This document shows positions 1-64,000 of a stretch of DNA of 64,000 nucleotides, in pieces. The position numbers were made by a program, and so were the translations under genes. The DNA is taken from positions 1 through 64,000 of the IMG/VR virus record IMGVR_UViG_3300037258_001099. One strand, written 5' to 3'. This DNA comes from a virus. Within the stretch, counting starts at the first letter, position 1. Each line of letters begins with the position of its first letter. Below the pieces are notes generated by a model. It made no database searches. It saw only the letters and a list, made by a program, of their open reading frames with translations, and was not told where the DNA came from.

Positions 1-8
1 AATAGGCG

Positions 9-212
9 CTACACTGCTGGTAATTCTTCTTCATCCAAGCAGTTAGTAAAACCAGTTGCCTGTTTGATCTCAGCTATTCGATCTTGAGAAAGGTTCTCCA
101 CTTTCAATGTTATAATGTCATGGGTGATATCTCCATGCATATCATGCTTCTTGAACCATTCAACAGCTTCTTTTGCATGTATATGGCTTCTGTAATACAA
201 TAAGTATGACAT
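9..212 (-). CDS. Small protein of unknown function (67 aa)
   Basis: Start chosen at 212 because AGAAAGG lies 8 nt upstream of that ATG; an in-frame ATG at 251 lacks a binding site. The 67-residue product is mixed charged/hydrophobic with an alternating strand-helix pattern (YYRSHIHAKEAVEWFKK, then HDIITLKVENL) and an acidic tail. No cysteine pairs, signal peptide or membrane segment. I do not recognise the family. It is the leftmost member of a leftward series of small phage-type genes. Confidence 0.7.
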   Translation of the reverse strand: MSYLLYYRSHIHAKEAVEWFKKHDMHGDITHDIITLKVENLSQDRIAEIKQATGFTNCLDEEELPAV

Positions 213-264
213 GTAATTTACCTTTCTGCCTTTCAAAATGTGTTGAAACATGTTGATTTCTGCA

Positions 265-530
265 CTTCAGCGTGAATGAGCCTCAGTGGCTCTACTACCC
301 ACACATCGCTGCAATACATCGCACTCTTTTCGAGTGTATGACCCTAGCCGGGCAAGTTACCGCTCTCTGGTTCCAATAGAGAGCAAAAGATCGGAGGTGA
401 ATACTCCGATTGCCGCATTTACGCTGGCACCATCCGTGATCCACTCTTTTGGTCGATTATTTCACGCCAAAGAATTGAAGGTTGCACGGTCAGCCTACTA
501 GTCGTGGTCGAGCTACTTCACGCTGGATTC
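265..530 (+). ncRNA. Candidate structured RNA, HEARO/omega-RNA-like
   Basis: This 266-nt gene-free stretch folds on paper into a closed multibranch structure. A perfect 9-bp stem (268-276 with 517-525) encloses perfect hairpins at 278-292 (GAGCC/GGCTC), 323-336 (CACTC/GAGTG), 362-384 (GCTCTCT/AGAGAGC) and 390-410 (ATCGGAG/CTCCGAT), plus CACG/CGTG at 485-505. Length, GC-rich hairpins and an ATGA at the 5-prime side recall HEARO RNAs, the omega RNAs of IscB; I know such RNAs can stand alone without an IscB gene, and no IscB is in this window. The strand and class are inference: the pairing would also be possible in the complement. The open frame 286-501 through it has no binding site. Confidence 0.55.
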
Positions 531-602
531 CCGTTGAACCCAAAAGATTTGTCCTACAAATGTCTTCAAAACGCATACGTTTCAATACTTTTGAATACAA
601 TT

Positions 603-968
603 TCAATTACTGCTAATCTCTCCTTGACGGCAAGATGGGCATGAGCCAATGCCAAATTTGACACGAAACTCTGCAATTCCCTCTAGAAGCTTGTCTATCG
701 CTTCTCCGTCTTCAGGTCCCAGTGCCATAATGCAGTCTTCAGCAAGATGGTGGATATCCCACTGAAAGTTGCTGTACTTTTCATCACCGCGAGCCCTGCG
801 ATCACCAAGTTCACCCAAAATCTGAGCGGAGCTCAGTGTTAATTCATCAATAGTCACTCCCATCTCTCTTGACTCTGGGCTATAATCGTTCCTGTCTCGA
901 TGCTTTAGAATGGCACCCAAAGCCTCCCGTAGCTGATTGGTTGAGATTGCTGTAATGTCTGTAGCCAT
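603..968 (-). CDS. Hypothetical protein (121 aa) with C-terminal CPSC
   Basis: Binding site AGAAAGGAAA sits 6 nt before the ATG at 968. Residues 10-75 are helical and charged; the C-terminus has a single CPSC pair (residues 112-115), too little for a zinc finger on its own. No membrane segment. Spaced well from both neighbours, so it may have its own transcript. Family not recognised. Confidence 0.8.
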   Translation of the reverse strand: MATDITAISTNQLREALGAILKHRDRNDYSPESREMGVTIDELTLSSAQILGELGDRRARGDEKYSNFQWDIHHLAEDCIMALGPEDGEAIDKLLEGIAEFRVKFGIGSCPSCRQGEISSN

Positions 969-1069
969 ACCTGTTTCCTTTCTTTCAAAAATGGAATACT
1001 AATCTAACTTCAGCTTACTAATGATACATCACAAAAGCTGGAGGTGTCAATGAGGGCAGAGAAAGGAAA

Positions 1070-1126
1070 GGCCAGCAGGACATGGATGTGGTTAATGTGG
1101 TTAATGTGGTTAATTTGATGCTGGCC
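1070..1126. repeat. Hairpin enclosing three 9-bp direct repeats
   Basis: GGCCAGCA (1070-1077) and TGCTGGCC (1119-1126) form a perfect 8-bp inverted repeat. The loop holds three exact tandem copies of GTGGTTAAT at 1088-1114. It lies between the convergent end of the nuclease gene and the upstream region of the 603-968 gene, so it may be a terminator-like hairpin or a protein-binding array. There is no T tract. Confidence 0.6.
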
Positions 1127-1152
1127 GAATCTATCGTAGCAACGCTGTCAAA

Positions 1153-1527
1153 TTAATAGATCCTGGAGAGGATGGCGAAGAGTTTGTCGGCATCCATAAT
1201 TGCGAGCGTCTTGCGTGTCCCTTTGGGTTTTACTAACAGCAGGCCAAAGTCCATCTTCTTTGCTTTGGCCTGTGCTTCTACCTGATCAAACCAGGAGAGG
1301 TGAATAGAGATAGATTTATCACCACATTTGAGGATAGTTGCCGTGCGTAGCTTGCACTCCCCGATGATCTTTTCGGCGATGATGAGGTCCCCTGGAAAGT
1401 CCTTGTGCGCTCCTGAGAGCATCTGGCGCTCAGTTGGTAGCCCTGCCTTGCGTGCCTTATCACGAGCGCTATACTCAAATCTTGTTCCGGTTTTTTGATT
1501 GGGATTGCCTTCTCGCTTAGGAGACAT
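1153..1527 (-). CDS. PD-(D/E)XK nuclease, Holliday-junction-resolvase-like
   Basis: 124 aa. The pattern FEYSARDKARKAG at residues 17-29, then FPGDL (44-48) and GECKL (56-60), matches the PD-(D/E)XK core as found in archaeal-type Hjc resolvases and small phage nucleases: an N-terminal glutamate, the D of PGD, and E-x-K. The length fits a minimal single-domain resolvase. It would cut branched or damaged DNA during phage replication or packaging. Neighbours are small unknown genes. Specificity (junction, single-strand, restriction-like) cannot be decided from sequence alone; the catalytic residues appear intact. Confidence 0.65.
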   Translation of the reverse strand: MSPKREGNPNQKTGTRFEYSARDKARKAGLPTERQMLSGAHKDFPGDLIIAEKIIGECKLRTATILKCGDKSISIHLSWFDQVEAQAKAKKMDFGLLLVKPKGTRKTLAIMDADKLFAILSRIY

Positions 1528-1592
1528 CTGGTGGCCTCACCTTCTCTAGGATGCGGATAAATTGGCTGATAGTGATCGTTGGTGACTCACTA

Positions 1593-1814
1593 TCATCTAC
1601 AAAACCGACAGCTTGCTCTATCCAGAATGGCTCGGGGTACTTCCATGAACCAACGACCAGATAATGCTTTTACAGGCTGCTCTAGGAGCTCACTAAAGCA
1701 CTGCGCCAGTGGACAGCTATAGGGAGAATTAATCACCCCAGCAGCAGCACTTGGATCTTTAGAGAGCGCCCAAGTATGAGCTATCTCCCACTTGAAGAGA
1801 TCGTATACTTGCAT
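1593..1814 (-). CDS. CPIA-motif family protein, diverged short member
   Basis: 73 aa, start at 1814 after AGAGGGGGT. Contains WALSKDP followed by SPYSCPLAQCF, which resembles both the tandem family at 3291-4775 (CPIA-x-FY core) and, more closely, the protein at 19136-19486 (WARSKDP, then HSPFVACF). The conserved C-P-[IL]-[AST] element is present, but the usual second half is short and ends in CRFC. Function unknown. Confidence 0.7.
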   Translation of the reverse strand: MQVYDLFKWEIAHTWALSKDPSAAAGVINSPYSCPLAQCFSELLEQPVKALSGRWFMEVPRAILDRASCRFCR

Positions 1815-1817
1815 GGT

Positions 1818-2030
1818 CTACCCCCTCTTGATCCCATCGACCATTTCCTGGCACACATCACAGCGATACTTGATGCCAGATCTGCCTGTGACAAGCACGA
1901 TATGGCAGGGGCAGAGCGGTACACTACAGAGATGACAATTATCGTAGCGCTCTTCGGCGCAAAACTCGCAGAACTGTTTGTGCTCGGCTTCCCTTGCCAC
2001 TTGTTCAACTTCCGCCATAATGTCAAGCAC
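1818..2030 (-). CDS. Small zinc-binding protein
   Basis: 70 aa. Cysteine pairs CEFC, CHLC, CPC and CDVC plus histidines suggest two interleaved zinc sites. GTG start at 2030 overlaps the upstream gene's stop by one base, with GTGGAG upstream; an ATG four codons later is the alternative. The stop lies just before the start of the next gene, so this is a coupled operon. Could bind nucleic acid or protein; no further assignment possible. Confidence 0.7.
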   Translation of the reverse strand: MLDIMAEVEQVAREAEHKQFCEFCAEERYDNCHLCSVPLCPCHIVLVTGRSGIKYRCDVCQEMVDGIKRG

Positions 2031-2236
2031 TATTTTTTTTCTCCACTTTCTGTTTTATCGTAAGCAAGAACGAGAGTTCGTTTTTCTTCAAAGAGGCTTT
2101 CCTGAATACAGATTTCCCCACGAAAACTACGAGTTCTCCCGCATTCACAACGAACTTGCTTTTGTCCTTCTTTTCCAAATTTGCCTGGCATATAGCGCTG
2201 CGTTACTATTGTTCGACATAGTGGGCAGATAGCCAT
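2030..2236 (-). CDS. Zinc-ribbon protein
   Basis: 68 aa, strong binding site AGAGGAGG before the ATG at 2236. CPLC near residue 4 and CEC near residue 30 form a zinc ribbon; the rest is basic and acidic with no membrane segment. First gene of the short operon running to 1593. Such ribbons in phages usually bind nucleic acid or RNA polymerase, but nothing here proves it. Confidence 0.7.
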   Translation of the reverse strand: MAICPLCRTIVTQRYMPGKFGKEGQKQVRCECGRTRSFRGEICIQESLFEEKRTLVLAYDKTESGEKK

Positions 2237-2284
2237 TGCAGGCCTCCTCTCCGCTAAGAGGGGATCTAGTCCCCTCTTCTCATT

Positions 2285-2581
2285 CTAACATACTGTCATT
2301 AGCCTTTGATACGATTCAGGGGTATTGAAGGCATAGCTGTTAGGTTGTGTAGCCTGGACTATACGCCCCTGGTCAAATCCTGAGAGGTAGCTTGGTGTGT
2401 AGAAACAAAGTTCTATATCTTCACCATGCTCTTCTGTGACACTTACATCACTTGCTGATATTTTAATCATCTCTAGTAAGAGAGATTCTCGGCGTTCTAC
2501 TGTGAGCTCCCACTCTTCTGAGTTGCTATCAAAGAAGAGGGAATGTTGATAAGCATGATTGCGGTTTATGTTATTTGCCAC
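2285..2581 (-). CDS. Hypothetical protein (98 aa)
   Basis: GTG start at 2581 chosen because AGAAAGG lies 7 nt upstream; an ATG at 2620 would overlap the neighbouring gene by 50 nt and lacks such a site. The protein has an acidic central part and a C-terminal half rich in Y, F and P. Overlaps the upstream gene by 11 nt. Not recognised. Confidence 0.7.
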   Translation of the reverse strand: MANNINRNHAYQHSLFFDSNSEEWELTVERRESLLLEMIKISASDVSVTEEHGEDIELCFYTPSYLSGFDQGRIVQATQPNSYAFNTPESYQRLMTVC

Positions 2582-2822
2582 GAGCTTGCCTTTCTTTTCT
2601 TTGCTGAAGCACCCAGGCATTTCTTCGCTGAATTGCTGTCTTGTACATGTTTGCCTCTTCTATCACCTCTTTAGCAGTCATTATGCGCTCTGGACAACTA
2701 TTGTCACTAGAGGTAATATAATTTCCGTTTCCATCAGTATGGATTTCAACTCTGTACAACAGTGTTCTAATGTGCTCTTCTGAGTTTAGAAAGAGAAGAG
2801 CTTGTTCGAGTTCTTCGTTCAC
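2571..2822 (-). CDS. Hypothetical protein (83 aa)
   Basis: GTG start at 2822 with GGGAG upstream, located inside the end of the preceding gene. Acidic helical N-terminus (EELEQALLFLNSEEH) and a very basic C-terminal tail (QQRKERQARGK). No known motif. Translationally coupled to both neighbours. Confidence 0.7.
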   Translation of the reverse strand: MNEELEQALLFLNSEEHIRTLLYRVEIHTDGNGNYITSSDNSCPERIMTAKEVIEEANMYKTAIQRRNAWVLQQRKERQARGK

Positions 2823-2823
2823 T

Positions 2824-3276
2824 TTATTCTCCCATCACAAGGTCACTTAGTTGCGAATACAACTCTTGCCCGAGGATCTTGGTGATCTTGGTGTAGTAGT
2901 CCTTGCAGGCCTCATACCAATTTCGCTGAAACTCCTGACCGTGTTCGTATCCCTCCTCGTCCTCAAACAAGTAGTCGTAGTCATACTCCTGATGCCATCG
3001 CTCGTATGACTCCAGGCATCCTCCATGCTCAGCTTCCTCTACAGCGAACCAGAGAGCCTCTGAAAGGTTCTGTCCCCAGACACCTACCCCAGAGTAGGTG
3101 TATAGCCACTCATAGCCCTCTACGCCCTCCCTAGTAAGCTTAGTTTCATAAGAATGGCCTCCCCAGACTTTAGAGATGTTGGTGCATCTGCGGGGCACGG
3201 TCGCAATGCCGTGCTCTCCAATACAGATGCCATGTGTGTCTATAAATTCCTCAATTTTGTCTTTCGTTGCTATCAT
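2824..3276 (-). CDS. Hypothetical acidic protein (150 aa)
   Basis: Start at 3276 is fixed by AGAAAGGAAA 7 nt upstream; the longer reading frame to 3393 is rejected because it overlaps the next gene for 100 nt. Rich in tyrosine, tryptophan and glutamate (EYDYDYLFEDEEGYEH) with WGGHSYE and WGQNLSEALW. No cysteine clusters or membrane parts. Charge and length would fit a DNA-mimic or an enzyme inhibitor, but that is speculation. Confidence 0.75.
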   Translation of the reverse strand: MIATKDKIEEFIDTHGICIGEHGIATVPRRCTNISKVWGGHSYETKLTREGVEGYEWLYTYSGVGVWGQNLSEALWFAVEEAEHGGCLESYERWHQEYDYDYLFEDEEGYEHGQEFQRNWYEACKDYYTKITKILGQELYSQLSDLVMGE

Positions 3277-3290
3277 GGGTGTTTTCCTTT

Positions 3291-3611
3291 CTAACTCTTG
3301 AACATCTGGAAACCCTGAGACGGGCCATTTAAGCTCCCTTTGCTGCCCAGATCCGCTACTGGATCGAGTCCTCGGACGAACCTTGTGGACCAAAGTGCCA
3401 TTGGTCGCTGATTCTTAGACCAGCTATCTCCACTACAGAGTCTGATTCTGTCTCCTGTGGCAGTTACTTGCATTTGGTGCTGCTCCAGATAGAATCTGGT
3501 AATTGGGCACCTTAGTGAGCTCATAGGCACTCCAACATCTTCATTCATGTGTTTCAAAAGAAAAGCTCGAAGCTCTTCCTCTTTGAGCTCTGGTAAATCT
3601 AACTGTTCCAT
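3291..3611 (-). CDS. CPIA-motif tandem family member 1
   Basis: 106 aa. Begins MEQLDLPELKEEELRAF, nearly identical to the next member, then DVGVPMSSLRCPITRFYLEQH and later MALWSTRFVRGLD. Shared blocks are the E-E-L-R helix, C-P-I-[AT]-x-[FY]-[YF], and LW-x-x-x-F-V-x-G. The last 30 residues (GSKGSLNGPSQGF) no longer match the others, as if the tail was lost by frameshift or replaced. Overlaps the upstream gene by 13 nt. Function unknown. Confidence 0.8.
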   Translation of the reverse strand: MEQLDLPELKEEELRAFLLKHMNEDVGVPMSSLRCPITRFYLEQHQMQVTATGDRIRLCSGDSWSKNQRPMALWSTRFVRGLDPVADLGSKGSLNGPSQGFQMFKS

Positions 3612-3940
3612 ATTTCCTCTCTCGCTTTTGCCAATGCAACGGACCTTTCAAGAATGACAAGTGCTTCATTTCCGGTGACGTATTGGTCGGGATACTCTCT
3701 ATCTATGCCCGAAACAAAGCTTGCAGACCAGGGAGCGTGATCCACTCCTCTCGTTTGCTTCTGCTGGCGGATCATGAAGCTGTCAACGGCCACATCTATT
3801 CCATGCCTGTCTTTGTAAAACCAGGCAATGGGACAGTAGTAGCTCAATCCAGTTGTGCCAACATAGGTATCTCCATGCTCCTGGAAGTATGCACGGAGCT
3901 CTTCCTCTTTGAGCTCTGGCAAGGTTATTGTCTGTTCCAT
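3599..3940 (-). CDS. CPIA-motif tandem family member 2
   Basis: 113 aa, binding site AGGAAGGAAG. LPELKEEELRAYFQEHG, then YYCPIAWFYKDRHGIDVAV, then PWSASFVSGID and a C-terminal helix GNEALVILERSVALA. This is the fullest form of the family: a helical N-terminus, a CPIA-FY segment with a following H-x-x-D-V strand, a W-x-x-F-V-x-G-I segment and a closing helix. One conserved cysteine only, so not a zinc finger. Likely a small globular phage protein that has been duplicated in place. Confidence 0.85.
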   Translation of the reverse strand: MEQTITLPELKEEELRAYFQEHGDTYVGTTGLSYYCPIAWFYKDRHGIDVAVDSFMIRQQKQTRGVDHAPWSASFVSGIDREYPDQYVTGNEALVILERSVALAKAREEIWNS

Positions 3941-4263
3941 TCTGCTTCCTTCCTGTTTGCTGACTCAACAGCCTGATTGAGAATACTCTTTGCCTGATGA
4001 CCTGTAATAAAGCGATTGTCGTAGGCTTTATCTGCCATTCGCACAAATGCAGTGGCCCACAAGGGTAGCTCCTGATTACATCCAGGTAATGAGAAAAACC
4101 AGATAGAGAGGCCATTTACAACAACGTCTAACTCATGCTTTACTGCGTAGTACTGAGCAATGGGACAGCTACACTGGCTTCCTGTGAGACCAGCATCGCA
4201 GTCTCCTAGCTCCTCAAAGTAGTCTCGTAGATCCTCTTCTGTAAGCTCTGGTGTTGCAATCAT
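3925..4263 (-). CDS. CPIA-motif tandem family member 3
   Basis: 112 aa, binding site GGGAGGAAGG. PELTEEDLRDYFEE, then CSCPIAQYYAVKHELDVVV, LPLWATAFVR and a C-terminal helix ending NRKEAEWN, similar to the WNS end of member 2. Same order of blocks as its downstream paralogs; overlap of 16 nt with the next gene indicates coupled translation. Confidence 0.85.
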   Translation of the reverse strand: MIATPELTEEDLRDYFEELGDCDAGLTGSQCSCPIAQYYAVKHELDVVVNGLSIWFFSLPGCNQELPLWATAFVRMADKAYDNRFITGHQAKSILNQAVESANRKEAEWNRQ

Positions 4264-4463
4264 GCTTGTCCTTCCTCCCGAGCATATTCTTCATACTTTG
4301 TACCCTTGCTCCACCCTGGATAGATGGTGTTGAGCAAGTCTATACATAGCTCTAGCTGGCCCATACCTTTGATTATGTCAGGGTCCTCTGGCTCTACATA
4401 AGCGACAGGCCACACTTCTATTAATTTCATCATGAGCAAGGCCTTGATCTCGTTCTTTTCCAT
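4260..4463 (-). CDS. Small helical protein (67 aa)
   Basis: Binding site GGGAGGA before the ATG at 4463; overlaps the next start by 4 nt (ATGA). Predicted mostly helical with a WSKGTKYEEYAREE tail. Lies inside the CPIA family cluster but lacks its motif. Not recognised. Confidence 0.75.
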   Translation of the reverse strand: MEKNEIKALLMMKLIEVWPVAYVEPEDPDIIKGMGQLELCIDLLNTIYPGWSKGTKYEEYAREEGQA

Positions 4464-4775
4464 TTAGTCCTCCCTCGCTAATACTTCGTCCAAGACTTCA
4501 AGTGCCTCAGAGCCGTAAACACACTCAGGTTTCTCATAAGTGCCGTCATCGATCCCTGTGATAAAGCGGCGCTCCCATAGCTCAAGGTTGCGAGCTGTTT
4601 CTGGTGAGTGCCGTATGTGAAGCTTTTCATTACCCACAATGACATCAAGATTGTGTCTTGCCCAGAAGTACACAGAGAGTGGACAATTTTCTGAGTCACA
4701 TGGGTTCCCAATATCATCGTCTTCTTTTTCCTGAAAGAACTTACGAAGATCCTGCGGGTCAACTTTGAGGTTCAT
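4464..4775 (-). CDS. CPIA-motif tandem family member 4
   Basis: 103 aa, binding site AGAAAGGAG. DPQDLRKFFQEKEDDDIG, then ENCPLSVYFWARHNLDVIV, LELWERRFITGID and a closing helix SEALEVLDEVLA. Carries all family blocks but is the most diverged of the four neighbours. It overlaps the operon's first gene by 4 nt, so the family sits directly behind the 5102-5115 motif as one transcription unit. Confidence 0.85.
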   Translation of the reverse strand: MNLKVDPQDLRKFFQEKEDDDIGNPCDSENCPLSVYFWARHNLDVIVGNEKLHIRHSPETARNLELWERRFITGIDDGTYEKPECVYGSEALEVLDEVLARED

Positions 4776-5068
4776 GCCCTTGCTCCTTTCTCTTTGGCTG
4801 CATCAATTGCAGCACCAATATAATCAAGCAGCTCTCCTGCTTGTGCCTCAGTGATAAGGCCAGCAACTCCTGCGCTGGTTACTGTTCCCAATAGGCAGGC
4901 TGGATAGAGAAAGTTCTGGACATACTGTTTCCTCTGCTCGTTCTCGATCCAACCTGTTGCCTGCTCGATAGTCAGACCTGACAGAACATTGGCCTGACTT
5001 CTAGTGATATCTGAGCGGATCTGGATACTGGTCTGCTCTATCGCTTCTTTGTGCGTAAAATCTGTCAT
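4772..5068 (-). CDS. Hypothetical protein, first gene of the CPIA operon
   Basis: 98 aa; start at 5068 chosen for AGAAAGGAG 9 nt upstream rather than an ATG at 5092. Helical, with a hydrophobic middle (YPACLLGTVTSAGVAGLITEAQAGELL) that could be a weak membrane segment or a buried helix. Lies 33 nt behind the repeated motif at 5102-5115, which probably marks the 5-prime end of this transcript. Confidence 0.8.
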   Translation of the reverse strand: MTDFTHKEAIEQTSIQIRSDITRSQANVLSGLTIEQATGWIENEQRKQYVQNFLYPACLLGTVTSAGVAGLITEAQAGELLDYIGAAIDAAKEKGARA

Positions 5069-5101
5069 ACGTGTGATCTCCTTTCTACTCACTTGCCTGA
5101 T

Positions 5102-5115
5102 CGACTTTTCCTTAA
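5102..5115 (-). promoter_or_regulatory. Copy 1 of repeated motif TTAAGGAAAAGTCG
   Basis: Exact minus-strand TTAAGGAAAAGTCG followed by AT, 33 nt before the start at 5068. One of ten copies, all on the minus strand and each placed before the first gene of a leftward unit. Here it heads the CPIA-family operon. Possible promoter element, operator or stoperator-like site. Confidence 0.75.
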
Positions 5116-5132
5116 ATCGTTCGGATATAAAT

Positions 5133-5176
5133 ATTGGTGGAATGATAATACATAGTCACACTATCATTCCACCAAT
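5133..5176. repeat. Perfect 15-bp inverted repeat
   Basis: ATTGGTGGAATGATA (5133-5147) and its complement (5162-5176) with a 14-nt spacer. It lies downstream of the 5197-5718 gene and just upstream of motif copy 1, so it can serve as terminator hairpin or as an operator. No T tract follows on the minus strand. CTATCATTCCAC (5161-5172) recurs at 26125-26136 in another promoter region, which favours a protein-binding role. Confidence 0.7.
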
Positions 5177-5196
5177 CTGAGTACAGTATATCACAT

Positions 5197-5718
5197 TTAC
5201 GAGGCTTTTTTTGCCTCCTCTCGACCTCTGTAGAGCGGGAAGAGTCGCCCTTTCTCCTCAAGACAGAGGAGCAGCCACCAGCGATCCTCCTCATCAAGGA
5301 GATCTTGGTAGAGGATAACCTCACCGTCTTCGGAGAGCTTACGTCCTTTCAGGGCACACCGTATCGCGGCATGCAAGATTTGTGGGTCGCAGCAGCTTAC
5401 TGGATAGAGTTCACCCTGGTAGGAGAACCAGGAGTGGATCGCTGTGTCCAGGCTAATCGGGACAGTATTGCTTCCCTTTAAGGCTTTCCCATTTCTGGAG
5501 CCAGCTTGGCGCATATTCTCTCGTGCTATTTCCTTTTGAAGACATCCACAACTGAGAACATAGCCTGCAACGAGGCTACTTCTTCTAGCTATTTTCTCTC
5601 TCTTGCATTCACAGCGACAGAGCCAGATCTGCCCCTGTCTTGGATCTTTCTTGTAGAGGCAGATGGCAGTAAGACGCCCGAACTGTCTATCTTTGATGCT
5701 TTCAACTGGAGCATTCAT
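5197..5718 (-). CDS. Zn-finger DNA-binding protein, homing-endonuclease-associated type
   Basis: 173 aa, binding site AGAAAGGAAA. The N-terminal 75 residues show FGRLTAICL, then WLCRCECK and LSCGCLQKE, the treble-clef-like domain often found next to HNH or GIY-YIG parts in phage homing enzymes and also alone. No HNH or GIY motif follows; the remaining half (EDRWWLLLCLEEKGRLFPLY) is unrecognised. It could be a free-standing DNA-binding protein or a homing enzyme that has lost its nuclease. Confidence 0.65.
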   Translation of the reverse strand: MNAPVESIKDRQFGRLTAICLYKKDPRQGQIWLCRCECKREKIARRSSLVAGYVLSCGCLQKEIARENMRQAGSRNGKALKGSNTVPISLDTAIHSWFSYQGELYPVSCCDPQILHAAIRCALKGRKLSEDGEVILYQDLLDEEDRWWLLLCLEEKGRLFPLYRGREEAKKAS

Positions 5719-5772
5719 GTATGAGTTTTCCTTTCTCGTTTTTATGTATTCTGTGACTATAAGAACGATCTA

Positions 5773-6252
5773 CTACTTTCTGCCTGGAATGTTGACAATT
5801 ACATATCCATCGGCGTCTCTACGAGTTTCAGGAATGGGACGGCCATTAGACCTCCACTCCTTGTGGTATGCCTCCACACGATTGATCTGTACCTCTTCTG
5901 AGGCTTTCCACTGGTGCTGCGACCAGGGAGGCTTACTGGTCCGGCCAAAGACCCTGTTTTTGGCTGCCTCACGCATATCTGCGATGTGTTGTGCGAGGGT
6001 GTAGCCAAGAGGCTGTATGGTCACTTCGCAATCATGGCCCAGAGTAGCGATCACACGGTCCTCAAAGCTGTCTGGCTCTTGCTCTTTGATGTAGGCTACA
6101 ATAGCAGCCTTGTGCTCTCTGATGACCTTCCTGGCCTTATCTGTGAGGTTTTTCTTGGGATCTCTAAGCGAGAGCTTATCATCATCACAGAGGTGGATGA
6201 TTATCCCTAGCTCATCACAACGCTTCAGGATGGACTGGGCGGTTATTGGCAC
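5773..6252 (-). CDS. TubC_N-like docking/helical domain protein
   Basis: GTG start at 6252, directly behind AGAAAGGAGG; the longer frame would run through the upstream gene. 159 aa. Residues 1-55 (SILKRCDELGIIIHLCDDDKLSLR, LTDKARKVIREHKAAIVAYI) match the small TubC_N-type alpha-beta domain, often fused to or encoded beside phage primases. The C-terminal half is charged and unrecognised. Sits two genes from the primase-helicase, so a replication partner role is plausible. Confidence 0.65.
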   Translation of the reverse strand: MPITAQSILKRCDELGIIIHLCDDDKLSLRDPKKNLTDKARKVIREHKAAIVAYIKEQEPDSFEDRVIATLGHDCEVTIQPLGYTLAQHIADMREAAKNRVFGRTSKPPWSQHQWKASEEVQINRVEAYHKEWRSNGRPIPETRRDADGYVIVNIPGRK

Positions 6253-6310
6253 GAAGGCCTCCTTTCTGTTGAGGTGGGAGAACCAGATGTTGATTCTCCC
6301 TGATGACATG

Positions 6311-6889
6311 CTATCGATTGCGCTCAAAACGCGCCTGTCTGGCTGATCTGTATGCTTCGATGAGGCGAGGCGTCTTATGTATATCACCGTCATGCATACA
6401 TTCAGGGCATTCATCAGCAAGCCACCAGTTGATTCCTGTGCTTCGGCACTCTGGACATTGAAACCAAGCATACATATTATCGTGTTCTTTCCATCCACCG
6501 GATTTATTTGGGATCAAGGCATAGACGACCATGCCTTTAAAAAAAGTATCTGGTTGTATGCCTGTCCCTTCATTTCTGTTATACATACTTATAGGGGCAA
6601 AATCACTGCCCTCAAAGATGAATACACTTCTCATCGTTCCCTGGGCTAATCTTTCAGCTTTCTGAAACTCCTTACCTGTTCTGCTAATTTTCTCCCCTTT
6701 GATTTCTATCCATAGTTGTTGATCAGGTAGCCAGAAATCAGGGAGGTACTTCACCTCACCTAGAGAGTATCCTTCCTTTTCATACTCCCAGCGTATTTTC
6801 ATTGTGTCAAGAAAAACTGCGTGTCTTGCCTCGGTTCTGCTACGAAAACGACAATTATTGTAAATTGTCTCTATTGGATCAATGTCCAT
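6311..6889 (-). CDS. PD-(D/E)XK endonuclease with C-terminal zinc finger
   Basis: 192 aa, binding site GAAAGGAAA. FRSRTEARHAVFLD (glutamate at residue 20), then YLPDFWL (aspartate near 51) and WIEIKG (E-x-K near 62-64) give a complete PD-(D/E)XK core of the VSR/phage-nuclease type. CPEC at about 145 and CPEC at about 161 form a zinc site behind it. Likely acts on DNA flaps, recombination intermediates or host DNA. Preceded by motif copy 2. Confidence 0.7.
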   Translation of the reverse strand: MDIDPIETIYNNCRFRSRTEARHAVFLDTMKIRWEYEKEGYSLGEVKYLPDFWLPDQQLWIEIKGEKISRTGKEFQKAERLAQGTMRSVFIFEGSDFAPISMYNRNEGTGIQPDTFFKGMVVYALIPNKSGGWKEHDNMYAWFQCPECRSTGINWWLADECPECMHDGDIHKTPRLIEAYRSARQARFERNR

Positions 6890-6982
6890 CTTGTGTTTCC
6901 TTTCTTAGCTTATTGTTCTTCTAATGTTTCGATATACGTTCAACAAAACTACAAACAATAACCTAAAAAGAAAACCTCTTAT

Positions 6983-6996
6983 CGACTTTTCCTTAC
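6983..6996 (-). promoter_or_regulatory. Copy 2 of repeated motif (GTAAGGAAAAGTCG)
   Basis: One mismatch to the consensus at the first base, again followed by AT, 93 nt before the nuclease start at 6889 and just behind the primase stop. Separates the nuclease operon from the primase unit. Confidence 0.65.
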
Positions 6997-7007
6997 GATT
7001 TTTTTTA

Positions 7008-10000
7008 TTAAATCCACTCTACCCACTGTGATGTATCTGTATTGTCCTTATTGTCTCCATTTACACCTAGTGCGCTGGAGGCACTCTTTTTGGCCTCCAG
7101 GAATAGCTTAGCCTGCTCTGGGAGCGGCTTTAAGGCACTTTTCTCACTTCCATTACTGGAGGCACTTTGATGCGCCTCCAGGTGCTTGCAGATCGGCTCT
7201 ACAGGCTGCTCCAAGTGGTCATTTATACCCCCTTCCTGGAGGCACTGGAGGCACTTCTCGGAAAGTGGTAGCTCATGGCCCTCGCGAGGGGTCATAAGGG
7301 GGTAGTTTACTGAAAGTGCCTCCAGTGCCTCCAGTTTACTCTTTTTTTGACCATCTAAGCTGGCTCTAGGAGCGGTCCTGCAAGCACCTGGAGGCACCCT
7401 GGAGGCACTTTTTGGATCACTGTCTAAATTACCATCTAAACTGGCTCCAGGAGCGTGTTCGTAATTCCTGGAGGCACCCTGGAGGCACTTTGATGTGCTT
7501 CCAGGATTCTGAGGAGGTGGAGTATTACCCGTGGCAAGCCCTATTCCAAGGTAAACATTCCCCGAATCTCTCTTAGCTTTTGTAAATCTTCTTCCAATTT
7601 TCTCGCCAAAAAGATTATTGTTCATGGGTGAGAGCCTATTATCGATACACCAATCTTTGTATGTATTATAGAGCTGTCTTGCCTTGGTGAACATATAATC
7701 TGCTTCGTAGCAGTTTTCCTCGATAAACTGCTGGAGTTGGTCCTCCGTCTTTCTGTATGCGGCAGTTGCCATGCGGACAGAGACAGGTTGCTTAAACCCC
7801 TGTTTTCTATAGTCCAGTGTGCCGCGCACAAGCCATGCCAGGATGCCACTCAGCTCATCCATGAGCCTCCTCTTGAGGCCTTCCTCCTTCACACGGTCAT
7901 GTGGACCTTGCACTTCATCTACGTCCAGGAAACGGATCTTGAACTCAATGAGGCATGCTCTGGACCAAAATGCATCATCATCAGCATCAGCATGAGGACG
8001 ATAATTTGTCATCAGCAGTAGTGTGTGGGTAGGGGAGAAAGAGTACTGCTTCCCGTAGTTCTGCCTGGCTGGTATGTCGCCGCCTCCAGTGAATTGCTTT
8101 ATTTGGGAGATGTTCATTTTGTCACCCTGCTTTGTTTCACTTCCCCATACAATTCTCTTTCCCTGTAAGTCACAGACATGGGGTGTTGCCGCTCCTGCTG
8201 TCTTTGCTGCCTTGTTGTCAATGAATAAATCATTGCTCACTGCCCCTGAAAGAGCCCCAAGTATGGCCTTGATGAGGGCCAGTAGCGTGTCTTTTCCGTT
8301 GCGTCCTTCTTTTCCAAAGAGTACAGGGAATATGGCTTCCTCGCTTAGTCCAGTAATGGCATATCCTAGTAGTCTCTGGAGAAAGCCAATGAGCTCTATT
8401 CGCTCGGCCTCATTCCGGTCATCAAAGATCTCGTGAAGAAATCTCTCAAATCTGGGGCAGGGCTCATTGATTCCTTTCCATTCTGTGGGAGCAACTGTGC
8501 GTATGTAGTCTTCTGGTCTTCCGTCTCGGAAATCTCCAGTGCGAAGGTCTACTATTCCATTGAGAACTGGGAGTGCCCACTTATCGTTGTCCCATACATT
8601 TCCAGTAACAACCATGCGAGGATCGGTTTGGACAAAGCCAAGCACTGACACATTCCGTTTTGCTCCGCGAAGAGCGTAGCATCTCTTTTTGAGTGTGTCC
8701 ATTTGCTCATTGAGCTTGGATTGCGTTTCTCTTAGTAACTCAATCTTACTTGATTCCTTTGGGAGCTTTGCGATATCTGACTCGATCTTTGCCCACTCTA
8801 CATTTGTTTCTGCTGCGGCTCTCATGTAAACAGCACCAAGGTGGCCGGACACTAGCTGGCGAACAAATCCAGTACTGTCAAGTTTCCAGTGGTGCTCATT
8901 CCACTGATACCACTCTTTGCTAGATGCATCATAGACAACATGTCCATGGAAAACTTCCGCAAACAGGAGAGCATCTCCCCATTCATTCTCTCCAAGTCTT
9001 TGGATAACTGTGCTAAGTGGTGGTTGTTGTAGCCCTTTAGTATTTTTGCTAGACTGAGAATAGAGAGAAGATCCGTAACTACTAAATTGCCATTCCTCTT
9101 TCTCGCTATGGCCGTTTGATCCATTGCTATGCGTAGTAGCAGTGGGTTCGTATTTTACAAGCTTTACTTCTGGGGCAGACCTTGGCTTTGCCATACCTGA
9201 TTCGATAGCCCCTCTCATTGTTTTAGCGATCTCTCGTTCCCCCAGGCCAATGCTTTGTGCTACTGCGCCAAGCTCTCTTTCGACGTACCCTCTATCTTTT
9301 AGCTCTCCCCCTCCGATAAGCTGACCTAGCGCAAATGCTGAGTTATTGAGTTGAGCGTTGCGACCTCCGCTTACAGCCATTGCTAAGTTCGAGCATTCAT
9401 CTTCTAGGGATCTCATTCCATAGGCTGTTCCATAGAAGCTTTCTGCGGATACCGGAGTAGGTGGCGTTTGTTGCTTCTTTGGCTCCCTAGCTGCGGAGCG
9501 AGCAGCCTTTATCTCCTGATAGAGTCCAAGAACTTCTTCGCTGCGCTCTTCAATGCTTTCTGTCATCCCATCTAGGTGGCGTCCTGTCCAGGTAGTGTAC
9601 CGACGATAATAGTACATTTCTATTTTTACGAGGCCTTTTGGGTCTGCCCCTATATTGCTAGGGAGATTGTCTCCATAGACGAGAATGTGGATTCCCTTCC
9701 CACTTACTGATATTTCAGTGTATGAGTTTATCCTTTGTATAATCTGAATAGCATAGTCTGAAATGTTGCCATTGTCGTCTATACAGTTGTCGAGGTCTAC
9801 AAGGATAATACGTTTTTCTACCGTGAGCTCATATCCAATTCCGGCATACCATTCTGGACGAGACTGCCATGCGTTGAATGCTTGCTGGTATGTTCCCCAG
9901 GTATTAGAGTCATTGGCTTCTGCCCCCTTTCCTGTTTTTGGATTAAAGGGGATTTTATCTGGTCTGAAGCAAACCCAGTTGGGGTCTTGCTGGAGTACCT

Positions 10001-10025
10001 CTAGTGCTGTGATTTTTTTACTCAT
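7008..10025 (-). CDS. D5-type primase-helicase (SF3)
   Basis: About 1005 aa; ATG at 10025 with GAAAGTGATC upstream (a GTG at 10034 is possible). Residues 1-150 resemble a bifunctional primase-polymerase N-terminus (IILVDLDNCID, VSGKGIHILVYG). Residues 340-560 form the D5_N-type linker. The SF3 helicase core has Walker A GKEGRNGKDT near 572, Walker B KRIVWGSET near 625 and motif C LLLMTNYRP near 672. The last 170 residues are low-complexity and encoded by a DNA repeat array (see 7075-7504). This is the only replication initiator visible and probably primes and unwinds phage DNA, loading at its own origin. Confidence 0.93.
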   Translation of the reverse strand: MSKKITALEVLQQDPNWVCFRPDKIPFNPKTGKGAEANDSNTWGTYQQAFNAWQSRPEWYAGIGYELTVEKRIILVDLDNCIDDNGNISDYAIQIIQRINSYTEISVSGKGIHILVYGDNLPSNIGADPKGLVKIEMYYYRRYTTWTGRHLDGMTESIEERSEEVLGLYQEIKAARSAAREPKKQQTPPTPVSAESFYGTAYGMRSLEDECSNLAMAVSGGRNAQLNNSAFALGQLIGGGELKDRGYVERELGAVAQSIGLGEREIAKTMRGAIESGMAKPRSAPEVKLVKYEPTATTHSNGSNGHSEKEEWQFSSYGSSLYSQSSKNTKGLQQPPLSTVIQRLGENEWGDALLFAEVFHGHVVYDASSKEWYQWNEHHWKLDSTGFVRQLVSGHLGAVYMRAAAETNVEWAKIESDIAKLPKESSKIELLRETQSKLNEQMDTLKKRCYALRGAKRNVSVLGFVQTDPRMVVTGNVWDNDKWALPVLNGIVDLRTGDFRDGRPEDYIRTVAPTEWKGINEPCPRFERFLHEIFDDRNEAERIELIGFLQRLLGYAITGLSEEAIFPVLFGKEGRNGKDTLLALIKAILGALSGAVSNDLFIDNKAAKTAGAATPHVCDLQGKRIVWGSETKQGDKMNISQIKQFTGGGDIPARQNYGKQYSFSPTHTLLLMTNYRPHADADDDAFWSRACLIEFKIRFLDVDEVQGPHDRVKEEGLKRRLMDELSGILAWLVRGTLDYRKQGFKQPVSVRMATAAYRKTEDQLQQFIEENCYEADYMFTKARQLYNTYKDWCIDNRLSPMNNNLFGEKIGRRFTKAKRDSGNVYLGIGLATGNTPPPQNPGSTSKCLQGASRNYEHAPGASLDGNLDSDPKSASRVPPGACRTAPRASLDGQKKSKLEALEALSVNYPLMTPREGHELPLSEKCLQCLQEGGINDHLEQPVEPICKHLEAHQSASSNGSEKSALKPLPEQAKLFLEAKKSASSALGVNGDNKDNTDTSQWVEWI
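7075..7504. repeat. Iteron-like array of CTGGAGGCAC, candidate origin
   Basis: Exact CTGGAGGCAC occurs at plus 7075, 7156, 7236, 7245, 7388, 7399, 7468 and 7479, and in reverse at 7316-7325 and 7325-7334; 8-bp cores lie at 7093 and 7174 and a one-mismatch copy at 7495. Clusters are about 72-81 bp apart (7075, 7156, 7236, 7316, 7388, 7468). The last two clusters belong to an 80-bp near-duplicate. On the coding strand the same DNA is read in different frames (CLQ, VPP, AS, and LEA when reversed), so the DNA, not the peptide, appears conserved. This resembles the iterons inside the lambda O gene. Confidence 0.75.
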
Positions 10026-10067
10026 CTTGATCACTTTCCACTATTTTAATGTTGTGCTTGACACACA

Positions 10068-10096
10068 TTGACAAACTTGGAGAGTGAAGGTAAAAT
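10068..10096 (+). promoter_or_regulatory. Sigma-70-type promoter TTGACA-17-TAAAAT
   Basis: TTGACA at 10068-10073 and TAAAAT at 10091-10096 with an ideal 17-bp spacer, pointing right, away from the leftward primase. Predicted start near 10103. The only thing downstream before a terminator-like hairpin is a gene-free stretch, so it probably drives a small RNA. Confidence 0.75.
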
Positions 10097-10102
10097 GAAA
10101 GC

Positions 10103-10322
10103 AGGAATATCTTGCTCTCGGCGCTCTCCGTATAAAGATTGGGTAGTCAACTTTCCTCAATCGCGTGTATTGGCAGCGTTGCGAATGAGATTTATTCTAA
10201 ATGTGTTTGCCAGTGTAAGGCAAACAATTCTCGTTCGGGGCAGCAGAACTATCTTTCCCGATCGAGGGTCTGGTCCTTTAGGGAAGAGCATTCTGTGGCG
10301 GGATGCTCTTTTCTTGCGTTTT
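10103..10322 (+). ncRNA. Candidate small RNA (about 220 nt)
   Basis: Bounded by the promoter at 10068-10096 and a hairpin (AAGAGCAT/ATGCTCTT) with following TTCTTGCGTTTT near 10284-10322. Inside is another perfect hairpin TGTTTGCC/GGCAAACA (about 10204-10226). Reading frames through it have no binding site. It lies between repressor and primase, the place where lambdoid phages encode regulatory antisense RNAs; its 5-prime end starts about 80 nt upstream of the primase ATG on the opposite strand. Function unknown. Confidence 0.55.
10284..10322 (+). terminator. Intrinsic terminator of the candidate small RNA
   Basis: AAGAGCAT and ATGCTCTT form an 8-bp stem around an 11-nt loop, followed by TTCTTGCGTTTT. 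Orientation fits rightward transcription. Confidence 0.6.
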
Positions 10323-10367
10323 GGGCATCCTTACTCTCCTTCTTATCGACTTTCTTTTACTCCTCTT

Positions 10368-10628
10368 CTATACAATATTGAGTCCTAGCTCGAATATATC
10401 TACTTCTGGTAAGCTTTTCTCTCTTCGTGAATTATTAAACCCTATCCAGATGAGGTGTGCTGTCTTAAAGCGAATGCTCTTTCCATTCTCCGCTTTCTGG
10501 TAGGTGTTAAGTCGAACATTTACCTTGCGTGCCATATCTTCCTGGGTGAAACCCATTTCTATACGCATCTCTTTGAGCTTAGTTTTTACTTCTGCGGACT
10601 TGGGTTTTTCTTCTGTCATAACTAGCAT
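10368..10628 (-). CDS. XRE/Cro-CI-type repressor
   Basis: 86 aa; ATG at 10628 follows AAGGAGAC. A helix-turn-helix of the XRE class covers about residues 18-70 (KLKEMRIEMGFTQEDMARKVNVRLNTYQKAENG). No C-terminal protease or oligomerisation domain, so it is Cro-like or a short repressor. It is transcribed leftward from the promoter at 10665-10694, which faces a rightward promoter; this is the arrangement of an immunity switch. Confidence 0.85.
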   Translation of the reverse strand: MLVMTEEKPKSAEVKTKLKEMRIEMGFTQEDMARKVNVRLNTYQKAENGKSIRFKTAHLIWIGFNNSRREKSLPEVDIFELGLNIV

Positions 10629-10664
10629 GAGCGTCTCCTTCTTTGTAATAACAATACCTCTCAT

Positions 10665-10709
10665 AGTATACATCGTTCACTGTACTTTCGTCAAGCGGTG
10701 TGTTATAAT
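10665..10709. promoter_or_regulatory. Face-to-face promoters of the immunity region
   Basis: Leftward promoter: TTGACG (10694-10689) and TATACT (10670-10665), 18-bp spacer, start about 30 nt before the repressor gene. Rightward: TATAAT at 10704-10709 with a weak -35 (TGTACT), feeding the toxin-antitoxin genes after a 140-nt leader. The two overlap closely enough to exclude one another. Repressor operators are probably here, but no clear repeat stands out. Confidence 0.65.
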
Positions 10710-10859
10710 CAGTCTATTAGAATAATGTTTTGCCCTGCAACGCCTCCCTGATGTTCGAGCATCGGATGAAAAGCGTCCAGGGCCGACGAAAGAAAGTGAG
10801 TTCTTCCGTATGGATACTTTACCCCAGATCTGTTCTTGCCATCAAGGGGCGGTGGCTTC

Positions 10860-11300
10860 ATGAATAAAGGTAGGGATAATCAGTACTTACTTGTTGTCAG
10901 TGATGAGTATGGAAGTAGATCCACCCTTTTGGGTGTTTACACTACCCCTGTGTGGGATATGCACACAGTAGCTGAGACTGATGGTTTTCTGCGAGACGCG
11001 AAGTCTTTGAGGCTTACTGAGGATGAGCGAGATACCATTGTGAATTACATGGCAGCTTATCCACAGGAGGGAGATGAAGTTAGCGGTACGGGTGGAGCAC
11101 GCAAGGTTCGTTTCCCTGGTAAAGGTAAAGGGAAGAGTGGTGGATATAGAGTCTTTACGTTTTATAGCGGAGAGGATATCCCAGTGTTCCTCATGAGAAT
11201 TATATCAAAGGGCGATAGGGAGAATTTAACGCCAGCACAGCACAATGACTTAAAGGCAGACCTGTCGATGATTGTTAAAGGATACCGAGAAAGGAAATAG
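10860..11300 (+). CDS. RelE/HigB-type toxin
   Basis: 146 aa; ATG at 10860 chosen over 10836 because GGGGCGGTGG precedes it. The C-terminal 95 residues (LTEDERDTIVNYMAAYPQ, GTGGARKVRFPGKG, GGYRVFTFYS, DIPVFLMRIISKGDRENLTP) match the RelE/HigB fold of ribosome-dependent mRNA endonucleases, with the basic R-K-x-R and the G-G-x-R strand. An N-terminal extension of about 45 residues is unusual. Toxin-first order followed by an HTH antitoxin is typical of HigBA. Confidence 0.8.
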   Translation: MNKGRDNQYLLVVSDEYGSRSTLLGVYTTPVWDMHTVAETDGFLRDAKSLRLTEDERDTIVNYMAAYPQEGDEVSGTGGARKVRFPGKGKGKSGGYRVFTFYSGEDIPVFLMRIISKGDRENLTPAQHNDLKADLSMIVKGYRERK

Positions 11301-11303
11301 TAC

Positions 11304-11735
11304 ATGAGCAACCTTGATGCTTGTATTGGCTGGGAAAAGAGTAGCCATAATCCCAAGATAAGGACAGGAATAACTTTTCGCGGAGATCTCTTCATAAGAG
11401 CCGCTCAAATTATGTATACGAGGAGGGAATCGATGTATCCATTGGGCTTTAAACAGGGTCTAATAGATAGCATTACAGATATCCGTGCCTCTCTGCTCGA
11501 TTATGGGGACCATGCCTATGATTTTGGAGTTCCCACTGAGATCAATACTGTAAGAATTGCTCGGAGCCTGGGACTCACTCAGGAGCAGTTTGCAACCACA
11601 TTCCGTATTCCCCTTGAAATACTCCAAGCATGGGAGACAGGTCAGCAGGTACCTGACGATGCTATGAAAGCATATATCTCGTCCATTGATCGTAATCCGA
11701 ATGCTGTACTACGGTCTTTGACAGGTGAGGAGTAA
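11304..11735 (+). CDS. HigA-type HTH antitoxin
   Basis: 143 aa. AGAAAGGAAA inside the toxin end precedes the ATG at 11304; a second ATG at 11433 with GAGGAGGGAA could give a shorter antitoxin. C-terminal XRE HTH: IARSLGLTQEQFATTFRIPLEILQAWETG, typical of HigA-2 antitoxins that bind the toxin with the N-terminus and DNA with the C-terminus. Overlaps no gene but is only 3 nt from the toxin. Likely autoregulates the 10704 promoter. Confidence 0.8.
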   Translation: MSNLDACIGWEKSSHNPKIRTGITFRGDLFIRAAQIMYTRRESMYPLGFKQGLIDSITDIRASLLDYGDHAYDFGVPTEINTVRIARSLGLTQEQFATTFRIPLEILQAWETGQQVPDDAMKAYISSIDRNPNAVLRSLTGEE

Positions 11736-11740
11736 TAGCA

Positions 11741-12166
11741 ATGAGATCGCAAACAGAGTGGATCGAAGATCGTAATAAATGGCCTTTGTGGCATATATAC
11801 ACGGCTGCCGAAAGTTTTGAGCGGTTTATTGACGGCCAGGATAGCTATGTAGCCCATGGCGACTTGCTCGAAGGGTGGAATCGTACACTCAAAGAGGATA
11901 GGGCTGCTCTTCTTAAAGATCCACTTCCTGAAGCTCCTCATGAACCTCAATGGACAGCGTTCTGGGTAGCTACAGTCGTGCAGTTATGCGTCACAAATGG
12001 AATACTTATCCCTGATTGGGTGATCGGCAAGCAGTGCTTCTTGCCTGAGCCTTGGTATCCAGAGGTGAAGAATGAAAAGTTACGTGAGATTCAACGGGAA
12101 ACAACGCCCTTCATCTTTGCTCTCTACAATGTCTTTGCGGGAGACAATGTTCTCTGCCGTGTGTAA
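11741..12166 (+). CDS. Third gene of toxin-antitoxin operon, unknown
   Basis: 141 aa, 5 nt behind the antitoxin. Tryptophan-rich N-terminus (WIEDRNKWPLWHIY) and a C-terminal segment PEPWYP, LREIQRETTPFIFALYNVF that I associate with small proteins of toxin-antitoxin neighbourhoods without knowing a function. No membrane or signal parts. Transcription would end at the hairpin 12188-12224. Confidence 0.75.
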   Translation: MRSQTEWIEDRNKWPLWHIYTAAESFERFIDGQDSYVAHGDLLEGWNRTLKEDRAALLKDPLPEAPHEPQWTAFWVATVVQLCVTNGILIPDWVIGKQCFLPEPWYPEVKNEKLREIQRETTPFIFALYNVFAGDNVLCRV

Positions 12167-12187
12167 CAACGTGGTAAAATACACACA

Positions 12188-12224
12188 GGGAGAGCAACAT
12201 CTCGATTTACTGCGCTGCTCTCTC
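12188..12224. terminator. Hairpin between convergent genes
   Basis: GAGAGCA (12190-12196) pairs with TGCTCTC (12216-12222), extended by wobble pairs. Followed rightward by TCAAGCCTCAACTTTT. Between the toxin-antitoxin operon and the leftward gene at 12232, so it may stop transcription from both sides. Confidence 0.5.
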
Positions 12225-12231
12225 TCAAGCC

Positions 12232-12543
12232 TCAACTTTTATTGGATATCTTCAGAACAAGCTCGATAATCTCTTTGGCCTTATCTGGGCCAATGACCGC
12301 GCCGATAAAACAAATGCCTAGTAGGGCATCATGCATTATCACCACTGTCCAAAATGCAAGAAACAAGCACATCAGTTGACACGCAGTACTCACAAATGTT
12401 ACTCTCCCCTGCTTTGGCTTCTGAACATCCTCTGCAAGCTTCACACTTGTTGTGTTGCGCCGAGCTACGCGCATGTTCAATCGTGCGCTCGCATGGCGCT
12501 GGGTCGCATGATTTTCCTCAAGGAATCTCTTGGTTTTATCCAT
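12232..12543 (-). CDS. Small membrane protein, uncertain
   Basis: 103 aa. Residues 49-85 (TFVSTACQLMCLFLAFW, IMHDALLGICFIGAVIG) look like two membrane helices after a basic N-terminus; the C-terminus is amphipathic (DKAKEIIELVLKIS). Binding site GGAATGGAAA is imperfect. Length and topology would fit a holin, but there is no lysin beside it. Could be a chance frame, though the hydrophobic pattern argues against that. Confidence 0.5.
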   Translation of the reverse strand: MDKTKRFLEENHATQRHASARLNMRVARRNTTSVKLAEDVQKPKQGRVTFVSTACQLMCLFLAFWTVVIMHDALLGICFIGAVIGPDKAKEIIELVLKISNKS

Positions 12544-12690
12544 ATTTCCATTCCAAGGAGGATCTTACAATGCAAGCCCAGATATAAAACCTATTTGCCC
12601 TAGTCATTGTAGCACAACTATATCGATATTTGTCTCTTTTTGGGGTGCTGCTATTTTTGTTGCCGGATTTGCCGTTTACCCTGCAAAATT

Positions 12691-12704
12691 GAGATTGCAA
12701 TCTC
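12691..12704. promoter_or_regulatory. Perfect 14-bp palindrome GAGATTGCAATCTC
   Basis: A perfect palindrome 17 nt before the ATG at 12722; candidate operator or leader hairpin. No clear promoter is visible upstream of it. Confidence 0.45.
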
Positions 12705-12721
12705 GAATGAAAGGTAAATCC

Positions 12722-13534
12722 ATGGCACGACACTATAGCGAAAGCCGGAAGAAGGCCAAGTCAAATTCCGGTAATCAAAATCCAATACCGGAAAATTCTA
12801 ATCTCTCTCACGTTATTGCAGGCAAGCTGCTTCCTATCGCTGCTGGCCCACCCAGGACAGAAGAGGATAAGCACGACTTTTTCGTTAATCTTGTGCGTCT
12901 GCACTGCGGCCAAAGACTTACTGCTGTAGAATGTGCAAACAGAATGGGTGTCTCTGAGCGCTCTATACGATCCTACATGGCAGAGCCGCTCTACAAAGAG
13001 ATCCAGGAGCAACTCATCGCCGACTCCAAGCAAAGCGGTCACTTAATGATCTCCGAGGTCATCCCATCCTCTATTGATGGCTTGTTCTCTATCGCCCAGG
13101 ACACGAATGTCTCACCCTTTGTGCGCTACAAATGCTACGCAGAGTTGCTCAATTATGCCGGATATAATGAGCCGCAAGAAGAGAGTAGAACTGACTCACG
13201 CTCCACGGTCAGCCAATTTATGAAAGAAGTGGAAGCCAAGCGCCAGCAGCAGCAGCCTGTCTATAACATCCAGAACCTCAACATCACCCCAGACTTAACA
13301 GATAAAGGAAAAGTCGTTGACTCCATTCCAGAGAACATTCCTCCCGAATTGCACCAGTACTATTCCCAGGTTTTGCCTGGCGGAAAGCTCCCAGAGAGCT
13401 TCAGAACTGAGCACGAACCATCGGTAAGTGGTATAATCAGAAAGAGGAATGGCAATCCAAAGATAGTGGAGCAATACACCAATGCAGAAGAAAGTGTCCC
13501 AGAAGAGCATCCCCAAGAAGCGGGGGATGAATAG
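12722..13534 (+). CDS. HTH protein, possible small terminase subunit
   Basis: 270 aa; ATG at 12722 (AAAGGTAA upstream) preferred to frames starting further left. Residues 60-85 hold a helix-turn-helix (LTAVECANRMGVSERSIRSYM), followed by SPFVRYKCYAELLNYAGY, the kind of DNA-binding helix plus helical repeat seen in small terminase subunits of Gram-positive phages. Glutamine-rich coil near residue 180. It lies 31 kb from the large subunit, which is unusual, so a regulator is an alternative. Codons 15-25 contain copy 1 of the CCGGTAA palindrome (12764-12797). Confidence 0.5.
   Translation: MARHYSESRKKAKSNSGNQNPIPENSNLSHVIAGKLLPIAAGPPRTEEDKHDFFVNLVRLHCGQRLTAVECANRMGVSERSIRSYMAEPLYKEIQEQLIADSKQSGHLMISEVIPSSIDGLFSIAQDTNVSPFVRYKCYAELLNYAGYNEPQEESRTDSRSTVSQFMKEVEAKRQQQQPVYNIQNLNITPDLTDKGKVVDSIPENIPPELHQYYSQVLPGGKLPESFRTEHEPSVSGIIRKRNGNPKIVEQYTNAEESVPEEHPQEAGDE
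12764..12797. repeat. CCGGTAA palindrome, copy 1 (in coding frame)
   Basis: TTCCGGTA (12766-12773) and TACCGGAA (12786-12793) form an 8-bp stem with flanks resembling the copies at 21783 and 52794. It adds the peptide SGNQNPIPEN to the protein, strikingly like SGNEESLPEN produced by copy 2 in an unrelated gene. Confidence 0.65.
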
Positions 13535-13970
13535 TGAGCAACAGCAGCGGCTCGTAGAACAGTACCTTGATACTAAGTCCACGTTACCAAGTAAGCAGGA
13601 TATCGTCCTTGTAGATTCATTCCAGCCAGTACGCAACCGCACATCACGAGAACAGGAAGAGCGCGTCTTTGCCATTCTCTGGGACATGATTTCGGAAACA
13701 TCTGTTCCCGAAGAGCACATTCTGATGAAATACAAAACTGACTACCTTGTAGGAAAAGCGAAGGCTGAGTACGGTCTACTCTGGTACTACGAGGTCATTG
13801 CTGCCTACTCAGCTTACCGCAGATCTCATGTCTCCCTACTCAATCTCATTGAGTGGAAGTGCTACGCGGATGAGAGCATGCGCCAGCTCTTCAGGCGATA
13901 CAAGAGCGAGCAAGAACTCTCATCCATTTTCCGTTGGCCTTCTAAAACGTCAATCCACGACGAAAACTAA
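13482..13970 (+). CDS. Hypothetical protein (162 aa)
   Basis: ATG at 13482 has GTGGAG upstream and overlaps the previous gene by 53 nt; an ATG at 13527 gives only an 8-nt overlap but has a poor site. Basic N-terminus, then a helical acidic body with WYYEVIAAYSAYRRSH. Follows the possible small terminase gene; function unknown. Ends before the terminator at 14050. Confidence 0.7.
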   Translation: MQKKVSQKSIPKKRGMNSEQQQRLVEQYLDTKSTLPSKQDIVLVDSFQPVRNRTSREQEERVFAILWDMISETSVPEEHILMKYKTDYLVGKAKAEYGLLWYYEVIAAYSAYRRSHVSLLNLIEWKCYADESMRQLFRRYKSEQELSSIFRWPSKTSIHDEN

Positions 13971-14049
13971 TACCAGGAGCGCCAAGCTTTTCATCTACAG
14001 TGCTTCCCTTTGGTGCTGAGAAGCTCAACAGAGCGTGTAGAGAACAAAA

Positions 14050-14094
14050 AGAGAGATCGGTATGCAACACGATACACCGATCTCTCTTTGCTTT
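14050..14094 (+). terminator. Intrinsic terminator
   Basis: AGAGAGATCGGT (14050-14061) pairs perfectly over 12 bp with 14076-14087, followed by TTGCTTTC. Ends the 12722-13970 unit. Confidence 0.8.
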
Positions 14095-14133
14095 CTAGAA
14101 CGCTTGTTACAGGCGAATCTCATCAGATTGTTA

Positions 14134-14139
14134 TATAAT
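14134..14139 (+). promoter_or_regulatory. Candidate -10 box of the kinase gene
   Basis: TATAAT at 14134-14139, 58 nt before the kinase ATG. No matching -35 at 17 bp; TTGTTA at 14104 is 24 bp away. The unit would therefore need an activator or use a relaxed promoter. Confidence 0.4.
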
Positions 14140-14197
14140 CTCATGATTATTGCATCGTTAGAGTAGTGCTACACAGGACGTGTGGAGGAGAGAGAGT

Positions 14198-15292
14198 ATG
14201 CAATCGTTCTACCGTTTTTGTTTGGATTTGCGGAAGATTTCGTGGTGGTGTCGTCTTCTTATTGTTCTTGGATCATTTCTCCTATTTGAAGGGCTTGTTG
14301 TGTACATGACAACGATTGGCAGGGATCGTGGTGTGGCTTCTTTGCTGATCATTACTGGTATTTTGGCGGCCTTGCTTTTCTCCTGGAAGAAAGCGCTTGC
14401 CATTGAGTGGGGATTACTCTTGGTCTATCTTTGGATCAATGTCTCCATCAAGGGATGGTGCTATGACCAAGTTGTGGCTTTTTTATCAGGAACCTTTCTT
14501 GATTTTTTTATTATAGCGACCATTGGATATTTTCGTCATGGCTTTGAGTGCTTAGAGCAAGCTATAGCAAAAGAGCAGAGCCTAGCCAATGTCCATCATG
14601 AGCTCCGCTCACCGCTCACTGCTATTATTGGTTCTTTGGATATCATGCGAGATCATGGCCGTCAGATCAGTGAGCAGGAACACGACATGTTTCTTGATTA
14701 TGCGGTCTATGCTAGTGAAGAGCTTACAAGAATTGCTGATAATGTGCTTGATGCAATTCGTGCGGATTCTGATGTAAGCATTCCCTGGATCAAGCAATTT
14801 GACCTCTGCTCTGTCGTTTCTGATATACTGCGTCGTGCTCATAGTGACGGCCATTGCATCCATATCGACATTCCAGAGGATATCGTGGTGTATGGCGATT
14901 CTCAGCATGTGGGCCAAGTTATGCGGAACCTGCTCTCTAATTGCTTTAAGTATTCGCCAGATGGCAGTCCTGTCTTTGTGCGTGTCTGGCAGGATGATAT
15001 TTATAGTTATGTTTGCGTGAGAGATAAGGGGCCTGGTATTCGTGCCGAGCATCTCCCCTTGATCTTTCAAAAATTTTCTCGTCTTGATCATGATATTGCG
15101 GGTCCAATACGAGGGATAGGGCTTGGTCTCTACATTTGTCGAAGACTTATTGAGAATATGGATGGTCGCATCTGGGTTGAGAGTGCTGGCATATCTGGGG
15201 ATGGGAGCAGCTTTTATTTTACGCTTCCTCGTATACAATCCAAGAAAATTTGTGTTCCTCTTTCTCCTGTGGCAGAATACAGAAACATTTGA
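14198..15292 (+). CDS. Membrane sensor histidine kinase, orphan
   Basis: 364 aa; ATG at 14198 with AGGAG upstream. Four to five membrane helices fill residues 15-110, with almost no extracytoplasmic domain. HisKA follows with the phospho-acceptor in HHELRSPLTAI (His near 134), then N box MRNLLSNCFKYSP, G1 DKGPGI and G2 GIGLGLYICRRL. All catalytic boxes are intact. No response regulator is in the window, so it must signal to a host regulator. The gene directly behind it encodes a leader-type peptide, the layout of peptide-sensing kinases (HPK10-like), and suggests peptide signalling or control of peptide production. Confidence 0.9.
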   Translation: MQSFYRFCLDLRKISWWCRLLIVLGSFLLFEGLVVYMTTIGRDRGVASLLIITGILAALLFSWKKALAIEWGLLLVYLWINVSIKGWCYDQVVAFLSGTFLDFFIIATIGYFRHGFECLEQAIAKEQSLANVHHELRSPLTAIIGSLDIMRDHGRQISEQEHDMFLDYAVYASEELTRIADNVLDAIRADSDVSIPWIKQFDLCSVVSDILRRAHSDGHCIHIDIPEDIVVYGDSQHVGQVMRNLLSNCFKYSPDGSPVFVRVWQDDIYSYVCVRDKGPGIRAEHLPLIFQKFSRLDHDIAGPIRGIGLGLYICRRLIENMDGRIWVESAGISGDGSSFYFTLPRIQSKKICVPLSPVAEYRNI

Positions 15293-15322
15293 TCAAACAA
15301 ATGTTGAAGGAGAAGAATTAAC

Positions 15323-15565
15323 ATGAATGACTACGAGTTAACAGATAGTGAACTAGAGCAGGTTCATGGTGCCTGTTGTGGTGGCGGGGTTGTTGGTAGT
15401 ATTGTAGAGACTGCTGGTGGTATTGTTGGTATCCCAGCTAGCGTAGGCCTTGGTCTTGTTGGTGTCCCAGTCATAGGTACTATCACCGGAGTTGCAACAG
15501 ATACCAGCACCTCTACAAGCCTGGCTAGTCTTTCTCTGGGTAGTGTAGGGTTGAAGCTGCTCTAG
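15323..15565 (+). CDS. Double-glycine-type leader peptide, bacteriocin-like
   Basis: 80 aa, AAGGAG before the ATG. N-terminal YELTDSELEQVHGA is a classic leader for C39-peptidase ABC export (E-L-x-x-x-E-L-x-x-V-x-G-[GA]). The core starts CCGGG and is Gly/Val/Ile-rich with several GxxxG spacings (GIVGIPASVGLGLVG), then a Ser/Thr tail; this suits a membrane-inserting class II bacteriocin or a modified peptide. No exporter or modifying enzyme is nearby, so host machinery would be needed. Follows the kinase by 30 nt and is probably cotranscribed. Confidence 0.75.
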   Translation: MNDYELTDSELEQVHGACCGGGVVGSIVETAGGIVGIPASVGLGLVGVPVIGTITGVATDTSTSTSLASLSLGSVGLKLL

Positions 15566-15646
15566 CTTTGACGCTTGTTCTACACTGGATGAAGATATCG
15601 AATGTGATATTTTCTAAGCAACAGTTGTCGTCGGAAATGCACACAA

Positions 15647-15684
15647 AAAAGCAGGACACCTTGTTGGCTCAGGGTCCTGCTTTT
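15647..15684. terminator. Bidirectional terminator
   Basis: AAAAGCAGGAC (15647-15657) and GTCCTGCTTTT (15674-15684) form a strong stem with A and T tracts on both sides, between the convergent peptide gene and the gene ending at 15698. Confidence 0.85.
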
Positions 15685-15697
15685 GCGATTCTATTCC

Positions 15698-15997
15698 CTA
15701 GTTTTTCTTTGACATCCATTGATTGACGATTTGTTGTACTTCGCCCTCGAACTGGAGTCGTTCATTTGGTGATAGCTTGGAGAGTAGGAGTTGCAGGTTG
15801 GCAACCCCTAACTCTTGCTGGGCAGTCTCTGCTCCTCCTCGTTCGTAGACAACATTGAGTCTCCTATTGCCTATTTCAGTTGCACTTACAACACGCCATC
15901 CTTGCTTCTCCATTTTTCTTTGGTCGTTTATATACGTGGTTGATGCGCTAACGATAAAATGACCATATATCTTGGTCTTGCGTTCTGTTTTCGCCAT
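15698..15997 (-). CDS. Hypothetical protein (99 aa)
   Basis: GAAAGGAAAA precedes the ATG at 15997. N-terminal strand-rich half (KIYGHFIVSAST, WRVVSATEIGNRRLNVVYE) and helical C-terminal half. Overlaps the upstream gene by 70 nt in another frame. Not recognised. Confidence 0.75.
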   Translation of the reverse strand: MAKTERKTKIYGHFIVSASTTYINDQRKMEKQGWRVVSATEIGNRRLNVVYERGGAETAQQELGVANLQLLLSKLSPNERLQFEGEVQQIVNQWMSKKN

Positions 15998-16206
15998 GCG
16001 TGTTTTCCTTTCAATTTCGTGTTAATTTCTATAGCTGCCAGATCGCTTAGTTGTTTCTCCAGGTTATTGATGAGGTCACAGTACACCGCCTCAACCTCAT
16101 CAGCATCCTCGTCAGAGAAGCCGTTGCGCAGCTTGTACTGATTCTCTTTGAGGACACGGGCTGCCTGGGTTAGTGCCTCACGTTTAGGATTGATAGTTTT
16201 ACTCAC
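15928..16206 (-). CDS. Hypothetical helical protein (92 aa)
   Basis: GTG start at 16206 with AGAAAGG 6 nt upstream. Residues 8-60 are coiled-coil-like and charged. The last 25 residues are read from the DNA that also encodes the start of the next gene; a 70-nt overlap is large and may mean the C-terminus has been extended by loss of a stop. Unit headed by motif copy 3. Confidence 0.65.
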   Translation of the reverse strand: MSKTINPKREALTQAARVLKENQYKLRNGFSDEDADEVEAVYCDLINNLEKQLSDLAAIEINTKLKGKHAWRKQNARPRYMVILSLAHQPRI

Positions 16207-16290
16207 GGTGTGCCTTTCTAAAGTGGAATGCTAATCTTAAAATAGCATACCATACATGAATAACAATTTCCATAAATATGGCATGATAAT

Positions 16291-16304
16291 CGACTTTCCC
16301 TTAA
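16291..16304 (-). promoter_or_regulatory. Copy 3 of repeated motif (TTAAGGGAAAGTCG)
   Basis: One mismatch. The upstream side (TATATTCGAGCG) resembles the upstream side of copy 1 (TATATCCGAACG). 84 nt before the start at 16206. Confidence 0.65.
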
Positions 16305-16362
16305 AACGCTCGAATATAGACGGCTTTGCTTGACACGATAACTATGCTATGGCTGGGAGAGG

Positions 16363-16488
16363 ATGACTATGCTTGGGTGTGTTGATTGTGTGACCATCGA
16401 TGGTAACTGGAGTTGGGTGGTGATTGCAGCGCTTATACTAGCTATTATTTGCGTGCTAGCACTGCTGCGGATTGGAGGGAGGTTGTGA
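16363..16488 (+). CDS. Single-span small membrane protein (41 aa)
   Basis: Starts MTMLGCVDC (ATG 16363 or 16369, GAGAGGA upstream). A cysteine-containing N-terminus is followed by one clear membrane helix (WVVIAALILAIICVLALL) and a short basic tail. TTGACA at 16330 is a partial promoter without a clear -10. Small single-span phage proteins act as holins, pinholins or enzyme anchors; none can be assigned. Confidence 0.6.
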   Translation: MTMLGCVDCVTIDGNWSWVVIAALILAIICVLALLRIGGRL

Positions 16489-16498
16489 AATAGGGGAC

Positions 16499-16519
16499 AG
16501 GGGAGGGTTGTCCTCCCCT
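16499..16519. terminator. GC-rich hairpin between convergent genes
   Basis: AGGGGAGG/CCTCCCCT, 8 bp, 5-nt loop, between the small membrane gene and the gene ending at 16523. No T tract. Confidence 0.5.
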
Positions 16520-16522
16520 CTG

Positions 16523-17323
16523 CTATTCTGTCGTTTCCACCTCGTTTTCTTCTTCTTCTTTTTCGAACTCATAGCCCTCCCGAAGGAACCATCGTTCCAA
16601 GAGGTACTCATGATCAAGAGCAAGCACTACCTTACCTTTGTCGTTTGTCTCAAGGACTCCTGCCTCCCAGAAGATCCCGCCATCTGCCATGGCATGATCA
16701 TACTGAGATTTTGTGAGCACATTGCTGCTCACGAGCCCAGGATAGCCAGATTTGCTCGTATCACGGATCAGTTTTACCTCTGGATATCGCTGCTCTAGCA
16801 TCTGGCTGTGTTTGATGAGCTCGATAAGCATATCGGTCACAATATCGTAGTACCCCATGGATACTTCCAGGTCATCATCTGTGTTGCGCATCTGAGCCAG
16901 GGAGAGCTGTACTTTAACCTCTGGTATCTCTGGCTCGGGTTCGCTCACAACTGGCTCTTCTACTTCTGGAATAGGTGGCACGAGCCTCTCTGTTGGTGTG
17001 TAGCGGATCTTCCTCTCTTCTGCTGCAAATCTCTCTGCGGCTTTCTTCTTCTCTAGGATTTCCTTTTCTATCCGGTAGGCTTCTGCAAAGCGACTAAGAG
17101 CACTCCTCTGCGGTTGCTCCCACCTTGGCTCAGGAAGAGCAAGCACCAGTGGCCGCTCTTCCTCTTCTAGCTGTGCGTGTCTGTTTCCCATATAATGGTA
17201 GAAGTTGTGCTGATAGTGCTTGGCATCAGATTTCGATTTCTTGTGGATCTTGTACCCACAGATGAGGATTGTTGCGGTTACCGACCCGCTCCATATGAAG
17301 ACTGCTACATCAACTCCGTTCAC
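16523..17323 (-). CDS. Membrane-anchored hypothetical protein (266 aa)
   Basis: GTG start at 17323 with AGAGGAGGAAA upstream, overlapping the previous gene by 4 nt. One N-terminal membrane helix (VAVFIWSGSVTATILICGY), a charged coiled linker (about 75-110), a Pro/Glu-rich stretch near 112-140, then a globular C-terminal domain with YDIVTDMLIELIKHSQMLEQ and WEAGVLETNDKG. Forms a pair with the four-helix protein encoded just upstream; together they look like a membrane complex of unknown job. Confidence 0.75.
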   Translation of the reverse strand: MNGVDVAVFIWSGSVTATILICGYKIHKKSKSDAKHYQHNFYHYMGNRHAQLEEEERPLVLALPEPRWEQPQRSALSRFAEAYRIEKEILEKKKAAERFAAEERKIRYTPTERLVPPIPEVEEPVVSEPEPEIPEVKVQLSLAQMRNTDDDLEVSMGYYDIVTDMLIELIKHSQMLEQRYPEVKLIRDTSKSGYPGLVSSNVLTKSQYDHAMADGGIFWEAGVLETNDKGKVVLALDHEYLLERWFLREGYEFEKEEEENEVETTE

Positions 17324-18126
17324 AGGATTTCCTCCTCTAGAACTTCACCAGTGATGGTGTTGCCAGACCTAAGTCTGGGGTTTTGTGCTGCCTGCCTAAT
17401 GTTTCCCGCAGGTGCTGCTGCTGGCCTGATGTTTCCAGCAGGCATACTCGCACTCGGTAGATTATGGCGCTGCTTCACTTGATCAATACTAAGTATTTCA
17501 GGCTTCTCGATGTGGGCGCTCCACTCTCCTGCATGGGCTCTTATATGCTTGCCTGTGATTGTGAAGTTGATTGCCACATAGATGACCACACAAGCCAATA
17601 TGAGACAGATGGTAAATGATCCAGCAATCTTTGCTAGATCTGTCCACGGATTCATGGCTATCATGCCTCCACCAATGTTGGTGAAAAGCAGGATAACTAG
17701 GCAGGCTCTTGCAAAGAAGTTGTCTGTATTTACCCACCAGGAGAACATTGATCCTGCAAGATCAATCCAGGAGACGTTGCTATAGACGTACCCACGGAAG
17801 TGCTTCTCCTGCATCCTCATGTGGTAGCCTGATGTCTCTCTCCATATGGCAATGAAGCAGTTATTGAGGATGGCATAGGATATACCACCAAGCAGGATAA
17901 AGCTGATGATATAGAATGCCCAATTGCCCCAACCATTGCCCCATCCTCCTGAGAAGTACATGACTCCTCTCCAGAAACAAATGGTTGACCCAAGGACACT
18001 TACGCCCTTACCTCCCCAGGCTAGAATGTCAGTATGTTGTGCCAGCTCTTCTGCATGCTTGCTGGTAATGTGGTAGCGAGACACTGGCACTGGCACTCGC
18101 TCTACCGGAATCTGTTGGTCTGCCAT
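17320..18126 (-). CDS. Polytopic membrane protein (268 aa)
   Basis: ATG at 18126 with AGAAAGGAAAA upstream. About four membrane helices (residues 45-65, 72-95, 140-165, 175-200), then a cytoplasmic tail with a repeated proline-alanine motif (PAGNIRPAAAPAGNIRQAA). No transporter or kinase motif. Cotranscribed with the anchored protein downstream. Not recognised. Confidence 0.75.
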   Translation of the reverse strand: MADQQIPVERVPVPVSRYHITSKHAEELAQHTDILAWGGKGVSVLGSTICFWRGVMYFSGGWGNGWGNWAFYIISFILLGGISYAILNNCFIAIWRETSGYHMRMQEKHFRGYVYSNVSWIDLAGSMFSWWVNTDNFFARACLVILLFTNIGGGMIAMNPWTDLAKIAGSFTICLILACVVIYVAINFTITGKHIRAHAGEWSAHIEKPEILSIDQVKQRHNLPSASMPAGNIRPAAAPAGNIRQAAQNPRLRSGNTITGEVLEEEIL

Positions 18127-18152
18127 AGTGTTTTCCTTTCTTTTGCGAGAGA

Positions 18153-18226
18153 TTGACGAGAATATACAAATGTTGCTACAATGTGGTTGATGGAACAACA
18201 ATCTCTCTTCGTGTTATGGTTCCATC
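18153..18226 (+). promoter_or_regulatory. Promoter and leader palindrome of 18239 gene
   Basis: TTGACG (18153-18158), 18-bp spacer, TACAAT (18177-18182). Just downstream GATGGAAC (18189-18196) and GTTCCATC (18219-18226) are a perfect 8-bp inverted repeat ending at the ribosome binding site, suitable as operator or as a translation-blocking hairpin. Confidence 0.6.
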
Positions 18227-18238
18227 AGGAGGAAATAT

Positions 18239-18532
18239 ATGGATATTACCGATCTGATTAACAGTAGGGATAGGATACGCAGAGAGCTCAGTGACAAGAT
18301 CTGTGGCACATTTGCAGCTCTCCTTGGCATTGCCGTTCTGTTGGCAAGTATTGTCCTGCTTCCATGGGGCATGAATAATGTCCCTCCTGCTTTTGGCCTT
18401 GTTGCTGTTGTACTTGGCATTGTCTATTGGATTAGGCATCTGATAGGTCTCCACAATGACATCGCTAAAATTAATGATCAAGTGCGCTACTTCCACCAGG
18501 CAAGCCAGAGCGTAACGATCATGCCTCACTAA
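18239..18532 (+). CDS. Two-helix membrane protein (97 aa)
   Basis: AGGAGGAAA before the ATG. Charged N-terminus, two membrane helices (about residues 22-42 and 50-68), charged C-terminus. Divergent from the membrane pair at 16523-18126 and followed by an XRE regulator. Function unknown. Confidence 0.8.
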   Translation: MDITDLINSRDRIRRELSDKICGTFAALLGIAVLLASIVLLPWGMNNVPPAFGLVAVVLGIVYWIRHLIGLHNDIAKINDQVRYFHQASQSVTIMPH

Positions 18533-18603
18533 TTGTACGTTAGAATTACAGGAATGACAACCCGAAGATGGATTGTTATTCATCTAAAGAAAGGACGTGT
18601 TGT

Positions 18604-19128
18604 ATGCCGAAATCCATAGATAGAGAGCGACTGACCAGATTTGGTCTGCGCGTCTACGAAGAGATGGAGCGTAAGCACATTACGCTTGGAGCGATCACTT
18701 CAGAGCTTGGGATCTATCCAGACCATTGGAGAAGGATGATCTATCAGTCTAGCCCTTCCACCAGTATCTATGTTCCCATGATCTTTCGTTTAGCGCAGAT
18801 GCTTGATATCTCGGCGGTTGAGCTGCTTATCCTGGTCTATCAAGATCAGGTCATTGCCACCGATCTCACTGAGGCTGAAATGAAGCTTTACAGCCAGCTC
18901 CTCAAAGTCTTTGATTGCTTCTATCGACTCAAAGATGAGGATCAGGATCTAGCAGTCAGTCAGCTTGACAATCTCCTGCAATCCAGGGGCGGCAAGGATC
19001 TGGACTCAGGTCAAGAGAAGTTTCTTGATAAGCTACGCATCCATCCCATTCACGAAGCTGGCCGTGGTAAGCTTTTAGAAGAACGTATGAAAAAGGCATC
19101 TGCTGCCTCTACTGCTACAGATGCCTGA
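18604..19128 (+). CDS. XRE-family HTH regulator (174 aa)
   Basis: ATG at 18604 with AAAGAAAGGA upstream (an in-frame start at 18568 lacks one). The N-terminal 85 residues are an XRE-like HTH (HITLGAITSELGIYPDHWRRMI, then FRLAQMLDISAVELL). The C-terminal half is acidic and helical. The last codons contain a 9-bp hairpin (AGGCATCTG/CAGATGCCT). Second repressor-like gene of the window; target unknown. Confidence 0.75.
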   Translation: MPKSIDRERLTRFGLRVYEEMERKHITLGAITSELGIYPDHWRRMIYQSSPSTSIYVPMIFRLAQMLDISAVELLILVYQDQVIATDLTEAEMKLYSQLLKVFDCFYRLKDEDQDLAVSQLDNLLQSRGGKDLDSGQEKFLDKLRIHPIHEAGRGKLLEERMKKASAASTATDA

Positions 19129-19135
19129 TTGTCCT

Positions 19136-19486
19136 TTAGGAAAGAGCAACTAACTTCAGGGGAGAGACTGTTTCAAGGATTGTGGCGAAATCCTTGGCGG
19201 TAACCTCCCCTTCTTGCTGTGCGCTATCGCAATGAATAGCTCTTATCGCCTGCCGCATCCAGTAGGGTGGTCGGAAGGTGAGTGGATTATGGCTACATGC
19301 CCTTGGGCTCCATGCACCAACCCAAGATCTACGAACTTCAAATACGAGCCCACTCATCAGGGACTCAAAACAGGCGACAAATGGGGAATGGATCATTGTG
19401 GATCTGCATCCAATAATTTCTTCTGGGTCCTTTGATCTGGCCCATTCGTAAATGGTTTCCCAGTCTTTGAGATTGTCTTTGGTCAT
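19136..19486 (-). CDS. CPIA-related family protein
   Basis: 116 aa, GGAGAAATA before the ATG. WARSKDPEEIIG, HSPFVACFESL match the protein at 1593-1814 (WALSKDP, SPYSCPLAQCF) and through it the CPIA family, although the conserved CPI is reduced to FVAC. The C-terminal half has no counterpart. Has its own strong promoter and a 155-nt structured leader, so it is regulated separately from the others. Confidence 0.75.
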   Translation of the reverse strand: MTKDNLKDWETIYEWARSKDPEEIIGCRSTMIHSPFVACFESLMSGLVFEVRRSWVGAWSPRACSHNPLTFRPPYWMRQAIRAIHCDSAQQEGEVTAKDFATILETVSPLKLVALS

Positions 19487-19578
19487 GAGGTATTTCTCCT
19501 GCTTGGTTCGCCAGGAGGGAGACAGTGGGGTACACTGTAGCTGCCTGGCAAAGGTCTGTCTTTGCTACAAGGTCCAGG

Positions 19579-19602
19579 GCAGAGAGATTAGGCCCTCTCT
19601 GC
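19579..19602. terminator. Hairpin in leader, terminator-like on plus strand
   Basis: GCAGAGAG/CTCTCTGC with TCTCTTTCTTTTT behind it on the plus strand. On the minus strand it lies in the leader of the 19486 gene together with ACAGTG/CACTGT-type pairing near 19523-19540, so attenuation is possible. Confidence 0.5.
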
Positions 19603-19648
19603 TCTCTTTCTTTTTGGTTTGTCGCATCATTGAGACTGTACAAGACTC

Positions 19649-19678
19649 AGTATAAACAAAAGTAGCAATCATTGTCAA
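19649..19678 (-). promoter_or_regulatory. Sigma-70-type promoter, leftward
   Basis: TTGACA (19678-19673), 18-bp spacer, TATACT (19654-19649). Start near 19642, giving a 155-nt leader for the 19486 gene. Confidence 0.75.
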
Positions 19679-19752
19679 GTCTTGTGACTAGCTATTTTCA
19701 CTCACTGATGCTATAATTAGACTCAGATAGCACTCAAGCGAAGGAGTTTGAT

Positions 19753-20556
19753 ATGAGCATGAATCAAGAATTGATTACGGCAGGCCAAGCAGAAGAAATT
19801 TTTGTCAGGAATGGTCTTTCAAAAGCGACTTTTCGTCGGAGGGTAGATTCTGGCAAGATTGAGAAAATTGTAAGTGATGGAAAGACTCGTGGGGCGCTTT
19901 ACCCTAAGCAGCAGGTTCTTAACGTGGCGAGGGGAAAGAAGCTTCATTCCTTTGCGCCAGTTGTTTCACAGCAAGCAACGCCAGACAATATGTCCTCTAT
20001 TGCTCCAGTTATCGAGAAGCTTTTTGGGGTGTATCCTGATGTGGATCGCTGGAAGAGTTGGATGCAAGCAAATCCCGAGGCAGGATTTCTTATACAAACA
20101 GAAGAAGAAGTTGTAGGATGTGGTTTCCTTCTTCCTCTTGCAGAAGAGCAGATTCTTACTATCTTGGGACAAGAAGTAACTCCCCCAACAAAAGGGAGTG
20201 ATGTGCAATCCTATAGTGCAGGTCAGAGTTATTGCATCTATGCTCGTTCTATTGGCGTGCTTCAACCTAAAACTATGCCAAAGGAAGAGCGTAGGTATCG
20301 TGCAGGTGTCCTTCTTAAAAGGATTGTGTCTGCCGTCATTGATCTGGGAAACCAAGGCATTATTATCAAGAAGATCTATGCGAGAAGCGATACAGTGGAT
20401 GGTGAGCGTACCATGAAAGCGCTTGGAATGACGCAGATTCGCACGACAACGAGTCACCAGAATTTTGTTATTGATGTTGAGCAGAGTGGACTCCCCATGG
20501 TGGTAAAGTATCGTGAGAAACTGGCTCATTACTTACAGAAACACGCAGGGGAATAG
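19753..20556 (+). CDS. HTH-GNAT fusion protein
   Basis: 267 aa, GAAGGAG before the ATG; TATAAT at 19711 is a candidate -10. Residues 1-60 are an excisionase/MerR-like HTH (LITAGQAEEIFVRNGLSKATFRRRV). Residues 75-260 fit a GNAT acyltransferase fold (VVGCGFLLPL, YARSIGVL, YRAGVLLKRIVSAVI, then KALGMTQI). A DNA-binding acyltransferase could be a regulator sensing acyl-CoA or a modifying enzyme tied to DNA. It converges on the second leader peptide gene at 20636. Confidence 0.6.
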   Translation: MSMNQELITAGQAEEIFVRNGLSKATFRRRVDSGKIEKIVSDGKTRGALYPKQQVLNVARGKKLHSFAPVVSQQATPDNMSSIAPVIEKLFGVYPDVDRWKSWMQANPEAGFLIQTEEEVVGCGFLLPLAEEQILTILGQEVTPPTKGSDVQSYSAGQSYCIYARSIGVLQPKTMPKEERRYRAGVLLKRIVSAVIDLGNQGIIIKKIYARSDTVDGERTMKALGMTQIRTTTSHQNFVIDVEQSGLPMVVKYREKLAHYLQKHAGE

Positions 20557-20572
20557 AGCACAGAAAGCAAAT

Positions 20573-20627
20573 AGAAGCCGCTATACTGTCTCACAAAGGG
20601 CGATGGAGACAAGGTATAGCGGCTTCT
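20573..20627. terminator. Strong bidirectional terminator
   Basis: AGAAGCCGCTATAC (20573-20586) pairs over 14 bp with 20614-20627, and TGTCTC/GAGACA extends the stem. Between convergent genes. Confidence 0.85.
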
Positions 20628-20635
20628 TCTGCTAG

Positions 20636-20863
20636 TTAGAGGATACCGAGAATACTATTTTCGGACTGATCAAAGACACTGCTTAAATTTAAATTAAAAG
20701 CACTGTGCTGCTGCTCTGACTGACCATAGAACACAGGACCCCTGCGCCCGCGACGTCTGTCATCATCATCGTCACATCGGTCCCTGTCTCTGTCGCATTC
20801 GCCACCCCAGGCACCATTCACTACCACCAACTCTGCATCTGAGAGTTCAATTTCATTAAACAT
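20636..20863 (-). CDS. Second double-glycine-type leader peptide
   Basis: 75 aa, AGAAAGGCAA before the ATG. Leader EIELSDAELVVVNGAWGG mirrors the leader at 15323 (YELTDSELEQVHGA). The core is wholly different: a block of alternating Asp and Arg (CDRDRDRCDDDDDRRRG) with two cysteines, then polar residues. Two unrelated cores behind one leader type suggest a shared exporter or maturation protein in the host. Role open: bacteriocin, pheromone or RiPP precursor. Confidence 0.65.
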   Translation of the reverse strand: MFNEIELSDAELVVVNGAWGGECDRDRDRCDDDDDRRRGRRGPVFYGQSEQQHSAFNLNLSSVFDQSENSILGIL

Positions 20864-20899
20864 TTTTTAAGTTGCCTTTCTATTGCAATGGAATAGGAG

Positions 20900-20931
20900 T
20901 GCTGCTCGCCTGAACAAGATGGTGAGCAGCA
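20900..20931. repeat. Hairpin upstream of second leader peptide
   Basis: TGCTGCTCGCC and GGTGAGCAGCA, 11 bp with one mismatch. Followed on the plus strand by GGTTTTGTG. The stretch 20864-21088 has no gene; besides this hairpin it holds a palindrome TTGTAC/GTACAA at 21005-21022. Confidence 0.5.
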
Positions 20932-21088
20932 GGTTTTGTGAGTATCCTGAGAAAGGAAATTCACTTGAGATAATTGCACGTGCTTGGAAACACGTTACAT
21001 TACTATTGTACATACTAGTACAAACGACATGCCTCTATGAATAATAACTGCACTAGATATTATCCCATCGTAGTATATCCTAGCAGTC

Positions 21089-21116
21089 AAAAAAAAGTGG
21101 CCGTAAATCCGACCAC
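21089..21116 (-). terminator. Intrinsic terminator, leftward
   Basis: GTGGTC.../...GGCCAC stem with TTTTTTT behind it on the minus strand, 8 nt after the stop at 21124. Ends the long operon 24045-21124. Confidence 0.75.
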
Positions 21117-21123
21117 CTTCTTG

Positions 21124-21297
21124 TTATTTATTTTCTAGCCGATCGATCTCCAGATAAAGCAAGATCAGAGTATAGAATACACCTTCTCGCTTTTTCAGCT
21201 CAGCAATTGCCTTCTGCTGTTCTTCCTCTGGGAAAGATCGGATTTTTCTGACTGAGCGTGCTATGAGATCTTCAACGTCTTCTCTCGAAGCTTCCAC
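21124..21297 (-). CDS. Small helical protein (57 aa)
   Basis: GTG at 21297 with AAGGAG 7 nt upstream, inside the end of the preceding gene; an ATG at 21342 has no site. Charged helices (REDVEDLIARSVRKIRSF, EEEQQKAIAELKKRE) then a hydrophobic end. Last gene of its operon. Confidence 0.7.
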   Translation of the reverse strand: MEASREDVEDLIARSVRKIRSFPEEEQQKAIAELKKREGVFYTLILLYLEIDRLENK

Positions 21298-21767
21298 TCC
21301 TGCTCTCCTTCTATCGCATACTCTGTTGGATAGTTGAGCCATTCGATGGGCTTGCCAAGAGACCTAGCATGCTCTAGCTCAAGAATTGATGAGATCCCCA
21401 GGTAGGGCACACCACCGATAGGTCCGTTGATCATGACAATTCTGTCTGCCATCTCTACTTTGCGCAGGTGGAGCTGGTCAAGCTTGTCTTTATCTGCTGC
21501 TGTGAGCTCACCTGCGAGCATGAGATCAAGATCAGACTTTGTGTCTATGCCAATCGAAAGCACGATATTTCCGGCTATTGTCTCCTTGAGATTGGCAGCA
21601 TGGAATATAGGGCCAAAGCGTGATGAGCCACAAAGCGTGACAATCTCTGGGCGGCTTGCCATCTCTTCTAAAAGCCGGACAAGGAAGGATTTGTCGGTGA
21701 CGGTGAAGCTGAAGTTCTTTGCATAGAGCTTCTCAATTAAGAATTGGATATTTTCTCTTCTACTCAT
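21261..21767 (-). CDS. Nucleoside 2-deoxyribosyltransferase-like protein
   Basis: 168 aa, AGAAAGGAAAA before the ATG. VTLCGSSRF near residue 43, then GNIVLSIG, LDQLHLRKVEMADRIVMIN near 95-113 and GISSILELEHARSLGKPI near 122-139 form the Rossmann-like NDT/DUF4406 pattern: a G-S-S-R-F nucleotide loop, a helix with the D-x-x-x-x-[IV]-N strand, and the E-x-E-x-A helix. Family members cut or sense N-glycosidic nucleotides. Could serve nucleotide salvage, or belong with the SLOG-type proteins further right. Confidence 0.65.
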   Translation of the reverse strand: MSRRENIQFLIEKLYAKNFSFTVTDKSFLVRLLEEMASRPEIVTLCGSSRFGPIFHAANLKETIAGNIVLSIGIDTKSDLDLMLAGELTAADKDKLDQLHLRKVEMADRIVMINGPIGGVPYLGISSILELEHARSLGKPIEWLNYPTEYAIEGEQEWKLREKTLKIS

Positions 21768-22006
21768 GATTTTCCTTTCTCATTTTCCGGTAATGATTCT
21801 TCGTTACCGGAAAATTGTTCGGGCTCAGGTTCGCACTCAGTAAGTGTATGTTCTCCGTCGAGTCCTCTACCTTCTAGATCAAAGCTACCTTTGTTGGTAT
21901 AAATGCGGAAAGTTGTGACAGTGAGGACGACTACTCTATCTGCCGTCTTCCCGTCTTTGTCACAGCGGATGAGTGTTTCGCCTTTGTGTACTTCTCTCTC
22001 AATCAT
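21764..22006 (-). CDS. Hypothetical protein (80 aa) carrying palindrome copy 2
   Basis: ATG at 22006 after ACGGAGGC. N-terminal strands (EREVHKGETLIRCDKDGK, RVVVLTVTTFRIYTNKG) resemble a small beta-barrel; the C-terminal SGNEESLPENEKGKS comes from the inserted palindrome at 21783-21814. Function unknown. Confidence 0.75.
   Translation of the reverse strand: MIEREVHKGETLIRCDKDGKTADRVVVLTVTTFRIYTNKGSFDLEGRGLDGEHTLTECEPEPEQFSGNEESLPENEKGKS
21783..21814. repeat. CCGGTAA palindrome, copy 2 (in coding frame)
   Basis: TTTTCCGGTAA (21783-21793) and TTACCGGAAAA (21804-21814), 11 bp perfect, followed by TTGTTC as in copy 3. Lies inside the end of the 21764-22006 gene and is translated. Confidence 0.7.
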
Positions 22007-22191
22007 GATGCCTCCGTCCATGTATCTGTTGCTTCATCGTAGTATTCACCGAGAGCCGGAACCTGATCTGCCTCTTGCTCCGGCTCTCGGGTAAGCTCTG
22101 GCTTTGTTGTCGTGGGTAGGACGCTTAGGAGCATTCCTACCACGAGTACAAGAATAGCGCTATAGAGCAAGAGCATTTCGATCATGGACAT
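22003..22191 (-). CDS. Single-span membrane protein (62 aa)
   Basis: ATG at 22191 overlapping the previous stop, AAGGGG upstream. One membrane helix (MLLLYSAILVLVVGMLLSVL), then an acidic cytoplasmic or external tail (REPEQEADQVP, DEATDTWTE). Role unknown. Confidence 0.75.
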   Translation of the reverse strand: MSMIEMLLLYSAILVLVVGMLLSVLPTTTKPELTREPEQEADQVPALGEYYDEATDTWTEAS

Positions 22192-22757
22192 CACATCCCC
22201 TTCAGTCTCTCGATGAATACTGCTGCTGGAATATCCTTATCCAGAGTGTTGTATCTCCACCACGCTAAGTGTGTGGCAGGATGTTCAATCCTTTCTCGCG
22301 CATAGTCTGAGGTGGGTTTTGGTAACTCTGGACCTGTGTAGAAGACATGCTTTGATCCATATGCCACGATCCCGAATTGGAGAGCGTGTCCCATCTCTAT
22401 GCAGGTGAGTGCTGCACTGATGGTCCCACACATCTGCATGTCACACTCTTTGATCAGATACTCCCCTACTTGCTTTACTGGCGGCTCTACGTCCCAGCAC
22501 ATGGCTTTGTCAATGTAGAACTGGTGCATGGTAGGAGCATCATAGTATGGTCGGTCTAAACACCCAGAGAATATCTCTGGGTCATGCTCTCGTGCTTTCT
22601 CTTCAGTGAGCTCTTCTAATTCATGCATGCGCTCTGGCTTTACGTCAAGACGCTCAATAGCTCCAGTGCTAAAGTGGACCCATGCCATGGTCGCAAACCC
22701 TGTAGGTATGGCTGCTATCTTAATGTTGCTGTAATTTGGGTCAATATAGTATCTCAC
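22191..22757 (-). CDS. Hypothetical protein (188 aa)
   Basis: GTG start with AAGGAAGGAG upstream. Cysteine and histidine scattered (FSGCL, KAMCWDVE, KECDMQMCG) without a clean zinc pattern; HLAWWRYNTLD near the end. Coupled to its neighbours. Not recognised. Confidence 0.75.
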   Translation of the reverse strand: MRYYIDPNYSNIKIAAIPTGFATMAWVHFSTGAIERLDVKPERMHELEELTEEKAREHDPEIFSGCLDRPYYDAPTMHQFYIDKAMCWDVEPPVKQVGEYLIKECDMQMCGTISAALTCIEMGHALQFGIVAYGSKHVFYTGPELPKPTSDYARERIEHPATHLAWWRYNTLDKDIPAAVFIERLKGM

Positions 22758-23107
22758 TGTGTCTCCTTCCTTGGTATATAGGTATAGTATTTTTCGTGCT
22801 CGCCTTTATTTTGGACGAAGATGGCATCTTCTGTAAACCGGAGGTAGGTGACATCTGTTTCCATGGCGAAGTTCCCGTGGCCGTAGTCTTCGCCATAATC
22901 ATGAGCAATAATAATGCCTCCGTTCTCATCTATCTCATGCTTCCAAGCCCTGATAGCATCTGGTCTTTGGACTAGACACACATCTTTGGTAAAAGAGAAC
23001 CACTGGACAATATCAAAGCGGGAAGCAAGTCTGGTTCGCAGTGCCTCTGCCACTTCTTCCATGTTCTTCAGGGTGATAAAGCCCTGCCAGTTGTGTGGGT
23101 CGATCAT
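22754..23107 (-). CDS. Hypothetical protein (117 aa)
   Basis: AAGGGAGG before the ATG at 23107. MEEVAEALRTRLASRFD helix, then acidic DYGEDYGHGNFAMETD. Overlaps the next gene by 4 nt. Not recognised. Confidence 0.75.
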   Translation of the reverse strand: MIDPHNWQGFITLKNMEEVAEALRTRLASRFDIVQWFSFTKDVCLVQRPDAIRAWKHEIDENGGIIIAHDYGEDYGHGNFAMETDVTYLRFTEDAIFVQNKGEHEKYYTYIPRKETQ

Positions 23108-23508
23108 TCATATGCCTCCCTTATGCGATCAGCAAGCGGTTCTCGCATAGCTTCAATAGCCACTCTGGCTGCTTTGTAGTGATCCTTTTGCGTATTACCT
23201 AGACGACCTAGTGTGAAGTTTGCAGATCGTAGGTATATGAGTGCATAGTCTATTTCTTGATCAAACTCCTGAAGGAGATCTCGCTCTTCAAGAGGACTAA
23301 TCGGATTATTGTAGCCAATAATCTGCCAGTGCATAATGTCCTCACGATCGAGGAATTTCTCTTGTTTGTTGCTCACCTGCTTTACTTCTATGGTGAGCTT
23401 CTTGCGTTTTGTGTTGGTCTGGATAAACCTATCTCCTTCCTCTAGCGGAAAGGCTTTCTTGATAGTTTCCATATTGGATCTCTTCCATCCAATAATCTCT
23501 ATGATCAT
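23104..23508 (-). CDS. Hypothetical protein (134 aa)
   Basis: AGAAAGGAAA before the ATG at 23508. Basic first half (KRKKLTIEVKQVSNKQEKF), helical second half (DYALIYLRSANFTLGRL, YKAARVAIEAM). No known motif. Confidence 0.75.
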   Translation of the reverse strand: MIIEIIGWKRSNMETIKKAFPLEEGDRFIQTNTKRKKLTIEVKQVSNKQEKFLDREDIMHWQIIGYNNPISPLEERDLLQEFDQEIDYALIYLRSANFTLGRLGNTQKDHYKAARVAIEAMREPLADRIREAYE

Positions 23509-23545
23509 ACGTGTGTTTCCTTTCTGTAAACAACTGTTCTCGGAA

Positions 23546-23827
23546 TTACCAGCAGTCGATGAGATAGGTTCCCTCTGGGATCTCTTCTCGTGCTACCAGC
23601 TCCAGCATAAGCTGTACTGGGCTACAATAGCTGCCTTTCTGAAGGAATGCTGTGACTTGCTGTATCTCCCACTCACCATAGTCTTTTGATTCGATAAAGA
23701 GCATCTGGTGGCTATTTCTCGGCCAGCCTTCCCCAATTTGATAGTCCTTATGAAAGACCTTGCTGATGATATTTTCGAGCTCTGTTACGCCCAAGATGTA
23801 GTAGGTTTTTTTCCGAATATCTCTCAT
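23546..23827 (-). CDS. Hypothetical protein (93 aa)
   Basis: AGAAAGGAAAA before the ATG at 23827. Strand-helix mixture, TYYILGVTELENIISKVF at the N-terminus. Overlaps the upstream gene by 4 nt. Not recognised. Confidence 0.75.
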   Translation of the reverse strand: MRDIRKKTYYILGVTELENIISKVFHKDYQIGEGWPRNSHQMLFIESKDYGEWEIQQVTAFLQKGSYCSPVQLMLELVAREEIPEGTYLIDCW

Positions 23828-24045
23828 GCTGTTTTCCTTTCTTCTGCATCCATATCATCTAAAACAACGTCAATAGTGGGGCATTTCAGCTCCTCGTCTT
23901 CCTGCTCTTCCTCAAGGAGTGCATAAATTGCGCTTACACTAAAGCCTTCGTTTAGTAGGGCCAGGATATATCTTCCCACAATCTCCTCATCCTCTGTTTG
24001 TGTGAGCATGCGATTTGCATAGGCTCTAAGCTCGTCTTCTGTCAT
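23824..24045 (-). CDS. Small acidic protein (73 aa)
   Basis: AGAAAGGGAAA before the ATG. Strongly acidic (LLEEEQEDEELKCP, LDDMDAEE), helical N-terminus. First gene of the operon, 37 nt behind motif copy 4. Acidic size and place would fit a DNA mimic; no proof. Confidence 0.75.
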   Translation of the reverse strand: MTEDELRAYANRMLTQTEDEEIVGRYILALLNEGFSVSAIYALLEEEQEDEELKCPTIDVVLDDMDAEERKTA

Positions 24046-24063
24046 AGTGTGTTTCCCTTTCTA

Positions 24064-24278
24064 TTACAAATCCTGCCATGATCGACTTTTCCTTAATCCG
24101 TCTGTGATGAGAATCGGTTCTGGCTCTGGATATTGTATCTTTGGCTGTGTGGCTCTTCCTCTGGAAGATGTGCCCTTATTGGTTTTTTTTAGCATGCGTA
24201 GTGCCGTTCTGTGGATATCTATGCCTGCCCACACTCCTACGAAAAGCAGCCTATTGCAACGCCAATAAGTGTTAGCAT
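24064..24278 (-). pseudogene. Small membrane protein with internal frameshift
   Basis: ATG at 24278 has AGAAAGG-type site and reads MLTLIGVAIGCFS then stops. A -1 shift at TTTT (24242-24245) continues as FVGVWAGIDIHRTALRM and runs to 24064, joining two halves of one convincing membrane helix. Either a one-base loss made a pseudogene, or the T run is a programmed or sequencing shift. The full product would be about 71 aa with a basic tail. Confidence 0.5.
24083..24096 (-). promoter_or_regulatory. Copy 4 of repeated motif TTAAGGAAAAGTCG
   Basis: Exact consensus followed by AT. 37 nt before the start at 24045 and inside the 3-prime end of the frameshifted gene 24064-24278. Confidence 0.75.
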
Positions 24279-24718
24279 GATTGTTTTCGCCTTTCTGCTT
24301 CAATATCAGCATAACCGCTTGATTCCTTCCAGAACTTTTCTTTGTGATTCCATTGAAATTCTAATTGCAGATTTGCCCAATCCTCGGGATACTGCTTGTT
24401 TATGCGGTCAAACTCTACAGTGAACTCTTCATGGGAGATTTCTGCTGCATGGTACCTAGCCGCAAGCTCGATCTTTGCTTGCGCGAACTCCGCTGACACA
24501 TTATGCATATCGTAGCTATGAGCTTCTTGCTCTCGTATCCTTGCTTTTACTTGTTCTAGATCAGTAAGGAACTTTCCGTTGAGCTCTTTCATCTGTTGGT
24601 AGTACTCCTCTGAGAAGGGCGCTACCCTTGTGACGATACTTGCTCTTTCTTTGGCATACGTCTTTGAGACGCCATACTCTTCTATGTAGTCTTTTGCTAT
24701 TCTCCATCTTCTAAGCAT
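24272..24718 (-). CDS. Coiled-coil hypothetical protein (148 aa)
   Basis: AAGGAGGAAAA before the ATG. Almost wholly helical and charged (LEQVKARIREQEAH, EFAQAKIELAARYHAAEIS), tryptophan-rich near the end. Coiled-coil character suggests oligomerisation. Overlaps the start of the downstream small gene by 7 nt. Confidence 0.75.
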   Translation of the reverse strand: MLRRWRIAKDYIEEYGVSKTYAKERASIVTRVAPFSEEYYQQMKELNGKFLTDLEQVKARIREQEAHSYDMHNVSAEFAQAKIELAARYHAAEISHEEFTVEFDRINKQYPEDWANLQLEFQWNHKEKFWKESSGYADIEAERRKQSC

Positions 24719-24720
24719 GG

Positions 24721-24885
24721 TTATTTTCCTCCTTTTACAAGTGCTGCTATCAGCACAGCTTCTGCAAGTAGTGTGAGCCCAAGTGCCGCTGTACTCTCAG
24801 CGCTAGAGTAAGGACTGGTTACCACAACAATAAAGCACAGAACTGCAATGAGCAGCCCTGTGCCGAGAATCTTTACTCTACGCAT
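24721..24885 (-). CDS. Two-helix membrane peptide (54 aa)
   Basis: ATG at 24885 with GGAGGAC upstream. Basic start RRVK, then helices ILGTGLLIAVLCFIVVV and ALGLTLLAEAVLIAALV separated by SPYSSAES. One of several tiny membrane genes in this operon. Unknown role. Confidence 0.7.
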   Translation of the reverse strand: MRRVKILGTGLLIAVLCFIVVVTSPYSSAESTAALGLTLLAEAVLIAALVKGGK

Positions 24886-25318
24886 CAACTTTGTCCTCCA
24901 GCCCAAGGATCTTGGTGATGGGCTCTATTGCCCACTCTGGAATATTTTTCCAGTCCTTGATGTCTTGTGCTTTCGTTCTTGATGAGTGAGGCCACATGAC
25001 GAGCTTGTCTGCTATTCTTGTTCTTTTGCACGAAGGCTTATCGGTATCGTGAACAGCAAACACTTTCTCCCATACTGACTCTATTGTGTCTTCCCTGTTT
25101 ATCCCAACTGACCCGACAGTGTGGCAGTTTTTGCAGATAAAGACTTGCTTTGGATAGAAGGGGTCGTGCTTTTCGCAGTACTGCCTTCCCTCTTCTGTTT
25201 TTGCAAGCTCTGCCAGCCTTTGTGCGTTAAGGACAATCTCACTCTTTCTTACGCAACCACAGTCCAGAGTATAGAGAACTCTGTCTATGACTACTTCAAC
25301 ATGTTCTACTTTTCTCAT
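24878..25318 (-). CDS. Zinc-binding hypothetical protein (146 aa)
   Basis: Start at 25318 after GAGAGAC. LDCGCVRK near residue 18 and FICKNCH near 60, plus YCEKHD, suggest two zinc sites in the first 70 residues. C-terminal half helical. Not recognised. Confidence 0.7.
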   Translation of the reverse strand: MRKVEHVEVVIDRVLYTLDCGCVRKSEIVLNAQRLAELAKTEEGRQYCEKHDPFYPKQVFICKNCHTVGSVGINREDTIESVWEKVFAVHDTDKPSCKRTRIADKLVMWPHSSRTKAQDIKDWKNIPEWAIEPITKILGLEDKVDA

Positions 25319-25569
25319 AGTCTCTCGGCTCCTTCTTGCTCCCAGGGGTACTTATTGTAGTAAGCCTGCACTCTGGTAGCCTGTATAGCTTTGGCTGCCA
25401 GAGTGAGACTAATTATCCCCATAATAATCCAGCCGTAGATGCTATTTCCCAGATCCCAGATCCAGTGGTATCTTGTGCTCAGGAGCAGCAGCAGGAACAC
25501 TCCTATTGCAATAGCTAGGCAATTCCGTTTGACACGCTTGATCTCTTTGCGCTCCACAGCTCTGTACAT
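25315..25569 (-). CDS. Two-helix membrane protein (84 aa)
   Basis: AAAGAAAGGGAA before the ATG at 25569. Basic N-terminus, helices LAIAIGVFLLLLLST and YGWIIMGIISLTLAAKA, polar tail. Overlaps the next gene by 4 nt. Confidence 0.75.
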   Translation of the reverse strand: MYRAVERKEIKRVKRNCLAIAIGVFLLLLLSTRYHWIWDLGNSIYGWIIMGIISLTLAAKAIQATRVQAYYNKYPWEQEGAERL

Positions 25570-25800
25570 TTAGTGTTCCCTTTCTTTTATTTGCTCGATA
25601 ACTGCTTTTATCATTTCCCTTTTTTGTTCTTCGCTTGCTAGAATCTTGTGTTTGCGGAGATACTCTTCCACTTTTGACTCTGCCCACTTAGCTTGGTTGG
25701 CAAGATACCTTGCCTCATTCTCCTTGATGGATTGGTTCATCCGTTCTTTACTGGCCTTGTCCTTGTCAATACTTTGTTTGATCTCTTCGTTGGTGTACAT
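25570..25800 (-). CDS. Highly charged coiled-coil protein (76 aa)
   Basis: AGAAAGGAAA before the ATG. Entirely helical with alternating Lys and Glu (QSIDKDKASKERMNQSIKE, EEQKREMIKAVIEQIKERE). Probably a small coiled coil. Unknown role. Confidence 0.75.
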   Translation of the reverse strand: MYTNEEIKQSIDKDKASKERMNQSIKENEARYLANQAKWAESKVEEYLRKHKILASEEQKREMIKAVIEQIKEREH

Positions 25801-25812
25801 TTACTTTCCTTT

Positions 25813-25938
25813 CTAGTGACTGTGCATGTCGATATAACATGCAATAGCAATGCCTGCAAACAGAATAACTGCTAAAATGATGACCCATATGCTATCAGCA
25901 CAGAGAATGTGATACGGTGTGCATATCTCACTTGACAT
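25813..25938 (-). CDS. Tiny membrane protein (41 aa)
   Basis: ATG at 25938 with AGAAAGGAG 5 nt upstream. MSSEICTPYHILCADS, then a membrane helix (IWVIILAVILFAGIAIACYI) and a short HSH end. The two cysteines before the helix could form a disulfide outside the cell. Same operon as the other membrane peptides. Confidence 0.7.
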   Translation of the reverse strand: MSSEICTPYHILCADSIWVIILAVILFAGIAIACYIDMHSH

Positions 25939-25950
25939 GACTTCTCCTTT

Positions 25951-26071
25951 CTAGTTAGGCATATTGTCTAGTATGCTTTCAATGGTCGTTTGTATCTCTT
26001 TTGCCTTGTTTAGCATTGTCTTGAAGTTTGTGGTTAATATCTCTGATATAGCGTGCTTACGCTTCGTTCAT
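25951..26071 (-). pseudogene. Small ORF interrupted after four codons
   Basis: The best-placed start of the operon (ATG 26071 after AAAGGAGGTGAG) reads MNEA then TAA. A +1 shift over the T continues as KHAISEILTTNFKTMLN to a stop at 25951. The helical downstream frame looks coding. It could be a decayed gene, a leader peptide, or a +1 programmed shift at a stop codon, as known for release factor 2. Confidence 0.45.
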
Positions 26072-26096
26072 TGGTCTCACCTCCTTTCATCCTCTC

Positions 26097-26170
26097 ATTA
26101 TAGCACTGACAGGCTATCTTTGCACTATCATTCCACTATCAGTAGTGTGCACACTTTTCTTGTCAGTGCT
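26097..26170 (-). promoter_or_regulatory. Promoter-operator region of the 26071-24885 operon
   Basis: TATAAT (26102-26097) stands 26 nt before the operon's first ATG; no good -35. AGCACTGACA (26102-26111) and TGTCAGTGCT (26161-26170) are a perfect 10-bp inverted repeat spanning the promoter. Between them CTATCATTCCAC (26125-26136) repeats the core of the palindrome at 5133-5176. Probably bound by a regulator. Confidence 0.6.
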
Positions 26171-26262
26171 GCTATGATGGCTCTCGTGATGTGTTACTTG
26201 TCTTCTGTTGGGGATAGGCGCTCTCTTGGAGTAAGAGGGGAAGCGTCTATTTTGAAACAAAA

Positions 26263-26303
26263 ATAGCCGTCAGTATCTCTTTTTGGGAGATACTAGCGGC
26301 TAT
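26263..26303 (-). terminator. Intrinsic terminator, leftward
   Basis: ATAGCCG/CGGCTAT outer and GTATCTC/GAGATAC inner stems, with TTTTTG after it on the minus strand; follows the stop at 26308. Confidence 0.8.
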
Positions 26304-26307
26304 GCTG

Positions 26308-26607
26308 TTATTCGTATACCTTATTAAGAATGACGAAGAGATCGTCTGTTTGTTTCATTCGAGTCAGCACCCCTTCTATCTTTTCTCGGCAGATAATACG
26401 TTTACCATCTGGGAGTGCATACACTGAGATGTAGATATAGATCATTTCCTGTGTATTCTTCTGGCACTCCCATGTCTGGTGGTAGACCAGATCTCCTGGT
26501 ATCTCTACCGTTGCCATTATTTTATGTATCTCTACCTTGCACCCTGCGTTCTGCAAAAGTGCAAGCTTGCCTTCGTCAACTGCCATTTTAAGCTTGAGTT
26601 TGATCAT
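26308..26607 (-). CDS. Hypothetical protein (99 aa)
   Basis: AGAAAGGGGG before the ATG at 26607. Beta-strand-rich (KVEIHKIMATVEIPGDLVY, MIYIYISVYALPDGKRIICRE). Last gene before the terminator. Not recognised. Confidence 0.75.
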   Translation of the reverse strand: MIKLKLKMAVDEGKLALLQNAGCKVEIHKIMATVEIPGDLVYHQTWECQKNTQEMIYIYISVYALPDGKRIICREKIEGVLTRMKQTDDLFVILNKVYE

Positions 26608-26957
26608 TAGAGCCCCCTTTCTGCTTCACAGTCAAACTCATCGTCTATCTCTTGCTCTGCGTCTACAAAACTGTATGGCGCTTGCCGACCTGGAAGAATG
26701 CCATTTTCCTCTGGACTTCTGTAGATACGCAGCCACCATTCCAGATTCTCTGTGCCACGGCTGTCTGCCACTACATTGGAATCGATCTTAAATGGCCGAG
26801 ATGATCCAATAGACTCCATATAGCTGTGTGCTGATTGAGATCCGCTGGAGCCTGACACCAGAATGCTGTTCAGCGGTATGCGTATGGCCTCGTCTTGTTC
26901 AAAGTTTGTGGCGCTCCTCAGATCGATGGATGTTGTGGGATAGTGTGTTGCAATCAT
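26607..26957 (-). CDS. Hypothetical protein (116 aa)
   Basis: ATG at 26957 with GAAAGGATC upstream; the frame to 27020 would read through a terminator hairpin. Polar, with ILVSGSSGSQSAHSYMES and an acidic end (DAEQEIDDEFDCEAE). No promoter is visible between the terminator and the gene, so it depends on readthrough. Confidence 0.7.
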   Translation of the reverse strand: MIATHYPTTSIDLRSATNFEQDEAIRIPLNSILVSGSSGSQSAHSYMESIGSSRPFKIDSNVVADSRGTENLEWWLRIYRSPEENGILPGRQAPYSFVDAEQEIDDEFDCEAERGL

Positions 26958-26988
26958 GGGTCTGATCCTTTCATTTGGGCAATAAAAA

Positions 26989-27025
26989 AACTCGTGAGAC
27001 CTTTTGTGGCGTAGTCTCACGAGTT
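26989..27025. terminator. Bidirectional terminator
   Basis: AACTCGTGAGAC (26989-27000) pairs perfectly with 27014-27025; A and T tracts on both sides. Ends the 27067-27873 unit. Confidence 0.8.
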
Positions 27026-27066
27026 AAAAAAAAAGAGGAGAGCACCAATTGGCACTCTCCAGGGAA

Positions 27067-27873
27067 CTATTTACTCAACACTGCATAGACATCGGTGATT
27101 TCCTGATCAATCTCGGTGGCCTGTGCTTCCAGTTCGATTGCATCTGCAACCTTCTTGAGCTGAGACATCTCTTTTGGAGAAGATTGATTGATAGCAGGAA
27201 TGTAGACTTTCTTGCTATTAGCCTTGAAGCGCTTTGCAATATCCATTGCTTGCTTTTGACCACGAGCTTCTACAACTAACAGCTTGCTTACACATTCTGC
27301 TCTAGCAACCAGCTCATTTCTGCGCTGGCCGTTATCGATGATCCACTCTGCGCTGTCATGGAACTGACTTATAACACAGATATCACGAGTATTTATATAG
27401 TCTAGGATCTCATCGGTGAGCTCAATACCATCGAGCCCTAAGCTGCATACTACGAGCACACACCCACCAGCAGCGATGTGAGCTCGAACCATTGGCATAT
27501 CTTCTCCGATGAGCCCACAAACCAGCAGATTGTGCGTCCCTTCTGCTGCTAGACTATGTGCCGCTGCCTCACTTGCTGCAATGGCTGATTTGCTTGAATT
27601 ACGAGAAATCGCAACTGCCACAAATGGAAGCTCTGTGAGGATACCCTGATCCCCAATAGTGTGGACTGTGGTATTTCTGAATTTCGCTGTGCCGTACTCA
27701 CGCTTTGCAGGAGCAGTCTCTTCAACCACTTCAGTCTCAACTCTTACTGATGGCCCTGTGCTAATGACTTCATTAACTTTCATCTCGGCTACCTCTTCGG
27801 GTGTTGGAACAAACTCAGGAGTAACAATTTCGACGCCAAGGTCAAGAGCTGTTTGAATCATTTCGTTAGACAT
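27067..27873 (-). CDS. Divergent DprA/SLOG-family protein
   Basis: 268 aa, AGAAAGGAAA before the ATG. Residues 80-240 follow the DprA Rossmann order: FVAVAISRNSSKSAIAAS (first strand and S-R loop), LVCGLIGEDMPMVRAHIAAGG, VLVVCSLGLDG, then QRRNELVARAECVSKLLVVEA and KKVYIPAIN. The usual G-S-R is changed to I-S-R and the N-terminus is a 75-residue acidic extension. DprA itself loads RecA on single strands; other SLOG proteins bind signalling nucleotides. Paired with a standard DprA-like gene at 28697 and a macrodomain gene between them. Confidence 0.65.
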   Translation of the reverse strand: MSNEMIQTALDLGVEIVTPEFVPTPEEVAEMKVNEVISTGPSVRVETEVVEETAPAKREYGTAKFRNTTVHTIGDQGILTELPFVAVAISRNSSKSAIAASEAAAHSLAAEGTHNLLVCGLIGEDMPMVRAHIAAGGCVLVVCSLGLDGIELTDEILDYINTRDICVISQFHDSAEWIIDNGQRRNELVARAECVSKLLVVEARGQKQAMDIAKRFKANSKKVYIPAINQSSPKEMSQLKKVADAIELEAQATEIDQEITDVYAVLSK

Positions 27874-27947
27874 AGTTTTGGTTTCCTTTCTGAAACACTT
27901 GTTTTATCTGTAAACCCACTTCAGGTTCACAAAAATTGGAGCGGAGC

Positions 27948-27961
27948 CGACTTTTCCTTAA
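27948..27961 (-). promoter_or_regulatory. Copy 5 of repeated motif TTAAGGAAAAGTCG
   Basis: Exact consensus, followed by GCTCCGCTCC; the same extension (GC-T-C-GCTC) follows copies 7 and 10. 74 nt before the start at 27873. Confidence 0.75.
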
Positions 27962-28039
27962 TACTTTCAGGAATAGACAATGCTCAAGAGGTATAAAAGA
28001 ACAAAAAAAAAGGAAGCTTACAAGAGACTTCCCTTTTGT

Positions 28040-28498
28040 TTAGTACTGCTCGTCCCCTGGGTCGATATGGATCTCGACCAGGATATCAAGCTTGCTTAGG
28101 GCGTCGGCCATCATAGGCCCAACAACTGACCATGATAGGTGACCATTGCCACACCCGAGCTTGGTGATTGCTATGGAGGTGATCCCCAAACGCTTGTAGT
28201 CACTTATGATACGCTCAAGGATGTCCTTAATCCAGCCATACATCGAATCCTTGTTGAAGTGATCCTTGGTGGATACATTGAGGATGTACCTGCCATCATT
28301 AAGCTTGTGCCTGCAAATGCGACCAGGCTGCCACTTGCCTGTGCTGCATTGCTCGTAGTACTTAGCAAACATGGCTGGATAACGAGACTTAAACTGCTTG
28401 GCAATGCCAGCTCCCATAATGCCTTTACAATTGACGGTATTTGTGAGTGTTTGGCATTTACTCTCGAATAAGTTGCCTCCGATAACATATCTGATCAT
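28040..28498 (-). CDS. DarG/TARG1-type macrodomain protein
   Basis: 152 aa, AGGAGGAA before the ATG. TNTVNCKGIMGAGIAKQFK (20-37), YILNVSTKDH (71-80; Lys 78 aligns with the catalytic lysine position of TARG1/DarG) and LGCGNGHLSWSVV (near 115-127) are diagnostic of the ALC1-TARG1-DarG macrodomain branch. These remove ADP-ribose from DNA or protein. No DarT toxin gene is adjacent, so on a phage this could undo host DarT or other ADP-ribosylating defences, or clear ADP-ribose signals. It has its own motif copy (6). Confidence 0.85.
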   Translation of the reverse strand: MIRYVIGGNLFESKCQTLTNTVNCKGIMGAGIAKQFKSRYPAMFAKYYEQCSTGKWQPGRICRHKLNDGRYILNVSTKDHFNKDSMYGWIKDILERIISDYKRLGITSIAITKLGCGNGHLSWSVVGPMMADALSKLDILVEIHIDPGDEQY

Positions 28499-28526
28499 GA
28501 GTTCCTCCTAGAAGATTGTGTGAAAC

Positions 28527-28540
28527 CGACTTTTGCTTAA
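28527..28540 (-). promoter_or_regulatory. Copy 6 of repeated motif (TTAAGCAAAAGTCG)
   Basis: G-to-C variant shared with copies 8 and 10. 28 nt before the macrodomain start. Confidence 0.7.
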
Positions 28541-28579
28541 ATCTTGACTGTATTGCTATGCTTAATCCTGGACTACGAT

Positions 28580-28688
28580 CAAGAGTGGAAGAGGTCTTGC
28601 CTATACTCCACTCTTGTCACCCTTAGATATGCATGAGAACTCCTACGACTAAACTTTGGGGAGGCAATGGAGCTTACCTATGCCTCCC
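28580..28688 (-). terminator. Two hairpins downstream of the DprA-like gene
   Basis: GGGAGGCA/TGCCTCCC (28659-28666 with 28681-28688) directly follows the stop at 28697, with CAAAGTTT behind it on the minus strand. CAAGAGTGGA/TCCACTCTTG (28580-28589 with 28607-28616) follows. No gene between 28541 and 28696. Confidence 0.55.
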
Positions 28689-28696
28689 TTCACTTT

Positions 28697-29374
28697 TTAA
28701 TCGATTCTACTGCGCTTGATAGCTTCTGTGATTGTTGGGTAGTCCTGCTTTCCCCTGAAGCTATGACAGAAGCCTGATCCTACGTAATCAGTAGCTAGTT
28801 TTTTGAGGCCTGCGTATCGATCAGGATGTGCCTCACAATCGCTCTTGACGGGTATAGGGATATAGATAGGTTTCTTCTGCTGCACTGCATAGCGAGCGGT
28901 AATCATGGTGCCACTATCTCTTCCATCAGGCTTTAGCTCAGCTTGCACAGGAATGACGGCATCTGAGAGGTCTACAATGATCTGATCCCTATTTGTGAAC
29001 CGTTTCTTTGCACGAGCACTGTCATACTCAGGTGTATCGTACTCAGTGCAGAGAAGACCGCCCTTTTTCACAATCTCACGTGCCAGCGATTCATTTTTAG
29101 CAGGATATATTCGATTAATAGGAGTACCCAGTACTGCGATAGTTAGCCCGCCTGCTGCAATGGCGCCTTTGTGAGCTGCTGTGTCAATGCCCTCTGCTAG
29201 GCCTGAGACAATCACAAATCCAGCTTTCACAAACGCGGTAGCTATGGCTGCTGTTATCTGCCTACCACGCTCTGTGCAATTGCGTGATCCTACAATCGCA
29301 ACAGAAGACATGTCGATGATCTCTAGGTCTCCTTCGACAAACATTTCTCTTCCACAGATTATTGCTTTGTCCAT
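28697..29374 (-). CDS. DprA-like protein (SLOG superfamily)
   Basis: 225 aa, AGAAAGGAA before the ATG. Canonical DprA signature: VAIVGSRNCTERG, FVIVSGLAEGIDTAAHKGAI, GLTIAVLGT, NRIYPAKN, FTNRDQIIVDLSDAVI and SGTMITARYAV. It lacks the N-terminal SAM and C-terminal winged-helix parts of bacterial DprA. Free-standing domains of this type are frequent in phages and near defence genes. Likely binds a nucleotide or single-stranded DNA. Acts possibly with the divergent copy at 27067. Confidence 0.85.
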   Translation of the reverse strand: MDKAIICGREMFVEGDLEIIDMSSVAIVGSRNCTERGRQITAAIATAFVKAGFVIVSGLAEGIDTAAHKGAIAAGGLTIAVLGTPINRIYPAKNESLAREIVKKGGLLCTEYDTPEYDSARAKKRFTNRDQIIVDLSDAVIPVQAELKPDGRDSGTMITARYAVQQKKPIYIPIPVKSDCEAHPDRYAGLKKLATDYVGSGFCHSFRGKQDYPTITEAIKRSRID

Positions 29375-29427
29375 AGATATTGTTCCTTTCTAAATTAAAA
29401 AGCCGACTACACAGATATGAGCGAAGC

Positions 29428-29441
29428 CGACTTTTCCTTAA
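29428..29441 (-). promoter_or_regulatory. Copy 7 of repeated motif TTAAGGAAAAGTCG
   Basis: Exact consensus followed by GCTTCGCTC, 53 nt before the DprA-like start at 29374. AGTCGGCTT is repeated 25 nt further downstream in the leader. Confidence 0.75.
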
Positions 29442-29465
29442 TATGTTTGCTACTTGAATAGTCTC

Positions 29466-29681
29466 CTACTCTCCACGTTGTATCTCTGCTTCCCATGGTG
29501 GTAGCGATAGCTCGTTGGCTAAGTATTTTAGCTGATCTAGTGGTAGCTTTAGAATGGCATCTACAATTGGATTAAACTTTTGTCTATTACTTGGGTCGAA
29601 GGTCTCTATTCCAAGGTGCTTGCCTATAAAATAGATTATCTCAAGTGCTGCTCTTACTCGTTGAAAATCTTCATCAATCAT
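29466..29681 (-). CDS. Small hypothetical protein (71 aa)
   Basis: ATG at 29681 with AGAAAGGGAAA upstream. Helical, with LDQLKYLANELSLPPWEAEI near the end. Not recognised; the 29682-29844 stretch upstream has no feature I can name. Confidence 0.7.
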   Translation of the reverse strand: MIDEDFQRVRAALEIIYFIGKHLGIETFDPSNRQKFNPIVDAILKLPLDQLKYLANELSLPPWEAEIQRGE

Positions 29682-29844
29682 GGGTGTTTCCCTTTCTGAT
29701 ATAAACAAACTTTTAGCTCGAAGTAGTGATGGCTATGATACGACTATTTGAGTTGGAATAGGTGACTGAGCTTGTATAGGCAGCTCTCATTCCTAATTTC
29801 TTACACTCAAAAGCCTTCTCCTCACACTCAAATCATCATCGCAC

Positions 29845-30003
29845 TCATTCCTCAATACACAGCTCCACAGCAATCTCTCTCAACTGCCAGTCCTCATAGC
29901 CATCTAGTCTCTCCAGTGCCGCCATAAGCCACTGTGCATAGCCCAATTCCATTACCTCATATCCAAGCAACCTTTCGATCTCTTGCGCTATCAGCTCTGC
30001 CAT
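29845..30003 (-). CDS. Small helical protein (52 aa)
   Basis: ATG at 30003 with AGAAAGGAAA upstream. IAQEIERLLGYEVMELGYAQWLMAALERL and DWQLREIAVELCIEE; the latter echoes LKYLANELSLP of the preceding gene, so the two may be related by duplication. Unknown role. Confidence 0.7.
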   Translation of the reverse strand: MAELIAQEIERLLGYEVMELGYAQWLMAALERLDGYEDWQLREIAVELCIEE

Positions 30004-30072
30004 GATCTGTTTCCTTTCTGCAAACAACTGTTTCCATAATTAGCAGCACAGATTGCTCCATGCTGCACACTA

Positions 30073-30432
30073 CTAATGGACAATTACCGTGATATCAGGT
30101 CTATATCTGCCAATTACTCGACTTATGAGTTTTCTATGGCAGAACTGACCCTCTCTGCACCAACAGAGTAGTGTGATATCCTCTGCTGGATCGAGCGACT
30201 TTAGCCATGGCCGTACAGCTTCCCAGCGATCAGAGAGCAACTTGAAGTACAATCTCGTGTACTCCTGCTCACTCATCCCCTTGTATCGATAAGCTGTTAC
30301 CATATTCCACTGAGGCACCAGACAGTCAACAGTGGCTGTTACACCATGTCCAACCATATTCTTTACGGCTGTACAATAGCACTGTCCTACGTGGCTCTCA
30401 GTAGCATATACGCTAGCTAGATATACTGACAC
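30073..30432 (-). CDS. DUF488-family protein
   Basis: 119 aa, GTG start with AAGGAGGATC upstream. The C-terminal half MSEQEYTRLYFKLLSDRW, ITLLCWCREGQFCHRKLI matches DUF488, whose C-W-C-x-x-x-x-x-C-H-R signature is intact. The N-terminal half has several more cysteines. DUF488 proteins are uncharacterised enzymes-like folds of small size, frequent in mobile DNA. Unit headed by motif copy 8. Confidence 0.75.
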   Translation of the reverse strand: MSVYLASVYATESHVGQCYCTAVKNMVGHGVTATVDCLVPQWNMVTAYRYKGMSEQEYTRLYFKLLSDRWEAVRPWLKSLDPAEDITLLCWCREGQFCHRKLISRVIGRYRPDITVIVH

Positions 30433-30481
30433 GATTGATCCTCCTTCTATAGATTAACATTAACACTAACTGGTGTGCAAC

Positions 30482-30495
30482 CTACTTTTGCTTAA
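30482..30495 (-). promoter_or_regulatory. Copy 8 of repeated motif (TTAAGCAAAAGTAG)
   Basis: Two differences from the consensus, followed by GTTGCAC. 49 nt before the DUF488 start. Confidence 0.6.
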
Positions 30496-30542
30496 TAGGT
30501 TGGGGTTGCAGTGTGTAAGAGCAGCTTGGAGGCGTGTACAAC

Positions 30543-30673
30543 TTGTTTGTACGGTACTGCTAGCCCACCAGTGGCTCGCTATCGCTCGCCGTTTAACGAG
30601 TTGTTTGTACGTAGAGCTCTCACATTGTGCTGGCCCAACGCGCCTTCGCTAACGCTACGGCGTTTAACGAGTT
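30543..30673. repeat. Tandem imperfect repeat with internal dyads, attC-like
   Basis: Two units share TTGTTTGTACG (30543-30553; 30601-30611), CGCTA-W-CGCT (30577-30586; 30647-30656) and CGTTTAACGAGTT (30590-30602; 30661-30673). In unit 2 GCCCAAC (30633-30639) and GTTAGGGC (30671-30678) bracket a foldable 31-nt middle, recalling the R and L boxes of integron attC sites; on the minus strand the site would end GTTGGGC. No integrase or cassette array is present. The whole stretch 30496-30942 has no credible gene. Confidence 0.5.
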
Positions 30674-30782
30674 AGGGCTAGAGTCCGTCCGTGCGAGCCC
30701 GTCTCTCAATCTCACTCTATCTCGCTCGATTCCAAGGCAAACTCCGCGTTTTTTAGCACTTTGCTCTGCAAGTAGGCTGTAG

Positions 30783-30813
30783 TATGCTACATCACTATGC
30801 AGTATGTAGCATA
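30783..30813. repeat. Perfect 10-bp inverted repeat
   Basis: TATGCTACAT and ATGTAGCATA separated by 11 nt, in gene-free DNA; further partial copies (TAGCATACTAC, AATGTAGCAAC) lie around it. Possibly a binding site or RNA hairpin. Confidence 0.5.
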
Positions 30814-30908
30814 TAGGGCACAGTGAGGGCTGTTTTGCTGATGTACAGTAGATATGTGGGGTGTTTCTCCGTGTTTCTGAGCACTTCATAATGTAGCAAC
30901 ATGAAAAT

Positions 30909-30937
30909 AAGCTGGCACTCCGAAGAGTAACCAGCTT
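30909..30937 (-). terminator. Intrinsic terminator with TTCG loop
   Basis: AAGCTGG/CCAGCTT and ACTC/GAGT stems around a TTCG tetraloop, then ATTTTC on the minus strand; 6 nt after the stop at 30943. Confidence 0.8.
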
Positions 30938-30942
30938 GATTG

Positions 30943-31131
30943 CTAGAACAGTACGATTGTGTGACCAGCATCAGCCATCCTTCGCAGCCAGTCAGTGGTC
31001 TCTTTTGGTAGCATCACAACGTTCCAAAGTTCGTCAGACTCTGCCTCAGTGAGGTTTAGCTGACTTAACTCGAACAATGCAAAGCTGAGATCACTATACT
31101 GGACAAAAGGACTGCTGCTAAGTGTAAACAT
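30943..31131 (-). CDS. Small hypothetical protein (62 aa)
   Basis: AAGGAGTC before the ATG at 31131. FALFELSQLNLTEAESDELWNVV helix, then ETTDWLRRMADAGHTIVLF. Single-gene unit between motif copy 9 and a terminator. Unknown. Confidence 0.75.
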   Translation of the reverse strand: MFTLSSSPFVQYSDLSFALFELSQLNLTEAESDELWNVVMLPKETTDWLRRMADAGHTIVLF

Positions 31132-31195
31132 AATAGACTCCTTGTTATATAACTATCACCAGGCAACATACCTGGATCATAGATTTGCGTGGAAC

Positions 31196-31209
31196 CGACT
31201 TTTCCTTAA
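31196..31209 (-). promoter_or_regulatory. Copy 9 of repeated motif TTAAGGAAAAGTCG
   Basis: Exact consensus followed by GTTCCACGC (compare copy 6, GTTTCACAC). 64 nt before the start at 31131, which is the only gene of this unit. Confidence 0.75.
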
Positions 31210-31263
31210 ATCTTTGAGGCATCACAAAAGAAGGCCAGGACAATACATGCCCTAGCCTTGTTG

Positions 31264-31800
31264 CTATACGCTGAATCGTTGTGCTAGTGCTTGTAGCCCT
31301 GGGAGAGAGAAGTACTTAGCCTCAAGCTTCTCTAATACCAGCTTGTACTGTCTGGTGAGTGTTGCACTGTCTTTAGCAGTACCCAGCAACGTTGCGACAT
31401 GTGCACTGATAGTCTCACTTAGCTTCTCCTCAGCACTCAGTTCAGCGACACTGTTTAGATGATCCATCAGCTCATCATCAAGAGCGTACAAGTCGTCCAT
31501 TATGTGAGCTCTCATATGGATGTAGCTTTCTTTGTGGAATGTGACTTCAATAGACTCGATCTCTTTGCTATTGAAGCTCTCCCACACAACAACCACTGTT
31601 ATTTCGACGCAGGTGAGCTTGTCCACTCTCTGATTTAGAATGTTCATGTCTGAGTTGACATCCCAGCCATCTTGCTCGTGATAGCTATGGCCGTCAATGC
31701 CGCTCCAGAAGTTGAGTGCTGGGAGTGCAAGATAGTCTATAAGGACAGCGTAAATACTGTCGTTGTTGGCAGTGAATGATGAAGAGTGAATAGAGAACAT
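31264..31800 (-). CDS. Hypothetical protein (178 aa)
   Basis: ATG at 31800 with TTGGAGG upstream. N-terminal half strand-rich (MFSIHSSSFTANNDSIYAVLIDYLAL region), C-terminal half helical with DELMDHLNSVAELSAEEK. Not recognised. Rightmost gene of the leftward arm. Confidence 0.75.
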   Translation of the reverse strand: MFSIHSSSFTANNDSIYAVLIDYLALPALNFWSGIDGHSYHEQDGWDVNSDMNILNQRVDKLTCVEITVVVVWESFNSKEIESIEVTFHKESYIHMRAHIMDDLYALDDELMDHLNSVAELSAEEKLSETISAHVATLLGTAKDSATLTRQYKLVLEKLEAKYFSLPGLQALAQRFSV

Positions 31801-31866
31801 GAGTAGCCTCCAAGGGATAGATAAGATGCCAGTCACAGCGACTGACTCATAAGCCTGGAGCGAAGC

Positions 31867-31880
31867 CGACTTTTGCTTAA
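31867..31880 (-). promoter_or_regulatory. Copy 10 of repeated motif (TTAAGCAAAAGTCG)
   Basis: One-base variant followed by GCTTCGCTCC, 66 nt before the start at 31800. Outermost copy; beyond it lies the divergent gap. Confidence 0.7.
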
Positions 31881-32140
31881 ACATGAGGGAGAGCACGATG
31901 CTGGGTAGGCATAGAGGATGCTGGTAGCAGGAGAGAGAGCAGGATGATAGGACTGGTGAGCAGCGGAGATGGCAGGATCGACCCCATCTGTATCCTATGA
32001 GTAGTAATTGTGTTTGTTACTTCCCTCCCATAATTTCCACTCCTGCAAAGCACTTTTCACAAAAACACCATAGACCAGCCTCCAGAGCCGCCTTACAGTA
32101 TATATTTTAGCCCTATAAAGCCTCGTGGTAGACTAATCTC
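31881..32140. other. Gene-free divergent gap between the two arms
   Basis: Separates the leftward arm (from 31800) and the rightward arm (from 32141). Left part is purine-rich with GAGAGAGAGCAGGATGATAGG-type runs; TATAAA at 32115 and TAATCT at 32133 are possible -10 boxes for the rightward gene, which would then have almost no leader. No palindrome or repeat stands out. Confidence 0.5.
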
Positions 32141-32431
32141 ATGATATATCTCATTCTTACCGTTCTTATCCCTATCCCATTGGGGATTATTGCGGTTATC
32201 TATGACATCCACCAGAAGAGATGGTTTGATCGCTATCGCTACTTGGAGCATAAGTTAATGGATCTACGCATGGAACTTGATAGGATAGAGCAGGATGTGG
32301 ATGATCCGAAAGGCATTCCCCGTGAAGAACCTGAGACTGACGAATGGGAAATGGATAGTATACTCTGTATTGATCCCTCAATAGAAAAGACAACGAAAAG
32401 CCCCTTCTCATCCCACCTGCAAAGTACATGA
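32141..32431 (+). CDS. Membrane-anchored small protein (96 aa)
   Basis: No ribosome binding site; possibly a leaderless mRNA. N-terminal membrane helix (IYLILTVLIPIPLGIIAVIY), then a charged coiled segment (RYLEHKLMDLRMELDRIEQD) and an acidic tail. Topology resembles phage Rz-like spanins or anchors, but no lysis genes are near. Confidence 0.6.
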   Translation: MIYLILTVLIPIPLGIIAVIYDIHQKRWFDRYRYLEHKLMDLRMELDRIEQDVDDPKGIPREEPETDEWEMDSILCIDPSIEKTTKSPFSSHLQST

Positions 32432-32439
32432 GAAGGGGC
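32400..32439. terminator. 12-bp hairpin over the stop codon
   Basis: GCCCCTTCTCAT (32400-32411) pairs perfectly with 32428-32439. It includes the end of the 32141 gene. CTTTT follows on the minus strand, so it stops leftward rather than rightward transcription, or protects the mRNA end. A second hairpin (GTCTTGAG/CTCAAGAC) lies near 32472-32497. Confidence 0.6.
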
Positions 32440-32633
32440 CTTGCTCTCTACTGCAATAGAGAACGTTTTGTGTCTTGAGATTTAGCGCTCTCAAGACAAA
32501 TCTCTAGAAAAGAGATCGGCATGGAATAGAACAGTGCTGATTATAAATCCAGCTTCTTTGATTGTCAATGCTCTCCCTTTTTGTTACCTAAATATATTTC
32601 CTTCCGCGAAGTAATCTCTGCTAGAATGGCCCT

Positions 32634-32849
32634 ATGGATGAATTAACTCCGAAAGTCTTGGCCCAAATAATCCTTGGAGAGGTACCAGAAGGCACGCCAG
32701 AGACCTGGGAAGAGGTTCGTACTGTCCTGGCGAAAGCAGGACACACAAGTTGTCCTTGTGGCTGCGGATTTTTTCGCTACAACGCTTGGGGCAATGCCAT
32801 GGACAACCAATCCGCAACATTTGATTTCCCTGATAAAATGAGCTCATGA
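32634..32849 (+). CDS. Small CxCGC-type protein (71 aa)
   Basis: TAGAAT at about 32622 places the likely transcript start at or next to the ATG, so this may be a leaderless message. C-P-C-G-C-G-F-F near residue 40 is a compact cysteine knot or metal site. The stop overlaps the next start (ATGA). Unknown. Confidence 0.6.
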   Translation: MDELTPKVLAQIILGEVPEGTPETWEEVRTVLAKAGHTSCPCGCGFFRYNAWGNAMDNQSATFDFPDKMSS

Positions 32850-33148
32850 TCCGAACCAAAAAGCAGCGAGAGAGTGATACACGCAAAATACTGGCACTTG
32901 TAGCCCAAGGGTTGACTGATAAGCAGATTGCAGCCAGGCTTCACTTGCATCGCAAGACCGTATGCAGGTACCTCTCTGCTGTCAGATGCAAAACTGGGAT
33001 TAAGAGTCGCATACTCCTTGGTTTCTATGCCCTCGGCAAGGGTATCGTTTCCCAGGAAGAGATACGAAAAGCAATTCACAGAGAAAGGCTAGCAAGTGGA
33101 AAGCATAGCAGGAAAATGGATACAGGAAGTGATATTAGAGCAGTGTAA
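32846..33148 (+). CDS. LuxR-type HTH regulator
   Basis: 100 aa, start overlaps the preceding stop. Residues 10-60 (RKILALVAQGLTDKQIAARLHLHRKTVCRYLSAVRCKTG) are a GerE/LuxR HTH without a sensor domain. The C-terminus is basic. Probably controls the rightward arm. Confidence 0.8.
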   Translation: MIRTKKQRESDTRKILALVAQGLTDKQIAARLHLHRKTVCRYLSAVRCKTGIKSRILLGFYALGKGIVSQEEIRKAIHRERLASGKHSRKMDTGSDIRAV

Positions 33149-33344
33149 GCCATCCCAGCACCATTTCGATATTGTCACTGTTTCAGCAGGTACAGATTGG
33201 TATGACAAGAAAACACTTCGGATCTGCAAGCAGTGCGGAAGAACAAGTCAGTTCTCCTATGAAGAGGATGGCGCTGTATCATGGAGACCAGTGATTGAAA
33301 AAGATCTACCTCTAGAGCCTACTCATAGTCAAAGTAGTCAATGA
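33096..33344 (+). CDS. Zinc-ribbon-like protein (82 aa)
   Basis: GTG start at 33096 with AGAAAGG 7 nt upstream; overlaps the HTH gene by 53 nt. KQCGR with an upstream QCKPSQHHFD gives a two-site C/H pattern of a small ribbon. Unknown. Confidence 0.65.
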   Translation: MESIAGKWIQEVILEQCKPSQHHFDIVTVSAGTDWYDKKTLRICKQCGRTSQFSYEEDGAVSWRPVIEKDLPLEPTHSQSSQ

Positions 33345-33612
33345 TATTCTGTTTTGGGTGAGACTCATCAAGGTCATGGTAAAAATCAATCATTTCCTGC
33401 ATACCCTGAGCATTATTGCCAGACTGGTCAGCCGCAAATGCTTTTCCAAGCTCTACCAGATCATCCCAAGTCTTAGAAATCGTCTTTTGCTCGATATTTC
33501 GTATACTTGCGTAAACAGCATCAAGGCTCATCACAAGCGCATACGCAATAGCAGGTGGCTCTTTGCCTTCTGCTATCAGAATAAGGATAGTGCGTTCTGA
33601 AAAAAGTATCAT
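33319..33612 (-). CDS. LuxR-type HTH protein on opposite strand
   Basis: 97 aa. FSERTILILIAEGKEPPAIAYALVMSLDAVYASIRNIEQKT fits the GerE HTH helix pattern, though diverged. Site GTGGTAGAG is weak. The C-terminal half is acidic. It faces the zinc-ribbon gene tail to tail and may oppose the regulator at 32846. Confidence 0.65.
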   Translation of the reverse strand: MILFSERTILILIAEGKEPPAIAYALVMSLDAVYASIRNIEQKTISKTWDDLVELGKAFAADQSGNNAQGMQEMIDFYHDLDESHPKQNIIDYFDYE

Positions 33613-33639
33613 AGAGCTACTCTACCACAGGAGACCAGG

Positions 33640-34062
33640 ATGGATATATACCGCGCTTACCATAAAGAGCTCGGAATGATTCCAAAAGAGGAGTATTTTA
33701 CCATTGAGGACGCTATTGCTGGTGATCTCGCCTTCTGGGGCTCTCCATCCAAGGATTTTCCTCTAAAAGCTTTCACTTTTATGCGTTCGCTTAACCTGCA
33801 AGACAAAAACAAAACCGAGATTTTCTTTGGGGACATCCTAAAATACGGCTATTTTGCGTGCAATGACCCAAATTTGCCATGGGATCTACCAGAAGTCGTA
33901 AATGAGCTCGATATTACGACACAAATAGATAGAATTGTGGCAAGAGATCATCCAATGGTGCTCCATGCCATCTACCACATGATTTCTAATAATCCAGATG
34001 TGATCGGTGTGGAGATTATTGGGAACGTTCATGAGGACCCTGACCTATTGGAGGTGATATGA
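33640..34062 (+). CDS. YopX-family protein
   Basis: 140 aa, AGGAGACC before the ATG. RSLNLQDKNKTEIFFGDILKYG (near 50-71) and the C-terminal GVEIIGNVHEDPDLLE match the conserved D-K-x-x-x-E-I-x-x-G-D-I and G-N-x-x-E-x-P-[ED]-L-L blocks of YopX. The domain is frequent in phages of Gram-positive bacteria; its role is unknown. Coupled to the protease gene by a 4-nt overlap. Confidence 0.75.
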   Translation: MDIYRAYHKELGMIPKEEYFTIEDAIAGDLAFWGSPSKDFPLKAFTFMRSLNLQDKNKTEIFFGDILKYGYFACNDPNLPWDLPEVVNELDITTQIDRIVARDHPMVLHAIYHMISNNPDVIGVEIIGNVHEDPDLLEVI

Positions 34063-34601
34063 CGGTTGTTGCGGGTCTCGTTGCAGATAATAAAGTTTAT
34101 ATGGGGGCAGATAGTCTAAGTGTGAGCGATGATGGCTCTGCTTGCATTGACAAATCTCCAAAAGTGTTTCGTGTAGGAGACTATCTCTTTGGGTGTGCTG
34201 GCTCCCCTAGACTCAAACAGCTTCTCTACTACGCCTATGTGCCTACAAAGACGACCATGGATGGGGAACATGCTCCAATGTGCTATCTAATAAGCAAATT
34301 TATGCGTGATTTGCAGGATTTCTTTGGCAAACATGGCTTTTTAGAGGAGTTTAAAGAGACAGAAACCCAGATCCTGCTAGGTATAGGTGGCAAGCTCTTT
34401 TGCATCTACAGCGATTTCTATCTCGAAGAGAGCGGCTACGGCTATTATGCAATAGGATGCGCTGCTGGTCTTGCACTCGGATCACTCTATAGTACGGCAG
34501 GGGCACCGATGAGCGCGAAAGATCGGGTACACCTTGCCCTTGAGGCCTCTGAAAAACATAATACACATGTAAGACGACCCTTTATTTTTGAGGAGGTCTA
34601 G
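34059..34601 (+). CDS. Ntn-hydrolase, proteasome-beta/HslV-like
   Basis: 180 aa, TTGGAGGTGAT before the ATG. Begins M-T-V-V-A-G-L, so Thr 2 would be the N-terminal nucleophile after Met removal, followed by YMGADSLSVS (Asp near 18) and KVFRVGDYLFGCAGS; YYAIGCAAGLALGSL near 147 matches the conserved S/G-G-x-x-x-x-A helix. Length fits HslV. No ATPase partner is encoded nearby. May cleave capsid, host or regulatory proteins, or act on small amides. Confidence 0.8.
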   Translation: MTVVAGLVADNKVYMGADSLSVSDDGSACIDKSPKVFRVGDYLFGCAGSPRLKQLLYYAYVPTKTTMDGEHAPMCYLISKFMRDLQDFFGKHGFLEEFKETETQILLGIGGKLFCIYSDFYLEESGYGYYAIGCAAGLALGSLYSTAGAPMSAKDRVHLALEASEKHNTHVRRPFIFEEV

Positions 34602-34607
34602 ATAGGC

Positions 34608-34802
34608 ATGGAAAATAGACAGGAAGATCCAAAAGAGAAGGCTATGCGTATTTTAGGGGAGGCGTCAGGCGATTTTGTGAGTAGTATTTTGCTGCTTTGT
34701 CCTGCCTCAAAGGAGCTTGTCGAGGCCATGCATCACGTACGTCAGGCCGTTTTATTTGCTAGGAAGGCAATAGAGGACGCAATGAATGCCCCAGATGAGT
34801 AA
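34608..34802 (+). CDS. Small helical phage protein (64 aa)
   Basis: AGGAGGTCTAG before the ATG. Acidic helices with AMRILGEASGDFVSSIL and VRQAVLFARKAIEDAM. The family is common in phages without known role. Overlaps the next gene by 17 nt. Confidence 0.7.
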   Translation: MENRQEDPKEKAMRILGEASGDFVSSILLLCPASKELVEAMHHVRQAVLFARKAIEDAMNAPDE

Positions 34803-35154
34803 GGGTCCTTACGTAAGGAAGCAGCCTCGTGCTCGCAATAAAGATGGAACCTGGCGTAATAAGCGAGCGGACACTGGAGTAAAACGAGAGAAGTATATGA
34901 CGAAGAATCCGCGAGATACACAATTTGTGCCCGAGGCCGAAGTCTTACTTCAGCAGCTCGGGAATGCGGGGTTTGTCTTTGAAGGTGCAGACGATGCTCA
35001 TAGAGAAGAGCACCTTGAACAGGCACGGCTCCTTATCGCACGCTGGGCCTATGATTTCGCCTGCCACGTCTGGGATGAGACAATTGGTGGCGGCAATCCT
35101 GGCTTTGCCATAGGAAGCATTCAGAGTATGACTGGAGGGAATAATCATGATTAG
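34786..35154 (+). CDS. Hypothetical protein (122 aa)
   Basis: ATG at 34786 (GAGGA upstream); an ATG at 34897 is a possible later start. Strongly basic first 40 residues (VRKQPRARNKDGTWRNKR), then an acidic helical part and a Gly-rich end (IGGGNPGF). Basic arm suggests nucleic acid contact. Not recognised. Confidence 0.7.
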   Translation: MPQMSKGPYVRKQPRARNKDGTWRNKRADTGVKREKYMTKNPRDTQFVPEAEVLLQQLGNAGFVFEGADDAHREEHLEQARLLIARWAYDFACHVWDETIGGGNPGFAIGSIQSMTGGNNHD

Positions 35155-35392
35155 AGCTGTTTGTGAACACTGTGGAAGTGATATTTTGCCTCCCAGCAAT
35201 GAAGAGAGTCTCACCGACAAAGAGAGAAAAGATATAGACCAGATCAGGGATCGTATTTCGTCCTTTATCTCAAGTCAGGTAGAAGAGTTTTGGCCTGAGC
35301 ATATGGATATTCATATTGTTTGGCAATTAATTCTAAGCTCGTATGATGTAGAAGCATTCCAAAAAGAATATGGAGGAAACACTAATGAATAA
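35147..35392 (+). CDS. Hypothetical protein (81 aa), one CxxC
   Basis: TGGAGGGAA before the ATG. CEHCGS at residues 6-11 is a half zinc site; the rest is helical and acidic. Overlaps the kinase gene. Confidence 0.7.
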   Translation: MIRAVCEHCGSDILPPSNEESLTDKERKDIDQIRDRISSFISSQVEEFWPEHMDIHIVWQLILSSYDVEAFQKEYGGNTNE

Positions 35393-36020
35393 GACCATCA
35401 CGCTTGACCGAGATGAGTATGAGCATTTGCTCAACTGTCTGGCAAACCAGAAGTTTATTCACGAGGTAAATGCTGATGGGCTATCAGAAGGTGAGGAAAA
35501 AGTAAAACAGATGCAATCTGAGGCTCAGCAAGCTATAGATACCGCCTGGCGAAAGGGAATGGATCTTTTACATGACACACAGGAGAGGAAAGATATGGCA
35601 AATAACCGTGTAATAGTTTGTGTAGGTATTCCAGCTTCTGGTAAGACAGTATGGGCACTGCAATATTGTAAGGATAACCCTAATACTGTCCGTATCAACA
35701 AAGATAGTCTTCGCCTCATGGCTTATGGGGAGCCGTATAGGCCAGAGTGGGAAGATTTTATCTGTAATCTCAGGGATCGCATCATTGACCAGTCTTTACA
35801 TATGGAACATGACGTAGTTGTAGATGACACGAATGGGAGTCAGAAGCATAGAAAGAGAATAGAAGTGATAGCAAATTTCTATGATGCTACTGTAGAGATC
35901 AAGGACTTTCGATATGTTCCACTAGAGGTGTGCCTAGAGCGCAACAAGAATAGACCAAATCCGGTCCCTGAAGAAGCTATTCACCGCATCTATGATCAAC
36001 TGAAAGGGCAAGAGTTATGA
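35385..36020 (+). CDS. Polynucleotide kinase, T4 Pnkp N-terminal type
   Basis: 211 aa from ATG 35385 (GGAGGAAA upstream). A 70-residue coiled N-terminus precedes the kinase: Walker A GIPASGKTVWA, VRINKDSLR, DVVVDDTNGSQKHRKRIE and CLERNKNRPNPVPEE. This is the Zeta/T4-Pnkp 5-prime kinase class that phosphorylates 5-prime ends of broken tRNA or DNA, countering host nucleases. The 3-prime phosphatase domain of T4 Pnkp is absent. An internal ATG at 35595 with GAGAGGAAAG could give the kinase domain alone. Confidence 0.8.
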   Translation: MNKTITLDRDEYEHLLNCLANQKFIHEVNADGLSEGEEKVKQMQSEAQQAIDTAWRKGMDLLHDTQERKDMANNRVIVCVGIPASGKTVWALQYCKDNPNTVRINKDSLRLMAYGEPYRPEWEDFICNLRDRIIDQSLHMEHDVVVDDTNGSQKHRKRIEVIANFYDATVEIKDFRYVPLEVCLERNKNRPNPVPEEAIHRIYDQLKGQEL

Positions 36021-36460
36021 ATGAGCAATTTTACCTAAGACTCAACGATACAGAAGAATCTTGGGATCTTCTAGAGCATGATGCGATAAGTGATGATGGG
36101 ATTAAGGAGGACGCGCTCATAGCTAGATTATACGACGGGGATGCAAGAGGATCTGCGCTTGCAGAACTCATAAAAGGCTTCCTTGAGGAAGGTGATCAAG
36201 AACAAGACGCGCTTATTGAGCAACTAGCTGCATGTGAGCATGTGTCGTGGGCGAATTGGATGATCTATTTGTTCTCTAAATGCGAGTTCTGCGAAGATGG
36301 GTCATATTCTATTCCTGCCGGACTTGCATCGCAGTGGAAGAGGCAAGCCACTACTGCCTACAAAGATCTACCAGAGCGTGAGAAGCAGTATGACCGAGAT
36401 GAGGTGGCAAAGATTCTGCCTATTATTGAGGCATATAAGTCTGGAGCATTCCGTGAGTAA
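36017..36460 (+). CDS. Conserved phage protein with SWANWMIYLF motif
   Basis: 147 aa, start overlaps the kinase stop. C-terminal half HVSWANWMIYLFSKCEF, YSIPAGLASQWKRQATTAYKDLPEREKQYDRDE matches a widespread phage family built around S-W-x-x-W-M and a D-R-x-E helix (RyR-like region); function unknown. N-terminal half acidic. Confidence 0.7.
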   Translation: MNEQFYLRLNDTEESWDLLEHDAISDDGIKEDALIARLYDGDARGSALAELIKGFLEEGDQEQDALIEQLAACEHVSWANWMIYLFSKCEFCEDGSYSIPAGLASQWKRQATTAYKDLPEREKQYDRDEVAKILPIIEAYKSGAFRE

Positions 36461-36947
36461 ATCTTGGGGCTATCAGTGCCGGACGTGTGATGAGCGATCT
36501 GGCTCTATCTACAACCACGGTCAAAACATCCTTCGAGGGTTAGCAAAAGCTGCTCCTCACATTAAGGCCGCATTTGAAGCTGATGATAGTGGGTATCTTG
36601 AGATTAGTGCTCTTTCTGATAACGGCAATGCAATCTTCTTCCTCCGAGAACACGGCGGCCACGACCTGGAGCTCTTTAGTGAATATGGGGATATTGAGCC
36701 GCTTGATGTGGACCCATCAGTTATATTTGAGCGTCAGCTTCAAATCTTTGAGCGAGCTGTGTCTAAGTACGGAGAGGCGATTGACATACTTATTGGAGAT
36801 ATTGGCCCAGAGAAGGCTGAACCAATTCTCAGAGCAGCAATTGGTCGCGTAGATCGTATAATTTTGCGAGATTGTCCCAGTGATCAGATGAGAGATCGGC
36901 TGGCGAAGCACACTGTGGATACCTCTTTGGAGAGCACCGATGCTTGA
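36453..36947 (+). CDS. Hypothetical protein (164 aa)
   Basis: GTG start at 36453 with GGAG upstream, overlapping the previous stop. WGYQCRTCDERSG is a zinc half-site; the body alternates strands and helices, with ELFSEYGDIEPLDVD. Not recognised. Confidence 0.7.
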   Translation: MSKSWGYQCRTCDERSGSIYNHGQNILRGLAKAAPHIKAAFEADDSGYLEISALSDNGNAIFFLREHGGHDLELFSEYGDIEPLDVDPSVIFERQLQIFERAVSKYGEAIDILIGDIGPEKAEPILRAAIGRVDRIILRDCPSDQMRDRLAKHTVDTSLESTDA

Positions 36948-37149
36948 AGAAATACTTAAAATCTATAGCCTTGTTCATCTTCTCAAAGAATATCGAAAAC
37001 TTGCTCTTAATGAGCATCAGGGTAATACCCACAAATGTGATGAGTATTCCTACTTCCACAAAGAGATGCGTACGCTCGACACTATTGCAAAAGATGTTGG
37101 CATTCCTGGTATAATCCCAAAGAATGGTGCATGTGATAGGAACGATTAG
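36940..37149 (+). CDS. Small hypothetical protein (69 aa)
   Basis: GGAG before the ATG, overlapping the preceding stop by 8 nt. Helical first half (LEEILKIYSLVHLLKEYRKLAL). Not recognised. Confidence 0.65.
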   Translation: MLEEILKIYSLVHLLKEYRKLALNEHQGNTHKCDEYSYFHKEMRTLDTIAKDVGIPGIIPKNGACDRND

Positions 37150-37160
37150 GGAGAATTGCC

Positions 37161-37757
37161 ATGGATGAGATGAAACCTGTAGCAGGCCAATATATTTTAG
37201 TTGATTGCTGTTTACTTCCAAGTAAGTGTCACATAACTATTGACAGCCTTTATAAAGGTCGAGCAAGACTTGGACTTGTAGCTAAACAGTCGATCACAGG
37301 TCAAAGCTATGAGGACGTATGGGAATATCCAAGCAAAGAAGCATCCCTTGTCCAGATTTTTACCTGGGACCCAGATAAGCAAGAGGAGCCCAGTCTTTGG
37401 GATAGGCATCCGGCAACTATGCGGTACCGCATAGACGGCCACAGCCACCTAGAATACATTCGATACAGCCATGATGATATCCAAGAGAAAGTGAACTATG
37501 CAATCAAAGCAACCCGAGGGCCTGAGTACTACACCACAAAGATAGTAGAGGACTCGGCCCATATTGGGCCTGAAATGCCAGAGGGAACCCGTTGCTTTCA
37601 TGCCTATGTCGAGAGTCTCTCCTGCGCCCATAGCACGCGCTGCCAGTGGGTTGATCGTGTTTATATTTATCTTGATCGCGCAGTTGTGCTCAAGATGTGG
37701 GATTTGATGAGTGTTACCCTTGGGGATCTAATAAGGAGGCTCAATGAAAAAGCATAA
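37161..37757 (+). CDS. Hypothetical protein (198 aa)
   Basis: TAGGGAGAA before the ATG. Beta-rich N-terminus (VAGQYILVDCCLLPSKCHI), several cysteines and histidines, C-terminal RVYIYLDRAVVLKMW. No metal pattern clear enough to call. Not recognised. Confidence 0.75.
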   Translation: MDEMKPVAGQYILVDCCLLPSKCHITIDSLYKGRARLGLVAKQSITGQSYEDVWEYPSKEASLVQIFTWDPDKQEEPSLWDRHPATMRYRIDGHSHLEYIRYSHDDIQEKVNYAIKATRGPEYYTTKIVEDSAHIGPEMPEGTRCFHAYVESLSCAHSTRCQWVDRVYIYLDRAVVLKMWDLMSVTLGDLIRRLNEKA

Positions 37758-37962
37758 GTTGGGTGGCTATGAAATCTCTGTGATAGCAGTAGATGAAGCC
37801 AAAGAGCTTTATAGCAATAAATCCCTTCGAGAGCTCTTTGAGTACACAAAAATGCATGATCAGGTATTACTCACGGTTGATTCTTCTCCCAAAGAGTGGA
37901 GTCTCTCTACTCAAACATATAGTAGGCTTGGCTCTCAGTTCTTCAAGAAAATTGTCCCCTAA
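37744..37962 (+). CDS. Small hypothetical protein (72 aa)
   Basis: TAAGGAGG before the ATG, overlapping the preceding gene by 14 nt. KHKLGGYEISVIAVDEAKEL; basic end FFKKIVP. Last gene before a structured leader RNA. Confidence 0.7.
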   Translation: MKKHKLGGYEISVIAVDEAKELYSNKSLRELFEYTKMHDQVLLTVDSSPKEWSLSTQTYSRLGSQFFKKIVP

Positions 37963-37989
37963 ATTGCCTTCTTTGGTATACTCGGATGG

Positions 37990-38190
37990 TAGCAAGTCAT
38001 ATTGAGACATGCGAACAGGGAGACGGGACGCCGTGAGACTGTAGGCGTGAATAATCGCTACTGCTCGCTCCAAGCCCCTGACGGCCTTGAAATTGGCAGC
38101 GGTTATGCGGTTTTTCCTATCGGAGAGACTGTGCTTCTCGCATAAGCCCGTGTGAATCGGGATCAGGGGCACCCATTTTCTATTAGGAAA
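37990..38190 (+). ncRNA. Candidate structured RNA or leader
   Basis: GCCCCTGA (38074-38081) and TCAGGGGC (38162-38169) form a perfect 8-bp closing stem around a multibranch loop containing TTATGCGG/CTCGCATAA, GAGA/TCTC and CCCG/CGGG hairpins. A separate hairpin ACGCC/GGCGT lies at about 38028-38047. TATACT near 37977 is a possible -10. The fold ends 20 nt before the ribosome binding site of 38197, so it may be a riboswitch-like leader; an orphan guide RNA of a TnpB/IscB type is the alternative. Class not recognised. Confidence 0.5.
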
Positions 38191-38196
38191 CACCTG

Positions 38197-38418
38197 ATGC
38201 TTAACATAAAACCCAATACCTGGGTCAAAATCAAAAAACTTACTCCAGAAGGACCAATTATTGTGCCAAGACTTGTTGTGCAGTCACATAACGAGTTTCC
38301 TCATGGGTATGCCATTATCATCGATGATTCCCTCGAACCTTTTGATGAGAAGCCTCGTATGATCCATGAAGATGAGATCCTAGAGGTGATGCCTCCTGAA
38401 TGGATGCCTGGACTATGA
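38197..38418 (+). CDS. Small protein behind structured leader (73 aa)
   Basis: ATG at 38197 with TTAGGAAA upstream. Beta-barrel-like (WVKIKKLTPEGPIIVPRLVV, GYAIIIDDSLEPFDEKP), similar in feel to small SH3-like folds. Overlaps the HAD gene by 4 nt. If the upstream RNA is regulatory, this gene and the HAD gene are its targets. Confidence 0.7.
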   Translation: MLNIKPNTWVKIKKLTPEGPIIVPRLVVQSHNEFPHGYAIIIDDSLEPFDEKPRMIHEDEILEVMPPEWMPGL

Positions 38419-39038
38419 AAAAGAAGATTGTCCTTTTTCTGGACTGTGATGGGGTTTTTTCTATCTATTGTGGTGGTCCCCGTGACTCCTGGTTTGGTGA
38501 GATAAAGAGAACCGTCTGGCCCATTCCCAATGGGCAACTCCTTCTACAATGCATCGCAGAGGACACAAGACTGCATCCTGTCTGGTTGTCTGCCTGGGGT
38601 GATGATGCCATGATCTGGAATGTTTGGGCACGCACTCGATTCTTTCCCGTTGCCTATCATCTCTCAGAAAGGCAAGAATGTCTTGCTCGTAAGTTCTTTC
38701 CTCATTACTATGACGCGAATGTAGACAGCAAGCTGATTGCTGCAAACTACTATTTGAGGCAGCATCCAGGAGCAGATGTTGTGTGGATTGAGGACGAGTT
38801 TGCTCCTGAGACAGTTGCCTGGTCCCGCAAAGAGGACTGGTGTGCTACATATGATCATCCTCTTTCTAGTAAGCAGATACAGGACCATTATCACGCACTA
38901 GTCAGGGCACCTGAGCTCGGATCGATTACACTTCTTGACGCAAATGCGGACGAAGTTGGATCGCTTCTCCTCTCAGAAGATAAGTTGTATGCCAGAGAGC
39001 TCCTCTGCCGTATTCTGGAGAGCAAAAGTGACGCATGA
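38415..39038 (+). CDS. HAD-like phosphatase
   Basis: 207 aa, start overlaps the preceding stop. KIVLFLDCDGVFS (nucleophile Asp near residue 9 and D-x-D), PVWLSAWGDDA (motif II Ser) and VVWIEDE (acidic motif IV) define a HAD hydrolase. No cap domain identified. Could remove 5-prime nucleotide or 3-prime phosphate; with the polynucleotide kinase 3 kb upstream, a separate 3-prime phosphatase of an end-healing pair is thinkable. Confidence 0.75.
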   Translation: MKKKIVLFLDCDGVFSIYCGGPRDSWFGEIKRTVWPIPNGQLLLQCIAEDTRLHPVWLSAWGDDAMIWNVWARTRFFPVAYHLSERQECLARKFFPHYYDANVDSKLIAANYYLRQHPGADVVWIEDEFAPETVAWSRKEDWCATYDHPLSSKQIQDHYHALVRAPELGSITLLDANADEVGSLLLSEDKLYARELLCRILESKSDA

Positions 39039-39451
39039 AGGAAAAATACTCATTTCTAGACCCAGCCTGCGATAGCGAAAATGCCTTTGCATTTCGTGTC
39101 GCCTTGCGTGATAAGCCAACTCCAAATGAGCTCAACCAGATGCTTTGCGACTTCTACAGCCAGAGGTGTATAAAGCCAAGCTACCTCTTTCTCTCAGAAG
39201 CTGATCTTGCCTATTTCTCGGCTGATATCCGAGCTCTCGTCACTGATGGTCGCTCTTTTCATCGGTACGGTCGCTTCTTTGCCGAGAGCGATAAGATGGA
39301 GGACCTTTGTATGGCAAACACATCTGACTACGTTAAGCGTTTTGAGAGTATGGAGGGAATAGCTCGTCTTATTCCTCTTCCAGGCCTTGATGATGGCGTT
39401 GTTATTCTTGGCTTCTATAACGGATATGGCAGGTCGATCACAGAGCGTTAG
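39035..39451 (+). CDS. Hypothetical protein (138 aa)
   Basis: ATG overlaps the HAD stop by 4 nt. Aromatic and acidic, with LFLSEADLAYFSADIRALV and a C-terminal DDGVVILGFYNGYGR strand pair. Not recognised. Confidence 0.75.
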   Translation: MKEKYSFLDPACDSENAFAFRVALRDKPTPNELNQMLCDFYSQRCIKPSYLFLSEADLAYFSADIRALVTDGRSFHRYGRFFAESDKMEDLCMANTSDYVKRFESMEGIARLIPLPGLDDGVVILGFYNGYGRSITER

Positions 39452-39751
39452 CTATTCTATCGCTCTGTATCTTCCCTCTACATAGGCATAGGCGGTGACC
39501 TTCTCCTCAAGAATCATGAGCTCAATCATGAGGTCGTTGCCCTTCCTCATCAATCTATCACTAAAAGAATCAAGCGGCACGTCTGCCAGTTTTTCTATTT
39601 TTGCAATATGGGAAGCGTAAGCCATGCCACAAAAGGTAAGGAAGATGAAATCAGGTACCTTGAAGTATCGTCTCCCTTTTATATCTGGGAAATCTCCCCA
39701 GAATTTGTGCTTAATCCCAAGGCAGAAATACGCGACACTTTTGTAGTTCAT
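39452..39751 (-). CDS. Hypothetical protein (99 aa)
   Basis: AGAAAGGA before the ATG at 39751. Basic aromatic N-terminus (YFCLGIKHKFWGDF), amphipathic helices (RLMRKGNDLMIELMILEEKV). Opposite to its left neighbours and beside the left end of the IS element, which may have separated it from former operon partners. Confidence 0.7.
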   Translation of the reverse strand: MNYKSVAYFCLGIKHKFWGDFPDIKGRRYFKVPDFIFLTFCGMAYASHIAKIEKLADVPLDSFSDRLMRKGNDLMIELMILEEKVTAYAYVEGRYRAIE

Positions 39752-39853
39752 AGAACGTCCTTTCTGGAGACCTATCCTCTTCAGGGGATAGGAGGAAAGA
39801 AATCTGTCCGCAGACAGCGTTCAATCCTTCTAGTTTCAAATAGTTCCAAAAAC

Positions 39854-39882
39854 TTGACACGTTGTTGAAGCTATGATACAAT
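39854..39882 (+). promoter_or_regulatory. Promoter of tnpB
   Basis: TTGACA (39854-39859), 17-bp spacer, TACAAT (39877-39882). The ATG at 39890 lies at the expected transcript start, so translation may be leaderless. Confidence 0.75.
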
Positions 39883-39889
39883 ACGAAGT

Positions 39890-41215
39890 ATGAAAACGAT
39901 AATTTCTGCAAAGCTCAAACTGAATACAACTCCAGAACAGTTTGCACAACTGCGCACGACTCAACTGGCATATCGTGACTCTCTCAATTTTGTGAGTCAG
40001 TATGCTTTTGAGCATGGCAAAACAAGTAGCAGGATTGCTTTGCATAAAGCCAATTATGGTGAGATACGTACTCGTTTTCACTTGCCTTCTCAAATGGCTT
40101 GCAGTGTTTTTATACAGGTAGGTGCGACCTATAAAGGTCTCTGGACCAAGGTCAAGAAGAATGCAGCAGACCGCAAATCTGGTCGAACCAAGAAACGCTA
40201 CAAGGGACTTGATCAAGCTCCTAAGTACGTTTCTCCTACCTTGACCTACCAACACGGCAAGGATTACAGTTTCAAGACAGACAACCACGTTAGCGTCTTG
40301 ACCTTGGAAGGGCGCGTGGTTGTTCCCTATACGGGTTATAACCAGCATGTTTCCTTGATTCAAAAGGGAGCTGAGATCGGAGCTGCCAAGCTCTGGTACG
40401 ACAAACCCAAGAAGCAATTCTATTTGCTGGTGAGTCTTGAGATTGAGATAGCCGACCCAACACCAGAAACCCATAAAGGGATAGCGGGTGTGGATGTGGG
40501 CGTTCGCTACTTGGCAGTATCCAGCAACACACGAGGGGAATGTTCTTTCCACACAGGGAAGAGTGTTGTCCCCAAAGCGAACCATTATGCGAGACTGAGA
40601 AAGCGTCTGCAACGAAAAGGCACTCGCTCTGCTACCCGCCGTTTGGTGGTGATTAGCGGACGAGAGAGACGGTTGAAAGCTGACGCCAATCATGTAGTCT
40701 CCAAACGCATTGTGACCCGATATCCAAACAGCCTGATCGGCTTGGAGCAATTGACAGATATCCGAGAACGAACCCCACGCAAGCATGGCAAGAAGGCTAG
40801 CAGGAAGCAGAGGCGTGCTAACGCTACTTATTCCAAATGGTCGTTTGCTGAGTTGCAGAGCATGATAGCCTATAAAGCTCTCATAGCTGGGAGCATGGCT
40901 ATCAAGGTGGATGCCAACTACACCAGCAAAGCTTGTCCCGTGTGTGGGCATACCTGTGGTGCTAATCGTCCCAACAAGGGCCTGCTGTTTATCTGTCAGA
41001 ATTGTCACTACACGCTCCATGCTGATCTAGTTGGTGCTAGGAATATCGCAATGCGAACGTTGCTCGTCCGGCAGGACTGGTCGAGTACGGGTACTTTGTC
41101 AGAGTGCCCTGATGTGTCGAGCGTTGAAGCCAAAGCAGCACGTCTTTCGAGATATGCTGAGTTGCGGTGGAGCTTAGACACAAGCTCATCCCCTTCTAGG
41201 GGATTGAGTTTCTGA
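39890..41215 (+). CDS. tnpB: TnpB RNA-guided nuclease (IS605 OrfB)
   Basis: 441 aa. N-terminal OrfB_IS605 helices, RuvC-like core with Asp 202 (AGVDVGVRYLAV), Glu 286 (GLEQLTDIRE) and Asp 379 (LHADLVGARNIA), and a zinc finger CPVC (349-352) / CQNC (369-372). All three catalytic residues are present, so it should be an active guide-RNA-directed DNA nuclease that keeps the element at its donor site. A C-terminal tail of about 50 residues overlaps the putative guide-RNA scaffold. Confidence 0.93.
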   Translation: MKTIISAKLKLNTTPEQFAQLRTTQLAYRDSLNFVSQYAFEHGKTSSRIALHKANYGEIRTRFHLPSQMACSVFIQVGATYKGLWTKVKKNAADRKSGRTKKRYKGLDQAPKYVSPTLTYQHGKDYSFKTDNHVSVLTLEGRVVVPYTGYNQHVSLIQKGAEIGAAKLWYDKPKKQFYLLVSLEIEIADPTPETHKGIAGVDVGVRYLAVSSNTRGECSFHTGKSVVPKANHYARLRKRLQRKGTRSATRRLVVISGRERRLKADANHVVSKRIVTRYPNSLIGLEQLTDIRERTPRKHGKKASRKQRRANATYSKWSFAELQSMIAYKALIAGSMAIKVDANYTSKACPVCGHTCGANRPNKGLLFICQNCHYTLHADLVGARNIAMRTLLVRQDWSSTGTLSECPDVSSVEAKAARLSRYAELRWSLDTSSSPSRGLSF

Positions 41216-41216
41216 C

Positions 41217-41847
41217 ATAATTTAGTATAGTGGTCAAATTTCTTTGCTCTCTGCCGCATACTAGAAGCTCTTGCACGCATCCTTGGTATCTCTCGTGTCC
41301 TGTATTCGCCCATACGTTTATTTATCTGCTCTCTATGCTTTTTTGCATAGGAGGTCGCCTGTGCTACCGCTTTCCTTGGATCTTTGTGGTACCTTCTTTT
41401 ACCACTTTCTTTATGGCAGGTTAGGCACTGTTTTCGTCCTCTTTTGTCCTTCTTTAGATTTCCTTCAACTAATGGATGACCTTTTGCGCAGCAATCTTTC
41501 TTTATCCTTTCCTTTACACCTTTTTGTCTTTGTCGTTTTGTTTCTTGCTCTCTGTGACAGGTTAGGCATCTATTGTGTCCATAATGTTTTCCTAAATTAC
41601 CCTCAGCTAGAGGATGTCCCTTGAGGCAGTGTGTTGATTTTTCTTTTGGTGGTTTCTCTCTGCGTTTCTTGGCTTTATGGGCGGATGATTTAGCTGAGTT
41701 GCATGCTTTACAAATGTTGTTAAGCCCATCCCTTGATCTCGCATTTTTATGGAAGTACTCAGCAGTAGCAGGATGCCATTGGTCTTCTTCAGGACAAGTG
41801 TGGCAATGTTTGAGCGGAGTAGTATTTTGGGGTATACTATTTTTCAC
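41217..41847 (-). pseudogene. HNH-type homing endonuclease fragment, truncated by the IS
   Basis: GTG start at 41847 after GAGGAGACGTACC. About 210 residues with CHTC, CKAC, then two related repeats (CLKGHPLAEGNLGKHYGHNRCLTCHRE and CAKGHPLVEGNLKK, CLTCHKES); the reading frame then enters the IS right end (from 41216). This zinc-rich arrangement precedes the HNH core in phage homing enzymes; the core is missing. No matching remainder is visible left of the IS, so the insertion was followed by loss. Confidence 0.65.
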
Positions 41848-41878
41848 GGTACGTCTCCTCTAAGTTTCGTATCGTCAC

Positions 41879-41956
41879 GCCAGGGGTAGTTGACGCTACG
41901 CCCTGGCAACACAGTATTTATGGTGTTATTATATCATAAATAAGCTCGATAAGCAA
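41879..41956 (-). promoter_or_regulatory. Promoter and leader hairpin of the truncated gene
   Basis: TTGCTT (41956-41951), 17-bp spacer, TATAAT (41933-41928). In the leader GCCAGGG-GTAG pairs with CTAC-G-CCCTGGC (41879-41907), a long hairpin that could block readthrough or control translation. Confidence 0.7.
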
Positions 41957-41957
41957 C

Positions 41958-42728
41958 TTATGATACTAATTTGATAGTCCAGAAGTCACTTGATAAATAA
42001 GGATTTACAAGCATCTGAAAGGGTATATAGAGATATCCTTTGTCACCAAATGATGTTCCCCACGAGTTTCTCACGATAAACCATTGATTGGATGTATTGT
42101 ATCCGACCACTGTCATACAATGCCCTCCGAGCACCTGCTCTCCCCACTGAGGCATCGGAACAATACCAGTTTGCTCTACTTGCTGACTCTCAAAGCTTTC
42201 ATAGACGGTCACACCAAAGACAAATGGACTTTCAGAGGCAAGACATCCGAGCATTTGAATGAGGCTCAGGTTATTGATGCGTTGATACTGGACTGCCTTT
42301 GTGAGAAGAGCATCAGTGTAAGCCTGTTCTGGCGGCTTTACGGTAAACTGGCTAATATCGTAGGGCCAATCAGTCTCAGAGCACGCGCCCTGGCTGTTTA
42401 CACTCCGAATGCCGTCACGAATAGCCGCTCCACTATCACTACTAACGGTCCCTTCCTCGGCTCTTTCATTGTAGTAGATAAAGAGTCGGGAAGGCGCAAA
42501 AGCAGTGATCTTTTGCTTCATCTGGTCAAATTCGATGGCTCCCGCAATAGCATTGGCTGTACAGCTTCCAAGTTGCCCCTGGTCAACGACAGGTGGGCAG
42601 TAGGGACGTAGATCAATACTTGGCGGGAGTACTGTCATACCCACCAGAGGTGCGCTGTAGAGGTGATCATGCCAATCAGGACGATCGGGAACCCAACCTT
42701 TTGCGTATTTACCTTTTGACATACTCAT
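41958..42728 (-). CDS. Papain-like cysteine protease (C1A)
   Basis: 256 aa; ATG 42728 or 42722 after AGAAGGAG. Gln 50 and Cys 56 in VVDQGQLGSCTANA, His 203 in GGHCMTVVGY and Asn 221 in VRNSWGTSFG form the full papain tetrad. There is no signal peptide, and the short N-terminus (WVPDRPDWHDHLY) is like that of phage and bacterial C1A enzymes without an inhibitory propeptide. Possible roles: capsid or tail maturation, or attack on host proteins. Confidence 0.88.
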   Translation of the reverse strand: MSMSKGKYAKGWVPDRPDWHDHLYSAPLVGMTVLPPSIDLRPYCPPVVDQGQLGSCTANAIAGAIEFDQMKQKITAFAPSRLFIYYNERAEEGTVSSDSGAAIRDGIRSVNSQGACSETDWPYDISQFTVKPPEQAYTDALLTKAVQYQRINNLSLIQMLGCLASESPFVFGVTVYESFESQQVEQTGIVPMPQWGEQVLGGHCMTVVGYNTSNQWFIVRNSWGTSFGDKGYLYIPFQMLVNPYLSSDFWTIKLVS

Positions 42729-42736
42729 TTCTCCTT

Positions 42737-42994
42737 CTATTCTCCAAAGATATCATCAATTGCTTTGGTGATATCTGCTTCGCTTGTAAGTGTGTTGTAG
42801 TAGTCCATGTCTGGGACATAAACGTATCCATCAGGCCCAAGACAATATCCCCATCGTTTAAGCGGTGAGTCGTAGATGGCCTGCATGGTTCGACCAGACT
42901 CTGGGTCAATAGCGATCGTTGCTCTCTGTGCGTGATGCCAAAGCTCAAATTTGCGCTGTTCCTCATACACATTGAGCTTCTTTGCTCTAAACAT
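42737..42994 (-). CDS. Hypothetical protein (85 aa)
   Basis: Starts inside the end of thyX (8-nt overlap). Tyrosine-rich (RWGYCLGPDGYVYVPDMDYY). No known motif. Between thyX and the protease in one operon. Confidence 0.7.
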   Translation of the reverse strand: MFRAKKLNVYEEQRKFELWHHAQRATIAIDPESGRTMQAIYDSPLKRWGYCLGPDGYVYVPDMDYYNTLTSEADITKAIDDIFGE

Positions 42995-43919
42995 GCCTAT
43001 GCTCGCTATGTGCTATATAGCTCTCGTCATCAAGTTGTTCTATTGTGTAGTCTGCAAACTCCAGTGGGCAGATTTGCTTGAGGCAAAGTAGAAGCCGCAC
43101 AGCGATATTTCTAATCTCAGGGTCAACATACTTTGTTGCTCGAAGATCAATGATATGCCGCCAGTGACGAATGTTGGCCGTCCCATAGAGGGCTGTCTCA
43201 GTGTCATTGGGGAGCATAGATCTCGCCGCCTCATGGATCTTCTTGCGTAGGTCTGTCCCAGTTTCCCCTTGCAGCATCGGGTGTTCGAGTTGCTGTTCTG
43301 AGCGTAACTGTGCGCAAAGCGAGCTATACTCTTTCTTGGTACGATCAATATGTTTGATGAAGAGCTCGTGGAGCACTGGGTTTGCGGCAAATTCAGGTCG
43401 CTCTACAAAGCGCAAGAGATCTTCCCCCACGTATCGCTGAGAGATCTGGGAGACCGAGAGAAAGCGGTGACGTGCAACAAGTTCATGGGAAAGACTACGG
43501 GATACTCCGTAGAGCCAGAAACCAAAATAGACATGCTCTAGGACTGACCCATGGCCGCTCTCGATCAGCTTGGTAACATATTTCTTTGCGTCTTTGCGCA
43601 TGGTTCGCTTTGGTCCCCAGGAGCCGTAGCAGCCTTGTCCTGCAAACTGTATGATACGACTACTCTGTGGAATAGGTGAGCCATCTTCAAAAAAAGGAAG
43701 ATGACAGCAGTAGTCTTTAAAGAGTAGTTTCTCATCAAAACCTGCAAAGTAGTCCTCCATGCCGTCTTCAATGAAAATCATTGTTCCTTTGAGAACAATG
43801 CCAGGCTGGGTAAGATACCGTGTACCAGCCTCGCTTTTATAGACAGGGGCATGCATCGTAATGGTGTAACGATCATCCCCACCAAGATCGTAGAAAAGTC
43901 TTTCGTTCACTTTCTCCAC
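42987..43919 (-). CDS. thyX: Flavin-dependent thymidylate synthase ThyX
   Basis: 310 aa; GTG at 43919, a second GTG three codons on is possible. The ThyX signature R-H-R-x7-S is exact: RHRFLSVSQISQRY (150-163). SGHGSVLEHVYFGFW (121-135) gives the FAD-binding H-x-S-x-x-E-H and the C-terminal RHWRHIIDLRA the dUMP-binding part. About 85 residues longer at the N-terminus than usual. Makes dTMP from dUMP with folate and FAD; complements the dCTP deaminase at 46617, which supplies dUMP precursors. Confidence 0.95.
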   Translation of the reverse strand: MEKVNERLFYDLGGDDRYTITMHAPVYKSEAGTRYLTQPGIVLKGTMIFIEDGMEDYFAGFDEKLLFKDYCCHLPFFEDGSPIPQSSRIIQFAGQGCYGSWGPKRTMRKDAKKYVTKLIESGHGSVLEHVYFGFWLYGVSRSLSHELVARHRFLSVSQISQRYVGEDLLRFVERPEFAANPVLHELFIKHIDRTKKEYSSLCAQLRSEQQLEHPMLQGETGTDLRKKIHEAARSMLPNDTETALYGTANIRHWRHIIDLRATKYVDPEIRNIAVRLLLCLKQICPLEFADYTIEQLDDESYIAHSEHRHV

Positions 43920-44200
43920 TCACTCCAGCTCTTGGTACGTATATCAAGTTTCTTCCAGGGAGCGCCATCTCTGCGCACATGAAAGAAATAGAGAATTGTT
44001 GGATCTTTCTTCGCGTTGTAGATGGTAATCATAGGATTTTCCCGCTCGTCTATCTGAACGCAGTGCTCTGCCATGATGAGTTCTAGTCGATCGAGCTGTT
44101 GCATATAGGCTCTTTTTGTCTCCCACATGCGGCGTGTGTCGGCTATTCCGCACCTGGCTGAGACCTCGATATAGTCTTCTACAAGCTGGCAGATATCCAT
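43907..44200 (-). CDS. Hypothetical protein (97 aa)
   Basis: ATG at 44200 after GGAGAGAAG. Helical N-terminus, strands near the end (PMITIYNAKKDPTILYFFHVRRDG). Overlaps thyX by 13 nt. Not recognised. Confidence 0.7.
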   Translation of the reverse strand: MDICQLVEDYIEVSARCGIADTRRMWETKRAYMQQLDRLELIMAEHCVQIDERENPMITIYNAKKDPTILYFFHVRRDGAPWKKLDIRTKSWSEWRK

Positions 44201-44295
44201 TACTTCTTCTCTCCAAGCACGACTATACATCCTTTGGCAAATTTGGCCTGATAGCTGTGCTCTCTGCTATGCTGGGAACACAAAGAGGAGGGGTT

Positions 44296-44727
44296 ATGTT
44301 GATCGTTTCTGATCATCTACGATGCCATGAGACCATAAAAGATTGGGTAAACAAGCTTATAAGCCAGCATAGGGAGACTATTGGTCTCGAATCTCGCTGG
44401 ATTATTGACGTTTCTGTCCTTTGTGCGCATGAAACGACAGATCAGTCAGCAGGGCTCATCGAGTGGATACCTGATACCTATCAGGCCAAGCTTTCCATAC
44501 GCTGCGACCTTCCGTATGGACTGGTGCGCTGGGAAACGATTCATGAGTTACAAGAACTGGCCTGGTATCGCAGCGGTACTGCCGTTTCTCATTTTGTCAG
44601 TAATTGTCAGGAGCATTGTCTTGGTGAGCTTGCAGCCCTCTTTATGCGCCAGTATAGAGTTGCGCGTAACCAGGAGGTAGAGCAAGCCATCGAACGCTAT
44701 CTTGGTGAGAGGAGACCACAACTATGA
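44296..44727 (+). CDS. Hypothetical protein (143 aa)
   Basis: ATG at 44296 with AGAGGAGGGG upstream. First gene of the rightward packaging unit; TTGGCC / TATGCT near 44247-44276 is a possible promoter. Contains VRWETIHELQELAWY and three cysteine/histidine clusters. It could occupy the position of a small terminase subunit, but no HTH is visible. Confidence 0.75.
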   Translation: MLIVSDHLRCHETIKDWVNKLISQHRETIGLESRWIIDVSVLCAHETTDQSAGLIEWIPDTYQAKLSIRCDLPYGLVRWETIHELQELAWYRSGTAVSHFVSNCQEHCLGELAALFMRQYRVARNQEVEQAIERYLGERRPQL

Positions 44728-45014
44728 GTGAGCCAGAAGTAGTAGAAGTCCAGCCCTACTTTGAAAAAGATGGAGCAGTGGTCTTTGGTCCAACAATTAA
44801 GGCCCTTCCCTATACCCACGTGGGCTTTCTCACTGATTACCACACAAAGTCACTTCTCATCATGATGCATAATCAGTCGATCCTGGAAGCGCCCTCAGAA
44901 GAAAAAGTGCCTGCGGTCTATCTCCACGAAAAAGATCTTGCCAGGCTTATCCTGAGCCTTCAGCAGGCACTGGGTATACTGCGCAGCCTTCCTGAAAGCG
45001 AGCCGGATGCGTAA
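44724..45014 (+). CDS. Hypothetical protein (96 aa)
   Basis: Overlaps the previous stop (ATGA). Acidic N-terminus, C-terminal helix LARLILSLQQALGILRSL. Directly before the terminase gene with an 8-nt overlap. Unknown. Confidence 0.7.
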   Translation: MSEPEVVEVQPYFEKDGAVVFGPTIKALPYTHVGFLTDYHTKSLLIMMHNQSILEAPSEEKVPAVYLHEKDLARLILSLQQALGILRSLPESEPDA

Positions 45015-46614
45015 GTACGACAAACCGACCCAGTTTGCCCTCTCCGCCCTTGATCGTGAAATCCTTACCTACGGCCAGTATGATATTGATCTGTGGGCTC
45101 GCGGCTACTTCGGTCGCGGTCTCTTTCCATGGCAGCAATACTTCTACCATGCACCACAAAAAGATAAAATGTGTGTGGCAAGTATTAGAGTTGGTAAATC
45201 TTTCCTTGCCTCTAATGGCGGCCTCCATAAGATGCAGTTCAATCCTGGAGCAAGATTTTTAAATACCTCTATTTCCTCCGAGCAGGCCAAAATCGTCTAT
45301 AATCATTGCCTTGAGATGTGCAATGCCCCTAACTTCCAGCACTGGGTCGAACACGTGCAAAGCAGTCCGTATCCTCTCATTAGACTAGTAAACGGGAGTG
45401 AACTATGGTTTCGTTCAATTGGATACGAAGCAGAATTGATCAGGGGCTTTGAGTTCGATGTCATAAATGTGGACGAAGCAGCATATATCGTGCGTGAAAT
45501 GGCAATTAAGACATTACGGGGCCGCCTGCTTGGTATTAACCCGATCACGAACATGCCGCGTCTACGTGAGATCTGGTTTATTAGCTCGCCAAAAGGTGGG
45601 GGATGGCTCTTTGAGCGGTGGAAAAAAGGTGACCCTAAATATCCTAACGCCGATCCGTCCAAATATCTCTCGCTACGTGCCACGATCTGGCAAAATCCGC
45701 TGCTTGATCCAGAGGCCATCGCTGACATCATGGCCGACTATACCGAAGATATGATCCAGCAGGAGCTCTTTGGTGAGTTCTTAATCGATACAGGTTCGCT
45801 CTTCCCCTATGAGGCGGTGCTTTCCTGCTGCGATGAGGATAAGCGCGAGGTGCGATGGCTCTACGAACAGATTAAAGCCTGGAAAGAGAAGAACCAGACA
45901 AGAACGTACCGAAGTGACGCAGGATTATCTGAGGATATATCCCACTATGAATGTGATCCACAACCAGGCCACCAGTACATATCAAGCTGGGACTTGGGCA
46001 AGAAGCCGACGCGCAAGGGACGCAATGCCATGGTCGGTATGGTCTACGACGTGACTCATGAGCCATGGGTGCAAGCTGGCTTCTTCTACCGAGAAGGTAT
46101 GGGATATACCGATGTGAAGCCACTGATAGAGCAGTGGAGCGAGAAATATGGGGCGGAACGACTTGGTTGCCGCTGCAAAACAGTGATGGATAGCACTGGC
46201 AAAGGTGATGTTCTTGAGGAGTTCATGGTGCGTGAGCACTCTGTGGACAGCCTGGAGGGCTATGTTTACAGCGCATCCAATAAGCCGAACCTCATACATG
46301 CGGGAAAACTTGCCATAGAGCGTGGTCAGACTGTCTTTCCATTCATCAAACGTCAGGTAGACGAGCTTACCAATTATGTTGCCGATGATAAGGACATTGC
46401 GCAGGATATCGTAATGTGCTATTGCCAAGCCATGTATGCGGCACGCGAGATGATGCGCCTCTCGCCCAAAGACAATAGCCTCCAGCGCAAGCTCAATGCC
46501 ATGCCACAGTATCATAGCCGCCTCTGGACAGCCAAGATGAATCCTCGCTATATCCAAAGTCGTATGGGCAGTCGAGTTGCCAGGACCTCTAGAATGAAAC
46601 TCACGAGGAGGTAA
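45007..46614 (+). CDS. terL: Terminase large subunit
   Basis: 535 aa. ATPase: deviant Walker A SIRVGKSFLA near 64, Walker B FDVINVDEAAY near 150, coupling SSPKGG near 200. RuvC-like nuclease: SSWDLGKKP near 330 (first Asp), VMDSTGKGD near 395 and DIAQDIVM near 470. All key residues are intact. It pumps DNA into the prohead and cuts concatemers. Followed at 3 nt by the dCTP deaminase gene. Confidence 0.95.
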   Translation: MRKYDKPTQFALSALDREILTYGQYDIDLWARGYFGRGLFPWQQYFYHAPQKDKMCVASIRVGKSFLASNGGLHKMQFNPGARFLNTSISSEQAKIVYNHCLEMCNAPNFQHWVEHVQSSPYPLIRLVNGSELWFRSIGYEAELIRGFEFDVINVDEAAYIVREMAIKTLRGRLLGINPITNMPRLREIWFISSPKGGGWLFERWKKGDPKYPNADPSKYLSLRATIWQNPLLDPEAIADIMADYTEDMIQQELFGEFLIDTGSLFPYEAVLSCCDEDKREVRWLYEQIKAWKEKNQTRTYRSDAGLSEDISHYECDPQPGHQYISSWDLGKKPTRKGRNAMVGMVYDVTHEPWVQAGFFYREGMGYTDVKPLIEQWSEKYGAERLGCRCKTVMDSTGKGDVLEEFMVREHSVDSLEGYVYSASNKPNLIHAGKLAIERGQTVFPFIKRQVDELTNYVADDKDIAQDIVMCYCQAMYAAREMMRLSPKDNSLQRKLNAMPQYHSRLWTAKMNPRYIQSRMGSRVARTSRMKLTRR

Positions 46615-46616
46615 GT

Positions 46617-47312
46617 ATGGACAACGAAAATTTTTTTTATAGAGAGACAGCACATGCTTATGGTGGCCCTGAAGAGTTCAAGAAATATCTTGAAGGGGGC
46701 TGGGATGGTTTTGATAAGCGCCCCTATCCAGAGCTTGCCTTAGACGAGCCTGGTAGCCCACTTTCTGACAAGCGTATTAAGCGTGCCATGCAAGCAGGGC
46801 ATATCATTATTGAACCATTTAACGCGAAGTATCTTGGCCCCAACTCCTATGATGTGCGGCTTGGGAGCTACTACTATCGCGGTAGGGATCAGATACTTGC
46901 TGTTCACCTCAATAATGAAGAGGATGTTAAAGCTTATTGGAATGGCCCCCTTTGCGCCCATAAGGAAATCGAAATCCACCCTGGAACCACGATTTTAGCT
47001 CATACTATTGAGAGAATAGGTGGGCAGAATGGCTATGTTGCGCAAATGCATAGCAAATCAACAATTGCTCGCTGTGGACTTTCTGTGTGTCGTTGTGCTG
47101 GAGTGGGCGATGTTGGGTACATTAACCGTTGGACCATGGAGATTCTAAACGGAACAAAGATTCCCATCTGGGTGCCAGTCGGTGCGAAAATTGCGCAATT
47201 TTCTTTTCACTATGCTGGAGAGACAGATAAAGAGTATCACGGACATTATGGTCAGGACGACTGGCAGCCCTCTGATATGCTACCTAATATAGATAGTATT
47301 AGTTCACAGTAA
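46617..47312 (+). CDS. dcd: dCTP deaminase (dUTPase-fold)
   Basis: 231 aa, GAGGAGGTAAG before the ATG. GPNSYDVRLGSYYY near 77, HSKSTIARCGLSV near 143 and GDVGYINRWTMEILN near 164 match Dcd; the R-S-S/K-S-T and A-G-x-x-x-x-G-x-x-x-x-x-T-[LM]-E blocks hold the catalytic residues. Converts dCTP to dUTP (perhaps onward to dUMP), feeding ThyX. An N-terminal 40-residue extension is unusual. In the terminase operon, an odd place for nucleotide metabolism. Confidence 0.88.
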   Translation: MDNENFFYRETAHAYGGPEEFKKYLEGGWDGFDKRPYPELALDEPGSPLSDKRIKRAMQAGHIIIEPFNAKYLGPNSYDVRLGSYYYRGRDQILAVHLNNEEDVKAYWNGPLCAHKEIEIHPGTTILAHTIERIGGQNGYVAQMHSKSTIARCGLSVCRCAGVGDVGYINRWTMEILNGTKIPIWVPVGAKIAQFSFHYAGETDKEYHGHYGQDDWQPSDMLPNIDSISSQ

Positions 47313-47705
47313 TCTTCCCCCTTCTGCCCACTCATGTAATAGTTTGCTATGCTTTCTGAGATTGCATGATGGGCATGCAATTACTATGTTATCAATATTA
47401 TTGCTTCCTCCACGGGATATGGGGAGGATATGATCTATGTGGTATGAATATCTACCATTATCATCTACAATTTTCTTTTGGCAGTAATAGCATTGGCTTT
47501 TTTGGCGCAATATTTGTTGTTGTATGTCTTTATGCGTATAAGAACCATTTGATCCCCTCTTTATAGGCCTGATATGCGCAAGCGTGACATGAAGTGCAGA
47601 TGAGCTGCTTGCTTGTTTCCGAGCTTTGGTGCTGAAGTGGCTATTGAGGCCATATCTGCTCAAATGACTCGCAGCAGAAAAGTCTATGAGGCCAAATGTC
47701 CCCAA
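47304..47705 (-). CDS. HNH endonuclease
   Basis: C-terminal domain CYYCQKKI, YHIDHILPISRGG, NIDNIVIACPSCNLRKHSK is a complete HNH motif with zinc cysteines (about residues 72-122). The upstream reading frame to a TTG at 47705 runs through the inverted repeat 47562-47757 and lacks a binding site, so the true start may be nearer 47560. Opposite to its neighbours and 9 nt into the dcd end: a homing-type intruder in the packaging module. Confidence 0.75.
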   Translation of the reverse strand: MGTFGLIDFSAASHLSRYGLNSHFSTKARKQASSSSALHVTLAHIRPIKRGSNGSYTHKDIQQQILRQKSQCYYCQKKIVDDNGRYSYHIDHILPISRGGSNNIDNIVIACPSCNLRKHSKLLHEWAEGGRLL

Positions 47706-47757
47706 TGAAATTGATCACTCTGCACTTGGTGACAGCTTCGCGCATATCAGGCCTATA
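47562..47757. repeat. 18-bp perfect inverted repeat, 196-bp structure
   Basis: TATAGGCCTGATATGCGC (47562-47579) and its complement (47740-47757). The inner flanks are imperfectly complementary too (AAGTGCAG near 47591 with CTGCACTT near 47720). The 160-bp middle has no gene apart from the doubtful N-terminus of the HNH frame. Could be an RNA hairpin, element ends, or the scar of an inverted duplication. Confidence 0.65.
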
Positions 47758-47793
47758 TGCGAGGCGGCCATGATCTCGCATATGAGGAACTCA

Positions 47794-48132
47794 TTATTCG
47801 GAAAGGTATGCAAGACCTGGGACAATCTTCGAGCTAATCACGGCTGAAACATAACTACTTGCATCCGAACTTGCTGGATGCACATGGAGCGTGACTGACT
47901 TTGCCGAGGCCTCGATACAATACTCTTTTGGTTCTTCTCTTTGTGGAGGAGTAAAGCATGTTGTATGGAAGTGATACTGCGTTTTGGCGATGATAAAGAG
48001 CAGGTCCTTCTTGTCTCCATCAGGAAAATTGACGGCGATAGAGAGATAGTCACTTGGCCGTGGGACAAGGTTCTCTTTTGCAGTGAGTTCAGCCAGCTTA
48101 TAGTATTTATCGTAGAGCAGATGGATCTTCAT
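47794..48132 (-). CDS. Hypothetical protein (112 aa)
   Basis: Start overlaps the preceding stop (TAATG). Beta-rich (DYLSIAVNFPDGDKKDLLFII, KSVTLHVHPASSDASSYVSAVIS). Part of a three-gene leftward insertion in the rightward late region. Confidence 0.7.
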   Translation of the reverse strand: MKIHLLYDKYYKLAELTAKENLVPRPSDYLSIAVNFPDGDKKDLLFIIAKTQYHFHTTCFTPPQREEPKEYCIEASAKSVTLHVHPASSDASSYVSAVISSKIVPGLAYLSE

Positions 48133-48491
48133 TAGGGCTTCCAGTTCTTCATAGTCTCCGCCGCCACTTTTACATCATACTCAATACCGTAATCGGTAGC
48201 TCTCAGTCCTGGAAAACTTGTCTCCAGCGCTTTTGAGAGCAGGCCTGCTTCAGTGGTAAGCGCCTTGAGGAATTCGTCTTCAGTGAAGACTCCCTTTTCT
48301 ATGAGCAGATTAATAATCGCTGATTTCTCTGCTCGTAGCAGAAGTGTCACTTCTCGGTGATCTTTCACCGCTTTGCATTCTGGATCGGTATCAGATCTGG
48401 TGCCTAGCTGCCAGGAAGCAAAAACTTGCCTCCATTTAGTAAGCCTGTTGCAGGCTATTTCACACGCCTGCGCTAGTCTCTGATTAGTCAT
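48132..48491 (-). CDS. Hypothetical protein (119 aa)
   Basis: ATG at 48491 with AGAGGAAAA upstream; frames reaching 48593 overlap the next gene. Helical: IACNRLTKWRQVFASWQLG, VTLLLRAEKSAIINLLIEKGV, FLKALTTEAGLLSKAL. Resembles small phage proteins that bind tape or connector parts, but unassigned. Confidence 0.7.
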   Translation of the reverse strand: MTNQRLAQACEIACNRLTKWRQVFASWQLGTRSDTDPECKAVKDHREVTLLLRAEKSAIINLLIEKGVFTEDEFLKALTTEAGLLSKALETSFPGLRATDYGIEYDVKVAAETMKNWKP

Positions 48492-48744
48492 CTTCTTTTT
48501 CCTCTCTTGGGCTCCCGCAGCAGGGGCAGACTTCTTGTATATGGGCATAGGCGAGCAAATCAAGCTTCGGCCTGGAAAACTGGACGGTCGCATGGATTAG
48601 TTCATACATATTGCTTGGGTTGATATCGATAAGTACTTTTCGCAGAAACACAATCTCGCGGCCCGTCTCGACTTCAGTCACTTTGGTTTGAAATGCGGGA
48701 CCTTTCCCGTCATGGGTAATGCAAACTTTGACTAAATCTTTCAT
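48484..48744 (-). CDS. Hypothetical protein with CPCCG (86 aa)
   Basis: First gene of the leftward trio; TATAGT near 48757 may be its -10. Strand-rich first half, C-terminal EVCPCCGSPREEKEDD as a zinc half-site. Unknown. Confidence 0.7.
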   Translation of the reverse strand: MKDLVKVCITHDGKGPAFQTKVTEVETGREIVFLRKVLIDINPSNMYELIHATVQFSRPKLDLLAYAHIQEVCPCCGSPREEKEDD

Positions 48745-48835
48745 GGCCCCACTATAGCAGGGGCGACAAAAAAAATAGCTTGATTACTCTTCCCTCTGCT
48801 ACGCTTTGCCTACCACACACGCAAAGGGAGTATTC

Positions 48836-50542
48836 ATGGTCACAACGGTCAAAGTCACCACGAGAGGGCAGCCACCTTTCGAGCAGCAACATGGCATCTC
48901 ACGTAATTTGGCATTAGGCCGCATTCTCCACTTTGAAGCCCTCATGCGCCGTAGACTTGGTGAAGCTCGCACCATGCGCTACGTACGCCTCTTCAACTAC
49001 TACCAGAACCAAAACCTTCCTCCAGACAACGTGGACCAACCCCTGCAAGTCAACTACTTTTCGCGTATCGTGGACAAACATAACGGTTACCTTTGGGGCC
49101 AGTACAAAGAGCGCCTCTTCTCCTGGCGCGTGACCCCAATTGGCAAAGAAGACATGAACCCAGCCGAGCTTGATGAAGCCGAGCAGTTTGGCCGCAAGAT
49201 CAAGCTTTTTCTTGATAAGTGGTATGACGATAACGAGGCCAATGTAACGATCTTCCAGAGCTCCAAAAATGGCAGTCTTTACGGTGATGCCGTCTTTGAG
49301 GTGCGCTACGATGAGTGGAAGCGCTTAGTGGTTCTCGATCCAGTACTCCCAGAATACTTCTACTGCATGTGGGACCCAGGCAATATGCGCGAGGTTCTAG
49401 AGGTCATCATTGCTTACCCCATCGATCGTATTCTTGCGTGGGAGCGCTGGGGATCTTCTGGCAATGATCACTTTCTTGGATACCAGGCACTTAATCCCAT
49501 GTATGCACCAGGGGTTGGAGTCCTCTGGAAACGCTGGAGTCCCGTTGCTCATCAGGTCTGGATCGATGATGTGAATGTCGTCAATATTGCCAATCCCTAT
49601 GCGCCTCAATTCGGTGGCTATCTCTTCCCAGGCGTAATCCCCTTCATCCATATTCCCAACATTCCAGCAGGTGGCGAATATTGGGGACTTGGAGATGCAG
49701 AAAATATCATGCTCATACAAGACGAGCTAAATAGGCGTCTCGCCGATTTTGGCGATATTATGCAAAATCATGCACATCCGATCATTACACTTTCCAACTT
49801 CCGAGGCGAGACAGAGGATCTACCAGTAGGGGCTGACTCGGTATGGGATCTTGGCTCCAATGATGGCAAAGCAGAGCGGCTAGAGGGAACTGGTCCTGGA
49901 AAAGAAGCAATGGACTACTTGCACGAGATAAAGCTCACCATGCACGAGACTGCCTCTATGCCGGAGCAGAGTTATGGTACACAGAGAGGTGGTGCAAGTC
50001 ACAGTTCCGGCGCAGCTTTGGCGCTCACTATGATGCCAGTTATCGAGCGAGCCAAGGAGAAGCGCATTCGTTGGCAGGCAGCTCTCAAAAAGCTGGCTAA
50101 AATGGTGTTCTATATGTACTTTATACGTGACCCACAGCTACTTCAGTCTCAAGGCATTGATTACCCGAGGACTAGACTTTATAATATCGAACCTATTTTC
50201 TACGATATCCTACCAAAGGATGAATTGCAGCTTGTCAACGAGCAGGTTGCATTATACGTCAATGGCCTGCGTAGCCTAGAGGTGTCGCTGCGCAAGCTTG
50301 GAGAAGATGATGTGGCAACGGAGATCAATCGTATCCATTCCGATTTGCAACTCAAAGCCTCTCTTGGACAGCCTACCCCACCAGCAGAGGGCGGAACAGC
50401 AGGCAAAAATTCTGATCAAGGGTTAGGAGGATCAGCCCAGCTTCCAGGAGGCATTGGAGCCTCTGCGTCCAAGCCAGGCACACTCATCTCTAGTCCAGAA
50501 ACCGAGAAGGTTGACTCGGTAGCACTGAGTCAAACGGTGTGA
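48836..50542 (+). CDS. Portal protein
   Basis: 568 aa; ATG at 48836 with AAAGGGAG upstream. VNYFSRIVDKHNGYLWG, a stem-like region with EYFYCMWDPGNMREV and IPNIPAGGEYWGLGDAENI, and the late helix-rich crown (LALTMMPVIERAKEKRIRWQ, KLAKMVFYMYF) fit SPP1-type portal proteins in length and layout. Forms the dodecameric DNA gate bound by the terminase. C-terminal 60 residues are low-complexity Gly/Ser/Pro. Confidence 0.88.
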   Translation: MVTTVKVTTRGQPPFEQQHGISRNLALGRILHFEALMRRRLGEARTMRYVRLFNYYQNQNLPPDNVDQPLQVNYFSRIVDKHNGYLWGQYKERLFSWRVTPIGKEDMNPAELDEAEQFGRKIKLFLDKWYDDNEANVTIFQSSKNGSLYGDAVFEVRYDEWKRLVVLDPVLPEYFYCMWDPGNMREVLEVIIAYPIDRILAWERWGSSGNDHFLGYQALNPMYAPGVGVLWKRWSPVAHQVWIDDVNVVNIANPYAPQFGGYLFPGVIPFIHIPNIPAGGEYWGLGDAENIMLIQDELNRRLADFGDIMQNHAHPIITLSNFRGETEDLPVGADSVWDLGSNDGKAERLEGTGPGKEAMDYLHEIKLTMHETASMPEQSYGTQRGGASHSSGAALALTMMPVIERAKEKRIRWQAALKKLAKMVFYMYFIRDPQLLQSQGIDYPRTRLYNIEPIFYDILPKDELQLVNEQVALYVNGLRSLEVSLRKLGEDDVATEINRIHSDLQLKASLGQPTPPAEGGTAGKNSDQGLGGSAQLPGGIGASASKPGTLISSPETEKVDSVALSQTV

Positions 50543-50546
50543 GATC

Positions 50547-50786
50547 ATGCATTTACGTATTTTAAAGCCGATTAAAGATATTTCTGTCGAGCAGTTTGAG
50601 GTGATAGGGCAGTGTAGCCGCTGTCACGACATTTTTAGTGTTATTGTCTACCGTCATGGCAGTAGCCTTTATGCGGTAGAGACAGCTTCCACCAATCTCG
50701 TGTCCACCTCGCGGAACGAGAAGGTGCTTATTCATCGGCGAGGATCATGTAACGGCGAGGTAAAGCTGTATGGCAACGAGGAATAG
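50547..50786 (+). CDS. Small hypothetical protein (79 aa)
   Basis: Starts 4 nt behind the portal stop. IGQCSRCHDIFSVIVYRHG and SCNGEV: one zinc half-site plus strands. Overlaps the next gene by 17 nt. Unknown head-region protein. Confidence 0.7.
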   Translation: MHLRILKPIKDISVEQFEVIGQCSRCHDIFSVIVYRHGSSLYAVETASTNLVSTSRNEKVLIHRRGSCNGEVKLYGNEE

Positions 50787-50991
50787 GCTTAAAGTCACGT
50801 CTTACCAGGAGCAGGCCAGACTCCGGATGATCTCCAATGATTGGGAGCCAAATGGCTACTGGCGCTATCCTGTTATGCGAGCAGAGCAGGATCAGATGTC
50901 AGTACTTGGAGGTATTGGTGACAATGGTGGCACAGATCCAGATCGTTTTCGGACAGTTGGCCCCCTAGAGGCTGATTTTCCAGTCAGCTAG
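50770..50991 (+). CDS. Small hypothetical protein (73 aa)
   Basis: GAGGTAAAG before the ATG. Basic helical start (RLKVTSYQEQARLRM), then WEPNGYWRYPVM and a Gly/Asp loop. Between portal and scaffold. Unknown. Confidence 0.7.
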   Translation: MATRNRLKVTSYQEQARLRMISNDWEPNGYWRYPVMRAEQDQMSVLGGIGDNGGTDPDRFRTVGPLEADFPVS

Positions 50992-51000
50992 GAGGGTGCC

Positions 51001-51222
51001 ATGAATGCTGATGACTACAAAAAGTATGGGACAGTCAAATCTGGCGGAAAGAAGAAGTATCCAATTAAGAATGCAAAGTCCGCTAGGTCTGCACTAAAGT
51101 TAATTGGAAATGCAAAACCGCCCTTGAGCTCGTCTCAGAAATCTTCTGTGCGGAGTAGAGCGGCGTCGTTTGGAGTGAAACCCAAGTCTGGATCGGCTGC
51201 TGATCCCAAGGAGAAGAAATAA
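51001..51222 (+). CDS. DUF6582-like small basic head protein (73 aa)
   Basis: TAGGAGGG before the ATG. KKKYPIKNAKSARSALKLIGNA and SSQKSSVRSRAASFG match the K-x-Y-P-[IL]-x-x-x-x-x-[AV]-x-x-A helix-helix pattern found in small proteins and protease/scaffold fusions of phage head operons. Very basic. Confidence 0.65.
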   Translation: MNADDYKKYGTVKSGGKKKYPIKNAKSARSALKLIGNAKPPLSSSQKSSVRSRAASFGVKPKSGSAADPKEKK

Positions 51223-51431
51223 TGACAAAGAAACCATTTAAGCAAGATCCGCCTGCCCTCAAGAAGAAGGAAGAAAAGTTTGGGGATCAGGATGGTGACG
51301 GCGAAGCGGGAGAAGCACCTTCTCATGTCAAAAAGGTGAAAGCTGCCGAAAAGAAGCAGAAGTCTGGGTTTGTTCCTTTTCAGAAAGGCGGGAAATCTGA
51401 TGGCAAAGCCAAAACAAAAGCCAAAAAATAA
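51222..51431 (+). CDS. Lysine-rich small protein (69 aa)
   Basis: Start overlaps the previous stop (TAATG). 22 lysines, acidic EF-like DQDGDGEAGE stretch in the middle, disordered. Might bind packaged DNA or the portal. Not recognised. Confidence 0.7.
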   Translation: MTKKPFKQDPPALKKKEEKFGDQDGDGEAGEAPSHVKKVKAAEKKQKSGFVPFQKGGKSDGKAKTKAKK

Positions 51432-51561
51432 CATATCGCCACTTATGCGCAATCAGAAGCCTGTTGCCAAAGTCAGCAAGAGCAACATGGCTTCCGGCGT
51501 CGGCGATAAGGTGTGTCCGTCATGTAAAGCCAAAGGCAAGACTTCTTGCTCGTGCATATAG
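51400..51561 (+). CDS. Small basic protein with zinc site (53 aa)
   Basis: ATG at 51400 with AAAGGCGGGAAA upstream, overlapping the previous gene by 32 nt. Basic N-terminus (AKPKQKPKNN), C-terminal CPSCKAKGKTSCSC as a four-cysteine site. Unknown. Confidence 0.65.
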   Translation: MAKPKQKPKNNISPLMRNQKPVAKVSKSNMASGVGDKVCPSCKAKGKTSCSCI

Positions 51562-51570
51562 GAGGGAGCT

Positions 51571-51798
51571 GTGGGCGATAGACTCCACGAAGGGGTTTCG
51601 GGAGATGACGCCGCTATCTTCTCGATCAATACCACGGACAATAGCGACGACAATGAGACAGAGGACCCGACTGGGAAGAGGTCTCAAATGCAGCCGTCTC
51701 TACCGTGGACATATGGGATGCGGAGAGTGAAGACAGGGGGATCTCCCAGCGGTCATGTTCCCAATATCACTCCAGGAGCAAAGCGTGTTCAGTGGTAG
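51571..51798 (+). CDS. Small acidic protein (75 aa)
   Basis: GTG start with AGGAGGGA upstream. Acidic, disordered N-terminal half and a proline/glycine-rich end. Last of four tiny genes before the scaffold. Confidence 0.65.
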   Translation: MGDRLHEGVSGDDAAIFSINTTDNSDDNETEDPTGKRSQMQPSLPWTYGMRRVKTGGSPSGHVPNITPGAKRVQW

Positions 51799-51842
51799 TT
51801 TAGTTGCGCCACTATCAAGGTGGTTGCTAGTCTTGAAAAAAT

Positions 51843-51932
51843 AGGAGCAAGGTTCGCAAACGAGCGAGAAGCTGATTGACGAATTTCTCACCCACCTATC
51901 CAGCTCTCACGTTCGCTCTGTGTCCTGCTCCT
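51843..51932 (+). other. Long-range hairpin in the scaffold gene leader
   Basis: Three nested perfect stems: AGGAGCA/TGCTCCT (51843-51849 with 51926-51932), GAGCGA/TCGCTC (51862-51867 with 51913-51918) and AGCTG/CAGCT (51870-51874 with 51901-51905). It ends 30 nt before the scaffold ATG. Could stabilise or regulate the mRNA of the most highly expressed head genes. Confidence 0.55.
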
Positions 51933-51962
51933 CTCGTTACACACATTCAAGGAGAATCCCAA

Positions 51963-52790
51963 ATGGACCCAAATACAGGTGATCCTACTACGCAGCCACC
52001 AGCGGTCACTCCCCCGCTCGCTGAGCCATCTCAGCAGTCTGGGAGCACTGTGCCAGGTGCGTCGGTCAGCACCCCAGCTTCAACAGGACCCAGTGTCGCA
52101 GATTTGGTTGCACAATGGGAAAAGCGCCATCGTGATCTGATGTCAGAGAAAGATAGAATGGCAAATGATCGCGATAAAGCAATTGCAGCCCAGGTAAAAA
52201 TGCAGGAAGAACATACTGCCCTCAAAGAGCAGAGTTCCAATGCCCTTACCGGAGCCGCACAAACCACCCAGAGTGCGATCGATCAAGCAAAGATCCTTGC
52301 AGACAAAATCGCTCAGCTCGAAGCTGAAAATGTTCGCAATAGAGTTTTGCTTGAAAATCCAGACCTTGCCCCATACGCCGCCCTTATCCCGCCATCGTCT
52401 GACGAGGCCAAGGTACGAGAGACGGTTGCTAATCTTAAAAAGATCAATGAAGAGCAGTTTAAACGACTTGCTTCTCAGCCTGTCCAGCAGCAACAGCAGC
52501 TACCTGCGGGAGGTCAGCCTCCGCAGCAGGTAGCCGATATTATGAGTCTGTACGCAGGTCGTCCTGGTATGAACCCCATGCTGCCAGGAATGCCACTTGC
52601 TCAACTTCCTGGCTCTACTCCGGCTGCTATGGCACCAGCAGGTTCAGTTGAGGACCAAAACAAGGCGATCGATGAGATCTTAACAGAGGCAAAAAAGTCT
52701 GGGGACCCACAAAAGTTTGCGGCAGCACTTGAAGAGGCGAAATCCAGAGCAAAGGCACTTGTGAACAGTGTCACGGGATACTCCTCATAA
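51963..52790 (+). CDS. Scaffolding protein
   Basis: 275 aa, AAGGAG before the ATG at 51963. Pro/Ser-rich N-terminus, a coiled coil at about 45-130 (LVAQWEKRHRDLMSEKDRM, QLEAENVRNRVLLENP), Gln/Pro-rich linker and a charged C-terminal helix (AKKSGDPQKFAAALEEAKSRA). This composition and the place between portal and capsid genes are those of phage scaffolds, which shape the prohead and leave before packaging. Confidence 0.8.
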   Translation: MDPNTGDPTTQPPAVTPPLAEPSQQSGSTVPGASVSTPASTGPSVADLVAQWEKRHRDLMSEKDRMANDRDKAIAAQVKMQEEHTALKEQSSNALTGAAQTTQSAIDQAKILADKIAQLEAENVRNRVLLENPDLAPYAALIPPSSDEAKVRETVANLKKINEEQFKRLASQPVQQQQQLPAGGQPPQQVADIMSLYAGRPGMNPMLPGMPLAQLPGSTPAAMAPAGSVEDQNKAIDEILTEAKKSGDPQKFAAALEEAKSRAKALVNSVTGYSS

Positions 52791-52793
52791 GAT

Positions 52794-52837
52794 AGAACAA
52801 TTTCCGGTAATCACTTTTCATTACCGGAAATTGTTCT
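52794..52837. repeat. CCGGTAA palindrome, copy 3 (intergenic, 18 bp)
   Basis: AGAACAATTTCCGGTAAT (52794-52811) and its perfect complement (52820-52837) with an 8-nt loop. Lies between scaffold and capsid genes, 18 nt before the capsid ATG. Best-preserved copy of the palindrome also found at 12764 and 21783. May adjust capsid expression. Confidence 0.75.
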
Positions 52838-52854
52838 GACGATAGAGGAAAGCC

Positions 52855-54120
52855 ATGGCCGGAACGATTTATTCGGACATCATTACAACTTCGGCTTTGC
52901 CGGATAGCATGCGTATAATCTACTCAAATGAGCTAGAATTTACGTCGCTCCCTAATTTAATGTTTGACCAGCCTGCGTTTGTAGAGCCACGAAATGACTT
53001 TTCTGCAAAACGCGGCGAGCAGGTCATTTGGACGATCTACCATCAGATTGCGCCATCCATCGCTCCGCTTTCTGAAAACCAGGATATTGAGGGTGGCTCG
53101 GTCGAAGACCATCAGGTAAGCTTCACCGTGAACGAGTATGGTACAGCAATCGGTACGGCTGAGAAGCTGGATTTGCTCTCCTACCATGGCCCCATCGGTA
53201 ACATTGTGCGGTCCCTGCTAGCTCCTCACGAGGCGCTCACGCTCGACACGCTCTGCCGAAATATGTTCTGGTATGCCCCTAATCGCACACTGATGGACAA
53301 CACGCTCGTTGGACCTGCGTTCCAGAGCTTCACTGGCGGTGCTGCAAGCCGCGAGACGCTCACCCAAGATTCCATCATGACCGCAGACGTGGCACGCCTG
53401 ATTGCGCTTCACCTCACCATTCGCCGTGTGCCAACTATGAGTGGGCAAGAGCCAAGCTACTTGTGTCTTACCCACCCAAGCGTAACATATGATTTACGCG
53501 CAGATCCGTTCTGGAAGGATGCCCAGCTTTATGCAGGCGCAACAAAGATCTTTAACGGCGAAGAAGGCATGATTCACGGGGTTCGCTTCATTAAGAGCGA
53601 TCGCGCCAGAATTGCAAATGGCGGCCTAGTTAAGGAACAAACCACGCTAGCCGCCGCCTATAGCCAAGGTGTGAACCAGATTGCAGTTACCTCTGCTGCT
53701 GGCTTCAACATTGGCGACGAGATCACGCTGCACGCAACTGGTACTGCAAAGACGGTGGGCTCCACTTCCTGGACTGCCCCTGATGGCCGCGATGCAACCC
53801 AGGAAGATGTCGTGATCAAAGCTATCAACAGTAATACCCTCACCCTCACCAACAAGACCATGCTCGCGCACTCTGCTGGTGACTTTGTGACGGAAGGGCT
53901 GGATGTCTATCCGATGACCTTCTTGGGTGGACTTGCCGCAGTGGGTAAGGGCACAGTCATTCCACCTGAAGTTAGAGTAAGTTTACCAACTGATAAACTG
54001 CGTAGAATCAACTATGTCGGGTGGTACGGTCTCTTTGGATATGGGGTTATCAGAGACTGGGCCTACGAAATTGTGGAAACTGCCGCTTCCGTAAATGTGG
54101 CACCTATATACGGGTTCTAA
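52855..54120 (+). CDS. Major capsid protein, N4-gp56-like
   Basis: 421 aa, GAGGAAAG before the ATG. N-terminal half (FTSLPNLMFDQPAFVEPRN, GEQVIWTIYHQIAP, VSFTVNEYGTAIGTAEKLDLLSYHG) follows the N4-gp56/HK97-fold family. Residues about 265-345 (QIAVTSAAGFNIGDEITLH, VVIKAINSNTLTLTNK) look like an inserted Ig- or beta-sandwich domain that could project from the capsid. The end returns to the capsid core (YVGWYGLFGYGVIRDWAYEIV). Confidence 0.8.
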   Translation: MAGTIYSDIITTSALPDSMRIIYSNELEFTSLPNLMFDQPAFVEPRNDFSAKRGEQVIWTIYHQIAPSIAPLSENQDIEGGSVEDHQVSFTVNEYGTAIGTAEKLDLLSYHGPIGNIVRSLLAPHEALTLDTLCRNMFWYAPNRTLMDNTLVGPAFQSFTGGAASRETLTQDSIMTADVARLIALHLTIRRVPTMSGQEPSYLCLTHPSVTYDLRADPFWKDAQLYAGATKIFNGEEGMIHGVRFIKSDRARIANGGLVKEQTTLAAAYSQGVNQIAVTSAAGFNIGDEITLHATGTAKTVGSTSWTAPDGRDATQEDVVIKAINSNTLTLTNKTMLAHSAGDFVTEGLDVYPMTFLGGLAAVGKGTVIPPEVRVSLPTDKLRRINYVGWYGLFGYGVIRDWAYEIVETAASVNVAPIYGF

Positions 54121-54162
54121 TGATTGCTGGGGGTGCTAAGCACCCCTACGAGGAGAGAGATC

Positions 54163-54450
54163 ATGGCTGATGGTGAAAACTTCATGGCAAGAAATCGCAA
54201 AATCAATGGCGCGTATGATCCCGCACCCACGCCTAATAGCAAGGCTCGACAGATTGCGGCGAACGGACCTGTTCCAGGCGATCCTTCAGATCCACTTTTT
54301 ACTCCGTCCATGTCTACTTGCGAGGCAATTAATGAGGCACATTACCAGGGCGGCATCAGCGGCGCTGGTCCTTATAGTAAGAGCTATGAAGACAAGATGC
54401 CTTACACTGGCGAGCGTCCGTTCCCTGAGCAGAAGTTAAAGGGTAGGTAG
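54163..54450 (+). CDS. Hypothetical head protein (95 aa)
   Basis: ATG at 54163 with GAGGAGAG upstream. Pro/Asn/Gly-rich and probably unfolded alone (YDPAPTPNSKARQIAANG, GGISGAGPYSKSYEDK). Directly after the capsid gene: minor head or decoration protein. Confidence 0.65.
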   Translation: MADGENFMARNRKINGAYDPAPTPNSKARQIAANGPVPGDPSDPLFTPSMSTCEAINEAHYQGGISGAGPYSKSYEDKMPYTGERPFPEQKLKGR

Positions 54451-54453
54451 CTT

Positions 54454-54933
54454 GTGGCAACTGCTCCAGTCATCGAGTGGAGGGCGTCACTTACGCCCTT
54501 CGCTGTTGTATCGTCCCAAGCCTTTACTGGATCGGGATTCAGCGGGGCAATCCCTGCTGGGACCAATTCCAATACGGTCCAGGTGCGCATTTACAACAAT
54601 TTTTCCAATGCTGCATCCATCGCTGATGCGACCAATGCAGTGATCGCAGTCTACGATGACACCGTGCATCAGGGGGCCGCAACGGCTGTGCCAACCACGA
54701 GCAAATATGTGCAGGTGGAAGTCAATGACTACAACGGGACAACCACTGGGCAAGATAGCACCTTCTTCCCCATTGGTGGCTCGATTAAACATGCGATACC
54801 TGTGAACTCGGGGACGATTGGTGGAGCAAGCCCGAATTATGTGTCGGTAACCATTCAGATTGCTGTGCCAAGCGGTGCAACGCAAGGTGCGGTCAGCCAG
54901 GGGATATGGTGTGAATATAACTCCGTTGCTTAA
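54454..54933 (+). CDS. Beta-rich structural protein (159 aa)
   Basis: GTG start with AGGTAG upstream. Ser/Thr/Val-rich with alternating strands (VQVRIYNNFSNAASI, YVQVEVNDYN, YVSVTIQIAVPS). Typical of small virion or decoration proteins. No specific family. Confidence 0.65.
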   Translation: MATAPVIEWRASLTPFAVVSSQAFTGSGFSGAIPAGTNSNTVQVRIYNNFSNAASIADATNAVIAVYDDTVHQGAATAVPTTSKYVQVEVNDYNGTTTGQDSTFFPIGGSIKHAIPVNSGTIGGASPNYVSVTIQIAVPSGATQGAVSQGIWCEYNSVA

Positions 54934-55294
54934 TAGTGATCCGCCTTCCTGGGATGTGATCTTTGAAGATGATAGCCATGCCTCATCAAAGAGTGTCTCG
55001 TGGGCAAACTTTTCGGATTGCACTCAGATTGATGGGGTGACTGTCTATCTCTCGCGCCGCAACATATTCCAGATCACTATTGCCTCTGCATATAGCATTC
55101 ATAGCCTGCTCATGGAGGAGCCACAGTCCTGCTTTGGCTTTCATCGCTTGAGATCACGACTTGCAGAGGATCAGGCAGAGTGGCTCTATAGCGCTTTTGG
55201 CTATGCGACAGAAGAGAATCGCATCATCCTCCAGGTAACCCAGACTTCTGGCAGAATGCTTATTCAGAAACGCTCAACGCCTTTTGTGCTCTAA
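54911..55294 (+). CDS. Hypothetical structural protein (127 aa)
   Basis: GTG at 54911 with GGGGATATG upstream, overlapping the previous gene by 23 nt. WDVIFEDDSHASSKSVSWA, then CFGFHRLRSRLAEDQAEW. Position fits a connector or tail-terminator component; sequence not diagnostic. Confidence 0.65.
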   Translation: MNITPLLNSDPPSWDVIFEDDSHASSKSVSWANFSDCTQIDGVTVYLSRRNIFQITIASAYSIHSLLMEEPQSCFGFHRLRSRLAEDQAEWLYSAFGYATEENRIILQVTQTSGRMLIQKRSTPFVL

Positions 55295-55307
55295 AGGATA
55301 GAAGAAC

Positions 55308-56000
55308 ATGGCATCACGAGATTACACTCAGGTCCACGATGATATTGGACCAATCCAGGGTCAGCTTGATAATCCAGTAGCCAGAGAATTTACTACCCAG
55401 GCTGCTGAAAATGTACGCTCAATCGTGGCATCCAATGGTCGAATTACCCGTATTGGGGACGGGGCGGTTGTCCCTAAAGGAACCAAGCGTATCATCTGGT
55501 CGAGCGAGGGCTACACCTATCGCGGAGTCACTATTCCAGCGCTTACTGCTGCTCAGAAGAAAGCTACTGGCTCAGTTGCGACCAATATCAGCGCGGCATC
55601 GCTTCCAACTGGCTTCACGCTTCCAACCACGCTTGATCTGTCCCCTGCGAGGTATTTGGCGCTCGTTGTCAGTTACACATCGCTTACGGGAGGCAGCTCA
55701 CCAACAATCGCCTTTGAGCTGGATCTGCTCGATGACTCGGCAGGACCAATCAAGTTTCCTGTCTGGAATCCTGCGGCATTTAGTGGAGCAACACCTATCC
55801 TTTCATATGTCAATGTGGGTCCAGGACTGACTTCACCGCCAGCTAGCGCACCTACAGGATACGCTAACCAGACAATTGCAACGAACTGGACGGTGTATAT
55901 GGTTCCACTGGTGCTCTTGCCAAATGGGAACCTTACCTGGACTGTTACTGGAAGCCCAACTGCTGCTTCCTGGATCGCAGAGCTTTACGGCACATTTTAG
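55308..56000 (+). CDS. Virion protein (230 aa)
   Basis: AAAGGATAGA before the ATG. N-terminal mixed domain, then a Ser/Thr/Pro-rich beta domain ending NLTWTVTGSPTAASWIAELYG. The end resembles that of the 57722 gene (both with strands and NSVLIRW/SWIAELY). Probably a tail or head fibre component. Confidence 0.65.
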   Translation: MASRDYTQVHDDIGPIQGQLDNPVAREFTTQAAENVRSIVASNGRITRIGDGAVVPKGTKRIIWSSEGYTYRGVTIPALTAAQKKATGSVATNISAASLPTGFTLPTTLDLSPARYLALVVSYTSLTGGSSPTIAFELDLLDDSAGPIKFPVWNPAAFSGATPILSYVNVGPGLTSPPASAPTGYANQTIATNWTVYMVPLVLLPNGNLTWTVTGSPTAASWIAELYGTF

Positions 56001-56012
56001 GAAGGCAAGAGA

Positions 56013-57047
56013 ATGGTTCGGGAACAGTTCAAAAATTTCGCAACCTCAGCACTCAATGGTGCGATAACCAGCGGCTCGACCAGCATTGTGCTCACTGGTG
56101 GCTCAGGTGGTAACTTTCCGTCTGTGGGCAACTTTGTCATTGTGATCGACACCGAGCTCATTCTCATTGCCAGTAGATCAACTGACACGCTTACCGTTGC
56201 CTCCGGTGGACGCGGCTTTGATGGAACATCTGCCGCGTCCCACAACAGCGCGACAACCGTCCAGCTCCCGCTGTGTTCCTACAATCTAGACCATATCTGG
56301 GCCAATCTTGCTGATACCTTTAACCCAATAGTGCCACCAGTCCAAACACCGCTCTCGGCATCAGGAGTACCAACAGGATCGGCAGATAGCCATGACAATG
56401 AGATGGAAGCGCAAGGCTCCTGGGTACTCAATCCAACAAGTCTTCCGTCAGGGGCAAACTTTGATATTGGTGTGACGACACGTTCCCATCTCACATTTGC
56501 TCGTGGTACCTCTGATACTACACTTTATGCAGCCTATGTGGCCTTTGCGCCAGGCTCATCGACACCACTCACCCTTACCTGTAAACTCTCTGATGCGATC
56601 AATATCCAGCAAAATGGCAACAATACCGTTGAGACCCATTTCTTTGTGAGTGACCAGTCAACGCCAACGGCCTCAGCCGATGCAGGCAACGCAATGCGCA
56701 TTGATGTTCAGATCAATGCAGCATTTAGTGGTGCCTCATGGACTGGATTTCGCAATGTTCGTAGCGTCAAGGATGTGACAGGTACAGGAACAGCGCTGAC
56801 TCCTTCTGTGCCCGTTTCTTTGGGGATGCCTCTTTATTTGCGTATTAACTATGATGGAGCTGGAAAATGGAGAACGTTTTTTGGAGATGGGATCACCTAT
56901 ACACTCCTTTCAGAGGTAGGATCATTTACTTTTGCTCCACAGTCTTGTGGTATTCACTTTTATACACCAGTTACATCGCTTTCGCATTACGTGCTCATTG
57001 ATTTTGTAAGAGTGCTGGTCGGAACACGCCTCCAGTTCTGGGGGTAG
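56013..57047 (+). CDS. Virion protein with jelly-roll-like C-terminus (344 aa)
   Basis: GGAAGG before the ATG. N-terminal 85 residues (SIVLTGGSGGNFPSVGNFVIVID, LTVASGGRGFDGTSAASH) match the short beta domain that often caps phage tail fibres or spikes (a fused G-R-G-x-x-G-T-x-x-x-x-H turn). C-terminal 200 residues look like a concanavalin/LamG-type sandwich (YLRINYDGAGKWRTFFGDG). Likely binds carbohydrate on the host surface. Confidence 0.65.
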   Translation: MVREQFKNFATSALNGAITSGSTSIVLTGGSGGNFPSVGNFVIVIDTELILIASRSTDTLTVASGGRGFDGTSAASHNSATTVQLPLCSYNLDHIWANLADTFNPIVPPVQTPLSASGVPTGSADSHDNEMEAQGSWVLNPTSLPSGANFDIGVTTRSHLTFARGTSDTTLYAAYVAFAPGSSTPLTLTCKLSDAINIQQNGNNTVETHFFVSDQSTPTASADAGNAMRIDVQINAAFSGASWTGFRNVRSVKDVTGTGTALTPSVPVSLGMPLYLRINYDGAGKWRTFFGDGITYTLLSEVGSFTFAPQSCGIHFYTPVTSLSHYVLIDFVRVLVGTRLQFWG

Positions 57048-57050
57048 GCC

Positions 57051-57713
57051 ATGCCAAATTTTACACTTGCGCAAGGTCAAATCGGACAATCTCGCTACGG
57101 CGATGGTCTTGTAGCCCCCACGTTTACCCATAGCGCGAAGATGGGGATTACCTACGTAATCGGCTCGGTGGCCGGAACGATTAGCACCACGGGACTTGTT
57201 GCAATCTTTGGACAACCTCGCTACGGCGATGAACTTGGTATCTCACTGCTTCCTCGTGTGAATGCCATGGGGCTCTCCTACATCATAGTTGCCTCTAAGT
57301 ATGCAGTCCCCATGGGCCTCACCTATACTATCCAGCGTCCACATACTGCCCCCATGCTCATCTATTATTTGATTGTGCCTCCTTCAAATTTCACCATTAA
57401 TGGCGATGGCTCTATCATTAATCCTGACCAGATGAATTATGGGCCACGTCCAGTTGTCGCAAGGAGCCTGCTTGCGACCCCTATTGAGCAGGGTCTCGAT
57501 GCCGTTACCTGGAGCTGGGCTATTCTCTCATGGCCGGAGTACAAGCAGATTGTCAGCCATTACAATCCAGTGTCCCCTATTGTCACTATTGGATATATAG
57601 GAGAAGACGGCAACTGGGCACAGCGGCAGGCAGTGATGCATCCGCCGACCTACGGTCATATGGAGACCATGCTCTTTTACGATACGTCCATTTTGTTTTC
57701 AATTCTGCTGTGA
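57051..57713 (+). CDS. Virion protein (220 aa)
   Basis: Starts 3 nt behind its neighbour. Two repeats of GQ-x-RYGD-x-L (GQSRYGDGLVAP and GQPRYGDELGI) about 40 residues apart, then three MG-[LI]-[ST]-Y-x-I repeats (MGITYVIG, MGLSYIIV, MGLTYTIQ). The RYGD loop recalls cell-binding RGD-like turns only by look. C-terminal half with tail-module-like WAILSWPEYKQI. Confidence 0.65.
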   Translation: MPNFTLAQGQIGQSRYGDGLVAPTFTHSAKMGITYVIGSVAGTISTTGLVAIFGQPRYGDELGISLLPRVNAMGLSYIIVASKYAVPMGLTYTIQRPHTAPMLIYYLIVPPSNFTINGDGSIINPDQMNYGPRPVVARSLLATPIEQGLDAVTWSWAILSWPEYKQIVSHYNPVSPIVTIGYIGEDGNWAQRQAVMHPPTYGHMETMLFYDTSILFSILL

Positions 57714-57721
57714 GGTGTATC

Positions 57722-58333
57722 ATGACCAGACTTCCGCAAGACCCCAATGATTTTCCAGCGCTTGGGCTCTATAATCCAGGGGTTCCTGTTGCTCCAGCAC
57801 TTTCCCAGTTTCTGACAAAGGACAGTACTGGCGAACAAGTGGCAACCCAGGCCATGGCCGAGGCTGTTGCTGCGTTTATCGCTATGGGAAAAGGCTATAG
57901 TGCCTCAACGGGCATCATAAGTGCAGCAGCATCAACCAACAACTATCCACTCTCGGTTTTTAATCCGTCCTCGTCAGGTAAATCTCTTGCAATTTATAGT
58001 GTGCAATTTGCCAATGGTTCGGGAGGGGCAACAGGACTACTTCAGATGACGGACACAAACCCAGCTTTTGGCTCTCAGATTACCCCTATCAGTGATCTCG
58101 GATCTGGTAGCGCGTCAGCTCTACCAGGGGCAGCAGTTACCTCCACTGCAACGTCACAGTCGCTCGCTGGGAGCTTCAAGCAGGTTGCAACGCTTTTCGC
58201 TGATACTGTTGAGGTGCTTACCAATGGAGCAATGATCGTGCTTCCGGCTGGCACAAATAGCGGCTTGGTGGCCTATTTGCAAAGCTATGGCGTTGGGATA
58301 AATAGCGTTCTCATCCGGTGGGTTGAGCTTTGA
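57722..58333 (+). CDS. Virion protein (203 aa)
   Basis: ATG at 57722 with GTGAGGTG upstream. Pro-rich start (LPQDPNDFPALGLYNPGVP), helical AMAEAVAAFIAMGKG, then strand-rich Ser/Ala-rich body. Structural, unassigned. Confidence 0.65.
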   Translation: MTRLPQDPNDFPALGLYNPGVPVAPALSQFLTKDSTGEQVATQAMAEAVAAFIAMGKGYSASTGIISAAASTNNYPLSVFNPSSSGKSLAIYSVQFANGSGGATGLLQMTDTNPAFGSQITPISDLGSGSASALPGAAVTSTATSQSLAGSFKQVATLFADTVEVLTNGAMIVLPAGTNSGLVAYLQSYGVGINSVLIRWVEL

Positions 58334-58671
58334 TCACGGTCATTCCTGTTGCCAGTGCGCCTTTCTCTTATATCATGAATGGGGTGACGCTGGACACTCC
58401 TGCGCAAATCACTGGTCCTATCCTTAACGGAGGGTTCATTGCCGCTAATGTAAGCTTCGTTGTGCTGTGGCGTTCTCCCACAACGGTAACCCAAAACGCG
58501 CTTACAAGCGGCAAGATTGGGATAATGACCTTTGCTGCCCATGATGGATCGAAGATGACCACACAGGTGCAGGTGAGTAGCGTGCTCTCAGGAAGTTTGC
58601 TGATTGCGACCTTTCGAGTGCTTGCAGCAACACCCGTGTATCGCTACGTTATCGTGACTCAGTGCTACTAA
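58330..58671 (+). CDS. Small beta-rich virion protein (113 aa)
   Basis: TTG start overlapping the previous stop. Alternating hydrophobic strands throughout (SFVVLWRSPTTVT, IGIMTFAAHDGSK). Ends 9 nt before the connector-like gene. Confidence 0.6.
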   Translation: MITVIPVASAPFSYIMNGVTLDTPAQITGPILNGGFIAANVSFVVLWRSPTTVTQNALTSGKIGIMTFAAHDGSKMTTQVQVSSVLSGSLLIATFRVLAATPVYRYVIVTQCY

Positions 58672-58680
58672 GGAGCAGGT

Positions 58681-59646
58681 ATGCAGATTTCTCAACTCCT
58701 CTCCTGGCCGCAGACAAACTGGCCTGGGGCGTCAATAGCAACGCAGTATACCGTGCTTCAGATGTATCCAGGCGAACCAACAGAGGTGACAACCGTCCCC
58801 GCGAACAGCGCTCTTCTCAGCTTTGATGATAGTGCGCCCTTGGTGTTTCAGGTGCGGCCATCTAGTGGCACAAGTCCAAGCCTCACCTACGGACCTGAGA
58901 CCCTCACGTATGTCAATCAATTTGTGCCGTGCCGCGCATATATTCGGCAGTTAGTTAGAAATGTGCTTGCCGATCGCTCTGATACGGCAGACACCACCCC
59001 TGTGTGGCCTGATGACGAGATCAATAGCTACGTCTACGACTCGATGGTTGAGCTCAATAATCTCTTTCCAGTAGACCGAGATAGTGAGTATCCCCTGGTG
59101 ACCAGACAGCGCAACTATCCGCTTCCTGACGACTTTTACCTGATCCGCACTGCTGAATACGTCTCTCTTGAAGGCAGACTACGCCTCTATCTCAAAGAGA
59201 AGCCATGGAAGGGCGGAGAATCAACAGCGACATCCTATCTTGGGTACCCCAAACTTGGCATTCTTATCTCCCCGCTTGCAGGAAGGTTCTACCCAGGCCA
59301 CTTCTACATTTACGAGGATCAGATCTGGCTCGACTGGGACCCTTACTCAAGTGCAGATGACCAACTTCATCTGCGCTACGCTGGCAAACGGACACTGCCT
59401 GTGGGTGATGCTGATGTGCTGGAGCTGACTCAGGAGGATATCTTGCTTGTGTCGCTACGAACACAGCTCTTTTGTTGGCTGCGCGTAGAATCGGCAGATG
59501 CCAGGTTATCAAGATGGACTACTGACAAAAAGAGAGATGATATGCCTACGGTAAAAATGTCGGCAGATATCCAGAAACTGTATAATGGTGCTGTTATTGA
59601 CCGGAAAGAGCGTCGTCCATCCGTAAAGCGCCTTATGCGCAGATAG
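58681..59646 (+). CDS. Head-tail connector-like protein (321 aa)
   Basis: AAGGAGCAG before the ATG. After a 75-residue beta domain, AYIRQLVRNVLADRSDTADTTPVWPDDEINSYVYDSMVEL (86-125) has the D-x-x-x-x-W-x-D-x-E-[IL] signature of gp6-type head-tail adaptors. The rest is beta-rich with a basic end (DRKERRPSVKRLMRR). Probably sits under the portal. Confidence 0.7.
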   Translation: MQISQLLSWPQTNWPGASIATQYTVLQMYPGEPTEVTTVPANSALLSFDDSAPLVFQVRPSSGTSPSLTYGPETLTYVNQFVPCRAYIRQLVRNVLADRSDTADTTPVWPDDEINSYVYDSMVELNNLFPVDRDSEYPLVTRQRNYPLPDDFYLIRTAEYVSLEGRLRLYLKEKPWKGGESTATSYLGYPKLGILISPLAGRFYPGHFYIYEDQIWLDWDPYSSADDQLHLRYAGKRTLPVGDADVLELTQEDILLVSLRTQLFCWLRVESADARLSRWTTDKKRDDMPTVKMSADIQKLYNGAVIDRKERRPSVKRLMRR

Positions 59647-59654
59647 GGAAATGC

Positions 59655-60251
59655 ATGGCAACATATCCAGAAGACATTGATGAGAATATACTGGCCGCGC
59701 TCCAAATACTCTTTCAGGTAAAGCTGCAATCAGAGCCAGCCCAGGCTGGCGATAAGCTTGCGCTACGAACGCTCAAGCAGAGCCCATTGCAGGATGATCC
59801 CACACTCAAAGCTCCTTTCGTGGTTTATACCAATGATTCTGGCAAAGGCAAGGACGGCTATTCCTTGCAGCTCATCACCAAGCACATAGAGGCAGCAGAG
59901 TATGGTTCAGTTGAGATTGGCGGACCTGTGCGCTACCTCTACTGCTACTGTGCCAGCTTTGGTACCCCTCAAGTCTCCACACGTGATCAGGCACGAGCTG
60001 ACGGCTCGGTGATGATGACCAGGATTATGGGTACCCTTATCCAGTACTGCAATCTCAACAACATTATCCGGCCTGGTATGCTCACGAGCGATGATGGTAC
60101 CAAGCAAATTGAGGGGCAAAATGAACGCCTGGTCACCGCTGCTGAATACGAGATTTACGGCGGTGAGTCTACCTTCTTTAGTAAGGGCATTGTGAATTTT
60201 CGCTATCCAGTGGCTTGGTACATGCCTATCCAAATGGGTCCATTCTCCTGA
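59655..60251 (+). CDS. Tail-completion-like protein (198 aa)
   Basis: Starts 8 nt behind the connector. ILAALQILFQVKLQSEP near 13-29, VRYLYCYCASFG near 90, and the end KGIVNFRYPVAWY resemble tail-terminator or minor tail proteins by position and layout; not certain. Confidence 0.6.
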   Translation: MATYPEDIDENILAALQILFQVKLQSEPAQAGDKLALRTLKQSPLQDDPTLKAPFVVYTNDSGKGKDGYSLQLITKHIEAAEYGSVEIGGPVRYLYCYCASFGTPQVSTRDQARADGSVMMTRIMGTLIQYCNLNNIIRPGMLTSDDGTKQIEGQNERLVTAAEYEIYGGESTFFSKGIVNFRYPVAWYMPIQMGPFS

Positions 60252-61114
60252 AGTGGCCCCACTCCGGTCCTTTCCTCTACACTGAGCTCCAATGGGGTGA
60301 GAGAGCCTCTATCCTGCTTTCTACTAATGCAGGTAGAGAGGGAAGGAATAATACAACGAGCGATTACTCTGTCTTTGACCTAGATACCAATACTGCCGCT
60401 AGTGACGCGGCTTCTCCAATCTGGACCAACCAGATCACAGCAGGGGGTTCTGGAGGAGCGGAGGAGCTTCGTTTCTGTGCTTCTGGCGCTGGCACCACAA
60501 CTACCCCATCAGCATCCTGGCCTGGCTTTCAGAGACCCGCATCTGTTGGAGTTGTCCCAGAATGCTGGGGTTTTACCACAAATATTCTGGGTGCCAAGGT
60601 GAACACCTATGACGGCACGAATGCCAATGCCAGACAGTTCCGATGGGACTTCGATAATCTTGGAACTCCTGTCTCTCCCATGCAGATGTCTTCATTTGCG
60701 ACATCTGCTCTTCCAACTCCGGTGCCTGGAACGCAGCCATCCTCACCTTCTTCTGATGGCTCAGGTATTGTAAACGGCCATGCAACTGACACATCTTCAA
60801 GATCCTACATGAAGGGCAATGCATACGGTGTTGGCCTTACAGGAGCTGGTGCTCAGCAAACGCCTTCTGCTGGCACTACCGGAACAGTCACAGCAACAAG
60901 TGGGACAACTGGCCCTGTTACTCCTGGTGCCTCTGCCTGGCTTGCTAACTGGCAGGATCTAGCTGGTTTCACGGATTATATCCTTTCCGGTGCTACCGCT
61001 CAAGCACTCACGGCGGGCTTCTGGTTCTTCTGTCTCTCGTTGTGGTCTGGTCCCAATTTGTGTCTTGGAACAAATATAGGTCCAGTTATTGTTAATCAGT
61101 ATAATTTCACATAG
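60215..61114 (+). CDS. Virion protein (299 aa)
   Basis: The start is unclear: TTG at 60215 overlaps its neighbour by 37 nt; later in-frame starts have no good site. Ser/Thr/Gly-rich beta protein with AKVNTYDGTNANARQFRWDFDNLG and a low-complexity TPSAGTTGTVTATSGTTGP segment. Probably tail or fibre. Confidence 0.6.
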   Translation: MVHAYPNGSILLKWPHSGPFLYTELQWGERASILLSTNAGREGRNNTTSDYSVFDLDTNTAASDAASPIWTNQITAGGSGGAEELRFCASGAGTTTTPSASWPGFQRPASVGVVPECWGFTTNILGAKVNTYDGTNANARQFRWDFDNLGTPVSPMQMSSFATSALPTPVPGTQPSSPSSDGSGIVNGHATDTSSRSYMKGNAYGVGLTGAGAQQTPSAGTTGTVTATSGTTGPVTPGASAWLANWQDLAGFTDYILSGATAQALTAGFWFFCLSLWSGPNLCLGTNIGPVIVNQYNFT

Positions 61115-61123
61115 GATCGCTCT

Positions 61124-61594
61124 ATGATCATTACGCCCCTTTCCCTTAAACAATATTCATATTGGGAGGTAGCCTTAACTTCAGGACGCGTTATTAATGA
61201 GCTTGATACGGTCAAGGACGACCGAGGAGAACGCTTGGTAGATTGGACGCTCGATCTTTGTTCGACGGGAGACGCTCGGCGTGTGAAGGAAGTCCGCATT
61301 ATCTGCCCTGGCCTCATGAAGCATGGGGTTATCAAGCTCAAGGAGAGGCAGACAGCTTTCCAGTTTAAGAATTCCTCTAAGGTCCATGATGGAGTGCGCC
61401 AATACCGCATTCTGGAAGCTCAGGTGATAGGCCGTGTAAGCAATCTGGATACGGGCCAGTGTGATTGCTTCATCTGGGACCGGATGCTTGGGCTCATCAA
61501 GTACCAATCAACAATTGTCAACTTTGGGTCGTGGCGACCTGGCATAGCACCCATAAAGTCGCTTTCCCTTGATGTGATGGGATTGCGTCTCTGA
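61124..61594 (+). CDS. Tail protein (156 aa)
   Basis: ATAGGATCG before the ATG. Mixed fold: YWEVALTSGRVINELDTVKDD, KEVRIICPGLMKHGVIKL, AFQFKNSS. Resembles small tail or baseplate proteins; unassigned. Confidence 0.65.
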   Translation: MIITPLSLKQYSYWEVALTSGRVINELDTVKDDRGERLVDWTLDLCSTGDARRVKEVRIICPGLMKHGVIKLKERQTAFQFKNSSKVHDGVRQYRILEAQVIGRVSNLDTGQCDCFIWDRMLGLIKYQSTIVNFGSWRPGIAPIKSLSLDVMGLRL

Positions 61595-61607
61595 GGGAGG
61601 TAAATAG

Positions 61608-63569
61608 TTGACTACTGCTCTTACGGTCTATGGCGCTGGAGCTGTATCTTCAGATGTTTCTACAGCATGTAAGCTAGTGTCCGCTTCTGGTGGCACGCTC
61701 AATAGCGCCTCGACAAACATGAGCTTCACCTCCGGTGCTACTGGATGGATACAGATATGGGGGAAAGGTGGCGCAAGTGGGCAAACAGGGTCAGGAAGTC
61801 AAGGCTCGCCTGATGGCAATGGTTTCCATTTTGATGGCACGGCACTAGAAGGACAGAGGCTTCTAGCAGGTATCCATGCTTGGACACTTAATCTCCATAC
61901 GAATGCAGGCGGATCGATGACCGCTGATGTCGTTTTTCGTGCTTTAAAGAGATCATCAAGTGGTGTCTACACCGTTATTGGAAGTGCTACACTTTCTGGT
62001 CAAACTTTCACAAATACCCAAGCTGCCTATGCCGATTCCCCGTCTTTTTCTTTGATGGATTTTACTACTGGAGATAGATTAGAATATGATGCCTGGCTCA
62101 ATGTATTGTCTAATACCTCCGTATCTGTTATTGGAATATACCGTTCATCTTCCACAACGCTAGGTGCATCAGGGTGCAATATGGTAACACCTGGCTTTGC
62201 TCCGACGCCTTCAACGAACCAGAGGAAGATTATTTCTAGGCTCTCTCAATATGCGACAACTCAGAGGAAGGGAGTAAGCAGGTTTTACCAGTATGCTGTT
62301 AAGGCAAAAAAGACAACAACTAGACTTTTCCAAAAGGGATTAGTGAATAGAGGTATCTCTACACGATTTGCTCACTATAGCAAATCACTCAAAGCTACTG
62401 CTACGAGAGTAATTCAGTATCTTCTTGCAAAAAGGGCAATAGGAACGAGACTCACTCAATATGCTGTAGGACAGATAAATATTGCTGCTAGGATGTCCCA
62501 GTACGGTCTTGCGGGAAAATCAGTTCCATCGCGCTTCTTTCAAATGCTGTCTTCCGCAAGGCGCTATGCGGTAAGACTCTATCAGTATAGTGCGATCAAG
62601 AGGATAGTTGCCTCTAGGCTTTCCCAGTTTGTTCTAGGCATGCGGACTGTCGCATCTCGTCTAAGCCAATACAGCATATCTGGACGCATAGTCTCCTCTC
62701 GCTTCTTTGCCTACCTCAAAGCTCAGAGGTCCACTGCCTCTCGGGTACATCAATACCTGATAGCAGATAAAGCGTTCCTTTCCAGAATGAGGCAGTACGG
62801 GGTATCATCTCAGACAGTACTAATTCGGTACGGCCAATATGCTTTCCACTTTTCTATACAGAGCATCCAGTCCAGGTTCTCTCAGTACGTAGCACAAATG
62901 AGGGGAATACAAAGTCACTTTGGACACTATAGTGTTTCTGACAGGCGTATTGCTTCCAGACTCTTTTTGCTTGGACACGGTGTCCAGACAGTTGTCTCTC
63001 GGTTCTATCAACACATGGTCAGCCAGAGGGCCTATCAAACCAGGCTTAGGATGGTAAGCAGTTTCCAGTTTGCGCAGCAGTTTTTTGCCTCTAGGCTCTA
63101 TCAGTTCACAGGAGCACAAAGGGCTGTTCGTTCTCGCGTGGCGCTTATTCTCCTCTCTCCAAAGGCATTCGCCATCAGGCTTTATCAGTATGCAGAGAGC
63201 CAGCAAAAGATACACACTCGCATCTTTGTCTATAGGCAAGCAATGAAGTCCCTTCCTATAAGGCTCTTTGCTTATGGCCGTAAGAGCCAGAAATATCCGT
63301 CGAGAGTTTTTATTTATAATGTAGCCACGCGTGGGATTGGGTCGCGTACATTTTCTTACGATAAGAGGAAACACAGTCTAGCAACCAGACTCAATCACAT
63401 TGTTACTCCGATGACGACCAGATTGATAGCCTTGCGTATGAGCCAGTTTGCGGGACAGCACCGAGGAGTCTCTTCTCGACTAAAATGTGTAGAAGCACTT
63501 GATCTTGCTCCTGTCGTTGGACAAGCAGTGGGCAGAGATGGCATTATGGAAATACGGAGGATTCTATGA
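61608..63569 (+). CDS. Repeat protein: N-terminal beta domain plus about 28 RxxQY repeats
   Basis: 653 aa, TTG start with GGGAGGTAA upstream. Residues 1-200 form a jelly-roll-like domain. Residues 210-620 are about 28 tandem repeats of 14 residues, consensus [ST]-R-[LF]-x-Q-Y-x-x-x-x-[RK]-x-[IVA]-x, for example SRLSQYSISGRIVS and SRFSQYVAQMRGIQ; two units are 16-17 long. Very basic (R at position 2, R/K near 11). DNA copies are strongly diverged although the protein pattern is kept, so the repeat is under selection. Likely an elongated fibre of the virion; no family known to me. Confidence 0.8.
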   Translation: MTTALTVYGAGAVSSDVSTACKLVSASGGTLNSASTNMSFTSGATGWIQIWGKGGASGQTGSGSQGSPDGNGFHFDGTALEGQRLLAGIHAWTLNLHTNAGGSMTADVVFRALKRSSSGVYTVIGSATLSGQTFTNTQAAYADSPSFSLMDFTTGDRLEYDAWLNVLSNTSVSVIGIYRSSSTTLGASGCNMVTPGFAPTPSTNQRKIISRLSQYATTQRKGVSRFYQYAVKAKKTTTRLFQKGLVNRGISTRFAHYSKSLKATATRVIQYLLAKRAIGTRLTQYAVGQINIAARMSQYGLAGKSVPSRFFQMLSSARRYAVRLYQYSAIKRIVASRLSQFVLGMRTVASRLSQYSISGRIVSSRFFAYLKAQRSTASRVHQYLIADKAFLSRMRQYGVSSQTVLIRYGQYAFHFSIQSIQSRFSQYVAQMRGIQSHFGHYSVSDRRIASRLFLLGHGVQTVVSRFYQHMVSQRAYQTRLRMVSSFQFAQQFFASRLYQFTGAQRAVRSRVALILLSPKAFAIRLYQYAESQQKIHTRIFVYRQAMKSLPIRLFAYGRKSQKYPSRVFIYNVATRGIGSRTFSYDKRKHSLATRLNHIVTPMTTRLIALRMSQFAGQHRGVSSRLKCVEALDLAPVVGQAVGRDGIMEIRRIL

Positions 63570-63904
63570 GTATCTCTCCCTGGTATCAATTTGACACAAA
63601 GCCCTCGTGGAAGTTCTTTCTACTTCTCGACAGTGGTATCCTTGTCACTACTGGCCTTGCTCCATCTGACTTCTCGTTTCGGATGGTCAACACACAAAAT
63701 ACAAGCGCACAGGAGATTATTGGAGCTGGATATTGCAGTGATCTGCTAGCGGCAGACGCGGACACGCTGCCATCAATTATCTATAATCAGAGTAGGGCAG
63801 ATGTCTCCGTCCCTGGTATTTATCGTACCTATTTTGTCATTACGCTGCCAACGCAGGACCAGGAAACGCTTTCTCTTGGTGAAATAAAAATCGTATCGAG
63901 GTAA
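63566..63904 (+). CDS. Baseplate/fibre-associated protein (112 aa)
   Basis: Overlaps the repeat protein by 4 nt. LLDSGILVTTGLAPSDFSFRMVN and ADVSVPGIYRTYFVITLPT resemble the N-terminal beta-sandwich of phage receptor-binding upper-baseplate proteins. Not certain. Confidence 0.65.
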   Translation: MSISPWYQFDTKPSWKFFLLLDSGILVTTGLAPSDFSFRMVNTQNTSAQEIIGAGYCSDLLAADADTLPSIIYNQSRADVSVPGIYRTYFVITLPTQDQETLSLGEIKIVSR

Positions 63905-63906
63905 CT

Positions 63907-64000
63907 ATGAACGAAGATCTTGTAACCGAGATTGGCAAAGCCGTGGCTGATGTCAACGTGACCGATCTACCGACCATTCTCAAACTGATGGAGAAAATTT
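63907..64000 (+). CDS. Start of a further late gene (partial)
   Basis: ATG at 63907 after GAGGTAACT; 31 codons (MNEDLVTEIGKAVADVN, TDLPTILKLMEKI) reach the window end without a stop. Acidic helical start; identity cannot be told. Confidence 0.7.
   Translation, partial: MNEDLVTEIGKAVADVNVTDLPTILKLMEKI

Follow-up and report, generated by a model that had tools for sequence, protein, structure and literature searches.

Positions 226–619 on the minus strand of the window (the first 64,000 nucleotides of a phage record of 136,990 bases; coordinates are those of the window unless stated otherwise) hold a whole non-autonomous IS607-type element, with its left end near 619 and its right end at 226. 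Within it, at 226–362, lies the core of a TnpB guide RNA (omega RNA or reRNA). Judged by comparison with its relatives, this core is a conserved and covarying minus-strand RNA of the TnpB type. Neither TnpA nor TnpB is encoded within 226–619, and neither a TnpB of the family nor its resolvase was found near the element, which is thus not an autonomous IS607 element but a TnpB-less derivative of the IS607-type elements (serine recombinase plus TnpB) carried by Ktedonobacteria. We propose that it is a mobile guide RNA, probably used in trans by a TnpB of the host, with the start of the downstream gene as its guide.

A TnpB-type guide RNA and its relatives

The class Ktedonobacteria was reached by way of a different type of TnpB gene, with an IS605-like right end, at 39890–41215 on the plus strand (76 loci, with up to 84% identity to Ktedonobacter copies); this gene points to Ktedonobacteria as the host group. 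A DNA search with the element gave 5 matches in 8 genomes and 18 in 47 genomes of the class, and the matches correspond to the minus strand of the window. In L093, L094, L095, L134, L135, L136 and L138 the RNA lies at the 3′ end of a TnpB gene on the same strand, and the last codons of TnpB in the linked loci (..LARLGPHT..) continue into the RNA sequence CTTGCCCGGCTAGGGCCACACACTC. A serine resolvase domain (PF00239, E 1.3e-18) is encoded upstream of the L138 TnpB, and the TnpB of L136 contains PF07282 and PF01385 and is named by NCBIfam at a general level only. The linkage of the RNA to TnpB and the resolvase upstream in L138 identify the family as IS607-type, a label that rests, at the level of sequence, on a minority of copies (resolvase similarity in 23 of 111 loci). 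These 111 loci, distributed over 21 of the 47 genomes, are the matches of a model that includes the window copy. A TnpB sequence is present upstream in 86 of them and absent from 25, as judged within the stretch read around each locus, some of these stretches being cut short by the end of a contig; the listing of the TnpB-less loci omits L275, L276 and L278 of the 25. In L276 and L278, from different genomes, the element is reduced to little beyond the palindrome of its right end and GAAAGGCAG, in both cases in front of the same response-regulator gene.

Model R2, from which the window sequence was left out, scored 226–362 of the minus strand at 121.8 bits (E 1.5e-26); its second-best match in the record had an E of 1.7. 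In an alignment of 14 sequences, 18 of the 29 predicted pairs were changed on both sides. A larger alignment of 54 sequences (50 of the 111 bacterial loci, the window and three viral loci), which was fitted to the structure, has 98.0% of its cells paired, 140 double-sided compensatory cells (0 of 500 shuffles) and 15 of 20 pairs changed on both sides. Plain alignment of 11 extended TnpB-less elements gave 95.0% core pairing with 27 double-sided cells (0 of 500 shuffles), and 12 of 22 pairs were changed on both sides. In the model alignment, every pair in the core of the window copy is intact.

Comparative pairing defines helix 1 (341–353, minus strand), formed by GCCC (353–350) and GGGU (344–341), and helix 2 (317–340), formed by CAU (340–338) with AUG (319–317) and CACUC (336–332) with GAGUG (326–322), the latter helix carrying the most double-sided changes in the core. 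Helix 3 (260–314) pairs UUGCA (314–310) with UGCAG (264–260) and encloses a GAGCC (292–288)/GGCUC (282–278) hairpin. The right end (226–259; alignments A1 and A2, 111 loci) is an imperfect palindrome followed by GAAAGGCAG, which contains a new Shine-Dalgarno sequence, GAAAGG. The folding energy of the core is not unusual (z −0.94), so the case for an RNA rests on comparison and not on folding energy.

The preliminary description of this region had placed a standalone HEARO/omega-RNA-like structure at 265–530, closed by a perfect 9-bp stem and with five further hairpins. The inverted repeat is there (268–276, CAGCGTGAA, with 517–525, TTCACGCTG) and so is the strong folding: the 266 nt fold with −91.6 kcal/mol on the plus strand (z −4.23; equaled by 0 of 200 shuffles) and −90.1 kcal/mol on the minus strand (z −2.66; equaled by 2 of 200 shuffles). 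We also agree that the stretch holds no credible gene, the single overlapping ORF of at least 60 aa (71 aa, GTG start, 286–501) being a mechanical listing. The extent has to be redrawn to 226–619, and the RNA moved from the plus to the minus strand, given the orientation of its relatives. The closing stem stands as a perfect inverted repeat but not as a functional helix. Across 11 homologous elements 62.5% of its cells are paired, compared with 50.0 ± 4.0% in shuffles and 95.0% in the core helices; one side is missing in several of these elements, and its 3′ arm is taken up by a local hairpin in the consensus of the family. Both the shuffle control (1 of 500) and a slide control lean in its favor, in a test for which the structure was derived from the window itself and many of the cells are gaps. 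On that account, its support as a functional helix is at best weak, and we set it aside as a conserved helix.

The attribution to the HEARO/IscB family, as an omega RNA on the plus strand, can be given virtually no credence. HEARO copies are plentiful in Ktedonobacteria (2–66 in each of eight genomes), and with the model working in 8 of 8 genomes the lack of a hit in the phage carries weight: Rfam HEARO (RF02033) matches neither the window nor, up to an E of 10, the surroundings of the element, nor any other part of the record. A search for IscB (RRXRR domain, PF14239) found no match in the record, and likewise none in any control genome. IscB RNAs carry their guide at the 5′ end, and the relatives found here are TnpB right ends on the opposite strand. 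Across Rfam as a whole, the window and the rest of the record gave no match, the vicinity of the element gave none of relevance up to an E of 10, and no family matches the RNA. In a search for RAGATH-18, no RAGATH match was found to the window region (up to an E of 10) or to 13 family loci (up to an E of 0.5). The description had named as its refutation the lack both of a hit to any model and of compensatory changes in homologous sequences; no Rfam model matches, but homologs exist and do show such changes, so that one half applies and the other does not. Its idea of a standalone OMEGA-type guide RNA, with the guide in the start of the neighboring phage gene, was right in spirit. In one Ktedonobacteria genome (G003:C10:221806–222228), about 9 nt separate a HEARO RNA from a copy of the IS607-type element on the same strand.

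Insertion at Shine-Dalgarno sequences

The left end of the window element, AGATTAGCAGTAATTGAAA (601–619, minus strand), was placed near 619 by its likeness to the left ends of L172 and L173 (AGAAGAACAGTGATTGAAA), two near-identical copies at two unrelated sites, and the right end at 226 was set by the alignment of copies. At the left junction is AAGGAG (620–625, minus strand), a Shine-Dalgarno sequence that coincides with the AGGAG TAM of IS607 TnpBs. The element separates two phage ORFs on the minus strand: an upstream one of 121 aa (603–968), whose stop codon now lies within the left end, and a downstream one of 67 aa (9–212), whose ATG is 13 nt past the right end. The downstream ORF has no Pfam match and its longer listed form (9–251) no PHROG match; the flanking ORFs and one long phage protein have no relatives in the viral contigs. 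No element-free allele of the phage site was found.

The same arrangement recurs among the bacterial copies. The right ends of the 111 loci are usually GAAAGGCAG, and in 68 of the 111 an ATG that opens an ORF of at least 60 codons lies 0–15 nt beyond, compared with 7–12 of 109–110 at seven downstream control offsets. Two upstream offsets gave 3 of 111 each, and IS605-type right ends gave 2 of 69 (the 69 of 76 loci in which such an end was recognizable). With GTG and TTG also allowed, the count for the element rises to 78 of 111, compared with 15–27 of 109–110 downstream. By ATG alone, a start within 15 nt is found in 20 of 25 TnpB-less and 48 of 86 TnpB-linked loci; 43 of the 111 copies have no qualifying ATG within that distance. 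Left junctions were judged in the 37 of 111 loci with a recognizable left-end motif, and contain AGGAG in 29 and GGAG in 35, compared with 1.2% and 3.9% of background 12-mers. AGGAG is absent at the left of some TnpB-less copies (L180 and L257).

The ribosomal protein gene rplU provides a comparison of inserted and uninserted sites. It is present in 43 genomes, and 28 loci were read, 22 of them with a recognizable start; AAGGAG precedes the ATG by a few nucleotides in 18 of the 22, and in two genomes (G007 and G008) the right end of the element occupies the place where the others have AAGGAG. Within the accessible part of a published study of IS607 TnpBs, AGGAG is the TAM in 18 of 22 tested strains (PMC11061315). 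From the junction counts, the rplU comparison and this published TAM, we infer that the insertion point is the Shine-Dalgarno sequence and that the right end supplies a new one. In two further genomes (G029 and G030; L294 and L295) the rplU leaders end in GAAAGGCA and share conserved blocks. They were considered as decayed right ends and left uncounted, as the element model does not match them and the remaining leader is unlike; possibly they derive from another or a decayed element.

By reading of their translations, genes downstream of individual copies look like rplU (twice), dnaK, metG and a gene for an apparent phosphoenolpyruvate carboxykinase; over all copies, the downstream genes are diverse and share no function. 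Both rplU (L180 and L273) and the apparent phosphoenolpyruvate carboxykinase gene (L257 and L269) are preceded by elements of the family in two genomes each, the elements being of different types.

Copies without TnpB and possible action in trans

On the 5′ side of its core, the window copy carries a domain (363–542, minus strand; alignments A4 and A5, model R3) seen only in TnpB-less copies. It is common to the window copy and eight TnpB-less bacterial loci in 6 of the 47 genomes, which together form the building set of R3; the eight are all the loci that R3 finds in the 47 genomes. The domain is absent from the 26 other family loci searched, TnpB-linked and TnpB-less. A pattern scan of viral contigs recovered three further copies of the RNA. 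Two of them (L320 and L322) are TnpB-less and have the 5′ domain (E 9.7e-15 and 1.1e-8, respectively, with a model built without them), and the third (L321) is TnpB-linked. An ATG lies 9 nt past the right end in L322 and 7 nt past it in L321; that of L320, at 4 nt, opens an ORF under the 60-codon threshold and was not scored. BLASTN of the region against phages and plasmids gave no match. BLASTN of the core against phages gave five short matches, dismissed as chance, as were matches of a plus-strand 16-mer to nine viral contigs with unrelated surroundings.

The window copy, the eight bacterial copies and the two viral contigs with L320 and L322 have no cognate TnpB. A second, distinct TnpB is encoded elsewhere in the record (L003:18330–19556 on the minus strand, about 101,330–102,556 of the record) and is followed by a conventional-looking RNA. 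This TnpB and the one at 39890–41215 are 25–26% identical to the family TnpB and neither adjoins an R1-type RNA; the record contains no TnpB of the IS607-type element family. With identity this low and no R1-type RNA beside either gene, the partner would have to be that of the host.

In TnpB elements, the guide with which the RNA terminates is a copy of the DNA beyond the right end. The guide of the window RNA would accordingly be at its 3′ end, from 225 downwards, a placement that rests on TnpB biology and on the 20-nt guide given in the accessible text of PMC11061315; the predicted guide, AAAGGTAAATTACATGTCAT (206–225, minus strand), includes the start codon of the downstream gene. The element keeps both transposon ends and the guide RNA, in the absence of TnpB and transposase, and was inserted directly after the AAGGAG of a small phage gene, this sequence being both TAM and Shine-Dalgarno; GAAAGGCAG at its right end provides a replacement, from which the downstream gene would be translated. 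We envisage that the RNA would be transcribed together with the gene, so that its guide (225–206) would be the gene's own start, and a cognate IS607-type TnpB from the Ktedonobacterial host would bind and process it. Such a TnpB could cut element-free copies, in which AAGGAG is directly followed by the guide sequence; with the break then repaired from a copy that has the element, the phage allele bearing it would tend to be retained and to spread.

The main alternative accepts the same identity and sees in the element a dead passenger, a miniature derivative that a transposase moved in trans and whose RNA would have ceased to serve any TnpB. Deletion derivatives are common among IS elements, no TnpB is present in cis, and of the 25 of 111 copies that are TnpB-less some are short remnants. 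We nevertheless consider it unlikely, if far from negligible, since the 11 extended TnpB-less elements retain their core pairing, with double-sided changes that none of the shuffles reproduced, and the core of the window copy is unbroken. Much less likely still is a domesticated 5′ leader that controls translation or stability in cis, for example via TnpB or a nuclease-dead TnpB-like protein. Copies directly before the start codons of rplU-, dnaK- and metG-like genes and the restriction of the 5′ domain to TnpB-less copies would suit such a role, and phages do hold RNA-guided repressors of TnpB origin, according to the accessible part of PMC13418256; but the downstream genes lack a common function and insertion at the TAM already accounts for the location.

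Our preferred reading, a mobile guide RNA served in trans by a host TnpB, can be carried further, to a conjecture that we hold only tentatively and with some doubt. Standalone TnpB guide RNAs with their own 5′ domain may be small gene drives in Ktedonobacteria phages, each of which would sit between the Shine-Dalgarno sequence and the start codon of a phage gene, repair the Shine-Dalgarno sequence that it separated, and use the host TnpB in trans against element-free alleles of competing or recombining phages. The Shine-Dalgarno sequence would then be a near-universal TAM.

Relation to known systems and further features of the record

IS607 TnpBs, guide RNAs and non-autonomous IS elements are known kinds. 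Non-autonomous IS elements such as MITEs and PATEs have two transposon ends and no transposase; the window element is like them in this respect but keeps a covarying guide RNA and an extra 5′ domain. Standalone, trans-acting IscB omega RNAs are reported to exist in Ktedonobacter racemifer. These are likewise guide RNAs without a nuclease in cis, from the same bacterial group, but they belong to the IscB/HEARO type, with the guide at the 5′ end, and not to the TnpB type of the window RNA, in which it is at the 3′ end. The closest system is the IS607 TnpB with a RAGATH-18-derived reRNA described in Cell Research in 2024, which, in the accessible part of that paper, shares the IS607-type TnpB, the guide RNA 3′ of it and the AGGAG TAM, and has a 20-nt guide (PMC11061315). 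By subtraction from the counts in the paper, 5,771 of 16,029 such reRNAs (about a third) are not beside an IS607 TnpB, and the terms "ribosome binding," "start codon" and "shine" have no occurrence in its accessible text. In contrast to the RAGATH-18 reRNA, the family described here has no Rfam match, and its core begins inside the coding end of TnpB when linked. The guide RNAs of phage TldRs are also of the TnpB kind and phage-borne, but have their protein in cis, as far as the accessible part of PMC13418256 shows, whereas the window RNA does not.

As far as the open-access literature shows, the RNA family without an Rfam entry, the exchange of one Shine-Dalgarno sequence for another across copies, and the TnpB-less phage lineage with its own 5′ domain, present in three viral contigs, are new. 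The findings tie the published TAM of IS607 TnpBs to a genome-wide pattern of landing in Shine-Dalgarno sequences, and with the replacement sequence even housekeeping genes could be entered and survive. It also becomes possible to test whether a guide RNA can move by itself and work in trans with a TnpB already resident.

Several other features of the record were seen in passing. A serine resolvase domain (PF00239, 154.9 bits) is encoded at 128006–128404 (+) of the record (L311) and is too unlike the resolvase of the element family to appear in tblastn, and a single ORF of 4,588 aa spans 73880–87646 (+) of the record. In the window, a phage-encoded histidine kinase (HisKA, HATPase_c) is found at 14180–15292 (+), and at about 1088–1116 three copies of GTGGTTAAT stand in tandem between two phage ORFs.

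Follow-up and report, generated by a model that had tools for sequence, protein, structure and literature searches.

A candidate replication origin of iterons within the coding tail of a phage D5-family primase-helicase gene

Does a short repeat that recurs within the reading frame of a phage primase-helicase gene mark a replication origin, or does it serve the encoded protein, a regulator, partition, or no DNA function? The question was raised by positions 7075-7504 of a 64,000-nucleotide stretch of viral DNA (the window; positions 1 to 64,000 of the 136,990-base IMG/VR record IMGVR_UViG_3300037258_001099). An initial annotation had described ten exact copies of a 10-mer, CTGGAGGCAC, within about 415 bp, as singles or close pairs in regularly spaced clusters and in both orientations, and had proposed them as iterons of a candidate origin. 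This proposal is strongly supported by the analysis below, since the D5-type primase-helicase cores of most relatives are followed 3' by arrays of the same geometry, including an annotated origin in Streptococcus phage Sfi21.

The repeat array and its place in the gene

Ten exact and two one-mismatch copies of CTGGAGGCAC were found, in both orientations and all three codon phases, with a spacing of 9 or 11 bp within pairs and of 72-81 bp between clusters (Table 1), as had been described. Three points go beyond that description: in each of clusters A and B the two copies are inverted relative to each other at a distance of 16-18 bp, a reverse copy is also present in cluster F, and the array maps exactly to the tail past the conserved primase-helicase core. 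Read on the coding strand, the order is F[(-)++] E[++] D[--] C[++] B[-+] A[-+]. The initial annotation had expected the 10-mer to be absent from the rest of the genome, and no exact copy was found outside the array in the 136,990-base record. There, CTGGAGGCAC was the sole 10-mer family with at least four copies in 500 bp; no such cluster occurred in five Markov-1 randomised records.

Table 1. Coordinates of features in and around the array (window positions)
Feature	Position	Strand	Description or basis
Endonuclease/Holliday-junction-resolvase-like gene, next 3' of primase	6311..6889	-	PHROG 21138, 9019, 945
Adjacent AT-rich, low-stability stretch	6895..7014		Candidate unwinding region
D5-family primase-helicase gene, 1008 aa	7008..10034	-	Putative initiator binding the array; Pfam, PHROG, PDB profile
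C-terminal coding tail, 172 aa, spanning whole array	7008..7526	-	Mostly predicted disordered
Conserved, well-folded part, aa 1-836	7527..10034	-	Alignments; AlphaFold2 pLDDT mostly >85 up to aa ~836
Cluster A	7075..7101		Iteron and degenerate inverted copy
Cluster B	7156..7182		Iteron and one-mismatch inverted copy
Core unit, clusters C (7236-7254) and D (7316-7334)	7236..7334		Two inverted direct pairs, [-9-]73[+9+] on coding strand
Cluster E	7388..7408		Two direct iterons, 11 bp apart
Cluster F	7468..7504		Two direct iterons 11 bp apart and inverted one-mismatch copy
Exact CTGGAGGCAC sites	7075, 7156, 7236, 7245, 7316(-), 7325(-), 7388, 7399, 7468, 7479		
One-mismatch CTGGAGGCAC copies	7172(-), 7495(-)		

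The gene was assigned by matches to Pfam D5_N (4e-25), DUF5906 and, weakly, Pox_D5, and to PHROG 1829 DNA primase (2e-106). The best PDB sequence match of its profile was 7ola, 'DNA primase' (5e-59), the structure of SaPI5 Rep. Foldseek confirmed the D5/AEP primase-helicase fold class and added nothing on the origin. For structure prediction, an alignment without two phage-collection rows was used as input. The conserved part closes with a predicted winged-helix-like region (aa ~766-833), and pLDDT was below 50 for tail residues 837-971 and 992-1008. The array corresponds to aa ~844-987; it begins ~8 codons past the core end and lies before the stop codon, so that the iterons are contained in the gene of their putative initiator. 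The tail exceeds that of every relative measured (n = 163); in the majority, the matched core is followed by fewer than 40 residues. WVE-type tips end two run-on primase tails, QWVEWI here (window 7008-7040) and DWVEV in a relative (L049:7400-7487); such a tip is perhaps an interaction peptide.

The tail frame is open for 171 codons, as a peptide-level repeat under selection on the protein tail would have it; the other two minus frames hold 10-11 stops, and no other of the six frames is open here (chance openness ~3e-4 at tail base composition). One and the same 10-mer, however, is read in three phases and on both strands as different peptides: SASS/SASR, QCLQ/KCLQ, LEAL/LEAH and VPPG, in line with the AS, CLQ, LEA and VPP noted initially. 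Moreover, disorder is predicted for most of the tail, and most relatives lack an equivalent; selection on the peptide is exceedingly unlikely.

Past the stop codon follows a 119-bp intergenic stretch, among the least stable in the record, and then the endonuclease/resolvase-like gene; in some relatives (L035, L037), a VRR-NUC gene is annotated in the corresponding place. Positions 6911-7010 have 74% AT, the second highest 100-bp value in the record. The AT-rich stretch (nearest-neighbour stability z -3.5, lowest 0.07% of 120-bp windows) lies beside the array, 60-70 bp beyond cluster A. The gap of the core unit has 48% AT compared with 53% in the surrounding stretch and is not AT-rich, whereas the core gap was AT-enriched in 20 of 21 relatives, by a median of 19 points. 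GC skew, which had been suggested as a check on the origin, gave no extremum at the array. A terminator and promoter scan of the array region gave no excess, and Rfam returned only sub-threshold chance matches due to the inverted repeats.

Arrays past the primase core in relatives

Near relatives were found neither for the primase (single-sequence scans of viral and genome contigs) nor for the terminase (single-sequence scan of viral contigs), and all matches of iteron-pair scans were tandem repeats of 9 or 12 bp that had no primase in their neighbourhood. Relatives were gathered with a profile of six primases, which yielded 80 viral and 80 genome loci. The first seven had element-specific short repeats just 3' of the primase, many of them paired 9-12 or ~20 bp apart, in clusters at ~75 bp and in both orientations. 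In 102 of 161 relatives (103/162 including the window), a single 8-mer recurred four or more times without overlap immediately 3' of the primase core; the same count was 0 in both the in-gene and the shuffled control.

For spacing statistics, the relatives were dereplicated to 39 lineages, and site pairs were counted over 22 lineages with the window excluded. Pairs at 9-10 bp were found 29 times compared with ~4 expected (~seven-fold excess), and pairs at 70-79 bp 32 times compared with ~16 (~two-fold). A canonical unit was defined as two direct pairs in opposite orientation with a gap of 55-95 bp. It was present in 15/39 lineages (window included, by its clusters D and C) and in 0/39, 0/35, 1/28 and 0/39 of the controls (1/141 stretches). 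In the common plan, iterons are paired at 8-12 bp, clusters follow one another at ~75 bp, and the core is formed by two pairs in inverted orientation. Iteron sequences vary among lineages; many fit the loose pattern AACCC(T/G)NCAC or CCTNCA, and the window iteron AAGTGCCTCCAGG fits the family pattern CCTNCA/ACCCTNCAC. Distant relatives keep the DNA layout only, with neither peptide nor repeat sequence conserved. Between the inverted pairs, the core gaps of relatives showed a weak central CTC..AG motif with symmetric TTTCC/GGAAA (8 or 9/23 compared with 2-4 expected), which was recognised post hoc and is not relied on.

Reading frames run through complete iteron sets in loci from Chloroflexi (L134, L165), Proteobacteria (L188, L198) and Methanosaeta (L147) and in L065/L068, and through partial sets in Bacillus phages, phi105-like ones included. 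The window is the extreme in-frame case, with twelve sites in six clusters and 172 codons; relatives have fewer clusters.

These arrays also bear on three readings in which the repeats are no origin. Slippage in a weakly constrained tail could have left a minisatellite of 80-bp units with no DNA function, and the ~60 bp of flanking similarity between units E and F at an 80-bp offset shows that duplication contributed. Units C, D, A and B, however, share little outside their iterons, the orientation alternates, and lineages whose iterons are unrelated show the same spacing and core orientation; a mere minisatellite is very improbable. Repeats in both orientations could instead be operator sites for a repressor or other regulator of the replication operon, and a helix-turn-helix repressor-like gene lies at 10368-10673. 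This explanation is improbable, as the repeats are at the 3' end of a gene rather than at a promoter, the promoter scan was without excess, and the arrays of relatives come after the primase irrespective of gene neighbourhood, at a place annotated as origin in Sfi21. Centromeres, too, are iterated short repeats, and the record has a partition protein (PHROG 691, 68,318-69,508) that might act on the array as its partition site. Its gene is 61 kb away with a separate TACTAGTAC repeat cluster just upstream of it, and ordinary temperate phages, among them phi105 and Sfi21, have their array behind the primase, which makes this extremely unlikely. On this evidence, all four alternatives (operator, partition site, minisatellite, peptide repeat) were rejected.

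The origin reading and its mechanism

The array is very probably the replication origin of the phage (or phage-plasmid), at which replication would start and to which its own D5-family primase-helicase would bind. This is supported by the sole clustered 10-mer, the arrays of relatives, the spacing excess, the canonical unit, the layouts of L119 and Sfi21 (see below), the family pattern and the SaPI/PICI literature. Against it count the core gap that is not AT-rich, a number of clusters (six) above that of relatives, the lack of a GC-skew extremum, and the negative outcome of the scans for near relatives, in which selection on the DNA could have been seen within one lineage.

For the mechanism, we propose that the primase-helicase binds the GTGCCTCCAG iterons encoded within its own gene, most likely via the C-terminal winged helix. 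The binding sites would be the core, with its inverted pairs D and C at a distance of 73 bp, and the flanking clusters, which keep a ~75-bp register. Two assemblies of opposite orientation, possibly hexamers, may then melt the duplex close to the array or next to it before loading and priming. Since the origin would lie wholly within the reading frame of the tail, this DNA would have to provide sites for protein binding and also encode a translated extension that is probably disordered.

Among 54 dereplicated loci, iteron similarity followed amino acid identity in the helicase (rho 0.31) and the C-terminal region (0.30) more than in the N-terminal primase (0.11). A Mantel-type test set the N-terminal primase apart from the rest and did not separate helicase and winged helix. 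From this tracking and from C-terminal binding by SaPI/SCC Rep (PMC7581432), we infer that the array would be bound by the C-terminal/helicase half of the same protein. The N-terminal primase domain, which the initial annotation had chosen for footprinting, is on these grounds probably the wrong half.

We further consider it reasonably probable that one origin plan is common to D5-family primase-helicase replicons of phages, plasmids and satellites, of which the window would be an extreme, entirely protein-coding form. The plan would comprise iteron pairs one helical turn apart, a ~75-bp register and an inverted core directly past the helicase domain; it would be so fixed, and the iterons so free, that some lineages let the primase frame run through. 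No description of a general layout rule across D5-primase phages was found in the literature searched. For a large phage that is otherwise uncharacterised, sequence alone sufficed to locate the probable start of replication, and the spacing rule finds such origins in many unrelated D5-primase phages. With a fixed ~75-bp register and freely changing iterons, assembly of a self-loading helicase on double-stranded DNA becomes directly testable. The locus also illustrates clearly how one DNA segment has to be read in two ways, as protein and as an array of binding sites.

Several other loci of the record were recorded. The partition protein, an adjacent small gene and the TACTAGTAC cluster just upstream (L028:8013-9508 and L028:9613-9748; record 68,013-69,748) are beyond the window; they raise the possibility of a phage-plasmid that has a centromere of its own. 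A TnpB-like gene (window 39890-41215) is ~55% identical to TnpB proteins of Deinococcus plasmids, and a second ORF (record 101330-102556) appears TnpB-like by its start. Adjacent small ORFs at window 3291-4775 (-) have similar starts (PELKEEELRAY..., PELTEEDLRDY..., DPQDLRKFF...) and are apparently a tandem paralogue family. An open reading frame of 4588 codons (record 73880-87646, L028/L029) probably encodes the tape-measure protein, judged by position and length.

Comparison with known systems

The closest primase was that of L119, a Chloroflexi MAG (42-48% identity), and for this reason the phage host is probably a member of the Chloroflexi. Its layout, [-18+]60[-9-]67[+9+]63[-18+] in ~75-bp steps, has the same four-cluster order as the phage, with an iteron, AAACCCTACATGC, quite unlike that of the phage. 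The L119 array is intergenic and follows a stop 14 codons past the core, whereas the phage array is in frame.

In the record of Sfi21, the region after the D5-like primase is annotated as 'origin of replication, 302 bp non-coding region, phage inhibitory sequence'. Its core, [-8-]76[+8+], has -/+ sites on both flanks at a distance of ~75 bp and resembles the phage array. It differs in being non-coding except for the last codons of the primase, in a core gap with 89% AT and in GTAAC-type iterons, and its primase is shorter, of helicase type and 20% identical to that of the phage over the helicase. Position, step and core orientation are common to both and sequence is not, as selection on a protein-DNA assembly would leave them.

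The initial annotation had drawn a parallel to gene O of phage lambda, which holds the iterons of the O initiator within its own coding sequence. This likeness stands as far as iterons within a known or putative initiator gene are concerned; the nearest parallel is the SaPI/PICI/Sfi21 type, with iterons 3' of a D5-family rep. Lambda O is no D5-family helicase, and the initiator candidate of the phage is of the D5 family rather than an O homologue. The lambda iterons sit between two O domains, host DnaB is recruited through P, and the spacing plan of the lambda origin is unlike that of the phage array.

SaPI origins are composed of iterons, lie immediately downstream of rep and serve as binding sites for the C-terminal domain of Rep (PMC7581432); for the SaPI/SCC Rep class, the iterons downstream of its own gene are perhaps bound as two hexamers (PMC7581432). 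PICI origins consist of two iteron sets around an AT-rich region (PMC6092414), an organisation stated to occur in 'no other known bacterial replicon' (PMC6092414). The phage likewise has a D5-family primase-helicase, iterons right past the conserved rep core, and two inverted iteron sets, present as its core [-9-]73[+9+] with four more clusters besides. Its AT-rich stretch, however, is beside the array instead of between the two sets. Unlike satellite PICIs, which lack structural genes and are helper-dependent, the record encodes its own terminase, portal and major head (capsid) protein. For position and inverted iteron sets, the data contradict the uniqueness of PICI origins (PMC6092414); should the common plan be true, the stated uniqueness fails. 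As an origin candidate, the phage array is of a known type, the initiator-adjacent D5-type origin, that has become wholly protein-coding; in contrast to SaPI/PICI origins, it is wholly in frame, has six clusters and has a core gap without AT-richness.
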